Below, piece after piece: positions 1-36,140 of a DNA stretch of 36,140 nt. The DNA is taken from positions 1 to 36,140 of IMG/VR virus record IMGVR_UViG_3300009159_000158; one strand, written 5' to 3'. The stretch is from a virus. How positions within the stretch are numbered: position 1 is the stretch's first letter; each line of letters opens with the position of its first letter. The position numbers were made by a program, and so were the translations under genes. The notes beneath the pieces are model-generated. The model did not search any database, was not told where the DNA came from, and saw only the letters and a list, made by a program, of their open reading frames with translations.

Positions 1-123
1 CTTGCTCAACTGTCGCAGTGTCAAACGAGTTTTACGCAGTTGATTTTTTTGAGGCTGGCTGTTGTCCTGTGCGACATCTTGGTAGCCTTCGGGTTCACGC
101 TGGTAAAGTTCATTTAGTATCAT
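1..123 (-). CDS. Small prohead-core-type protein, N-terminal fragment (partial)
   Basis: An open frame begins with ATG at 123 and runs off the window edge after 41 codons. The peptide starts MILNELYQREPEG and ends in a basic, helical stretch (RKTRLTLRQLSK). Position directly after the portal gene on the same strand is where T4-like phages carry small prohead-core genes (67/68), and the RLTLRQL-type basic stretch resembles small proteins I recall at this place in marine T4-like phages. This is inference from position and a short fragment. No Shine-Dalgarno sequence is seen. A CATAAATA late-promoter box overlaps the end of the portal gene and stops 5 nt before this ATG. Confidence 0.55.
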   Translation of the reverse strand, partial: MILNELYQREPEGYQDVAQDNSQPQKNQLRKTRLTLRQLSK

Positions 124-128
124 ACAGG

Positions 129-136
129 TATTTATG
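129..136 (-). promoter_or_regulatory. Late promoter box CATAAATA
   Basis: The minus strand reads CATAAATA, close to the T4 late consensus TATAAATA. The box overlaps the stop codon of the portal gene and is followed by 5 nt and then the ATG of the next gene. In T4 the transcript starts about 5-7 nt after this octamer, so the mRNA would begin at or next to the start codon. Confidence 0.55.
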
Positions 137-1949
137 ATGTTGGTGGTGGTGGAACTGCTGTGGGTGCTGTTCCTGCACCTGCTGGTGCGCCTGGCAAGGC
201 ACCTGCATCGGGTGCACCTGCAGGTGGCATAGCTGCCAGTTCTTCACCGGTAGTAATATCTGCTTCCATACCTGCTGGAGTAATACCAATACTACGCAGA
301 TCTTGTCCTTGTGTGGTACTTAACTCAGGCTGATCACGTTCTTCACGCCAGAGTTTTTCGTTTTCTACAATCTCTTCTTGACTCAGTCCCAGGTACCGTT
401 CCATCAAGAAACGCTTGCTCATGTAGGGCAACTGCTCCAGTGTACTGAATGTGCCAACTCTGCTGGTGTCCATTTCTGCTTGACGATAACTGGCAAAGTT
501 CTGTGGAGGACCTAATACAATATCAAAAATGCTGTTGTCAATGTTAAAACCACGCCATTTCATGAACATCTTGAATTCGTCATCCAGTTTCTGCATGATT
601 AAACGCTGTAAACGTTCACAATACTGGTTGAATCTGTACTCTTGTATCAGTGCTGTGCCGACTTTTCCGTCGTTCATTGCACGGTCTGAATCGTCAGGAC
701 CAGTGGGCAAGTAACTACTAGGCACACGCAGGCCCCGGGCCATTTTGTTGTTGAAATACTTTAAATCGTCAATTTCGCCCAGTCCTGTGCCGCCTGGCAG
801 TGTGTCTACACTACTGCCGCGTCCGTCGGCTGTTTGTGGGAAAAAGTAATCTTCGTTGATACTGAGCGGATTGTAACTGGCATCCATTAGATTTTGTCCG
901 CCACCGTTCACAGTGGGAATACGTCGCTGATGCATTTCGTTTTTGACACGTTCCACAAAGGCCATGGCCATATGGCTAGGCATGTTGCCCACGTCAATTT
1001 TAAACACTCTACGCTCTGGAGCACGGCTCACACGATAGATCAGCACAGAGTCTTCCAGTAGTTCTTTTTGTTTGTAAACTTTGAAGATGTTTTCTAAGAT
1101 GCTTTGTCCAAATGGCCAAAAGTAATCCAATCCTTCATTCAGGCTCAAATGCACCACGTGCTTGGCATCAATACAGGTTTCGTTCATGGCCTGCGCAAAT
1201 CTACTGTTGCCCACAGTGCCGCCGGCACCGCCGCCAGATCCACCACTGGGACTTGAGTAGTTGGTCTGTCCTGTACTACCTGTTGATCGGCTCACATAGT
1301 AGTCGCTGGTGGTTTTTTGTGCAATGCTTAGATTTTGAAAGTTAGGGTTGATGTCACGAATAATGTATTGCTCAGGACGTTTGCCTTCTGATTCATTCAC
1401 AATGACTCTGCTGACCTTGACCATGTCAACCCAGTACATTTCAAATGTTTCTGGATCACGCACAAACACCTGGTCACCATACTTGATGGTGTTACGAAAC
1501 AGTTTGAACATGCGCTGGTCCAGCTTGTTCAGTTTGGTCCATTGTTGTAACTGCTTTTTAATAATTTCTACTTCGTGATCAGTGGGAGTGTCTTTGAATG
1601 TGATATCAAACGGTGTGTTGTTGTCTTCGTTGTTCTGTGTGCTGAACTCGGCAATGATGTCCAAGCATGCATTGATTTCCGAATCAAGATCCATATTTTC
1701 ATACTGATTATAACGTTCAACACGATTGGGATGGCCTGAGTACACTTCCGGCAGTCTGCTGGCATAGTTACGAAATGCAAAATCATTGCCTGTTCCGGTG
1801 TTGCCAGTGTAGCCGTTTTGACGATCGTAGCCGGGTAGACCAGACTGATTACGCCCAGAGATGGGACTCAGTTGGCCATTGGCGTCACCTGCGGCCACTT
1901 TGAAGTACTTCATCCACCCGCGCTTACGACCATTTTCCATTTCAGCCAT
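132..1949 (-). CDS. 20: Portal vertex protein (gp20)
   Basis: The 605-residue protein matches the T4-type portal, which forms the dodecameric ring through which DNA is packaged and to which the neck attaches. Supporting segments are the N-terminal region with ENMDLDSEINACLDIIAEF, the central stretch QSILENIFKVYKQKELLEDS followed by LIYRVSRAPERRVFKIDVGNMP, and MKFLPQ-like loops replaced here by NEDYFFPQTADGRGSSVDTL, then LKYFNNKMARGLRVPSSYL. T4 gp20 is about 524 residues; this one is longer, with a Gly/Ser-rich insert near residues 220-245 and an Ala/Pro/Gly-rich tail after residue 565. The ATG at 1949 has AAGGA 8 nt upstream. A late box lies at 1977-1984. The gene lies downstream of the tape measure, not downstream of sheath/tube genes as in T4. 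Confidence 0.93.
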   Translation of the reverse strand: MAEMENGRKRGWMKYFKVAAGDANGQLSPISGRNQSGLPGYDRQNGYTGNTGTGNDFAFRNYASRLPEVYSGHPNRVERYNQYENMDLDSEINACLDIIAEFSTQNNEDNNTPFDITFKDTPTDHEVEIIKKQLQQWTKLNKLDQRMFKLFRNTIKYGDQVFVRDPETFEMYWVDMVKVSRVIVNESEGKRPEQYIIRDINPNFQNLSIAQKTTSDYYVSRSTGSTGQTNYSSPSGGSGGGAGGTVGNSRFAQAMNETCIDAKHVVHLSLNEGLDYFWPFGQSILENIFKVYKQKELLEDSVLIYRVSRAPERRVFKIDVGNMPSHMAMAFVERVKNEMHQRRIPTVNGGGQNLMDASYNPLSINEDYFFPQTADGRGSSVDTLPGGTGLGEIDDLKYFNNKMARGLRVPSSYLPTGPDDSDRAMNDGKVGTALIQEYRFNQYCERLQRLIMQKLDDEFKMFMKWRGFNIDNSIFDIVLGPPQNFASYRQAEMDTSRVGTFSTLEQLPYMSKRFLMERYLGLSQEEIVENEKLWREERDQPELSTTQGQDLRSIGITPAGMEADITTGEELAAMPPAGAPDAGALPGAPAGAGTAPTAVPPPPTS

Positions 1950-1976
1950 TTAATTGTTCCTTTTTGCACACAGCAA

Positions 1977-1984
1977 TATTTACC
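1977..1984 (-). promoter_or_regulatory. Late promoter box GGTAAATA before gp20
   Basis: The minus strand reads GGTAAATA in the 39-nt gap between the tape-measure and portal genes, 27 nt before the portal ATG. This leaves room for a short leader that contains the AAGGA ribosome binding site. It matches the other TAAATA boxes in the window. Confidence 0.5.
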
Positions 1985-1988
1985 GTGA

Positions 1989-4385
1989 TCACTGTGCATA
2001 CTTCAATATCTTGGTTTGTACATCAACTGAACTTCGTTGTGCTCTGACCATTTCTTGCATCATTCCAACCATTGCTCTATTTGAATTTGCCATATCTTCA
2101 AACATTTGTACAAAGTTTCCGCCGCCGTTGTTCAATGGTATGACTGCTTCGTCGCCATGTAGCGTAGCAGGGTATCCAGAGTTTGGTCCCGAAAATACTC
2201 CGCCTGCTTCTGCTGTGATTGCAGAATCTTTTAACAGGCCCACTATGGTTGGGCCTCGACTTTTTACCTGTCCATACCACTTGCTGCCTTCTAGATTAGA
2301 TGCAGCACCTGCAAGATCCGAATTAGCCAATTGTTCTTTTAGCTTGGGCCATTTTTGAATCCAACTTGGTCCCATATTAAAAGTTAAATCAGTTAACGCA
2401 CCTTGCCCAGAGGTACCAAGTTTACCAAATCCTGGAATTTTCTGTGCGGCTAGTCTGTGATGAGCATAATCATCCTCAAACATTTTCATTATTTCTTCTT
2501 GGGAAAATTCTCTGTTCCATTCAGGAGGTAAAGATTTTCCATCACCTATTAGATGCCCTACTCCCACAGTCCACAACCCCAAACTGTCTTTGTAAGGCTT
2601 GTTACGTATACCTTCGTGGGCAATAATCATTTTCTTGATTTCATCTTCACTCATACCACTAGTTTTAGATGCAGTTTTTAATTTTGCTGGAGGCGGTGCA
2701 GCATTAGATCCAGTTTTTTCTGCGCCCTGGCCATCTGTGCCGGTAACAGCGCCTTGTTTAGCAGGTGCTGCCGCTGATGGTGCTGGTCTAGCTGCCGCTG
2801 GTGCCGCAGGTGCCGCTGATGGTGCTGGTCTAGCTGCCGCTGGTGCCGCAGGTGCCGCTGATGGTGCTGCCGCTGGTGCTGGTCTAGCTGCCGCTGGTGC
2901 TGCCGAAGCAGGAGCAGGTGCAGATCCTACCGGTGCACCACGATTATTTTTGACGCCTGCAAAGCCAGCTAGACTTTCCAAGGCTGCGGTTGCTGAATCA
3001 GTAGCCCCGGTCAATGCGCTCATACCGGTTGTAACAGCACCCATGCCTACCTGAAGCGCATCTTGCTGTCTAGCAGTGATCTGACGATCATTCTGTTCTT
3101 GCTTTACTCTGTTTTTTGTTATGTTGTCATCTACAGCTTGTGCTGTTTTGCCAGCATCAACTTTTTCACCCAACGTTCCTGCTTTCTGCATAGCAGTTGC
3201 TTGATTTTGGGCTTTGAGGGAAATACCATATTGATCTTGAACACCTATAGAAGCACGGCCGATTGCGCCTTTTCTATCCTTTTCAAACCCCTGGACCATT
3301 GTTGAAAAAACTTCGCTTGCGTCAAACATTCCACTGGCCAGCATTCGTTGTGCCTCAGGCGCTGATCGCATGAGCTTTTGTACTTCTGGACTGTTAAACG
3401 TGCCAGTGACCGAATTTAACATACCTTTTCGAATGGCTGGATCCAGATTTGCTGAGTAGCTTTGTACCAGATTAGCTTGTTCTAATTGCTTTTTAGCAAC
3501 GTCGGCATCTGGGCCGCCGGCAGCTATTCTATCTTCTAACTTGGCTGTGAAAGCAGCAAAGCGTTCTTCTGTTTGAGCTGATTCCTTGTCGGATTCTTGT
3601 TGTTGTCTATTTCTGCCAGTTACTTTTGCTAGTAAATCAACTTCCTTGATATATGCGGCAGCGGCTGCAGTTTGCTCTTGAGCAGACATTTTCAGGCGTG
3701 AACCTGTGAGCATCTGCATTTTTGTGTAGCTTACAATGCCCTTGTTGATCTCATTGATGGATAGACCCATGGCAGCAAACTCTGCACCAACATCACCATT
3801 GGTCAGTACCTGTGATATTTTAGCTACTTCAGTAAGTCCGCCTCCTACTGTTTTGCCAAACATGGCCAATGTTTGCGAGTTCTCAGCAACAAGAGCAGTA
3901 AACTCGCCCATTTCTTTTGCCGCATCGTAATTCATGCGTTTCAAATTGTCATAAACGCCTGACATGCCGGCGGCAGTCTGAGCGCCAGCGTTAGCAATGT
4001 CTTTGTAACCTTTAAGTAATTGGTCTGACTGTTCTTTTACTGCGGCAACATAGCGGGCACCACCTTGGAGTATCACTTTGGTTGCTAGTTTAACAGCAAT
4101 GCCAACTCCTGGAATTAATCCTACTAGATTGCTCAGAGCATCGGCTGAGCCAATCATGGATTTATTAAATGCATCTGAGCTGGATTGGCCAGAGGCAAGT
4201 GATTTGCCCATACCCAGTGCAGAAGATCCTAATTTGTTTATTGACGCAGTAAACCCTTTGACTCCAGTGGCAGCGTCTGCCATGGCTATTTTGGTTTCAG
4301 CAGATACATATCCGAGCCGTTTTATTTCTTCCGCGGCCTGTGCGTTAATTTCTGCAATTTCTTGTGGGGTATACTCGGTTGCCAT
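1989..4385 (-). CDS. Tail tape-measure protein with internal T4-type lysozyme
   Basis: The 798-residue protein looks like a tail tape measure fused to a muramidase. Residues 84-110 form a hydrophobic helix (LIPGVGIAVKL), and residues 110-470 are mostly helical and Ala/Gln-rich. Residues 485-545 are an Ala/Pro linker. Residues 578-722 form a GH24 lysozyme domain: E591 in AHEG, D600 in YKDS and T606 in WTVG have exactly the spacing of the T4 lysozyme triad E11/D20/T26. The C-terminus has GPNSGYPATLHGDEAVIPL, a motif typical of tape-measure C-termini. Tape measures set tail length and leave the tail at infection, so the lysozyme could open peptidoglycan during DNA entry. The gene is divergent from the gp26-like gene, 25 nt away. 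No good Shine-Dalgarno sequence precedes the ATG; a late box ends 5 nt before it. Confidence 0.82.
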   Translation of the reverse strand: MATEYTPQEIAEINAQAAEEIKRLGYVSAETKIAMADAATGVKGFTASINKLGSSALGMGKSLASGQSSSDAFNKSMIGSADALSNLVGLIPGVGIAVKLATKVILQGGARYVAAVKEQSDQLLKGYKDIANAGAQTAAGMSGVYDNLKRMNYDAAKEMGEFTALVAENSQTLAMFGKTVGGGLTEVAKISQVLTNGDVGAEFAAMGLSINEINKGIVSYTKMQMLTGSRLKMSAQEQTAAAAAYIKEVDLLAKVTGRNRQQQESDKESAQTEERFAAFTAKLEDRIAAGGPDADVAKKQLEQANLVQSYSANLDPAIRKGMLNSVTGTFNSPEVQKLMRSAPEAQRMLASGMFDASEVFSTMVQGFEKDRKGAIGRASIGVQDQYGISLKAQNQATAMQKAGTLGEKVDAGKTAQAVDDNITKNRVKQEQNDRQITARQQDALQVGMGAVTTGMSALTGATDSATAALESLAGFAGVKNNRGAPVGSAPAPASAAPAAARPAPAAAPSAAPAAPAAARPAPSAAPAAPAAARPAPSAAAPAKQGAVTGTDGQGAEKTGSNAAPPPAKLKTASKTSGMSEDEIKKMIIAHEGIRNKPYKDSLGLWTVGVGHLIGDGKSLPPEWNREFSQEEIMKMFEDDYAHHRLAAQKIPGFGKLGTSGQGALTDLTFNMGPSWIQKWPKLKEQLANSDLAGAASNLEGSKWYGQVKSRGPTIVGLLKDSAITAEAGGVFSGPNSGYPATLHGDEAVIPLNNGGGNFVQMFEDMANSNRAMVGMMQEMVRAQRSSVDVQTKILKYAQ
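2761..2915 (-). repeat. 42-bp tandem repeat coding an Ala/Pro linker
   Basis: A 42-bp unit (2776-2817, exact again at 2818-2859, then a diverged third copy to about 2915) encodes a 14-residue Ala/Pro/Arg linker. It separates the helical tape-measure body from the lysozyme domain. The copies are identical at DNA level, so recent unit gain or loss is likely. Confidence 0.9.
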
Positions 4386-4390
4386 AACTA

Positions 4391-4398
4391 TATTTACC
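4391..4398 (-). promoter_or_regulatory. Late promoter box GGTAAATA before the tape measure
   Basis: The minus strand reads GGTAAATA, then TAGTT, then the ATG of the tape-measure gene. The same octamer precedes gp20. There is no Shine-Dalgarno sequence between box and ATG, so a transcript from this box would be leaderless or nearly so. Confidence 0.5.
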
Positions 4399-4410
4399 TA
4401 GGAAAAAATC

Positions 4411-5247
4411 ATGTCAAATAACCCATTAACACAATATTTCAGACAGCCGGCTGTGTATGTTAAATTGCCCAGCGGCGGAAAATACTATGCAGATGGCTCA
4501 ATTGTGATGCCGGCCAATCAGGAATTGCCGGTTTATCCAATGACAGCAATTGACGAAATTACATATCGTACGCCTGATGCACTGTTCAACGGCAACGCTG
4601 TGGTTAATGTTATTAAAAGTTGTATTCCTGCTATTCGAGATCCCTGGAGCATTCCTGCCATGGACATTGATACTATTTTGGTTGCAATACGTATGGCCAG
4701 TTACGGAACCACAATGGAAATTTCAACCACTTGCCCACACTGCACCCACGAAGCGGATTACGGAATTGATTTACGCAATCTACTTGAAAATATGAAGGCA
4801 CCAGATTATTCAAAATCCGTCACTGACGGTGATTTAGAGATATACTTTAAGCCAATGACATATCGAAATCTCAACGAGAATAATCAACGACAGTTTGAAG
4901 AACAAAAAATACTACAAGTTTTACCCGGTACTGACATGCCCGATGAACAAAGAATGTCTGCACTCAGTACAGCATTGATGAAAATTACAGAAATTACTGT
5001 GGGTGCTTTGGCACAAAGCATTGCCGCAGTTAAAACTCCGGCAGCGTTAGTAAGTGAACCCGAGTTCATTGAAGACATGCTAAAAAATTGCGATCGACGA
5101 CTGTTTGGTAAAATTAGAGATCATGTTGTTGAAGCAAAATTAGGTGCAGAGATACAGCCACTGAAGATTGTGTGCAGTGAATGCACTGAAGAATATCAGC
5201 AGGCTATTACCTTGGACATGACAAGTTTTTTCGCGGACGCCTCCTAG
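4411..5247 (+). CDS. 26: gp26-like baseplate hub / tail assembly protein
   Basis: The 278-residue protein resembles the T4 baseplate-protein family that includes gp26, a factor for central hub assembly. The N-terminus has VKLPSGGKYY and LPVYPMTAIDEI, followed by a conserved NGNAVVNVIKSCIP stretch. Two Cys pairs, C108/C111 (CPHC) and C255/C258 (CSEC), probably form a zinc ribbon. AGGA lies 9 nt before the ATG. The frame closes with TAG only a few codons after a T TTT TTC heptamer (5226-5232), and the -1 frame stays open for another 76 codons, so this protein probably has a frameshifted long form of 350 residues. It sits head-to-head with the tape measure, as expected for a tape-measure chaperone. 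Confidence 0.75.
   Translation: MSNNPLTQYFRQPAVYVKLPSGGKYYADGSIVMPANQELPVYPMTAIDEITYRTPDALFNGNAVVNVIKSCIPAIRDPWSIPAMDIDTILVAIRMASYGTTMEISTTCPHCTHEADYGIDLRNLLENMKAPDYSKSVTDGDLEIYFKPMTYRNLNENNQRQFEEQKILQVLPGTDMPDEQRMSALSTALMKITEITVGALAQSIAAVKTPAALVSEPEFIEDMLKNCDRRLFGKIRDHVVEAKLGAEIQPLKIVCSECTEEYQQAITLDMTSFFADAS
5226..5232 (+). promoter_or_regulatory. Probable -1 ribosomal frameshift site (T TTT TTC)
   Basis: The heptamer T TTT TTC is in the correct phase for simultaneous P- and A-site slippage: zero-frame codons TTT TTC become TTT TTT. The zero frame then ends after four codons (GCG GAC GCC TCC TAG). The -1 frame continues open to 5462. A 4-bp GACC/GGTC pairing downstream (about 5259-5279) is too weak to call a stimulator with confidence. 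A one-base length error in the T6 run is the main alternative. Confidence 0.6.
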
Positions 5248-5462
5248 TACTGGACTCTGACCAAATTTCCAAATGGGTCGAACAGTTAGACAAAGAGGCC
5301 AAACTAATAAAATCAGAAGCATTGAAAATGGTATGGTACATGCGAGGTGGCCTGTCCTATGAGGCTGCACTGAATCTCAGTGTAGATGAGCGCAATGCTG
5401 TGAGTGAAATCATCAAAGACAATTTAGAAACCACTAAAAAATCAGGACTGCCATTTTTCTAA
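5232..5462 (+). CDS. Frameshift extension of the gp26-like protein
   Basis: This 76-codon frame (-1 relative to the gp26-like gene) encodes RGRLLVLDSDQISKWVEQ followed by a helical region with KMVWYMRGGLSYEAA and a C-terminal KKSGLPFF. The sequence is typical of a real protein. I recall very similar C-termini (WYMRGG...TKK..LPFF) in baseplate hub proteins of T4-like phages. It has no ATG, GTG or Shine-Dalgarno sequence that would include the whole conserved part; the first ATG lies inside KMVWYM. Translation by -1 slippage at 5226-5232 would join it to SFF of the upstream protein. An independent short protein starting at the internal ATG is possible but less attractive. Confidence 0.65.
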   Translation, partial: RGRLLVLDSDQISKWVEQLDKEAKLIKSEALKMVWYMRGGLSYEAALNLSVDERNAVSEIIKDNLETTKKSGLPFF

Positions 5463-5468
5463 AACATC

Positions 5469-5975
5469 ATGCTGAACATAGATCAAGTCACTCAGGATAT
5501 TGAACAGTGGATTCAGAACTTTGTAGAAGTTCCGCATCCTGCGCTGGGCGGATTTCCTCCCTGTCCTTATGCACGGTCCGCACGATTGAAACGCAGTTAC
5601 TCAGTGTATATCGGTGCAGATCCCTACTACGATCTCAAAAACAGAGCACGTTATGGCATGGGCAACAAGGAAGTGATTGTGTACGCATACGATCCAGTGG
5701 AATGGCCACACGAGCTGTTTGCGTCCAGCCTGGATCAGGCCAATCGTGAGTTTTTGCTCACAGCAGACATACTGGTGTTGGAGGATCATCCTGCTGATGC
5801 AGAAATAGTCAACGGCGTGTCAATGAATCAAGGCACATACGCACTGGCACTGGTACAAAGTCTAAGCGATCTCAACACCAAAGCACAGCAAATGGCTGCA
5901 AAAGGTTTCTACGACTCATGGCCCGAAGACTACCTCACAGCACTGTTTCAGCATAGGAAAGATCCCAGATTATGA
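5469..5975 (+). CDS. Conserved-looking protein of unknown function
   Basis: The 168-residue protein has no domain that I can assign. It has a striking N-terminal segment, FVEVPHPALGGFPPCPYARSARL, with a Pro-Cys-Pro-Tyr-Ala-Arg motif near residues 31-36, and an aspartate-rich YAYDPVEWPHE near residues 74-84. The CPYAR motif resembles a ligand or metal site but no catalytic assignment is justified. No signal peptide or membrane segment is seen. The gene begins 7 nt after the frameshift extension and overlaps the next gene by 4 nt (ATGA), so it belongs to the plus-strand operon running to 7282. The ribosome binding site is poor, which fits coupling to the upstream gene. Confidence 0.75.
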   Translation: MLNIDQVTQDIEQWIQNFVEVPHPALGGFPPCPYARSARLKRSYSVYIGADPYYDLKNRARYGMGNKEVIVYAYDPVEWPHELFASSLDQANREFLLTADILVLEDHPADAEIVNGVSMNQGTYALALVQSLSDLNTKAQQMAAKGFYDSWPEDYLTALFQHRKDPRL

Positions 5976-6403
5976 CTTACCAGTTTGCCAGAATCAATCT
6001 AGAACGAACAACATATCAGCCCTGTGTTGATTGGTTCTACATCACTGAGCCCGATATTGCCGAACTGCAAGACATCTACAGAACCTACTGTATCTACAAA
6101 CACTTTGGCAGTGTGATGCCACTGTTTGCTAGTCAGTTTACTGAACCTGGCATGGATCTCATTGGCTACAGAGATGCAGGTGAGCTAGTGGCGTTTTCCA
6201 TGATGAAACGTTACGATGATCGAAATTTATTAGCCGCACAGTTTGCCTGGAACTACCGGAAACCTCGACTACGTCTGGGAATCTCAAGTTTACAAACAGA
6301 ATGTGCAATCTACAGAGACCGTGGATTCCAGTATTTGTATCTGGATCAAGCGCATCTGTACAAACAAGACCTTGAAGGTTTTGAAATACTAGGACCACTA
6401 TAA
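5972..6403 (+). CDS. GNAT-like / aminoacyltransferase-like protein
   Basis: The 143-residue protein looks like a single acyltransferase domain of the GNAT superfamily. The C-terminal half reads GELVAFSMMKRYDDRNLLAAQFAW, then LRLGISSLQTECAIYRDRG and FQYLYLD. This order (small strand, Tyr/Asp-rich turn, LG..S...E...A...G..YLYL) resembles the C-terminal domain of arginyl/leucyl-tRNA-protein transferases and FemABX-type folds. The N-terminal cysteine region of arginyltransferases is absent, so a tRNA-dependent role is only a suggestion. The gene overlaps its upstream neighbour by ATGA and is followed 1 nt later by the next gene, so it is part of the same operon. Confidence 0.6.
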   Translation: MTYQFARINLERTTYQPCVDWFYITEPDIAELQDIYRTYCIYKHFGSVMPLFASQFTEPGMDLIGYRDAGELVAFSMMKRYDDRNLLAAQFAWNYRKPRLRLGISSLQTECAIYRDRGFQYLYLDQAHLYKQDLEGFEILGPL

Positions 6404-6404
6404 C

Positions 6405-6743
6405 ATGGCAGACTTATACACAATTTGGGCAGACAAAGAAGGCGACATCTCGGACCTAGACTGGGTCAACGGCATGAAAAGTTTCTTTGATCATTTGAAA
6501 TCAGAAGGCAAAATGCAAGACTATCGTATCACTCGATGCAAGATGGGTTTCCGTAGCATTGCAGACATGCCTGAATGGATGATCTTGATGGAGTTTCGAG
6601 ATATGGCCCAAATGGATGAAGCGTTTCGACGTGTTGCTCCGCTTGAAGGCGAACTAGAAACCAAACACAAATCATTCAATCAATTTGTTTCAGGAACCAT
6701 ACAACATGCACTGTTTCGGGACTGGCCTGACACGTTTGTATGA
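6405..6743 (+). CDS. DUF6614-like protein
   Basis: The 112-residue protein resembles the small DUF6614 family that I know mainly from Alphaproteobacteria. It begins with LYTIWADKEGDISDLDWVNGM, continues with YRITRCKMGF and PEWMILMEFRDMAQMDEAFRRVAP, and ends near ALFRDWPDTF. The alternation of strands and helices suggests a ferredoxin-like (dimeric alpha/beta barrel) fold. No enzymatic activity is known to me. The gene overlaps the nucleosidase gene by 4 nt (ATGA), so the two are probably translated together. The family assignment is from memory of the pattern. Confidence 0.6.
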   Translation: MADLYTIWADKEGDISDLDWVNGMKSFFDHLKSEGKMQDYRITRCKMGFRSIADMPEWMILMEFRDMAQMDEAFRRVAPLEGELETKHKSFNQFVSGTIQHALFRDWPDTFV

Positions 6744-7282
6744 AAACAGTAGTGTTGATTGCATTGCCCAGTGAGGCTCCTAACCTACGGCACATGATGA
6801 ATGTGTTTTATACCGGGGTTGGCAAGGTAAATGCGGCATTAACTGCCGCTCATATTATTGAACGATATCAGCCAGACCGTGTTATTAATATAGGAACAGC
6901 CGGCGGCATAACTGCAGGGCCTGGCCTGCACGAATGTACTCAGTTTGTACAACGAGATATCACTTGTCAGGCCCTGGGCTGTGCAGATGGACAAACCCCG
7001 TTCGAAGATGATATCATTTTGAGTACTGGAACTCATGGACTTACATGCAGTACCGGCGATAACTTTGTAATGAATCCAGTTCTTACTATCCCAGCAGATC
7101 TCGTTGACATGGAAGCATATTCAATCGCAAAGGCCTGTATACGTAATAAGATTGAGTTTGGTTGTTTTAAGTACATCACAGATCAAGCAGACAATCATGC
7201 GCATGATTCATGGAAAGAATCAGTATCGGCGGGAGAAAAGTTTTTTATTGCTAAACTACTTGAACTTGGTGTAACTGTGTAA
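6740..7282 (+). CDS. MTA/SAH nucleosidase-like protein (PNP/UDP family)
   Basis: The 180-residue protein matches the 5'-methylthioadenosine/S-adenosylhomocysteine nucleosidase fold, which splits adenine from MTA, SAH and 5'-deoxyadenosine. E12 in ALPSEAP, the GVGKVNAA motif (26-33), GTAGG (52-56), TGDNFV (105-110), the ribose-binding M124/E125 in VDMEAYSIA and D148 in YITDQAD are present; these correspond to the E. coli catalytic residues E12, E174 and D197. It is shorter than the bacterial enzyme (about 230), with the deletion between the GTAGG and TGDNF motifs. It is the last gene of the plus operon and is followed by a terminator. Three radical-SAM genes, which produce 5'-deoxyadenosine, lie in the opposing operon. 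Confidence 0.8.
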   Translation: MKTVVLIALPSEAPNLRHMMNVFYTGVGKVNAALTAAHIIERYQPDRVINIGTAGGITAGPGLHECTQFVQRDITCQALGCADGQTPFEDDIILSTGTHGLTCSTGDNFVMNPVLTIPADLVDMEAYSIAKACIRNKIEFGCFKYITDQADNHAHDSWKESVSAGEKFFIAKLLELGVTV

Positions 7283-7299
7283 GAACTTCTGCGAAGTTC
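7283..7299 (+). other. Hairpin directly after the nucleosidase stop codon
   Basis: GAACTT (7283-7288) pairs with AAGTTC (7294-7299) around a 5-nt loop. It starts at the base after the TAA stop and stands just before the terminator hairpin. It may protect the 3' end of the plus-strand mRNA. Confidence 0.55.
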
Positions 7300-7300
7300 A

Positions 7301-7333
7301 ATTGATTTCGCTGTCGCTCATCAATGTTTTTTT
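7301..7333 (+). terminator. Rho-independent terminator of the plus-strand operon
   Basis: ATTGAT (7301-7306) pairs with ATCAAT (7320-7325), followed by G and seven T. The stem is short and AT-rich, but position right after the last gene of the plus operon supports the call. The loop sequence CGCTGTCGCTC can also pair with GAGCGAAGCG (7341-7350), which would compete with the terminator stem. Confidence 0.6.
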
Positions 7334-7697
7334 AATTCTTGAGCGAAGCGATTTAAGCTATTATCTAGATTACGTGGTCATAGTTCACCGTATGCACGGT
7401 GAACAAAAAACGCCATTATCTGAGTATAGCAGTCATCTATCATAATGAGATTGTAGTTTCCTACGCGGAGGCGGTTGACCGGTACCCCCTACTCAAGCTT
7501 CACATATCAACGGAACCCTAGTAACCCGATATAGATCCAAGTTCTACGAGCTGGGGTTGTATCTTTTTCACATAGCCCCGACCATTTGTTGCCTTAAGTT
7601 AGCAATTGCCTTTGACGCCCAAGTCCGGACCGGGTATTGCACCGTTCTTCAATGGGGCTAGATCAAACATCTAGCACAGTGTCGTAATTGTTGCCTG
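7334..7697. other. Gene-free convergent region with several hairpins; possible structured RNA
   Basis: No coding frame is supported here. The stretch 7440-7690 looks more GC-rich than the surrounding genes and holds several inverted repeats: a perfect 9-bp stem at 7383-7404 (loop ATGC), a 7-bp stem GCTAGAT/ATCTAGC at 7657-7675, a GTAG/CTAC stem at 7453-7464 that has a GAAA tetraloop on the minus strand, and a GGGGUUGU/ACAUAGCCCC pairing at 7553-7579 that needs G-U pairs on the plus strand. On the minus strand CATTAT/ATAATG (7412-7446) precedes a T6 run, possibly a terminator. I searched by eye for tRNA, tmRNA, RNase P, SRP and group I/II intron signatures and found none. Confidence 0.45.
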
Positions 7698-8126
7698 TTA
7701 AATTTTGTTTATAATGTGTGAGCCATGCACACGAACTTGAATATGGCCGTTGTAATAATCTTGTGATTCCAATACTTGTCTTGCGAATTGTTCTCTTGCC
7801 TCAACATAACTGCATTCTGATTTGGAGTTGCAATAATAAAGTATTTCTCTGGTGAAGTTTTTGGTGCCTAGTTTTTCGATGTCCGAAGTCAATTCTGGGC
7901 TTGACCCATAGTACTCTCTCCAGTCTGAATCGACTTTTGATCGTATCTTTTTCTTCTTCTTGATGCCATTCTTTTGTTTTACAGTTTTGTAAGTTGTTTT
8001 GCTGAATTTTGCTAATTTTTTGCCTATGTACTTGCGACCAGTGAGATTATTTGTAATCAAGTAAACAAATCCAACACACTCTTCGGGCAATGTCTCAATT
8101 GGGGTATCTTGATATAGCCATGTCAT
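7698..8126 (-). CDS. GIY-YIG family endonuclease
   Basis: The 142-residue protein has the GIY-YIG signature near the N-terminus: VGFVYLITN followed by GRKYIGKK (residues 18-37). A Lys-rich stretch (residues 38-66) and WREYYGSSPEL follow, then YVEAREQFARQVL with a glutamate that can bind the catalytic metal. Such small free-standing nucleases occur often in T4-like phages, either as homing endonucleases (Seg type) or repair-like nucleases; which applies is open. It is the last gene of the minus operon, 30 nt after the dehydrogenase gene, with a weak ribosome binding site (AAGGA 14 nt upstream). It borders the gene-free structured region. Confidence 0.85.
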   Translation of the reverse strand: MTWLYQDTPIETLPEECVGFVYLITNNLTGRKYIGKKLAKFSKTTYKTVKQKNGIKKKKKIRSKVDSDWREYYGSSPELTSDIEKLGTKNFTREILYYCNSKSECSYVEAREQFARQVLESQDYYNGHIQVRVHGSHIINKI

Positions 8127-8156
8127 GTATTGTTGCGATTTATCCTTGCTGTATAG

Positions 8157-8741
8157 TTATGCCTTATGATCAAAGTTCACGTAAAAAGTTGCCTCTTCTA
8201 CCACAGTATTTGAACCGACTGCGGTAGCGTATGTTATGAAGTCGCTGATATCGTTTAAATTAACGCCGTTGCCTGTCCAATTGGAACGGCCACGACTAAG
8301 TTCTGTGTCTAGCCTATCTAGTGTAATGAGTGTTGTTTTAAATGGTACAATGTTTTGTTTAAATGCCTGAGTGCCTTGTTTGCTTGCGTGTTCTAGTGCT
8401 GCCTTACTAATCCTATATGTTTCAAAGCGAGGTTCTGGAGCAACAATACTTTTGCCACCTGTACTGCCAATGTTAATGATATAGCCAGTTTTTCCTGCTG
8501 TTTTCCAGGCATCGTATACTGCCATGTATATTTGTATCTGTGCAAAATTGGCCCAGTCTTCTTGTGGAGGTCCGTCAAACGCATTGTTGACAAACACATC
8601 AAAGTCTAAACTTATTTCTGCAATCTCTTTGACATGTTTTGTAATGTCGTAACCTTGCGCACGACTAATACTAGTTCCACTAAACGTTTCTATTAGGTGT
8701 AGTCCCAGCCCTCGGTTACCGCCTGTTACTAACATTTTCAT
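8157..8741 (-). CDS. Short-chain dehydrogenase/reductase (SDR)
   Basis: The 194-residue protein is a classical SDR: TGGNRGLG (6-13) binds the dinucleotide, NNA (52-54) is the structural motif, and S93, Y109 and K113 (YRISK) form the catalytic triad. It should oxidise or reduce an alcohol/carbonyl with NAD(P)(H); the substrate is unknown. It is compact compared with usual SDRs (about 250), lacking much of the C-terminal substrate lid. I chose ATG at 8741 because AAGGAGG lies 9 nt upstream; an upstream extension of 8 residues is open but has no such site. The start overlaps the stop of the radical-SAM gene by ATGA, so the two are probably coupled functionally and in translation. Confidence 0.9.
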   Translation of the reverse strand: MKMLVTGGNRGLGLHLIETFSGTSISRAQGYDITKHVKEIAEISLDFDVFVNNAFDGPPQEDWANFAQIQIYMAVYDAWKTAGKTGYIINIGSTGGKSIVAPEPRFETYRISKAALEHASKQGTQAFKQNIVPFKTTLITLDRLDTELSRGRSNWTGNGVNLNDISDFITYATAVGSNTVVEEATFYVNFDHKA

Positions 8742-9826
8742 CTTTTGCTTCCTCCTTGATCCCAAACTTTTGTAAATTTTTCACCGCATGTCATGGCACA
8801 TTCAAACAATCGATCATGAGTAAACGATTCAACTAAATCACTCCACATGGGATTTTCAAAAACACCTTCAAGGCTATTGTTATGAATGTTGAGATTATCT
8901 AATCCGTAACACAACAAAAAGTCTCGTACTTGATTGCGACCACCAGGTTGACTTAGTGCATTTGCTCCGGGCATTGACCCATCATAAAATCTTGCATCAT
9001 ACAAATTGTGATTGAAAAAGTTGCATGGTAATACAACACCTTCGGCGTTGATAGCTACTTTGCGTCCTTGCAAGGCATCACATTTGATGGTAGTAGTAGC
9101 AAAGTAGTTCTGTTGTTTTTTTAACTCAGGCAAAAATTTCATACTGCGATTCTTGTACTGTGTATCACTGGGTGGTTCAAGTACATAGTCACTTTTGGCC
9201 ACTGGCCACACAGGCATTTCTTCCAGGGTGGCGTGATTTAAAAATCTGCCAGTGTTTCGAATTAGTATGTTAAAAAATTTCATATTGCTGGCCAGTTGTT
9301 TGGCCTGCTCAACTTGATGCTCGTTGTGTTTGAATACAATATAGTTCCATTGCGCTCGTCCGCCAGCATTTATAAACGCCGCTGCGTTTTCAATAACTTT
9401 GTTGTATTTTACATTTTTTCTATACAAATGTAAAGTATCTTCTAGTCCGTCAATACCAAAGTCAATTTGTCCGTAGCCGTTCATAATACCAGCAACTTCT
9501 GCCCAGTAATCAGGATCGTGTACTCCACCATTGGTATGGAAGTATAACCAAAGTGTGGGGGCTTTCTTTCTAAAGTCACGTAGTATATCTAAAAAGTCTG
9601 GATGCATGATGGGATCGCCATAGCTGCCGCAAAAGAATACTTGACGTAATCTACTGCACAATTCTTCAGAAAACGCACGGTCAATTACTTCACGTGATAA
9701 GTGTGTTAACGGCATGTAAGGATTGATACCATGTCCGTTGAGATTGCGAGGACACTGAGGACAGGCAGCATTACAATAGCTGGTGATCTCTATCTGATAC
9801 TCGTCGATAGTTTTATAATCAAACAT
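8738..9826 (-). CDS. Radical SAM protein with C-terminal Cys cluster (SPASM/Twitch-like)
   Basis: The 362-residue protein has the radical SAM motif CNAACPQC (C18, C22, C25), which holds a [4Fe-4S] cluster for splitting S-adenosylmethionine. FFCGSYGDPIMHPD corresponds to the GGEP-type SAM-binding motif. The C-terminal half has more cysteines: KCDALQGRKVAINAEGVVLPCNFFN and FECAMTCGEKF, as in SPASM or Twitch domains that bind auxiliary clusters and often act on peptides or sugars. Substrate unknown. The gene overlaps the CBM-like gene by 8 nt and the dehydrogenase by 4 nt; the three may form one modification module. Confidence 0.88.
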   Translation of the reverse strand: MFDYKTIDEYQIEITSYCNAACPQCPRNLNGHGINPYMPLTHLSREVIDRAFSEELCSRLRQVFFCGSYGDPIMHPDFLDILRDFRKKAPTLWLYFHTNGGVHDPDYWAEVAGIMNGYGQIDFGIDGLEDTLHLYRKNVKYNKVIENAAAFINAGGRAQWNYIVFKHNEHQVEQAKQLASNMKFFNILIRNTGRFLNHATLEEMPVWPVAKSDYVLEPPSDTQYKNRSMKFLPELKKQQNYFATTTIKCDALQGRKVAINAEGVVLPCNFFNHNLYDARFYDGSMPGANALSQPGGRNQVRDFLLCYGLDNLNIHNNSLEGVFENPMWSDLVESFTHDRLFECAMTCGEKFTKVWDQGGSKR

Positions 9827-10313
9827 TTATTTTAAAAAAGTCCAAAGTGTCTTTGAGTGTATCATTACCACTGCGATCCAGTGTTTTTTCTGGACTTACA
9901 CCTGCAGGATTGATTGTTTTAATAATCCAATTCAACACTGGCGCATCAAAATTCAAAATCCATGTACCGTTGTTGCCCAACCAATGACATGGCGTAATAT
10001 ACTCCGAACTGTAATCTGGGTACCAGCGTCCTTGATGCGTCAGCATGCAATGTTCGTGATGATCTAAATCTACTCCGTCAACCACAATAGATTTTAATTC
10101 AATATGACGATCATGTTCGGCATTCTGATGTTCCCAGGCATGCTTACCAAAATGTTCTATAGTTAATGTGTGGGTACCCGGCAATAACTCTGCGGCTACA
10201 ACAATTTGTTTTTTCACTGTGTCTTGATACAAGCATTGTTGATCAATAAAGATTTTAACTGTAGGAATACCAAAGTAATCATTGTAATCAAACTCAAACA
10301 AAAATTCAGACAT
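9819..10313 (-). CDS. Small beta-rich protein, carbohydrate-binding-module-like
   Basis: The 164-residue protein has no catalytic motif. The first half reads IPTVKIFIDQQCLYQ, then LLPGTHTLTIEHFGKH and IELKSIVVDGVDLDHHEHC. This pattern of strands with a final VDGVDLD resembles small Ca-dependent carbohydrate-binding modules (CBM60-like jelly roll). The second half has an aromatic-rich CHWLGNNGTWILNFDAPVLNWI. A sugar-binding or virion-decorating role is inference. GGAG lies 7 nt before the ATG. It overlaps both neighbours by 8 nt, between two radical-SAM genes, which suggests it shares their task. Confidence 0.6.
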   Translation of the reverse strand: MSEFLFEFDYNDYFGIPTVKIFIDQQCLYQDTVKKQIVVAAELLPGTHTLTIEHFGKHAWEHQNAEHDRHIELKSIVVDGVDLDHHEHCMLTHQGRWYPDYSSEYITPCHWLGNNGTWILNFDAPVLNWIIKTINPAGVSPEKTLDRSGNDTLKDTLDFFKINV

Positions 10314-11787
10314 TGGCCAACTCCGTGAGATATCGATCTTTGATAATACTCAAGTGATCATCGCCTTTCCAGATAGTATATCCCAGATCTTCGGCCAACT
10401 TGTGCAGTTCAATGCGTCGACGCACCCGTTCTGCATAGTCAAGTTCGGGTGTTGTGGTACAAGTCCAATTGATGCCTTTGGCTATGTCGCCCTTGATTGG
10501 AACAATGTTAAATTTTGCAGGGTTATCAAACATAGGCGTCCCTTGTTCTACTGTCAATCCTGTGCCCAAGTTGCACCCAATGATAGTCCCTAGTGCAACA
10601 TATTTCTGCCAGCGTCGTAGCAAATTCTTGGTCTCTTCAAAGTCGGCTTGTGTTTCATTTGGGAACCCTACCAGCAACAACAAGAAGAATTTCATTTTGT
10701 ATTTGCTGAACTGCTGTATGTTAAACTCAAGATCTGCGTTTGAAAATCCCTTGTTCATGATGTTTCGCAAACGTTCGCTACCAGTTTCGACTCCAGTCTC
10801 AAACATTTCTCCGCCAGCACGACTCAGCAGTTCAAAATTATGTTCTTTGAATTGAGTTTCACTTCGCACAATCCAATAACCACTGAATGTAAAGAATCTG
10901 TCAGGTAAATTGTTCTGTTGATAAAACTCAATGATGCAGTTCAAAAACAGTTTAAAATCTTTAACGCTGCCGTTCATCAACGCATCGTTAAAATAAAAGT
11001 TACGCACTCCATACTGTTGGTAATAGCCAATCATTTCATTGGCCAGTACCTTTCCGTTTTTGTATCTATATCCTCCAGCATGTGTGGGGATGTCACAAAA
11101 CGCACAGCTTCTAACACATCCACGACTGCTTTCAATTGGCAACACTCCGCCAGGATACGCAGTTACATATTGTTCTATTGCAAAGTCACTATAATCTGCA
11201 GTGTTGTTAATATCAAGATCAACATCATTTACCAACACATCACTATCTAATCCAGGTACATTGCTACCAGTTAAAAAATTGTAAAAACTGTTTTCGGCCT
11301 CTCCAGCAATCCAATGATCAATTAGTCCTTGATTTTTTAACTTGTGTGCAAAATGCATCTTGGTACTAAAGCTACCGTTTTGTTCATTGATAAGACCTTG
11401 ACCGCCCACAATGATTGTGCCTGTGAAATTTTTACGCAACAATGGAAAAAAGTCAAGACAAAATCGTTGACTTTCCCAGCTGAATACACTTACTGCAATG
11501 ATCTTGCAATCAAACGCTATTAATTTTTCAACCCATGATTGCAACCAACTAGAGTAAGTTGTTTTTTCCTCAGGTAACAGATTTTTGTTCCATTGTATCC
11601 AATATTGATCAATGGCATCGGCAGTTGACGGATTAGAAGATTTAAAATTTTGATAAAAGTCCAAATTAATATCAAAAACTTGTGAAGTGACGCCTGCACG
11701 ATTGCAAATTGATTTGAGTATGCCACAGGCACTTTGAGGACGAGTGGCACTCAACCGCGGTATACTTAAAATTAAAACATCAGTCAT
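10306..11787 (-). CDS. B12-binding-domain type radical SAM protein
   Basis: The 493-residue protein has the layout of class B radical SAM enzymes. The N-terminal part (1-180) looks like the Rossmann-like cobalamin-binding domain, with LILSIPRLSATRP, an IIAVSVFSW strand and GTIIVGGQG, although the DxHxxG motif for base-off B12 is not seen. The radical SAM cluster motif is CVRSCAFC (C224, C228, C231), followed by a TIM-barrel-like region with ETGVETGSERL and FFLLLLVGFPNET. Members of this class methylate or rearrange carbon centres; the substrate here is unknown. It overlaps gp46 by ATGA and the CBM-like gene by 8 nt. Confidence 0.85.
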   Translation of the reverse strand: MTDVLILSIPRLSATRPQSACGILKSICNRAGVTSQVFDINLDFYQNFKSSNPSTADAIDQYWIQWNKNLLPEEKTTYSSWLQSWVEKLIAFDCKIIAVSVFSWESQRFCLDFFPLLRKNFTGTIIVGGQGLINEQNGSFSTKMHFAHKLKNQGLIDHWIAGEAENSFYNFLTGSNVPGLDSDVLVNDVDLDINNTADYSDFAIEQYVTAYPGGVLPIESSRGCVRSCAFCDIPTHAGGYRYKNGKVLANEMIGYYQQYGVRNFYFNDALMNGSVKDFKLFLNCIIEFYQQNNLPDRFFTFSGYWIVRSETQFKEHNFELLSRAGGEMFETGVETGSERLRNIMNKGFSNADLEFNIQQFSKYKMKFFLLLLVGFPNETQADFEETKNLLRRWQKYVALGTIIGCNLGTGLTVEQGTPMFDNPAKFNIVPIKGDIAKGINWTCTTTPELDYAERVRRRIELHKLAEDLGYTIWKGDDHLSIIKDRYLTELANV

Positions 11788-13865
11788 GCTACTTCTATAT
11801 CTGTGTTATAGCTAGTAAAGCCATTCTCTTTTACAACTTTCAGGATGTTTTCTACACGCCCAGCTAGTTCATCTCTGTGTGACACAAGCCAGATACTCTT
11901 GTGACGTTCGCGACTCATCTTCTTAAGCAATGCCAATGCATTTTCTACACCTTGCGTGTCTAATCCGTTGTCAATAAGCTCGTCGATAAACAACAAGTTG
12001 ATGGGTGAGTATAAACTTTCCCACACATCACGGAATGCCCAACTCATACTTAGTATTAATCTGTTACGTTCACCGCGTGATAAGTTGTCAAAGTCCAGTT
12101 CACGACCCAGTTCCTCAATCATCACACTCAGATCGTTTTGAAACTTCACAGTGTGCGGCAAGCCAATACGATCCAAGTAGTGTGTTAGCCGTGCGTTCAA
12201 GTAACTCAAGTTCTGATCAATAATCTTTTTACGTACAAACGAATCTTTTGACGTCAACAGTTTAAGTAAGAAGTCTTGATGTTCTTGTAGTCGTGTAAGA
12301 TCATTAAGTGCATCGTAGCTTACAGTTTGCAATGCTTGTTGTTGCATTTCCGTAATTTGTTCTGTGTACGGATCCTTCTCTTCACCTTTGGTAGCAATCT
12401 GTGTCAGTAGAGTGTTCATGCGACTACGATGATCAACAGCTTGTGCTTCTGTATCGTAGTGTGTGACAGGTTGTGTGCCAACTTCTACAGGTGTGTGCTC
12501 TGCCAGTTGTTCGGCATAAGGATCTGTTTCAGCACGTTTGGCATCAATCTTGTGTTGAATGTTTTCTAGCTCACCAGAATGTCGAATTGCTTCTGTCTCT
12601 GTTCGGTAGTGTGTAGTGGGTTTTGTACCCAACACACCTAATGCAGCCAATGCATCGGTATTTTCCATCCACTGACCATTGGTAGACACAGCTTGCAGTG
12701 CGGCCTCTTGTAGGGCTTTTTGTTTTGTGACCAATACTGTTTCGTGATTATCATCATGAAAGTCTTGACCACATGCATAACACTTGTGATTTTTTAATTC
12801 TTCAATTTCAATTTTGAGTTTATCAATTACTTTTTGTTCGCGGGCTTCGTCGGCAACGCACCTAGCAATCAGTTTTTCAAGATCGGCGATGTCTTTGGCT
12901 CGTTGTGTATATGTTGCCAAGTCTACGTGTGCTTGTAATTCTGCCACAATATCAATATGGCTGAGATTGGTGTAAGTTAGTTCTAACTCACCAATGTCTT
13001 TGTGTTGTTTTTGTCGCCAAGCAGTTTGTCGACCAACCAGCGCAGTATACGCATCTTGTTGTTGTTTCCTTGTGGCCCAAACTGCTAGATCTTTGTGAGC
13101 CAGTAATTCTACTTCGATGTCAATCTTTGCTAGATCATCATATTGTGCCACCAAATACGCTACATCACTGTCGTATTTCTTCTGCCAAAGCACTTGTCTA
13201 CGTTTCAAACTTTCGATCTGTTCTTCAATGCGTTTGTTGGCTTCTTGTTCTGCACGGATACGAAATTCTTCTTGACTAATGCTGTCTTTGGTCTGTCGGT
13301 TGAGTTCCTTGATAGCGTCTGCACGTTCAGAAAGCAAGGTGATGCCCAACAACTGCTCAATAATATTGCGCTGGTCATTGGCTTTTAAACTCAAGAATGT
13401 TTCGGTATAAGTGTTCAATGCCAGTACATGTTTGAACATGTCGTGGCTCATATTCATCACACGTTCAATGGCATCTTGTGTTTCGCGACTGTCACCCTGT
13501 GCTTCGTCTGTGGACACTTGTGCTTCATTGTTGACATAAAATCTCAACACATTGGGTTTGCGCCCGCGTTCAATTCGGTACTCTTGACCGTTTACCGCAA
13601 AGTCCAAACTGACCAACATGTTCTTGCTGTTGGTTTTGTTTACAAGATTATCTTTACGTATATTACTCAAGGCCTGCCCGTACAATGCATAACTTAGGGC
13701 ATTAATGATAGTAGTTTTTCCTGTACCGTTGCGTGACCCGTCGCCGCCTAGGTCTAAGTTTTCGCCTAACACCAGTGTAAGGTCATTGCGGTCAAAATCG
13801 ATTCCTTGAGTAGCGTTACCCACACTCATAAAGTTTTTGACAGTGAGATTTTTAATTTGAATCAA
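11784..13865 (-). CDS. 46: Recombination endonuclease subunit gp46 (Rad50/SbcC-like)
   Basis: The 693-residue protein is the ATPase of the phage Mre11/Rad50 complex, used with gp47 for recombination-dependent replication and host DNA breakdown. Walker A is GSRNGTGKTT (43-52), the zinc-hook is CYAC (362-365), the ABC signature LSRGE is at 595-599 and Walker B LLFIDE at 624-629. Long coiled coils separate these parts and contain internal repeats. It is longer than T4 gp46 (560). The start is TTG at 13865 with GGAG 6 nt upstream, overlapping the preceding gene by 14 nt. Unlike T4, gp46 is separated from gp47 by three accessory genes. Confidence 0.95.
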   Translation of the reverse strand: MIQIKNLTVKNFMSVGNATQGIDFDRNDLTLVLGENLDLGGDGSRNGTGKTTIINALSYALYGQALSNIRKDNLVNKTNSKNMLVSLDFAVNGQEYRIERGRKPNVLRFYVNNEAQVSTDEAQGDSRETQDAIERVMNMSHDMFKHVLALNTYTETFLSLKANDQRNIIEQLLGITLLSERADAIKELNRQTKDSISQEEFRIRAEQEANKRIEEQIESLKRRQVLWQKKYDSDVAYLVAQYDDLAKIDIEVELLAHKDLAVWATRKQQQDAYTALVGRQTAWRQKQHKDIGELELTYTNLSHIDIVAELQAHVDLATYTQRAKDIADLEKLIARCVADEAREQKVIDKLKIEIEELKNHKCYACGQDFHDDNHETVLVTKQKALQEAALQAVSTNGQWMENTDALAALGVLGTKPTTHYRTETEAIRHSGELENIQHKIDAKRAETDPYAEQLAEHTPVEVGTQPVTHYDTEAQAVDHRSRMNTLLTQIATKGEEKDPYTEQITEMQQQALQTVSYDALNDLTRLQEHQDFLLKLLTSKDSFVRKKIIDQNLSYLNARLTHYLDRIGLPHTVKFQNDLSVMIEELGRELDFDNLSRGERNRLILSMSWAFRDVWESLYSPINLLFIDELIDNGLDTQGVENALALLKKMSRERHKSIWLVSHRDELAGRVENILKVVKENGFTSYNTDIEVA

Positions 13866-14754
13866 TGTTTACTCCGTGGTCCTTTAACATTATAACAATT
13901 TCTTTGGTATTTGTAAACCAGTTAGCATAATCATTTGCCGGAATGACAAAATTAAATTTTGTTTGAATATAAAAATTTATTACTGCTTGATGGCACAGAT
14001 GTTCTATGTGCATTAGGTCTTGTTTGATGTTTAGAGAATCAACAATGCGTAAAATTTCTAAATGCGTTGTTGTATTTGGATTAGAATCTAGAAATTGCTG
14101 ATGTTTGTCTAGTAGACTATCAAAATGGTGAATGGAACCATTGATAAAATTTGCTACATTGGAAAGGCAACAATAAGGATTGGTTAGCAATTCAAATATA
14201 TCAATGTTTAAAAATCTAGCATGGTCATACTCTTTCCACATATTTCTATAGTGATGATTTTCAAAAAGCAAACTAAAATTTTCTCGACGTGCCCAGTTGT
14301 CCTGACTTCCAAATATTTCAGAATTAAATTTTACTTCTGTATCAAGGCTGCCGCCTGCTGCCTTTACAATACAATTTTGAAAAACCAATGGCCATGTATT
14401 GTCATAATAGCACAGTCTTACAATTTTTGCATTTGGAAAAGTAATTTCAAGATTTGTTGTAGTATCATTCTGAATGCCGGGGCAATAAGGAATTAGGATA
14501 TATTTTTGTTGATCGATATCGTGTTGGTAACGCTTGTCAACACTGTATAGATTTCGAATCTGTTCATGATGAATATCACCAGCAACCAATGGCAACAGAT
14601 GACTGGTTCCAAGTTGGTCAAACTCAAACAAATCGGCAGTTTGTACCACATTTGTCACAAAACTGTTGATTAACCGAGCAAGGTAGAATCCATATCCACC
14701 ACTGGGATAGTCAATCAACAGAAGATTTTTACAAGTCTTATCAAGTTTTAACAT
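13852..14754 (-). CDS. Unknown protein, possibly sulfotransferase-like
   Basis: The 300-residue protein begins with KNLLLIDYPSGGYGFYLARL; a strand followed by a PSGGxGxxL loop and helix could be a phosphosulfate/nucleotide-binding loop as in sulfotransferase-like families, but the classic PKSGTT form is absent. A central FPNAKIVRLCYYD followed by a helix also fits this type of alpha/beta fold. The rest has many Asn, His and Tyr residues and no clear motif. The function is not established. The gene starts with ATG 14 nt inside the SGNH-like gene and ends 14 nt inside gp46. Its coding sequence looks more AT-rich than gp46, suggesting separate acquisition. Confidence 0.5.
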   Translation of the reverse strand: MLKLDKTCKNLLLIDYPSGGYGFYLARLINSFVTNVVQTADLFEFDQLGTSHLLPLVAGDIHHEQIRNLYSVDKRYQHDIDQQKYILIPYCPGIQNDTTTNLEITFPNAKIVRLCYYDNTWPLVFQNCIVKAAGGSLDTEVKFNSEIFGSQDNWARRENFSLLFENHHYRNMWKEYDHARFLNIDIFELLTNPYCCLSNVANFINGSIHHFDSLLDKHQQFLDSNPNTTTHLEILRIVDSLNIKQDLMHIEHLCHQAVINFYIQTKFNFVIPANDYANWFTNTKEIVIMLKDHGVNIDSN

Positions 14755-15487
14755 ATGCTGATTTAATTCTTTTTAATTTTTTTCCTACATCGCATGATAA
14801 CTCTTTGCCAACAATCTCAGCCAACTCGATTTGATAACCTACACATGGCACAGAATTTTGATTTTGCTTGTCGTGTTGTTGATAATAGGAAGATATCAAA
14901 TATTCACTATACCAACTAGAATTTATATTTTTAATTATTTTTTGCAAATTTAAAAATTGCTGTTCAGACCATTGTATATCATACCCTTGATACACATGTA
15001 ACCCAATGTGATGTTGTTGGCAATAACTATTCAGAAGCATAAGTTTGCAATACAAGTCTTCTTTTTCTAACGCAGGACTGAATAGCCATTTATTCCAGTG
15101 TTTCTTTGATTCATGATGAGTGCTAGCACTGCTTGGCCATGTGCCTGCGTTTTCAATTTGATCCCCTGACTTAACTTGTAAATTTTTATCTATAACAAAG
15201 TTACGCAATGGATCAGGATTGACCAAGACATTGATTCTCTCTGAGTCAACTTCAACGTCTAATTTCTTCAACCCGGTCAGTTGAACTATTGCTGTTTTTA
15301 CATCAGAGTGTTGTTGTAATCCTAAAAATGTTTTGTTGATAATCCATTGATTAGATACCGCTGGTCCGCCAACATCAATGACTGTGCAGCCTGCTAGATG
15401 TAAAATGTTTGGCCATGTTTTATGTTTTTGATTGCTAAAAGTTATTCCACAACCACTAGTTAATATTCTTGTGTCGGACAATGACAT
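14741..15487 (-). CDS. SGNH/GDSL-hydrolase-like protein with altered Ser motif
   Basis: The 248-residue protein has the layout of SGNH hydrolases: ILTSGCGITFS at the N-terminus, TWPNILHLAG, then VIDVGGPAVSNQWI and AIVQLTGLKK. In the normal block I the sequence is GCSxT; here the serine position is Gly (GCGIT). I see no C-terminal DxxH block either, so it may be inactive or a binding protein. Start choice is uncertain: ATG at 15487 has AAGGAG almost touching it, while a TTG two codons later (15481) has ideal 7-nt spacing, and a TTG at 15499 overlaps the site. It overlaps the upstream radical-SAM gene by about 32 nt. Confidence 0.6.
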   Translation of the reverse strand: MSLSDTRILTSGCGITFSNQKHKTWPNILHLAGCTVIDVGGPAVSNQWIINKTFLGLQQHSDVKTAIVQLTGLKKLDVEVDSERINVLVNPDPLRNFVIDKNLQVKSGDQIENAGTWPSSASTHHESKKHWNKWLFSPALEKEDLYCKLMLLNSYCQQHHIGLHVYQGYDIQWSEQQFLNLQKIIKNINSSWYSEYLISSYYQQHDKQNQNSVPCVGYQIELAEIVGKELSCDVGKKLKRIKSAYVKT

Positions 15488-16289
15488 TCTCCTTGTCAAA
15501 ATGATTTATTACCACAGCCTGTGTTTGATCCGGGCATTGTCCGCACACTGATTCCGGGCAACCTATATTTTGCACAAACTCTTTTATGTCATCGTGTACG
15601 TCGACTGCATGATAATCAAACCAATTGTCACCAGTGATATCCAGTATGTTGGCCACAGGAGGACACTTGTACAGTAATCCTTTGTATAAAATAGGTGTGG
15701 CCGGACTGCCGCATATTTTGTGTGCTTGAGCAGGATCACTGTGCCAGGGCAAGTATTGATCTTGTGTTTTTTTATAAGGCACAACAAATTCGCTGAATAT
15801 ACTTTTGTATATAGAAAAATTATTATGTCTCCAGGTAATCTGACGATGCTGATTGGCACCACCTTGTTTTGAAACAGTCCAAGGGTGCCGATGTCGGACG
15901 ATATTTTTTATTTTTTTGTTTATTGCCGGTTCGTGGTCTTGTCTATGAATGCTAACCTGAAATTCAAACGGCGCAAAATCAAACCACTTGGACGAGTCAA
16001 AATTGTCAAGTAAATAGCCATTAGTAATCAATCGTATGATTGCTTCTGGCCACGCCTGTCGAATAAGGGCACAAACATCCTGAAGTCTCGGGTGCAAACA
16101 AGGCTCGCCTCCAAACACCACAACTACATCAGGGACAACAACAGATTTCCATTTGTGAATTGCTGTAGATATGTTGTCAAATGGTTCTATTCCAGATCGT
16201 TTTATATCACTGATGCTGATGCACCCTGCACAACTAATATTGCAACTATATGCAATCATTATATCAAGGCGCCTAATTTTGTTAGTCAT
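15456..16289 (-). CDS. Radical SAM protein (small, Cys-rich C-terminus)
   Basis: The 277-residue protein carries CNISCAGC (C16, C20, C23) for the SAM-binding [4Fe-4S] cluster and VVVVFGGEPCLHP, the GGEP motif that contacts SAM. ITNGYLL follows as in the radical SAM barrel. The C-terminal part has KICGSPATPILYKGLLYKC and GCPESVCGQCPD, a Cys-rich Twitch/SPASM-like arrangement for an extra cluster. The substrate is unknown. The start overlaps the stop of gp47 by ATGA. It is the first of three accessory genes between gp47 and gp46. Confidence 0.88.
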   Translation of the reverse strand: MTNKIRRLDIMIAYSCNISCAGCISISDIKRSGIEPFDNISTAIHKWKSVVVPDVVVVFGGEPCLHPRLQDVCALIRQAWPEAIIRLITNGYLLDNFDSSKWFDFAPFEFQVSIHRQDHEPAINKKIKNIVRHRHPWTVSKQGGANQHRQITWRHNNFSIYKSIFSEFVVPYKKTQDQYLPWHSDPAQAHKICGSPATPILYKGLLYKCPPVANILDITGDNWFDYHAVDVHDDIKEFVQNIGCPESVCGQCPDQTQAVVINHFDKENVIVRHKNIN

Positions 16290-17302
16290 AAATTTTGATA
16301 GATCTTCAACAGCAGTTTGTTATCGTAAAACTCACTCTCGATGTTGGTGAGTTGATCTGTGACAATTTGATCTACTGATTCAAACTTTACTTCTCCTGGC
16401 GCCATGTCAGTGTCAACACCAGAATTTTTGTTTGGAATAAGAGCCATTTCTCTCAGTCCGTAGTCTTTGATATAGGTTTCTTTGATGAAGTTGGCTTCTT
16501 CGTAACTGATCTCAATGTCCAACTGCACACGAACATGCATGTCTTTTGCCAGCACAGTGGCAGCATTGTCAATCACATTGCTAAGACCCAGCACACGATA
16601 TCTTGGTTGATCCGGCCATGCATGAAACTCCGGCTCTTGACCCCACTCTAGAATCATCATGCCACGTTCGTCGTCACCAGCGTCGGCATAGTTGTGTGGA
16701 AAGCAATTGCCAATATAGGTAATGTTCTTTTTGGTTTGTCGTTTATGGAAGTGTCCGGTAAACACATGTTCAAAATTCGTGAAGTCTTCTCTGCGTACTT
16801 CTCCATGGTCCGGCATTTCTACCATGGCATTCATCAAGTAACCCGGCAGTTCAAAGTGCCCGAACATGTACTGACCTTTTAATTTAGGGATACGCTTGTA
16901 GTCATCACCACACAGCCAGGGAGCAATAACTACGTCACCATCACTAAACCAATCGTTACATATAGTAACATTTGGAAGATGTCTTGCCCACTCTACGCTT
17001 TGAATATCACGCTTGTCGCGATAATACAAGTCATGATTGCCGGGAATAAAAAACACACGATTAAAGTTAGCATTCATATGCTCCAATGCTTGCAAACTGT
17101 AGTTGAGTGTGACAATGTTCAGGCTTGATCGATTGTTGTGCCAGTCGCCTAGGAACAAACAGGTTTCGCAACCTTCTGCCAGGGCCTTGGCAGTGGCCCA
17201 TTTCACAAAGTTCAAGCAGTCCTCGTTGTGTTGAGTGCTGTTGCTTTTCAAGCCAAAGTGAATGTCCGTAAAAACGGCTGCTTTTTTAAATAGAGTAGTC
17301 AT
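16286..17302 (-). CDS. 47: Recombination endonuclease subunit gp47 (Mre11/SbcD-like)
   Basis: The 338-residue protein is a calcineurin-like phosphoesterase. All metal-binding motifs are present: DIHFG (13-17), GDWHNN (52-57), GNHD (88-91), GHFE (148-151) and GHFHKR (183-188). Its length equals T4 gp47 (339). With gp46 it makes the nuclease that processes DNA ends in recombination-dependent replication. The ATG at 17302 lies 17 nt inside the preceding SGNH gene. Confidence 0.95.
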   Translation of the reverse strand: MTTLFKKAAVFTDIHFGLKSNSTQHNEDCLNFVKWATAKALAEGCETCLFLGDWHNNRSSLNIVTLNYSLQALEHMNANFNRVFFIPGNHDLYYRDKRDIQSVEWARHLPNVTICNDWFSDGDVVIAPWLCGDDYKRIPKLKGQYMFGHFELPGYLMNAMVEMPDHGEVRREDFTNFEHVFTGHFHKRQTKKNITYIGNCFPHNYADAGDDERGMMILEWGQEPEFHAWPDQPRYRVLGLSNVIDNAATVLAKDMHVRVQLDIEISYEEANFIKETYIKDYGLREMALIPNKNSGVDTDMAPGEVKFESVDQIVTDQLTNIESEFYDNKLLLKIYQNL

Positions 17303-18212
17303 TTATGTAGTATACATGATCACGTATCTGTTTTGCAAGAGCTTGGTGTGCCAAAGGGCCCATGTGTATTTTGTCCGTGCCTAAATCTAACTTACGTGTA
17401 TCAAACTCTCCACACCATTCGGGAAATTTACTAAAATGCATCAGAAGCTCATCCCAAATCGGTCCGTTCTGTAGCAAACTAACCAGTACAAATTTACATT
17501 TATTTCTTAGTATTGCAGTACCGATGTTTATTAAATCTCGATGATTGAAACTAATCTGGTAGTCGTTGTAGAACTCAACAGATTCCTTGTCTCCTCTTGA
17601 TAATGTCATTTCTTGTACCTCTGGACCAACTACACGTCGAATTCTTTCAGCACCGGTAGTACCCCAAATAACAAAGTCATCTGGCCGTAACGGCGCATGA
17701 ATTAAATTAGTTAAACTCCAATGGGTTGAGCTTCCAGACCTGGCAACATTTTGCCATGGCATATCAAAATAATCAGCCGCAAGTTTTCCGTAACACTCTT
17801 GTGATGGATTGATCAACCCCACTCCTGCGGTGGTACTACACCCAAAAGTCCAAAGTGTTGATTTTTGGTGTTCTCGAGTAATTTTAGGCACAAATATGTC
17901 AGGAGTATCACCAGTAAAATTTTCAATTGAATGTTTGTGAGACAAGTGGTTCAATAATCTTATGGTAGCAGAAAGTGTATTTTTATCCTTTGATTCCCAT
18001 GTTAAATTGTTGCACCATACTATTTTATCGGCATCAGCGGCTAACGTTCGTATTTGTGCAAACTCTAAGTCACCCAATGCTGTATAATATGTTCCACTGT
18101 GGGCAAGAGCATTCTGGTAATTGTCATTAATCACTAATTTGGCGTTGATAAAATTTGCATGAACCCAGTCAGCGAATCCCTGACTGGTATTACCTAACAC
18201 AATGATTTTCAT
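17286..18212 (-). CDS. SGNH/GDSL-type hydrolase
   Basis: The 308-residue protein is SGNH-like in its C-terminal two thirds. WTFGCSTTAGVG contains the probable nucleophile S126, NVARSGSSTHWSLTNL supplies the Gly block, and DKIHMGPLAH provides D280 and H283 of the catalytic triad. The usual Asn block is changed to WGTTGAER. The family removes acyl groups from sugars, lipids or other esters; the substrate is not known. Residues 1-110 are an additional alpha/beta domain (KIIVLGNTSQGFADW) of unknown role. The gene follows gp55 after 2 nt, with GGAAGAG 5 nt before its ATG. It precedes gp47 with overlap. Confidence 0.78.
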   Translation of the reverse strand: MKIIVLGNTSQGFADWVHANFINAKLVINDNYQNALAHSGTYYTALGDLEFAQIRTLAADADKIVWCNNLTWESKDKNTLSATIRLLNHLSHKHSIENFTGDTPDIFVPKITREHQKSTLWTFGCSTTAGVGLINPSQECYGKLAADYFDMPWQNVARSGSSTHWSLTNLIHAPLRPDDFVIWGTTGAERIRRVVGPEVQEMTLSRGDKESVEFYNDYQISFNHRDLINIGTAILRNKCKFVLVSLLQNGPIWDELLMHFSKFPEWCGEFDTRKLDLGTDKIHMGPLAHQALAKQIRDHVYYINDYSI

Positions 18213-18214
18213 AA

Positions 18215-19180
18215 TTACTCTTCCACAGGTTTATCCACAATGTAAGTGGTAATGGTAACAGGTCCACTCAGTGCGGCCATACTGGCCTTTCCGGCATTTT
18301 GTCTGGTCCATGAAGGGCTCAGTCCATTGATTTCTAAAATGTCATCACGGATGTTCTGACTTTTCTTTTCTAAATTAAGGATGCGAGTAAAGCTGTTAGT
18401 GATAGCGGCAGTATAATACGCAAAAGGATTCTGCGATTTTGATTCATCGAACTGGAGTCCGATTTGACTGAGTTGTAGCAAGGCCTGTCCTCGCATTTCT
18501 TCGTTGTAGGTGTATCCACGCCAATTACTCCTGGTAGCATATCTTTCGCACAGTTTCATAAACATGTGTGCCAATTTACGTGTCATGTCGCCGTGGTCTT
18601 TACTGAAGTGGCCTGTTTCTAAATCGCCCCGCCAGTGACTACGACCCACACGGAACCGTTCTTTGTTTTCGTCCACACGCCAGTGTTCAAATGGCGGAAA
18701 GTTCAGTCGCTGACGTACCGGGTTCAGCACCACGTCATCCAGCAAGTCGTCCAGGGAATCGTCAATGGGTTCGTCTTCAAACTCCAGCAGGTCTTCAATT
18801 TTCTGTTTCTTCTTTTGTGCGGATTTTGGAATCTTTTTTTCTGCCATTGGGATATGATCCCAGCACGTGATACGGAACACTAGTTCTGTATTGGGAATCT
18901 TCACAGGGTCCACAATGGTGCCTTCGCGCTTGAGTCGATCAGCGCGATTGCGTCGGGCTTCGGCTATGGTACGCTGGTTAATCCGGTCCAAACTGGGCAA
19001 AATAATGTCGTATTGGCTGTCTACAGTAGGATCCCTATAGTAGCAGTAGGTGTTTTTACTGGCGTGTATCTCTTTGAGAATGTCTCTGTTGTTGAGATAG
19101 TTTACTTTTGGTGCAGTGGGGGTTGATGATATTGATTTTGACGGATCCAGGGTGGATGCCGTTCGTTTAGATGTTGCCAC
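18215..19180 (-). CDS. 55: Late transcription sigma factor gp55
   Basis: The 321-residue protein matches T4 gp55, the sigma-like subunit that directs host RNA polymerase to TATAAATA late promoters. VNYLNNRDILKEI resembles the T4 gp55 N-terminus (YNYVNNKELLQAI), and NPFAYYTAAITNSFTRILNLEKK corresponds to the T4 [21 protein letters not shown] region, the conserved sigma-region-2 core. It is far longer than T4 gp55 (185), with an insertion at residues 40-190 that includes an acidic stretch (LLEFEDEPIDDSLDDLLDD). The start is GTG at 19180, with GAGGAG 9 nt upstream. It is the first gene of the operon, directly behind a sigma70-type promoter. Confidence 0.88.
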   Translation of the reverse strand: MATSKRTASTLDPSKSISSTPTAPKVNYLNNRDILKEIHASKNTYCYYRDPTVDSQYDIILPSLDRINQRTIAEARRNRADRLKREGTIVDPVKIPNTELVFRITCWDHIPMAEKKIPKSAQKKKQKIEDLLEFEDEPIDDSLDDLLDDVVLNPVRQRLNFPPFEHWRVDENKERFRVGRSHWRGDLETGHFSKDHGDMTRKLAHMFMKLCERYATRSNWRGYTYNEEMRGQALLQLSQIGLQFDESKSQNPFAYYTAAITNSFTRILNLEKKSQNIRDDILEINGLSPSWTRQNAGKASMAALSGPVTITTYIVDKPVEE

Positions 19181-19206
19181 AGGCAGTGTCTCCTCGTAAT
19201 GTATTT

Positions 19207-19234
19207 ATTATAACACTTTTTACTGCGTTGTCAA
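19207..19234 (-). promoter_or_regulatory. Consensus sigma70 (early) promoter of the gp55 operon
   Basis: The minus strand carries TTGACA (19229-19234), a 16-nt spacer and TATAAT (19207-19212), both hexamers perfect. Transcription would start near 19200, about 20 nt before the GTG of gp55, leaving the GAGGAG site in the leader. It can drive the complete minus operon to 7698. Confidence 0.82.
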
Positions 19235-19257
19235 CCTTTATCATTATGTGGCCAGTT

Positions 19258-19274
19258 TATTTACGCGATAAATA
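19258..19274. promoter_or_regulatory. Two divergent late boxes (inverted TAAATA)
   Basis: TATTTA (19258-19263) and TAAATA (19269-19274) form a perfect inverted repeat separated by CGCGA. On the plus strand GATAAATA (19267-19274) stands 17 nt before the tail-tube-cap ATG and matches the late consensus. On the minus strand the box reads CGTAAATA and points to the gp55 operon. Confidence 0.55.
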
Positions 19275-19291
19275 TTGTATAGGAAAAAGAT

Positions 19292-21343
19292 ATGGCAACT
19301 ACCCCAGGTTACGATCCAAAAAAGGCAGCACTATTCAATCAACTTCGTCAACAAATGAGTGCGGGTGACGCTGCTGCCCAAGCAGGAATATCCCGCGATC
19401 AAATTAGAGATGGAACTTATGTAATCACTGGAAAAAATCTTCCTGATCCTCCTGGGGGAACGAATCCCAATCCTGGCACCATGGGCGCTCCTGTAGAAGG
19501 ATCCCAGAAAGTTGCCGGTCGTGATTATGATAGACCAAGTGCTGCCGATCAGGCAGAATCTGACAGATTTGATCGAGGACTTCAAAGTGAATCAAACTTT
19601 GAACAAGTTGATTATCAGGTAGAAGCCAAAAATCCGCCAAATAAAGTAACCCCAATCAACTATACCACCACCAGTACAGAAACTGTGAGTGGTGGTGGGT
19701 CCACTACAATTACTTCTGGCCTCAGAACTCCCAATGCAGCCAGTGAGGCAATACAACCAAAAATTGCTGAAAAACAAGCTGAAATTAACCAATTTGTCAA
19801 AGACAATCCCAGTAACTTTTTCAGAGAAAAACAAGGTCTTCCGCTATTGTCAGATGCAGAACAAGCAGCCCAGGACGCCAAATTCAAACAGCTTACTGAC
19901 GAACGTGCCGCACTTAGAAATGAACAAAATAATGCTAAAACACCCGGCACACCCACAGTTACCACAGTACCCAACACCACAACCACAACCACAACTACCA
20001 CCTCAGGAACTACCTCAGCAGATACTGCTGTAGCATCGCCTGGCGGATCTGACCCTGTTATAAATCGACAAACAGAACAAGAGATAGGAGTCGCAGTTGG
20101 CGCTGCCAATGTAACAACAGCTCCGGGTGCAGTTGGAGATGAAGCACTGCAAGCCACAGAAGATGCACAGGCAGCGGCCTTGGCCGCACAAGAAGGCCGC
20201 GCATTTGCACCAGAACCAGCAGTAGACCCTAATTCAGATCCCAATACAAATGTAGGTGGTGAAGTTCCAAGTCAGGCCGAGCTGTTACGAAATCAAAATG
20301 CACAGGCATTGGCATCAGATCCCAATACAAATGTAGGCAGCGATGGGCCAAGTCAGGCTGAGCTGTTACGAAATCAAAATGCACAGGCATTGGCATCTGA
20401 CCCTAATACAAATATAGGTAACGAAACTGCTAATCCTAACTTTGCGGCCAATCCCGACGAAGAAGCTGAACGTGACAATCTCAATGCTGCTATCAAACAA
20501 GGCACACTGGACAAGGCACGAGCACAGAACACCATTGCCAACCAGCGTAGAAATCCCAACAACGCTGATTGGCGTGTCAAACTAAGACTAGCGCCAGGCT
20601 CCACTTATTTGTACAATGCTCAAGGAGGCTCTGGAATATTGCAGCCGTTGGCAGCGCAAGGTGGCGTGATATTTCCGTATACACCTACAATTGCCACAAC
20701 GTACAAAGCCACGTACTCAAGTTATGATCTCACACACAGCAACTACAAAGGTTACTACTATCAAGGCAGTGCAGTTGAACCGGTCACACTGAGTTGCCCG
20801 TTTACTGCACAAAGCACAGCGGAAGCCGAATACCTGTTGGCGGTGATACACTTTTTCCGTTCAGTGACAAAAATGTTCTATGGACAAGATCCCGAACGTG
20901 GCACACCGCCACCTTTGGTTTATCTCACAGGCCTGGGAGAATTTCAGTTCAACGAACATCCTTGCGTAGTTCAATCATTCACTTACGACTTACCTGCAGA
21001 CGTAGACTACATACGTGCTCGCAGTCAAAACGTCACCAACAGTAACATGCTTAACAAACGCCAAAGTACCAATGCCACAGGTCCTGGCACAACCTGGGGC
21101 AATGGCATTGTGGGACAAGCATTGACTACAATTGGTCGATTAACTGCTGCCAAATTGCCCAAAGGAGCAATGAACACACCGCCAGCACCAGCATCATTTG
21201 GTCAAAACAGCCCGACCTATGTGCCAACAAAGATGACCATAGCCATATCACTGCTGCCGGTTCAAAGCCGTAAACAACAAAGCCAGCAGTTCAGTCTACG
21301 ACAGTATGCCAATGGCGACCTACTCAAAGGAGGATTCTGGTAA
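19292..21343 (+). CDS. 48: Baseplate tail-tube cap-like structural protein (gp48-like)
   Basis: The 683-residue protein has a long low-complexity N-terminus (1-420: Asn/Pro/Thr/Ala-rich, with a TTTTTTTT run and two full 27-residue repeats) and a structured C-terminus (from about residue 425). The latter reads WRVKLRLAPGSTYLYN, VIFPYTPTIATTYKATY, CPFTAQSTAEAEYLLAVIHFFRS and TKMFYGQD. I recall this pattern from proteins annotated as tail-tube cap (gp48) in marine T4-like phages; gp54 is an alternative. It would connect the baseplate hub to the tail tube. AGGA stands 7 nt before the ATG, behind a late box. The stop overlaps the gp53-like start (TAATG). Confidence 0.65.
   Translation: MATTPGYDPKKAALFNQLRQQMSAGDAAAQAGISRDQIRDGTYVITGKNLPDPPGGTNPNPGTMGAPVEGSQKVAGRDYDRPSAADQAESDRFDRGLQSESNFEQVDYQVEAKNPPNKVTPINYTTTSTETVSGGGSTTITSGLRTPNAASEAIQPKIAEKQAEINQFVKDNPSNFFREKQGLPLLSDAEQAAQDAKFKQLTDERAALRNEQNNAKTPGTPTVTTVPNTTTTTTTTTSGTTSADTAVASPGGSDPVINRQTEQEIGVAVGAANVTTAPGAVGDEALQATEDAQAAALAAQEGRAFAPEPAVDPNSDPNTNVGGEVPSQAELLRNQNAQALASDPNTNVGSDGPSQAELLRNQNAQALASDPNTNIGNETANPNFAANPDEEAERDNLNAAIKQGTLDKARAQNTIANQRRNPNNADWRVKLRLAPGSTYLYNAQGGSGILQPLAAQGGVIFPYTPTIATTYKATYSSYDLTHSNYKGYYYQGSAVEPVTLSCPFTAQSTAEAEYLLAVIHFFRSVTKMFYGQDPERGTPPPLVYLTGLGEFQFNEHPCVVQSFTYDLPADVDYIRARSQNVTNSNMLNKRQSTNATGPGTTWGNGIVGQALTTIGRLTAAKLPKGAMNTPPAPASFGQNSPTYVPTKMTIAISLLPVQSRKQQSQQFSLRQYANGDLLKGGFW
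20234..20422 (+). repeat. 81-bp tandem repeat
   Basis: Two full 81-bp units (20234-20314 and 20315-20395) and a partial third (from 20396) encode a 27-residue unit: SDPNTNVG, a variable tripeptide, then PSQAELLRNQNAQALA. They lie in the low-complexity N-terminal part of the tail-tube-cap-like protein. Confidence 0.92.
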
Positions 21344-21642
21344 TGGCAACCTACAACGCAACCAGTCCGTACTACACCACAGGTTACAGTCAGTTCTTTT
21401 TGGACACCATGGTGAATAGACCAATACCCAGTCAAAGTGATGACCTGCCGTTCACAATCAATCAAACATATCAGTATCGTCCAGACCTGTTGGCATTCGA
21501 CCTGTATGACAACGGCGGCCTGTGGTGGGTGTTTTATCAACGCAATCCCAACACACTGACAAAACCACCATTGGACTTTGTCATTGACACATTTATCTAC
21601 GTGCCCAAGATGAGCACACTGCGTACAGTACTGGGATTTTAA
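21343..21642 (+). CDS. 53: Baseplate wedge protein gp53-like
   Basis: The 99-residue protein resembles the gp53 family, which joins the wedges in the T4 baseplate. The core YQYRPDLLAFDLYDNGGLWWVFYQRNPN, with its YRPD...DLY...LWWVF pattern, is typical. T4 gp53 is 196 residues; this form has only the core domain. Its ATG overlaps the stop of the upstream gene, and it is 3 nt from the next, so it is translationally linked in the structural operon. Confidence 0.72.
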   Translation: MATYNATSPYYTTGYSQFFLDTMVNRPIPSQSDDLPFTINQTYQYRPDLLAFDLYDNGGLWWVFYQRNPNTLTKPPLDFVIDTFIYVPKMSTLRTVLGF

Positions 21643-21645
21643 ACT

Positions 21646-23154
21646 ATGGCAACAGCAGCAGAAATTGAACAACAACTGGCAGCGGCCCGTGCGACCTTGG
21701 GCCAATTGGAGGCCAACCAAGGCGCCGTACTGCGTGAAGTTGGTGTGTTGAACGCTGAAAAAGCTGAGTTAATATCTACCGCCGGAAGACTATATCAAGG
21801 TGGCGATCCAGCTGGAGCAAAACTTCTACGCGAACAAGCTGGCGCACTTGAAGATAAGGCTTACGCACTGCAAACAGGTCCGGCAGCACAAGCACTGGCA
21901 GCCGAACAAGCAAAAATTCGAACTCTTGAAAATGATCTGTATAGAGCACAGCAAAAAGCAGAGTTTGATGCAAAACAAGCATCTGGTCCCACTGCTACAG
22001 CCGAAGTAAAAGAATCTGCAGATGGTGCTACACAGAATCCCCCAACACCACCTGCCAGCACCGGTCGGTTAACCACCACCGAAGCTGCCACACTGGCACA
22101 AAACACTGAAACCGGAACCAACCCTCCTGTAAAGACTCTAACACAGACACAAAGCGTTCCGCCTCCACTTCCTCCTGGCGCTAACACCCCGTCAGAAGGT
22201 CGTCCTGGAGGAGAACCAGGTGCAGCCGCCACAGGAGAAGATGGTGCATCACGGGCCAACACAAAACAAATTCTTGACACTGTTGGCAATAAACCATTTG
22301 AGCCCAAGGACAATGTGTTGGATCAGTACGCCAGCTATACCTACAACATTGGCTGGTACATACTGACACCAGAACAGTATACTAAGTTACAAACCAGTGC
22401 CAAACCGTCAATAAGTCAGTACAATCTACTGATGCAGAGCGGTGGCGCACCAGCGGTACAACCAGACCTTATTGATGCGTCCGGAAGAAGAAATGCGGCC
22501 AGCGATCCTAGATCAACCACCTATACCGGTCCCGCGGCTGCAATAGGCCGCAATCCATTTTTTGGATTGGATTATTATCTTGATAACGTTGAACTAACAA
22601 GTTCCATAGTTGGCAAAGGTGCCGGCAGAGCAAATAATGTAGGCAGCCTAAAGTTCACAGTGACTGAACCGGCAAACATAACATTGATCAACAATCTGTA
22701 CAAAGCAGTAAAACAATTGTATCCTGACACTAACGCCACTTACAGCGACGCATACTACGCATTGATCATAAGATTCTATGGATACGACGAAACTGGAAAA
22801 ATTGTACAGGCCCGCAATGGGGATAATAACAACGCTGTTGTGGAAAAAATTATACCTTTTAAATTGAGCAATATTGAATTTACTGTGTCTAACAAGCTGG
22901 TTGAATATCAAGTCACAGCAGTCGGAACTCCTTATGACATTGGGTTTGGTTCAAACCTAGGTGTAATCAAAGAAAAAATTGAAGTTTCTGGTGCCACGGT
23001 AAAAGATCTAATGACCAAAGGTGCTGGACCGGTAGAAGTATCACCAGATGATGGAAGAGCATCAACTACTACCCCACAGACTCTGATAATCGACGGAACG
23101 CCTAATCAAGAGCTAGGTGGTGGAACCATCAACAGCTTAGGAGCAGGAGCATAA
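21646..23154 (+). CDS. Virion structural protein, probable baseplate hub component
   Basis: The 502-residue protein starts with an Ala/Glu-rich coiled coil (1-115), then has a Pro/Thr/Gly-rich linker (120-215), and a folded C-terminal part (about 220-460) beginning DQYASYTYNIGWYILTPEQY. NPFFGLDYYLDNVELTSSIVG and KFTVTEPANITLINNLYKAV are conserved-looking segments that I associate with structural proteins of marine T4-like phages. A loop contains SGRRNAASDPRSTT, which returns almost unchanged in the next protein. Position between gp53 and gp5 suggests a hub protein (gp27-type role), but I cannot assign a T4 equivalent. Spacing to the next gene is 1 nt. Confidence 0.68.
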   Translation: MATAAEIEQQLAAARATLGQLEANQGAVLREVGVLNAEKAELISTAGRLYQGGDPAGAKLLREQAGALEDKAYALQTGPAAQALAAEQAKIRTLENDLYRAQQKAEFDAKQASGPTATAEVKESADGATQNPPTPPASTGRLTTTEAATLAQNTETGTNPPVKTLTQTQSVPPPLPPGANTPSEGRPGGEPGAAATGEDGASRANTKQILDTVGNKPFEPKDNVLDQYASYTYNIGWYILTPEQYTKLQTSAKPSISQYNLLMQSGGAPAVQPDLIDASGRRNAASDPRSTTYTGPAAAIGRNPFFGLDYYLDNVELTSSIVGKGAGRANNVGSLKFTVTEPANITLINNLYKAVKQLYPDTNATYSDAYYALIIRFYGYDETGKIVQARNGDNNNAVVEKIIPFKLSNIEFTVSNKLVEYQVTAVGTPYDIGFGSNLGVIKEKIEVSGATVKDLMTKGAGPVEVSPDDGRASTTTPQTLIIDGTPNQELGGGTINSLGAGA

Positions 23155-23155
23155 C

Positions 23156-24889
23156 ATGGCCACAGGATTTCAACTTACTCCAGAAGAATTACGAATTATA
23201 GCAGAGAACGGCAGCCCGCGAGATCAAGCTGCTGCTGCCAGCGGCCGATTTGCACAAACATTTAATCAATCCATTGCCAATCAAGGAGTCAGAACTCTAG
23301 ATTCGTCTGGAAGAAGAACTGCGGCCAGCGACCCTAGGTCAACTACCAATAAAGCAACTAGACAAGCACCGCCCAAGGCCAACGCAGCCCCCAGTGTCAG
23401 CAAAAATCTTGCACAAGGACTGATGGAAAGTCTAAACGCACAAGAAGCTGAGTTGATCAAAAATGGCGTATGGGAAGTTGCAAACCGGTACAGTGTAGAA
23501 TTTGCCCCGGCATCATTGGGCGACGCTCGTGTTACTAAATTTGGTAAAGCCGACAAAGCAAAAGTACCAATGCAACAATCAAAGAATCCAGCTGACCGAG
23601 TTAATCCCGAAAGTAACTCAGTTGCCTACGATTTTAGAACACAGATTTTTGCAGCAGGCACGCCAATTCTAGTGATTATGGATGAGATATTAAAAAACAG
23701 CTCATACATTGCTGACCAGGCCAGAGCATTTGTTGATCAAGTAAGTGGGTTAACCAAACAACAAAAGCCATTGGGAAATTTAGTATGGTACAAAATTTCT
23801 GTAGGTGCCACTCCAATAGAGCCATTTGATAAAAAACGTGATGCATACGCACAAAATATCAAATATGTAATTTCTGCGTATCCTATAAACAGCATGCAAA
23901 GCGAATATTTTCCAGAATGTAATATACGAGGCCGCCACAAAAGTTACAAGTACTGGTTCACTGGACAAAACACACAGGTGTTGTCATTTGAGCAAAAGTT
24001 CAACAGTTTATACGGAACAACATTTACCAACCCAAATGAATTAACAACCACCAGGATAGCTGCCAATACTCTTATAAGGCCGCGCCGCGAGTATCAGGCA
24101 GCAGTGTCTGACAGCAACAGTCAAGGCGCTGAAAAAAATGCCAATTCAGTGGGTGCATCGGCTGCTGATTATTTGTATAATAAAGCAGACCTTGGTGAGG
24201 CCAATTTAACCATTGTTGGCGATCCAGCATGGATACAACAGGGCGAACTGGCTCACTCTCTTGATGCGGCAAGTTTTAATTTTGATCCGTTTAATCCAGA
24301 TGGATCAATCAACTATGACGCACAAGAAATTGTGTTTGATATACAATGGAACCCCGGCGTGGATTATGACTTGACTGGCACTGGCCTGGCCAACCCTAAT
24401 GTGTCAGAAAATCCACAGGCAGTGTACACATACAAAGCATCAGAAGTGGTTAGCAAATTCAGCAAAGGCAAGTTTACACAAGACATTAAGGGAATTTTTA
24501 TTGATCTAGTTGACCTTACTGCACAACCGGCTGTTGCAGATTCCAATCAAACCAACGCTGAAACTGCCAGACTGGCAAGACAAAACGCTGATGCTGGTGT
24601 GCGTCCATCGGCCATGGCAACAGCAGTTCGTACTCCGCCTCCACTTGGTGCCACCAGTGTCACAACCAACCAGCCAACATCGGCAATAGCAAAAGGAACA
24701 CAACAGTTGTTAAATCCGCCGCAAACCACCAATCCAAGTCTCACACAACTGCAGTCTAGTCAAGCATATATAAGTGCCCGTAGGTCTGGAGCAACACCAC
24801 AGGCAGCGTTAGATGCGGCAAGACAAAGTTTTAGTGCCAATGGCACAGGCAGTGTTGTGCCAGTTCAACCAATCAATAGAGATACATAA
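23156..24889 (+). CDS. Virion structural protein, probable baseplate hub component
   Basis: The 577-residue protein opens with LTPEELRIIAENGSPRDQAAA and a linker with SGRRTAASDPRSTT, shared with its neighbour. The folded region (about 100-450) includes WEVANRYSVEFAPASLGDARV, GNLVWYKISVGATPIEPFDKKRDAYAQ and FPECNIRGRHKSYKYWFTGQN. The last 100 residues are Ala/Thr/Gln-rich and disordered-looking. Located directly before gp5 (TAATG overlap), it is a candidate for the gp27-type hub protein, which carries gp5 in T4. This is inference from position, not from recognised homology. Confidence 0.68.
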   Translation: MATGFQLTPEELRIIAENGSPRDQAAAASGRFAQTFNQSIANQGVRTLDSSGRRTAASDPRSTTNKATRQAPPKANAAPSVSKNLAQGLMESLNAQEAELIKNGVWEVANRYSVEFAPASLGDARVTKFGKADKAKVPMQQSKNPADRVNPESNSVAYDFRTQIFAAGTPILVIMDEILKNSSYIADQARAFVDQVSGLTKQQKPLGNLVWYKISVGATPIEPFDKKRDAYAQNIKYVISAYPINSMQSEYFPECNIRGRHKSYKYWFTGQNTQVLSFEQKFNSLYGTTFTNPNELTTTRIAANTLIRPRREYQAAVSDSNSQGAEKNANSVGASAADYLYNKADLGEANLTIVGDPAWIQQGELAHSLDAASFNFDPFNPDGSINYDAQEIVFDIQWNPGVDYDLTGTGLANPNVSENPQAVYTYKASEVVSKFSKGKFTQDIKGIFIDLVDLTAQPAVADSNQTNAETARLARQNADAGVRPSAMATAVRTPPPLGATSVTTNQPTSAIAKGTQQLLNPPQTTNPSLTQLQSSQAYISARRSGATPQAALDAARQSFSANGTGSVVPVQPINRDT

Positions 24890-26418
24890 TGGCAGATAAT
24901 ATTATCAGAACCAATGGCACTGCGCCAAATTATAAACTTGACCGTGGCGGCATGACCTCGCAGTTTGGACCATTCATTGGGATAGTAAAAAACAACGTGG
25001 ACCCTACCAGACAAGGCCGTTTACAAGTTTACATTGAACAGTTTGCTGGTGGAAACCCTGACGATAAAACAGCATGGACCACAGTGAGTTATTGTCCACC
25101 ATTTTACGGCGCAACTCCTCCGAGGCCCGGTAAAAAAGGTGACACTGACAGTGTTGGCGGATACCTTGATGGTAATCCGCAAAGTTACGGCATGTGGTTT
25201 ACACCACCCGATGTTGGAGTCAGTGTATTATGTGTTTTTGCCAGCGGCGACCCCAGCCTTGGATATTACATAGGGTGTATTCCTGATCAAGGCATAACGC
25301 ATATGGTTCCTGCAATTGGATCAAGCAAGGCGTTTGACCTGCAAAACAGCGATCAAAAAAGCTATTACAATGGCGCCACAGTGTTGCCAGTAACTGAAAT
25401 CAATCCAAACAATTCTAAAATTGATGATAACCCACAGTTTTTTAATCAACCAAAGCCAGTACACAGTTTTCTAGCCGCAGAAATGTTCCAGCAAGGCACA
25501 CTTGGCGATCCACAGCGTGGACCTATAGGATCAACCAGTCAACGAGAAAGTCCCAGTGCTGTGTTCGGAGTAAGCACCCCGGGTCGAGCTGTGTACCAAG
25601 GTGGATTAACTGAATCTAAAATTAAGGACCGCATTACGGCCGGATCAATCTCTGCCGCAGACGTCACTATAATTGGTCGCCAAGGCGGTCACAGCATTGT
25701 GCTTGACGATGGCAACTTGGAAGGCAACGATCAGTTAGTACGAATTCGCACTGCCGGCGGACATCAAATCACCATGAGTGACGACGGCAACTTTTTCTAC
25801 ATCATTCATGCCAATGGCCAAGCCTGGTTAGAATTTGGACAAGAAGGCACAATTGATGTGTACGCCACAAACTCAGTTAATGTTCGCACACAAGGCACAA
25901 TTAATCTACACGCAGACAAAGACATTAATATGTTTGCTGGCGGCACAATCAATATGAAAAGCATGACCGGTACAACGTTAGAAAGTGAAAGAACAATAAC
26001 CCTGGCCAGCAATGCTGAAATGACTCTTTACAGTAAAGCTCGCATTGGGGTACGTGCCGACGGCAGTCTTGCCGTGGTCAGCAACAATGGATCCTGGAAC
26101 GCAGGTAGTGCAATGGTATTGCGAGCAGGCGGAATTGATCTCAATGGCGGATCTGCTGAAAATGTAGAACCTCCTGTCAAACTAGAAAAACGCATAATGC
26201 CCGACACCGAGTTCAACAATGCCACAGGCTGGCAAATATCAGCCACAGGATTGGAAAGTATTGTGACACGAGCTCCCACACACGAACCGTGGCCGTTCCA
26301 TAATCAGGGCGTTGAAGTTGAAGTTGCTATGGAGGAAGGACAGCCAACTACCCCGCCCAACACTCCGCCATTGCCATCAGGCTGGAGTGGGACAGTGACA
26401 GGTGCGTCAAATGGTTAA
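24889..26418 (+). CDS. 5: Baseplate hub / spike protein gp5 without lysozyme domain
   Basis: The 509-residue protein has the gp5/VgrG layout. The N-terminus (GPFIGIVKNNVDPTRQGRLQVYIEQF) is the OB-fold of gp5. Then comes a conserved YCPPFYGATPPRPGKKGDTDS and GMWFTPPDVGVSVLCVF, as in gp5/VgrG. The C-terminal half is a beta-helix built from short repeats (TIDVYATNSVNVRTQGTINL and following), the membrane-piercing spike. No HEG/YKD/T lysozyme motif occurs between the two parts; T4 gp5 has a complete lysozyme there. The C-terminal THEPWPFHNQGV segment is typical of marine phage gp5. The gene overlaps both neighbours. Confidence 0.85.
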   Translation: MADNIIRTNGTAPNYKLDRGGMTSQFGPFIGIVKNNVDPTRQGRLQVYIEQFAGGNPDDKTAWTTVSYCPPFYGATPPRPGKKGDTDSVGGYLDGNPQSYGMWFTPPDVGVSVLCVFASGDPSLGYYIGCIPDQGITHMVPAIGSSKAFDLQNSDQKSYYNGATVLPVTEINPNNSKIDDNPQFFNQPKPVHSFLAAEMFQQGTLGDPQRGPIGSTSQRESPSAVFGVSTPGRAVYQGGLTESKIKDRITAGSISAADVTIIGRQGGHSIVLDDGNLEGNDQLVRIRTAGGHQITMSDDGNFFYIIHANGQAWLEFGQEGTIDVYATNSVNVRTQGTINLHADKDINMFAGGTINMKSMTGTTLESERTITLASNAEMTLYSKARIGVRADGSLAVVSNNGSWNAGSAMVLRAGGIDLNGGSAENVEPPVKLEKRIMPDTEFNNATGWQISATGLESIVTRAPTHEPWPFHNQGVEVEVAMEEGQPTTPPNTPPLPSGWSGTVTGASNG

Positions 26419-26941
26419 GTTTACATTTGCATTGCCAAACGGACAGTTGTTCGCATTGGATGGCCCCAGCGGCGCCACGCGAGCACAAGCAGAAAAAATA
26501 TATCTTCAACAGCTGGCTGCTGGTGCATTCGTTGGGTTAAGGTCTGGCGATCAATTACAGTCTCGAGAAAACACAACAATTCAATTTACTCAATCTCGTC
26601 TTGATCGTGGCACAGCAGGTGTCCCGGATACGCCGTTGCTGGCAATTTATAATGGTGGCGTAATATCTTCGTTGCCTGTGCTTTCTAATGTTCCAATCAA
26701 CAACGGCATCACGGTAGCAGACTATGTGGGTCAATCAACAGTGACCGAAGGCATCGGTCCACTATCAACCGCACAAGTACAGGCTGTGATGGCTGCTGTT
26801 GCGGCCAGTGTGTGTCAACCTGCCGATGTAGTAACTGATGAACTGGGTGTTGGCAAGTATGGACTGAGTGCGCAACAATTAGAAGACGCCGGATATTTAA
26901 AATGCGGCACTACCGCTAGATTTTTAGGACAAGCACAATGA
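26411..26941 (+). CDS. Small virion-associated protein, likely first half of a split structural gene
   Basis: The 176-residue protein begins MVKFTFALPNGQLFALDGPSGAT, followed by an AEKIYLQQLAAGAFVGL helix. The C-terminus KYGLSAQQLEDAGYLKCGT looks like a small helical motif often seen in phage structural proteins. I chose ATG at 26411 because AGG lies 8 nt upstream; a GTG at 26402 is in the same frame. It overlaps gp5 by 8 nt and the next gene by ATGA. I recall relatives in which YGLS..QLE..GYLKPGT leads directly into a VWTGK segment as one protein, so this and the next gene may be halves of one ancestral gene. Confidence 0.6.
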   Translation: MVKFTFALPNGQLFALDGPSGATRAQAEKIYLQQLAAGAFVGLRSGDQLQSRENTTIQFTQSRLDRGTAGVPDTPLLAIYNGGVISSLPVLSNVPINNGITVADYVGQSTVTEGIGPLSTAQVQAVMAAVAASVCQPADVVTDELGVGKYGLSAQQLEDAGYLKCGTTARFLGQAQ

Positions 26942-28161
26942 CCGGATTAACTGATGTATTGAAAAGTCCCAGTGTATGGACAGGCAAAGATGGAGTTGCT
27001 GGAGTAACAGACTTGTTAAAAAATCCTCCACTGCAGGATAAAATACAGTTTGGATTAATGAAGTCTAGTTTTGACACCTTGGTTAAAACTGGAGAAATTG
27101 TAACTCCTGGCACAGATTTAAAAGCACCAACCGGCCTGTTATATAATGCGGCTGCAAATGCTGGAAAAAGTTTGATATCACCCACTGCTGGTCTAGTAGA
27201 AGTTCCTAAAGAACTAGGCAGTCTATCTTCTGGCAGCTTATCTAGTTTAACCGGCGGGTTTGCCAGTGCGTTAAAAGGAGCAGGAGTTGACTTGGCCACA
27301 GGAAAAATTTCTACAGTAGAATCAGCATTTGCGTCAGGCGGGGTTTCTGGAGCCGCTGGAGCACTGTCTGGGGCATTATCAGGTGTCACTGGAGCTCTTG
27401 GCAGCGCAGCCGGCGGTATCACTAGCAACTTCGGCAGTGTGTCATCATTGGCCAATAACGGTACAGCGCAACTGGGCGGGCTGTTAGCAAATGCCAGTAA
27501 GTATGGAGTTGGCACAGCAGTTGAATGGGCTAAAACTACATCTGGAGCCACTGGTGCGATAGCAGGAATATCTGGCAATTTAACCAGTGGGTTTGCTAGT
27601 AGTCTACAAGGAGCAGGAGTTGATCTTGCAACTGGTAGAATTGCGGCAGTAGACTCGGCATTTGCATCAGGTGGCGTAACCGGAGCAGTCGGAGCATTAT
27701 CTGGAGCACTCGGAGGCGCTACCAATAGATTAACATCTGGACTAACAACTCAAATGGATTCACTGGCCAAACAAGGAGAGTTTGCAGTTAACTTCAGTGA
27801 CTTTAAATTGCCAGCCGCAGTGGCCGGCATTGTTCCGGCTGCTGGATTTAAAGGAACCATTGATAGGTCTACATTAAATGCGGCAACTGCTAAATTAATT
27901 GGTAGTGATAAAATAGGATTGCCTGACTTTAGTCCACAGGCACTTGACACATCTGCACTAACTGATGCCGCAAACAAGGCCAAAGGATTGTTAACTGGCG
28001 GCCTGGATGCCAATGGATTGCTGTCCAGGGCGTCTGGTGCAGGAGGACTAGCCTCACTTGACAGCAAAATTAATGCATTAGGTGATCCTAATGCCCCACC
28101 ATATACCGGCACTGATCCTGTTATTAGGGCAAGATTGGGATTGCCACCAGTTGCTGCTTGA
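26938..28161 (+). CDS. Gly/Ala/Ser-rich virion structural protein
   Basis: The 407-residue protein begins TDVLKSPSVWTGKDGVAGVTDLLKNPPLQ and then becomes rich in Gly, Ala, Ser and Leu. It contains a duplicated block: FASALKGAGVDLATGKI (about residues 107-123) and FASSLQGAGVDLATGRI (about 218-234), each followed by SAFASGGV and an Ala/Gly segment. There are no catalytic motifs or clear membrane helices. The overall look is of a repetitive structural protein placed between gp5 and gp25 in the late operon. It starts inside the stop codon of the preceding gene (ATGA), so it depends on upstream translation. Confidence 0.65.
   Translation: MTGLTDVLKSPSVWTGKDGVAGVTDLLKNPPLQDKIQFGLMKSSFDTLVKTGEIVTPGTDLKAPTGLLYNAAANAGKSLISPTAGLVEVPKELGSLSSGSLSSLTGGFASALKGAGVDLATGKISTVESAFASGGVSGAAGALSGALSGVTGALGSAAGGITSNFGSVSSLANNGTAQLGGLLANASKYGVGTAVEWAKTTSGATGAIAGISGNLTSGFASSLQGAGVDLATGRIAAVDSAFASGGVTGAVGALSGALGGATNRLTSGLTTQMDSLAKQGEFAVNFSDFKLPAAVAGIVPAAGFKGTIDRSTLNAATAKLIGSDKIGLPDFSPQALDTSALTDAANKAKGLLTGGLDANGLLSRASGAGGLASLDSKINALGDPNAPPYTGTDPVIRARLGLPPVAA
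27256..27730 (+). repeat. Diverged internal duplication (333-bp period)
   Basis: Blocks beginning at 27256 and 27589 encode about 50 similar residues (FAS.L.GAGVDLATG.I...SAFASGGV.GA.GALSGAL). The DNA copies differ at many third positions, so the duplication is old. Confidence 0.75.
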
Positions 28162-28168
28162 ATAACTG

Positions 28169-28176
28169 AGTAAATA
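28169..28176 (+). promoter_or_regulatory. Late promoter box AGTAAATA before gp25
   Basis: The octamer AGTAAATA ends 4 nt before the ATG of gp25. No Shine-Dalgarno sequence is present in the 20 nt before the start. A transcript from this box would start at or within the start codon region. It could also be a chance AT-rich stretch in a read-through operon. Confidence 0.45.
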
Positions 28177-28180
28177 CAAT

Positions 28181-28555
28181 ATGACAACATTTGTAGGATT
28201 TAACACAATCAACCAGCCGAAGAAGTTTACACTGGTAGACTTTGAATTGATCAAGCGTGACTTGTTGAATGCATTTAACATACAGCAAGGGCAACTGGTT
28301 GGACGGCCTGGCTACGGTACAGTGATCTGGAGTTATCTGTTTGAAAATCAAACACAAGACACTGAGCGAGCAATCCTAGCAGAAATACAACGTGTGGCCG
28401 GCTTAGATCCTAGAATCTACATTGAATCTGTCGAAATGTTTCCGCAAGACAACGGCATACTGATACAGATTGCACTGACCACAGTGCCCGGGCAAACAAC
28501 ACAGTTCTTGTCATTGTTTTTTGATCAGCAAAATCAGACTGCGGGCTACGTGTAA
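28181..28555 (+). CDS. 25: Baseplate wedge protein gp25
   Basis: The 124-residue protein matches gp25 of T4 (132 residues), the wedge protein also found as TssE in type VI secretion. LVDFELIKRDLLNAFNIQQGQLVGRPGYGTVIWSYLFE is the typical N-terminal half, followed by EIQRVAGLDPRIYIESVEM, where the DPR stands for the conserved EPR-type motif. It contacts gp6 and the sheath in the baseplate. It is 20 nt downstream of the previous gene and about 50 nt upstream of gp6, as in many T4-like genomes. Confidence 0.92.
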   Translation: MTTFVGFNTINQPKKFTLVDFELIKRDLLNAFNIQQGQLVGRPGYGTVIWSYLFENQTQDTERAILAEIQRVAGLDPRIYIESVEMFPQDNGILIQIALTTVPGQTTQFLSLFFDQQNQTAGYV

Positions 28556-28582
28556 ACATAAACTGGGTGGTTTATTTTCGCC

Positions 28583-28590
28583 ATAAATAA
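28583..28590 (+). promoter_or_regulatory. Late promoter box CATAAATA before gp6
   Basis: CATAAATA stands 18 nt before the gp6 ATG in the 53-nt gap after gp25. It is the best match to TATAAATA on the plus strand of this region. The expected transcript start is around 28596, within the loop of the hairpin at 28586-28608. Confidence 0.58.
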
Positions 28591-28608
28591 TCTACAAGAT
28601 GGATTATT
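28586..28608 (+). other. Hairpin ending at the gp6 start codon
   Basis: AATAATC (28586-28592) pairs with GATTATT (28602-28608) around a 9-nt loop; the ATG follows immediately. The left arm overlaps the late box. Only read-through transcripts from upstream would contain both arms. Confidence 0.5.
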
Positions 28609-31600
28609 ATGGCAAAAACTACTAGACAAACTGCGGTATTTGGTGTTGAGGATTGGAAAAGAATCTATCAAACCTACCAAGAAGCCAACTTCCAAAGTTA
28701 TGACTTTGAAACTCTTCGCAAGAGTTTTGTTGATTACATACGACTGTACTACCCAGAAACATTCAACGACTACATTGAGTCTAGTGAATTTATTGCCTTA
28801 CTAGATGTGATGGCGTTTATGGGTCAGGCCTTGGCCTTCCGTACAGATCTCAACACTCGTGAAAATTATCTAGACACTGCTGAACGTCGTGACAGTGTGG
28901 TCAAACTTGCTAACCTAGTCAGCTACACCCCCAAGCGTAACACAGAAGCATCCGGATACCTCAAAGTATTTTCAATTCAAACCACAGAAAACATTGTGGA
29001 CTACAACGGCATTAACCTGAGCAACATCACTGTTAACTGGGCCGATCCAACCAACTTTGACTGGCAAGAACAGTTCACTGCTATCTTGAATTCTGCGCTG
29101 GTTGATACACAACGTTTCGGCCGGCCCGGCAACAGAACCATCATCAACGGAATTCGCACAGACGAATACACTGTTAACTTGTTGCCTGGCTTCTTGCCAG
29201 TGATCCCCTACAGTTCTGTCATTGATGGCGTCAACATGCCATTTGAAGCAGTCAGTGCCACAGCCACTGGCCTCGGCTATGTATACGAACCCAGCCCACG
29301 TCCCAATGGACAATTCAATGTGTTGTTCCGTAACGACCAATTGGGTTTTGCTAGTGCCAACACAGGTTTTTTCTTCTTGTTCAAGCAAGGAGTACTGCAA
29401 AACCAAGACTTTAACTTGCCAGAGCGCATTGCCAATCGTGCAGTGAACATCAACATCGAAGGTATCAACAACACTGATCGTTGGTTGTATCAGTTGGACA
29501 ACGTGGGCACCATTAGCCGAGAGTGGGAGTTTGTTGAAAGCGTGTACACTGCTGCCGCTGAACAGCTCACAACACTGCGTCCAATATATTCAGTTACCAG
29601 CAGAGCCAACGACCAGATCACCATGAACTTTGGTGATGGTGTGTTCTCTGAAATTCCTGTTGGCACTTTCCGTGCTTATGTTCGTGCATCAAACGGATTG
29701 CAGTACATTATCAATCCAGAAGAAATGCAAAATGTCTTGCTGAGCATTAGTTACGTTAGTCGCACAGGACAACTGGAAACACTCACAATGACATGTGGTA
29801 TCACTGAGCCAGTGAGCAATGCTCTTGCTCGTGAAACACTGGACGAGATCAAGCAACGTGCTCCTGCTCGTTACTACACACAGAACCGCATGGTCAATGG
29901 CGAAGACTACAACAACTTTCCATTTACCCAGTACAATTCAATTATCAAAAGCAAAGCATTGAACCGTGCGTCAATTGGCACAAGTCGATACCTTGACCTG
30001 GTTGACAACACTGGAAAATATTCAAGTACCAACACATTCTCCAGCGACGGTGCCTTGTACGAATACAATGCGCTGCCTACATTCTTGTTCTCGTGGTTGA
30101 CCACAAACGAAATCAGTGATGTTCTCACCAACCAGGTTGAAGTGAACTTGGCCAACAGTCCGGCCAAACAATTTTACTATGCCAATTTCCCTCGCCCCTC
30201 GTTGATACCACTAGCAGTGACCTGGAACGAAAGCACAACACTGGCCAACGAGACCACCGGCTATTTTAAGAATTCTGCAGGAAACCCAGTGCCACTGGGA
30301 ATATATGCCAGCAACAACATGAAATACGTTCAAACTGGCAGTTTGGTCAAGTTTGTTCCACCTTCGGGCTATTACTTTGATGCCAACAATAAATTGGTAT
30401 TGGGAGTTCCTACTCGAGCAGATGAAAAGTTAGTAGTCTGGGCCGCGGCACAGGCCATATACAACGACGGAACAAATCAAGGCGCAGGCAATTTTAGCAA
30501 CGGTGTTGGGCCTGTAGTTCTTAATAATTTTGTGCCTACTGGTGCAGTTTGCAGTCAGGTTATTCCATTGTTTGTCACAGACCTAGGAACTGATGTGCGT
30601 AACAGTGCTGCCGCACAGATTGAATTGTATCGCAATTTTGGACTAGGTTATAATAATCTAACCAAAACTTGGTACCTGATTACTGCAAACAATCTGGACA
30701 TTGATGCCACTTGGAGTCAAACATACGCAGGTGATACATCTGGCACAAACTTAGATGCCAGCTGGTTCTTACAGTTTGTAACTGATGGCGAATCGTACAC
30801 AGTTACCAGTCGAGCACTGAACTACTACTTTGGTAGTGTGTTACAAACACGCTTTTTCTTCTACGGCGATGAACAAATTTATGACAGTCGCACCGGAACC
30901 ACCATTCGCGACTTTGTCAAAGTGTTAAAAACCAACAGCAGGCCTGATTCAAACTTGCCGCTTGAAAGTGACGTTTCACTGCGCATTATTGACCAGCCAG
31001 TTCAACCAGACGGCTATGTTGATGACTATCAAGTACTGGTTTCTTGGCAAGACAACGATGCCGACGGCGTGCCAGATGATCCAGACTTCTTCAGCACAAT
31101 TGTTGCCCCCACTGTGAACCCTACAACTAAACAAGTATTCTTCCAGCAGATTGTGGACTTTGACAATCTTCAGCGATATGTATTAGTAGAGCCCGGAGTT
31201 ATCAACTCTCAGTATGCCACACTGGACGACATTGAATTGGTAAAAGCACAGTATGTGGTTGGACAGGTATTCTATGCCTACGGTGTGTACAATACCACAA
31301 CACTCACATATACTACACCACCGGCATTTTATATCTTGTCGTTGACCAACACAGGCACCACTGAACTTGTGACAACAAATGATTACATAACTCGCGTTGG
31401 ACGACAAGACTTGGCTTTCCAGTACAGACATAACAGTGCATTGACCAATCGCATTGATCCTGGTTCAACCAACATCATCGATGTCTACGTGGTCACTCAA
31501 GCATACTACACAGCATATAGAAATTATATTGTAGATTCAACTGGAACTGTTCCAGAGCCAGATCCGCCATCCCTAGATGCACTAACCACTGAGTATGCAG

Positions 31601-32043
31601 GACTACAAGACTATAAAATGATTTCTGACAATATGATCATTAACTCAGTTGACTTTAAGCCATTGTTTTGCGCCAAGGCCGCACCGGAGTTACGTGCAAC
31701 TATCAAAGTGATTCGTACCAGTGGATCTACAGCATCGGTCAGCGAAATAAAGAGTTTGGTGGTGTCATTCATCAACAGTTATTTTGCAATTGAAAATTGG
31801 AATTTTGGAGACACATTCTACTTCTCAGAACTGTCAGGATACCTGCATCAGAACATTGGTGACGTAGTGAGTTCTGTGGTACTGGTTCCAATCAGTCCGC
31901 AAAAGAGCTTTGGTGACCTGTACGAAATACGTTCTGCACCAAATCAAATTTTTGTCAACGCAGCCACAGTGGCAGACATTCAAGTGATTGAAGCACTAAC
32001 CAGCACAAACCTTAAAACTGCCCCTGGCAGCGGAGTAATTTAA
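28609..32043 (+). CDS. 6: Baseplate wedge protein gp6 (enlarged)
   Basis: The 1144-residue protein is a gp6-type wedge protein. YPETFNDYIESSEFIALLDVMAFMGQALAFRTDLNTRENYLDTAERRDSVVKLA is the conserved N-terminal region, and YYTQNRMVNGEDYNNFPFTQY the baseplate-J-like core. The C-terminus (MIINSVDFKPLFCAKAAPELRATIKVIRTSGS, then GDTFYFSELSGYLHQNIGDVVS) matches gp6-type C-terminal domains. T4 gp6 has 660 residues; the additional length is in the middle (about residues 560-980), where repeated beta-rich segments suggest decoration domains. gp6 dimers form the iris ring of the baseplate. The stop overlaps the next ATG (TAATG). Confidence 0.88.
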   Translation: MAKTTRQTAVFGVEDWKRIYQTYQEANFQSYDFETLRKSFVDYIRLYYPETFNDYIESSEFIALLDVMAFMGQALAFRTDLNTRENYLDTAERRDSVVKLANLVSYTPKRNTEASGYLKVFSIQTTENIVDYNGINLSNITVNWADPTNFDWQEQFTAILNSALVDTQRFGRPGNRTIINGIRTDEYTVNLLPGFLPVIPYSSVIDGVNMPFEAVSATATGLGYVYEPSPRPNGQFNVLFRNDQLGFASANTGFFFLFKQGVLQNQDFNLPERIANRAVNINIEGINNTDRWLYQLDNVGTISREWEFVESVYTAAAEQLTTLRPIYSVTSRANDQITMNFGDGVFSEIPVGTFRAYVRASNGLQYIINPEEMQNVLLSISYVSRTGQLETLTMTCGITEPVSNALARETLDEIKQRAPARYYTQNRMVNGEDYNNFPFTQYNSIIKSKALNRASIGTSRYLDLVDNTGKYSSTNTFSSDGALYEYNALPTFLFSWLTTNEISDVLTNQVEVNLANSPAKQFYYANFPRPSLIPLAVTWNESTTLANETTGYFKNSAGNPVPLGIYASNNMKYVQTGSLVKFVPPSGYYFDANNKLVLGVPTRADEKLVVWAAAQAIYNDGTNQGAGNFSNGVGPVVLNNFVPTGAVCSQVIPLFVTDLGTDVRNSAAAQIELYRNFGLGYNNLTKTWYLITANNLDIDATWSQTYAGDTSGTNLDASWFLQFVTDGESYTVTSRALNYYFGSVLQTRFFFYGDEQIYDSRTGTTIRDFVKVLKTNSRPDSNLPLESDVSLRIIDQPVQPDGYVDDYQVLVSWQDNDADGVPDDPDFFSTIVAPTVNPTTKQVFFQQIVDFDNLQRYVLVEPGVINSQYATLDDIELVKAQYVVGQVFYAYGVYNTTTLTYTTPPAFYILSLTNTGTTELVTTNDYITRVGRQDLAFQYRHNSALTNRIDPGSTNIIDVYVVTQAYYTAYRNYIVDSTGTVPEPDPPSLDALTTEYAGLQDYKMISDNMIINSVDFKPLFCAKAAPELRATIKVIRTSGSTASVSEIKSLVVSFINSYFAIENWNFGDTFYFSELSGYLHQNIGDVVSSVVLVPISPQKSFGDLYEIRSAPNQIFVNAATVADIQVIEALTSTNLKTAPGSGVI

Positions 32044-35000
32044 TGGCCACAGTGAGAACGGTAGATTTTCTACCAGAGATATTCCAGACCTCTACCAACA
32101 AGCAATTTTTAGCTGCCACACTGGACCAGTTGGTCCAAGAGCCACAGTTTAAAAAGACACAAGGATATGTTGGACGTCGTGTAGGTCCAGGTGTAAATGC
32201 TGACGATAGATATGTTGTAGAACCTACTCGAGCTCGCACAGATTATCAATTAGAACCTGGCGTGGTGTTTAGGAAAACTGATTCCACAGTGATCAAGGAC
32301 GCTGTTACATATCCTGGCATCACTGATGCTCTAGGCACACAAGGTGCTTTTGTTGATCAAAGTGAACGACTCTATACCAGCGAATACTATACCTGGGATC
32401 CGCAAATCAACTGGGACATGTTTGTAAACTACGGTCAGTACTACTGGTTGCCCAGTGGTCCACCGTCGGTCACTGTGGGCGGCACAGCAGTTCCAATCAC
32501 TGCTGATTACACAGTCACAAGAGAGAATGGTGTATACACATTTTCAAACTATACCGGACCAAACCCTACAATTACATTATTGCGTAACGGAAATTATACA
32601 TTCACTGTGGCACAGAACGCAACAGAAACAGTGAACTATCGCGTCACGGCTGCCACAACATCGGCATACATCATTGATTACTTGCCAAATCCAGCACTGA
32701 CCTTGGTGCGCGGCAACACCTATGTGTTCGATTTGAATCTGGGCGTAGTATCGCCATTTTGGATCAAGACCGCTCCGTCACAGGGTCGTACTGATCAATA
32801 CAACACTGGTGTAAGTCGCAACGGTGCAAATGTAGGCAACATTACATTCACTGTGCCACAAGACGCACCCAACACCTTGTACTATGCAAGTGAAACACAG
32901 TTCAACATGCAGGGCACATTGACCATTGTTGACGGTACTCCTGGAACAGGTCCAGGTTTTTGGATTCAGGCAGAACCAGGTGTCGAAGGCGTACTGCCTT
33001 ATGCACCTAACATTTCTAGTAGAGATGTGTTGGGAGTAACCAACAATGGCGAAGATCTCGGAGTCGTTGATTTTGATGTTCCTGAATCTACTGCACAGAG
33101 TTTTTACTATGGCTTGACCAGTATTGATCCTGTTGACTTGGCTACCACGTTAACATTTGATCAAATTAACAATGTTTTCTTATCTGAGTTTTTTACAGAG
33201 AACCCAACAGGCATTGATGGCATTAAAGAGTTAGATGGTCGCACCGTGGTTTTTCTTAACACAGGCGACGAAGGATGGCAAGTTGTCAGTCAATTTGATC
33301 CATTGCCCGGTTCTGGCATTGGAATTGGCAGCTACGACAGCACACCATTTGCAGAATCAGTTCCACTTGACCTAGCCGAACGTTATAGTGTATGGCAAAT
33401 AACCTACGTGACATCATCAGGTGGCCAGCAGTACATTCAATTAAATCCAGTATTGTCGATCACTGAATTGGAAAAGTTTACTATTGCCTTTGGTACTCAA
33501 TATTCAAACACCGGATGGTACAAAAATGCCGAAGGATATTTTGAAGCGATTCCTCTGTTGACAGCAATCAAGGATACATTGTACTATCAAGACGGAACAG
33601 ACCCTGGAATTTTTGGGCAGATACGGTTGCTTGACCAAGACAATTCAACCACTACCTATATCGATGATATCATTGGTAAAAAGAATTATACCAGTTCAAA
33701 CGGTGTGGTGTTTACCAACGGACTCAAAGTTCAATTTCGTGGTACCACTGTGCCAGCTGAATACGAGAATCAAGAATACTATGTTGAAGGCGTGGGCACA
33801 GCAATTAAACTATTGCTGGTCAGTGATTTTGTCACGCCTGAGCCATACACACAAAATGCACTGGTTCCATATGATAGCCTGGCATATGACGTTGGCAACT
33901 ATGATGCTTCGTTAAATGCACCACTCTTTCCAGAGTATCTTACAATTGGTCGTGCCAGTCCAGATCTAAATGCGTGGACACGTAGTAACCGTTGGTTCCA
34001 CATTGATGTTATCAATGCTGCTGCGGCATACAACAACACAACACCAACCACAAGCAACATCCAACGTGCTAAACGTCCTATTATAGAATTTAATGCAGGC
34101 ACACGCTTGTATGATTTTGGAACGCAAGGAAAACTTCCAGTTAATATTGTTGATTTCGGTGTTACAGATGCACTGAGTACCATCAACGGATCACTGGGCT
34201 ACGGTGTTGATGGATACGAATTTGTCAACGGCACTCGTGTAATTTTTGCAGCAGACACTGATCCAGAAGTAAGAAATAAAATTTACGTTGTGAATTTCAT
34301 CACACCCGACACAGTGCCACCGCTGATTGCACAACCTATCATTGATCTAGTTCCGGCTGCTGACTCTGCTGTGCTGGTTGATCAAACTGTAGTCACACTC
34401 AGCGGATTAACCACACAAGGCACCAGTTACTACTATGATGGTGTTGCCTGGATAACAGCACAACAAAAGACAAAGACAAATCAAGCGCCATTGTTCAACG
34501 TGTACGATTCTGCTGGCGTCAGTTTTGGCGACCGTGCCAAGTATCCCAGCTCTACATTTGCCGGCACCAAGTTATTCAGCTATGCCACTGGAACAGGTGC
34601 CACGGACACTGTGTTGGGATTGCCACTGCGTTATCTAAGTATAAACAACATTGGCGACATTGTATTTGATAATAATTTTTATACAGATGAATTTATATAT
34701 GTTGTAAACAATACTTCACAGACTGTTAAAATAAGTGACGGTTACTCGTATCAGTATGCTAGCAGAATCGTCTATGAACGAGAGCTTGGTTGGCAAGTGG
34801 CTGCAACTCCCAGTTTAATTCGTCAACAATTCCAGTTTACATACGACGGATCTCCGTTGAGATTTGATATCGTTATACCTGAGAACACAGTTGTTCCTCC
34901 AATACAACTTTACGTGGCCAGCACGTACATTTTGCCTTCAGAATACACAGTAACAAGAACCACAACCACAACCACGATTGTATTGAGTAACATCTATACA

Positions 35001-36140
35001 CCTGGGTCAATCGTCGAAGTCCAGGTTCTAAGCAACACGCCGAGCGCCAATGGATTTTATCAAGTACCAATTAATTTGGCCAATAATCCGTTCAACGTCA
35101 ATAGTCCTTACTTTACTTTGGGAACTATACGAACACATTACGAAAGTATTGCTAGAAATCTAGTAGACTTTTCAGGTGTGATCAACGGTGCAAACAACAC
35201 ACGAGACCTAGGCAACATTGGCCGTTACGGTACAACCATACTGGAACAGAGTGCGCCATTGACTCTGGCCGGCTTCTTTATGAGAAGCAGTGAGTACAAC
35301 ATCTTTAAGTCGTTAGAGTTCAACGATAGAGAATACACCAAGTTTAAAAACAGACTGTTAGAAAATACCATTCGCGGCGAATGGGGCAATTTGACAACAA
35401 GCGAAATTCTTGATTTGGTGGTGACTGATTTAAACATTGGCAAAACTAACATAAACAGTTTCTACTACAGCGATATGTTGCCCAGTGGCAATGTGTACAC
35501 AGACACTGTGTACACAGTGACCCCAATCACAGTTGGCACATTTGACACACTACAAACACACACATTTACTTCTGCAAACTTCCTGGGACTGTTGGTGTAT
35601 CTAAACGACACACTGCTCACACTGAACTCAGACTACACAGTATCAGCAGACAGTCCAACGCTGACTGTTACTGTTACGTTGGCAGTGGGCGATGTAGTTA
35701 CTGTTCGTGAGTATGCCGACACTGCCGGAAATTATGTTCCTAATACTCCTACCAAGATGGGTCTGTATCAGGCATATAAACCTGAAATGTTCCTAGATGA
35801 AAACTATGTAAACCCAACTGTTGTTATCCGCGGACACGATGGCAGTATTACCGCTGCCTTTGGTGACATACGCGATGACATCCTATTGGAATTTGAACGC
35901 AGAATTTTCAACAATTTAAAGACCGAAGGTAATCCAGTACCAATTCCACCCGAAGAAGTGATTCCCGGATACTTCCGCACAACTGATTACACGCAGGCCG
36001 AGATCACAACTATCCTGGGCGAAAGTTTCTTGACCTGGGTAGGACAAAACAAACTAGATTATAAAACACAGCAGTACATTGCCAACAATCCATTTACCTA
36101 CAACTATAGCCAGGCTGGCGATAAAGAAAAAGATTTGCCA
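32043..36140 (+). CDS. Giant baseplate wedge/structural protein, N-terminal part (partial)
   Basis: The frame opens with ATG at 32043 and stays open for 1366 codons to the window edge. It begins VRTVDFLPEIFQTSTNKQFLAATLDQL and GYVGRRVGPG, a start I associate with very large structural proteins downstream of gp6 in marine T4-like phages; the place corresponds to T4 gp7. Residues about 215-298 form a cupredoxin-like beta-sandwich (LTLVRGNTYVFDL, PFWIKT, ITFTVPQDAPNTLYY). Near the window end it has VVIRGHDGSITAAFGDIRDDILLEFERRIFNN, strongly conserved-looking, and NKLDYKTQQYIANNPFTYNY. The gp7 assignment is by position only. Confidence 0.82.
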   Translation, partial: MATVRTVDFLPEIFQTSTNKQFLAATLDQLVQEPQFKKTQGYVGRRVGPGVNADDRYVVEPTRARTDYQLEPGVVFRKTDSTVIKDAVTYPGITDALGTQGAFVDQSERLYTSEYYTWDPQINWDMFVNYGQYYWLPSGPPSVTVGGTAVPITADYTVTRENGVYTFSNYTGPNPTITLLRNGNYTFTVAQNATETVNYRVTAATTSAYIIDYLPNPALTLVRGNTYVFDLNLGVVSPFWIKTAPSQGRTDQYNTGVSRNGANVGNITFTVPQDAPNTLYYASETQFNMQGTLTIVDGTPGTGPGFWIQAEPGVEGVLPYAPNISSRDVLGVTNNGEDLGVVDFDVPESTAQSFYYGLTSIDPVDLATTLTFDQINNVFLSEFFTENPTGIDGIKELDGRTVVFLNTGDEGWQVVSQFDPLPGSGIGIGSYDSTPFAESVPLDLAERYSVWQITYVTSSGGQQYIQLNPVLSITELEKFTIAFGTQYSNTGWYKNAEGYFEAIPLLTAIKDTLYYQDGTDPGIFGQIRLLDQDNSTTTYIDDIIGKKNYTSSNGVVFTNGLKVQFRGTTVPAEYENQEYYVEGVGTAIKLLLVSDFVTPEPYTQNALVPYDSLAYDVGNYDASLNAPLFPEYLTIGRASPDLNAWTRSNRWFHIDVINAAAAYNNTTPTTSNIQRAKRPIIEFNAGTRLYDFGTQGKLPVNIVDFGVTDALSTINGSLGYGVDGYEFVNGTRVIFAADTDPEVRNKIYVVNFITPDTVPPLIAQPIIDLVPAADSAVLVDQTVVTLSGLTTQGTSYYYDGVAWITAQQKTKTNQAPLFNVYDSAGVSFGDRAKYPSSTFAGTKLFSYATGTGATDTVLGLPLRYLSINNIGDIVFDNNFYTDEFIYVVNNTSQTVKISDGYSYQYASRIVYERELGWQVAATPSLIRQQFQFTYDGSPLRFDIVIPENTVVPPIQLYVASTYILPSEYTVTRTTTTTTIVLSNIYTPGSIVEVQVLSNTPSANGFYQVPINLANNPFNVNSPYFTLGTIRTHYESIARNLVDFSGVINGANNTRDLGNIGRYGTTILEQSAPLTLAGFFMRSSEYNIFKSLEFNDREYTKFKNRLLENTIRGEWGNLTTSEILDLVVTDLNIGKTNINSFYYSDMLPSGNVYTDTVYTVTPITVGTFDTLQTHTFTSANFLGLLVYLNDTLLTLNSDYTVSADSPTLTVTVTLAVGDVVTVREYADTAGNYVPNTPTKMGLYQAYKPEMFLDENYVNPTVVIRGHDGSITAAFGDIRDDILLEFERRIFNNLKTEGNPVPIPPEEVIPGYFRTTDYTQAEITTILGESFLTWVGQNKLDYKTQQYIANNPFTYNYSQAGDKEKDLP

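Follow-up and report, generated by a model that had tools for sequence, protein, structure and literature searches.

The window analysed here, a virus record of 36,140 bases taken at its whole length, contains two neighbouring structural genes that encode nearly the same short peptide, and raises the question of whether this peptide is a piece of copied DNA, a tolerated filler or a part with a role of its own in the phage tail. The genes concerned are named P, A, B, X and Y, labels of this report only, and the features of the region are the following:

19292..21343, plus strand: gene P, phrog_12050 family; the copy in this phage is without the motif, which relatives elsewhere carry in a loop.
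21343-21642: wedge protein, in the baseplate gene run.
21646..23154, plus strand: gene A, structural protein of 502 aa with a weak phrog_11190 match, a helical N-terminus and a tube/hub-like beta domain.
22315..22968, plus strand: tube/hub-like domain of A (aa 224-441) bearing the motif loop, as predicted from an AlphaFold2 model and structure comparison.
22444..22575, plus strand: the loop of A that holds the motif (aa 267-310), placed by the model between strands two and three.
22474..22524, plus strand: motif copy 1, DASGRRNAASDPRSTTY, in a mid-protein loop of A (aa 277-293); among relatives of A the loop is there or missing as a unit.
23156..24889, plus strand: gene B, structural protein of 577 aa that matches the C-terminal part of phrog_11190 and has a variable N-tail.
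23300..23350, plus strand: motif copy 2, DSSGRRTAASDPRSTTN, at residues 49-65 of B, within its N-terminal tail; its DNA has a common origin with that of copy 1.
24889..26418, plus strand: baseplate hub subunit and tail lysozyme family protein (phrog_13211, Phage_base_V).
26402-26941: gene X.
26938-28161: gene Y.

It is the hub/lysozyme gene at 24889..26418 that identifies the neighbourhood as that of a baseplate.

Both copies of the peptide, SGRRNAASDPRSTT (22480-22521) and SGRRTAASDPRSTT (23306-23347), are in frame in the adjacent genes, as residues 279-292 of A and 51-64 of B, and agree at 13 of 14 positions as peptides and at 37 of 42 as DNA, with 9 of 14 codons identical. Four of the five base differences are synonymous, and the coordinates and counts of the first-pass annotation, which had reported a single residue change, were confirmed. 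The shared stretch is slightly longer than first noted, with the form D-[AS]-SGRR...TT at 22474-22521 and 23300-23347. The top ungapped 14-mer between A and B had 13 matches, compared to 6-9 in 300 shuffles, 208 of which gave 7, and none of 100 shuffles of the 36,140-base window contained a match to the 42-base pattern; the resemblance between the two proteins at this 14-mer is not due to chance. When the motif was masked in A, the best A-B 14-mer fell to 7 matches. Therefore, the rest of the two linkers is unlike, as had also been described.

The structural setting of both copies was examined in predicted models. In the AlphaFold2 model of A (pLDDT 58.5), the motif loop at residues 267-300 had values below 50 and lay between strands 260-266 and 311-320, and in the model of B, which was poor (pLDDT 49.8; best structural match Z 5.6), the motif was inside residues 32-83, also below 50. 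These values fit the earlier placement of the motif in disordered regions. Residues 224-441 of A resembled tube, hub and baseplate proteins with Z scores of 6-8 (lambda gpV 6.8, P2 7.6, E217 7.7, Mu gp44 6.4, T4 6.4), values that the comparison tool grades as middling, and Foldseek with the A model gave no match with an E of 0.001 or less. Matches of A to PspA, Vipp1 and ESCRT-III (Z about 10) were confined to the helical N-terminus, a region in which scores of this size come easily, and were given no weight. In P proteins the motif falls, by sequence, in the first hairpin. The loops of A, B and P were also considered as homologous positions, a view that was dropped, the profile comparison among them being null (A vs P probability 0.5%). 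Among solved structures, nothing matched the peptide or the A, B and P profiles beyond chance.

The DNA of the two copies was then compared with what their peptides and the local codon usage would produce. The 37 equal bases of 42 exceeded the 27.3 expected (P = 0.00024; 100,000 draws), as did the 9 identical codons the 3.7 expected (P = 0.0023), and over the longer stretch 44 of 51 bases were equal vs 32.0 expected, a value that none of 3000 draws reached. The shared bases exceed what the peptides force, which shows that both copies have a common DNA origin. The first-pass annotation had discounted a recent copy event in favour of selection; an absence of copying was not supported, as the B copy traces to a copying event, though not a very recent one. 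The direction of copying would be from A to B, with DNA of an A-type loop entering the start of B, because the A copy has counterparts in further phages, unlike the B copy. In its bases the B copy also resembles the A loops of two relatives, L002 (P 0.0013) and L003 (P 0.005). When five substitutions were drawn at random, at most one residue was altered in 2 to 3% of draws, which alone is weak evidence for constraint.

The distribution of the motif was followed in relatives of A and B from viral contigs, 50 loci for A and 55 for B, with many contigs common to both sets. In 13 of these relatives A and B are fused as a single chain, between 692 and 1,099 residues long, with the smallest one truncated at a contig end. 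The loop of A between QSGGAP and GRNPFF varies in length and carries the motif in 7 of 47 aligned rows (this phage, its near-identical record and five others), two of the 47 stopping short of the loop. Six other rows of the 47 have SRLNASTDPRSTT in the C-tail of A, and no row has both the loop and the C-tail motif. In B, the motif was detected only in this phage and in the near-identical record IMGVR_UViG_3300010885_052864 (2 of 49 rows, several of them fragments and some without the N-terminus), and the B of L080 has at the corresponding place SGRGDAAFAATDPRR, which may be a remnant of the motif. The first-pass annotation had named, as its own refuting condition, that homologues of A and of B should both lack the motif, and on this the answer is divided: it recurs in homologues of A, in loop (7/47) and C-tail (6/47), and is confined in B to this phage and its near-identical record (2/49).

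Two further protein families were found to bear the motif. A DNA pattern scan revealed DASGRMNANSDPRSTT in a phrog_12050 member, an open frame of 209 residues, and a peptide scan revealed DKSGRLTASTDPRSTQY at the C-terminus of a 350-residue protein, which matches phrog_281 PAAR (E 2.6e-8; Pfam PAAR below its cut-off) and the hub-lysozyme family phrog_1259 (E 1.3e-16). The motif family, approximately D-x-S-G-R-x-[NT]-[AG]-x-x-D-P-R-S-x-T-[Y], thus occupies five sites in four protein families of uncultured phages: in A, a loop and the C-tail; in B, the N-tail, and there in this phage only; in phrog_12050 proteins, the first loop; and in the PAAR/lysin-like protein, the C-tail. Relatives of phrog_12050 numbered 60 loci with 49 distinct proteins, of which 32 show the motif in recognisable form in a long first loop, 15 have a short loop, and 2 are fragments that lack the region; 28 of the 32 long loops fit the strict pattern, and a few, such as those of L207 and L213, deviate at an anchor. 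These P loci were retrieved with the whole protein, the query having been selected for its motif and one of the six search words adjoining it. For the PAAR protein, 13 loci including the query's own record gave ten distinct proteins; besides the query, four retain SGRL[TN]A[YF]TDPRSS, one carries a different insert, the tail of two is short and lacks the motif, and the remaining two are a fragment and a distant relative. The motif is all-or-none, the loop or tail being there or missing as a unit.

To relate the sites to one another, models built from a single host protein were run over 4905 ORFs. The P-only model (31 seeds) recovered the A loop at E 1e-7, B at 5e-6 and the PAAR protein at 0.005, with the best reversed decoy at 5.0, and the A-only model recovered P at 2e-7, B at 1e-7 and the PAAR protein at 7e-4, with the best reversed decoy at 9.1. 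The PAAR-only model matched the A C-tail (E 4e-4) and P (0.002) without any reversed decoy match, and was weak on the A loop (E 0.05) and on B (0.13). The C-tail variant of A, which is without the G, was matched weakly by the P- and A-based models (E 0.04-0.21); three of its rows carried the label 'other' in the results of the single-host models. No other ORF among the 4,905 scored better than E 4 in these models, and no reversed decoy better than E 5. When 4,833 ORFs from the loci were searched with a motif profile, nothing at E 1 or better came up beyond the five sites.

In two profile-search sets, the motif was matched in 10 of 43 and in 33 of 48 records, the second set being 48 of 73 loci. 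A single copy was detected in 42 of the 43 matching records, a count to be read knowing that many records are fragments and some near-copies, whereas this phage has two copies, as has its near-identical record. In one set the motif is missing from 33 of 43 records, some of them fragments. As it is missing from so many relatives, the motif is not required in general.

Outside these loci the peptide was scarce. Of two peptide searches of named phages, one returned just a single Pectobacterium phage, in two records at E 8, and the other no match, so that nothing related was found there; A and B had no relatives in the named-phage collection at E 1e-5 and 0.01; distant relatives of a P relative were present in 57 named-phage records, many of them of jumbo phages. 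In scans of viral contigs with a nine-residue pattern, 47 and 51 stretches fitted, of which 7 and 10 were confirmed. Among bacterial and archaeal genomes, 48 stretches fitted a ten-residue pattern and none was confirmed. In the open-access literature, searches for the letters of the motif returned nothing related, only optics, and nothing was found that joins baseplates with linear motifs or disorder with mosaicism.

The history of the motif was followed on quick trees with open forks, in which rows L063 and L093 were scored as 'none' despite not reaching the loop. The loop and C-tail states of A required 3 changes on 47 rows, with the fork uniting the loop and C-tail groups unsupported, and the long vs short loops of P required 3 changes on 46 labelled rows. 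Many independent gains are not shown by these A and P trees. Other shared modules were observed in the same tail genes: a C-tail module of Y, DPNAPPYTGxDPxxRxRLGLPP, is also the end of two distinct B proteins, and an AED-rich repeat occurs in P, B and a fused A. The module test used seeds from both hosts and is therefore not independent. The crossing of such modules between tail proteins speaks for a wider exchange of loops and tails in general; among them, constraint was tested for the motif.

This traffic gives some support to the view that the motif has no role of its own and is one of several flexible stretches shuffled among tail genes by recombination and tolerated as linker filler. The Y C-tail module and the AED-rich repeat are common to tail proteins here, and the copying from A to B is real. 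A filler would drift, yet all 32 long P loops retain a recognisable form of the motif. Moreover, in these 32 proteins, which were not filtered for the motif, the pooled anchors S-G-R, D and R-S had a pN/pS of 0.193 vs 0.181 for the rest of the protein, that is, they are as tight as the rest of P, the six anchor columns having been chosen after viewing the alignment. The ratio was 0.431 for the other eleven motif columns, 0.289 for the preceding 14 columns, 0.434 for the following 13 and 0.354 for all 17 motif columns together, with pS of 0.61-0.77, near saturation. Taken singly, the G and the second S are invariant and the last T nearly so, the D and two R stand at or above 61-73% of the other columns in variability, and the first S at 87%. 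Filler is thus an unlikely account of the motif.

The same question was addressed in the codons. Sixteen chosen copies were compared across host sites, giving 74 pairs with nine or more shared residues, which are not independent of each other. Base sharing was clearly above the need of the peptides in 3 of the 74 pairs, all of them between an A loop and B. Among the other 71 pairs, six had P < 0.05 (3.6 expected; five of the six involve L211) and none P < 0.01; some copies may still be faintly akin in their DNA. Between host proteins the codons differ about as much as chance allows, and overall the peptide has been kept and its DNA has not. The motif as a DNA element, translated only by accident and acting in recombination or regulation, finds its support in the DNA similarity of the A and B copies, and is contradicted by the comparison across host proteins, in which the bases differ nearly as much as the encoded peptides permit; it can hardly be credited. 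The pooled anchor ratios and this codon drift bear out the earlier claim that selection acts on the peptide.

Regarding the role of the peptide, the first-pass annotation had offered a docking peptide, a protease site or a signal for incorporation into the baseplate. Docking or incorporation fits the recurrence in other tail proteins, whereas the protease site is disfavoured. The two arginines, both of which most of the 32 long P loops have, could be cut by a phage or host protease, but cleavage of the A loop would, from the model, split its tube-like domain, and the flanking G, D, S and T, conserved on either side, exceed what a trypsin-like enzyme needs, which makes a cleavage site very improbable. 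Another reading is a small structured hairpin of about half an RHS/YD repeat, able to stiffen or cap the loop without a partner. The spacing of G-R and D-P-R-S resembles that of the RHS repeat, and the tail peptide of the PAAR protein is weakly alike to RHS_repeat PF05593 (E 0.022, 15.6 bits), but as a single, half-length match that falls short of the curated 22 bits; for the peptides of A and P there was no match, and the motif is predicted with low confidence in A and B. Such a hairpin appears quite unlikely.

The peptide combines constraint at its pooled anchors with a low-pLDDT setting in A and B, as a short linear docking motif does. Short linear motifs are familiar in eukaryotic signalling. 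It is one case of a portable motif of some 16 residues belonging to central tail proteins and, with about even confidence, we regard it as a candidate docking peptide for a neighbouring ring or a common hub partner. A different recognition event would serve a hypothetical chaperone or phage factor of hub assembly, which would load tail proteins by binding the tag wherever displayed, with no contact in the finished tail. T4 hub assembly requires helper proteins, and a tag of this kind would explain the indifference to position and host protein as well as the sufficiency of one copy; nevertheless, the motif is missing in many relatives with the same proteins, and we consider the tag rather improbable.

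Docking to a neighbour or to a common tail partner is suggested also by comparison with tail tubes. According to reviews of tail tube proteins, strands 2 and 3 are connected by a long loop that lacks order or is flexible in most structures of the monomer; this loop joins the rings, which are linked also by the N-terminus and, in some phages, by a C-terminal arm (PMC9022992, PMC8718954). From the predicted strand order, the A loop would correspond to this long loop. As described there, the loops of lambda gpV, T5 pb6, SPP1 gp17.1 and T4 gp19 are flexible insertions in a tube-like fold, as that of A may be, but they are proper to each protein, whereas here one short peptide recurs in the loops and tails of different proteins. 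What would be new is that several tail proteins have in common the key peptide of a docking loop.

Under the docking reading, the peptide would join neighbouring tube, hub or spike proteins, and any flexible arm able to reach the docking site could display it. The two copies of this phage would have arisen when DNA of an A-type loop was copied into the start of B. Because A and B form one chain elsewhere and one group of A proteins has the motif in the C-tail, the motif may be moving to the A-B junction, caught here while both copies persist. A further step, possible although doubtful, is that one partner site of the hub or tube is served by a common plug-in peptide, which several neighbours display and which moves by non-homologous copying along with other exchangeable modules, so that connectors evolve apart from their carriers. 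Promiscuous Ig-like domains, reportedly described by Fraser and colleagues in 2006 as one module on different phage structural proteins, are like the motif present or absent as a unit; these are, however, whole folded domains, whereas the motif has 16-17 residues of low predicted confidence, and the A peptide had no Pfam match. If the docking reading is true, a conserved short peptide passed between virion proteins would be an unusual way to build and rewire a tail, and would help to account for the splitting, fusion and swapping of baseplate genes in a machine that still works.

The helical N-terminus of baseplate protein A (residues 1-122; 21646-22011) gave matches of PspA/Vipp1/ESCRT-III type, with Z of about 10, when its predicted model was compared with known structures, but these probably reflect merely long helices.

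At the motif position of protein B, encoded next to A, the N-tail of the related phage locus L032 (1634) carries SGRGDAAFAATDPRRL, possibly a degenerate leftover of the repeated 14-residue motif.

In P (19292-21343), a phrog_12050 family protein of the window, AELLRNQNAQALASDPNTN occurs twice as an internal repeat within a long linker. In the related locus L007, an AED-rich repeat (DPxGVLAAEDAAI...) is present both in the linkers of P and in the C-tail of B, with 66% identity over 86 residues, and it is also found in the fused A of L100 (an A-B chain). Its carriers in L007 are:

3-1382, protein P
3164-4954, protein B

The stretch DPNAPPYTGxDPxxRxRLGLPP terminates Y, another baseplate protein (C-tail at 28078-28158), in the phage group of the window, is internal to Y in some records, and ends the B C-tails of L004 and L032. 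It is a second module common to different tail proteins.

A and B (21646-24889) form a single chain in 13 relatives (L037, L046, L091-L100 and L103), as do Y and its neighbour X in 12. Both pairs of baseplate proteins are thus separate in some phages and joined in others.
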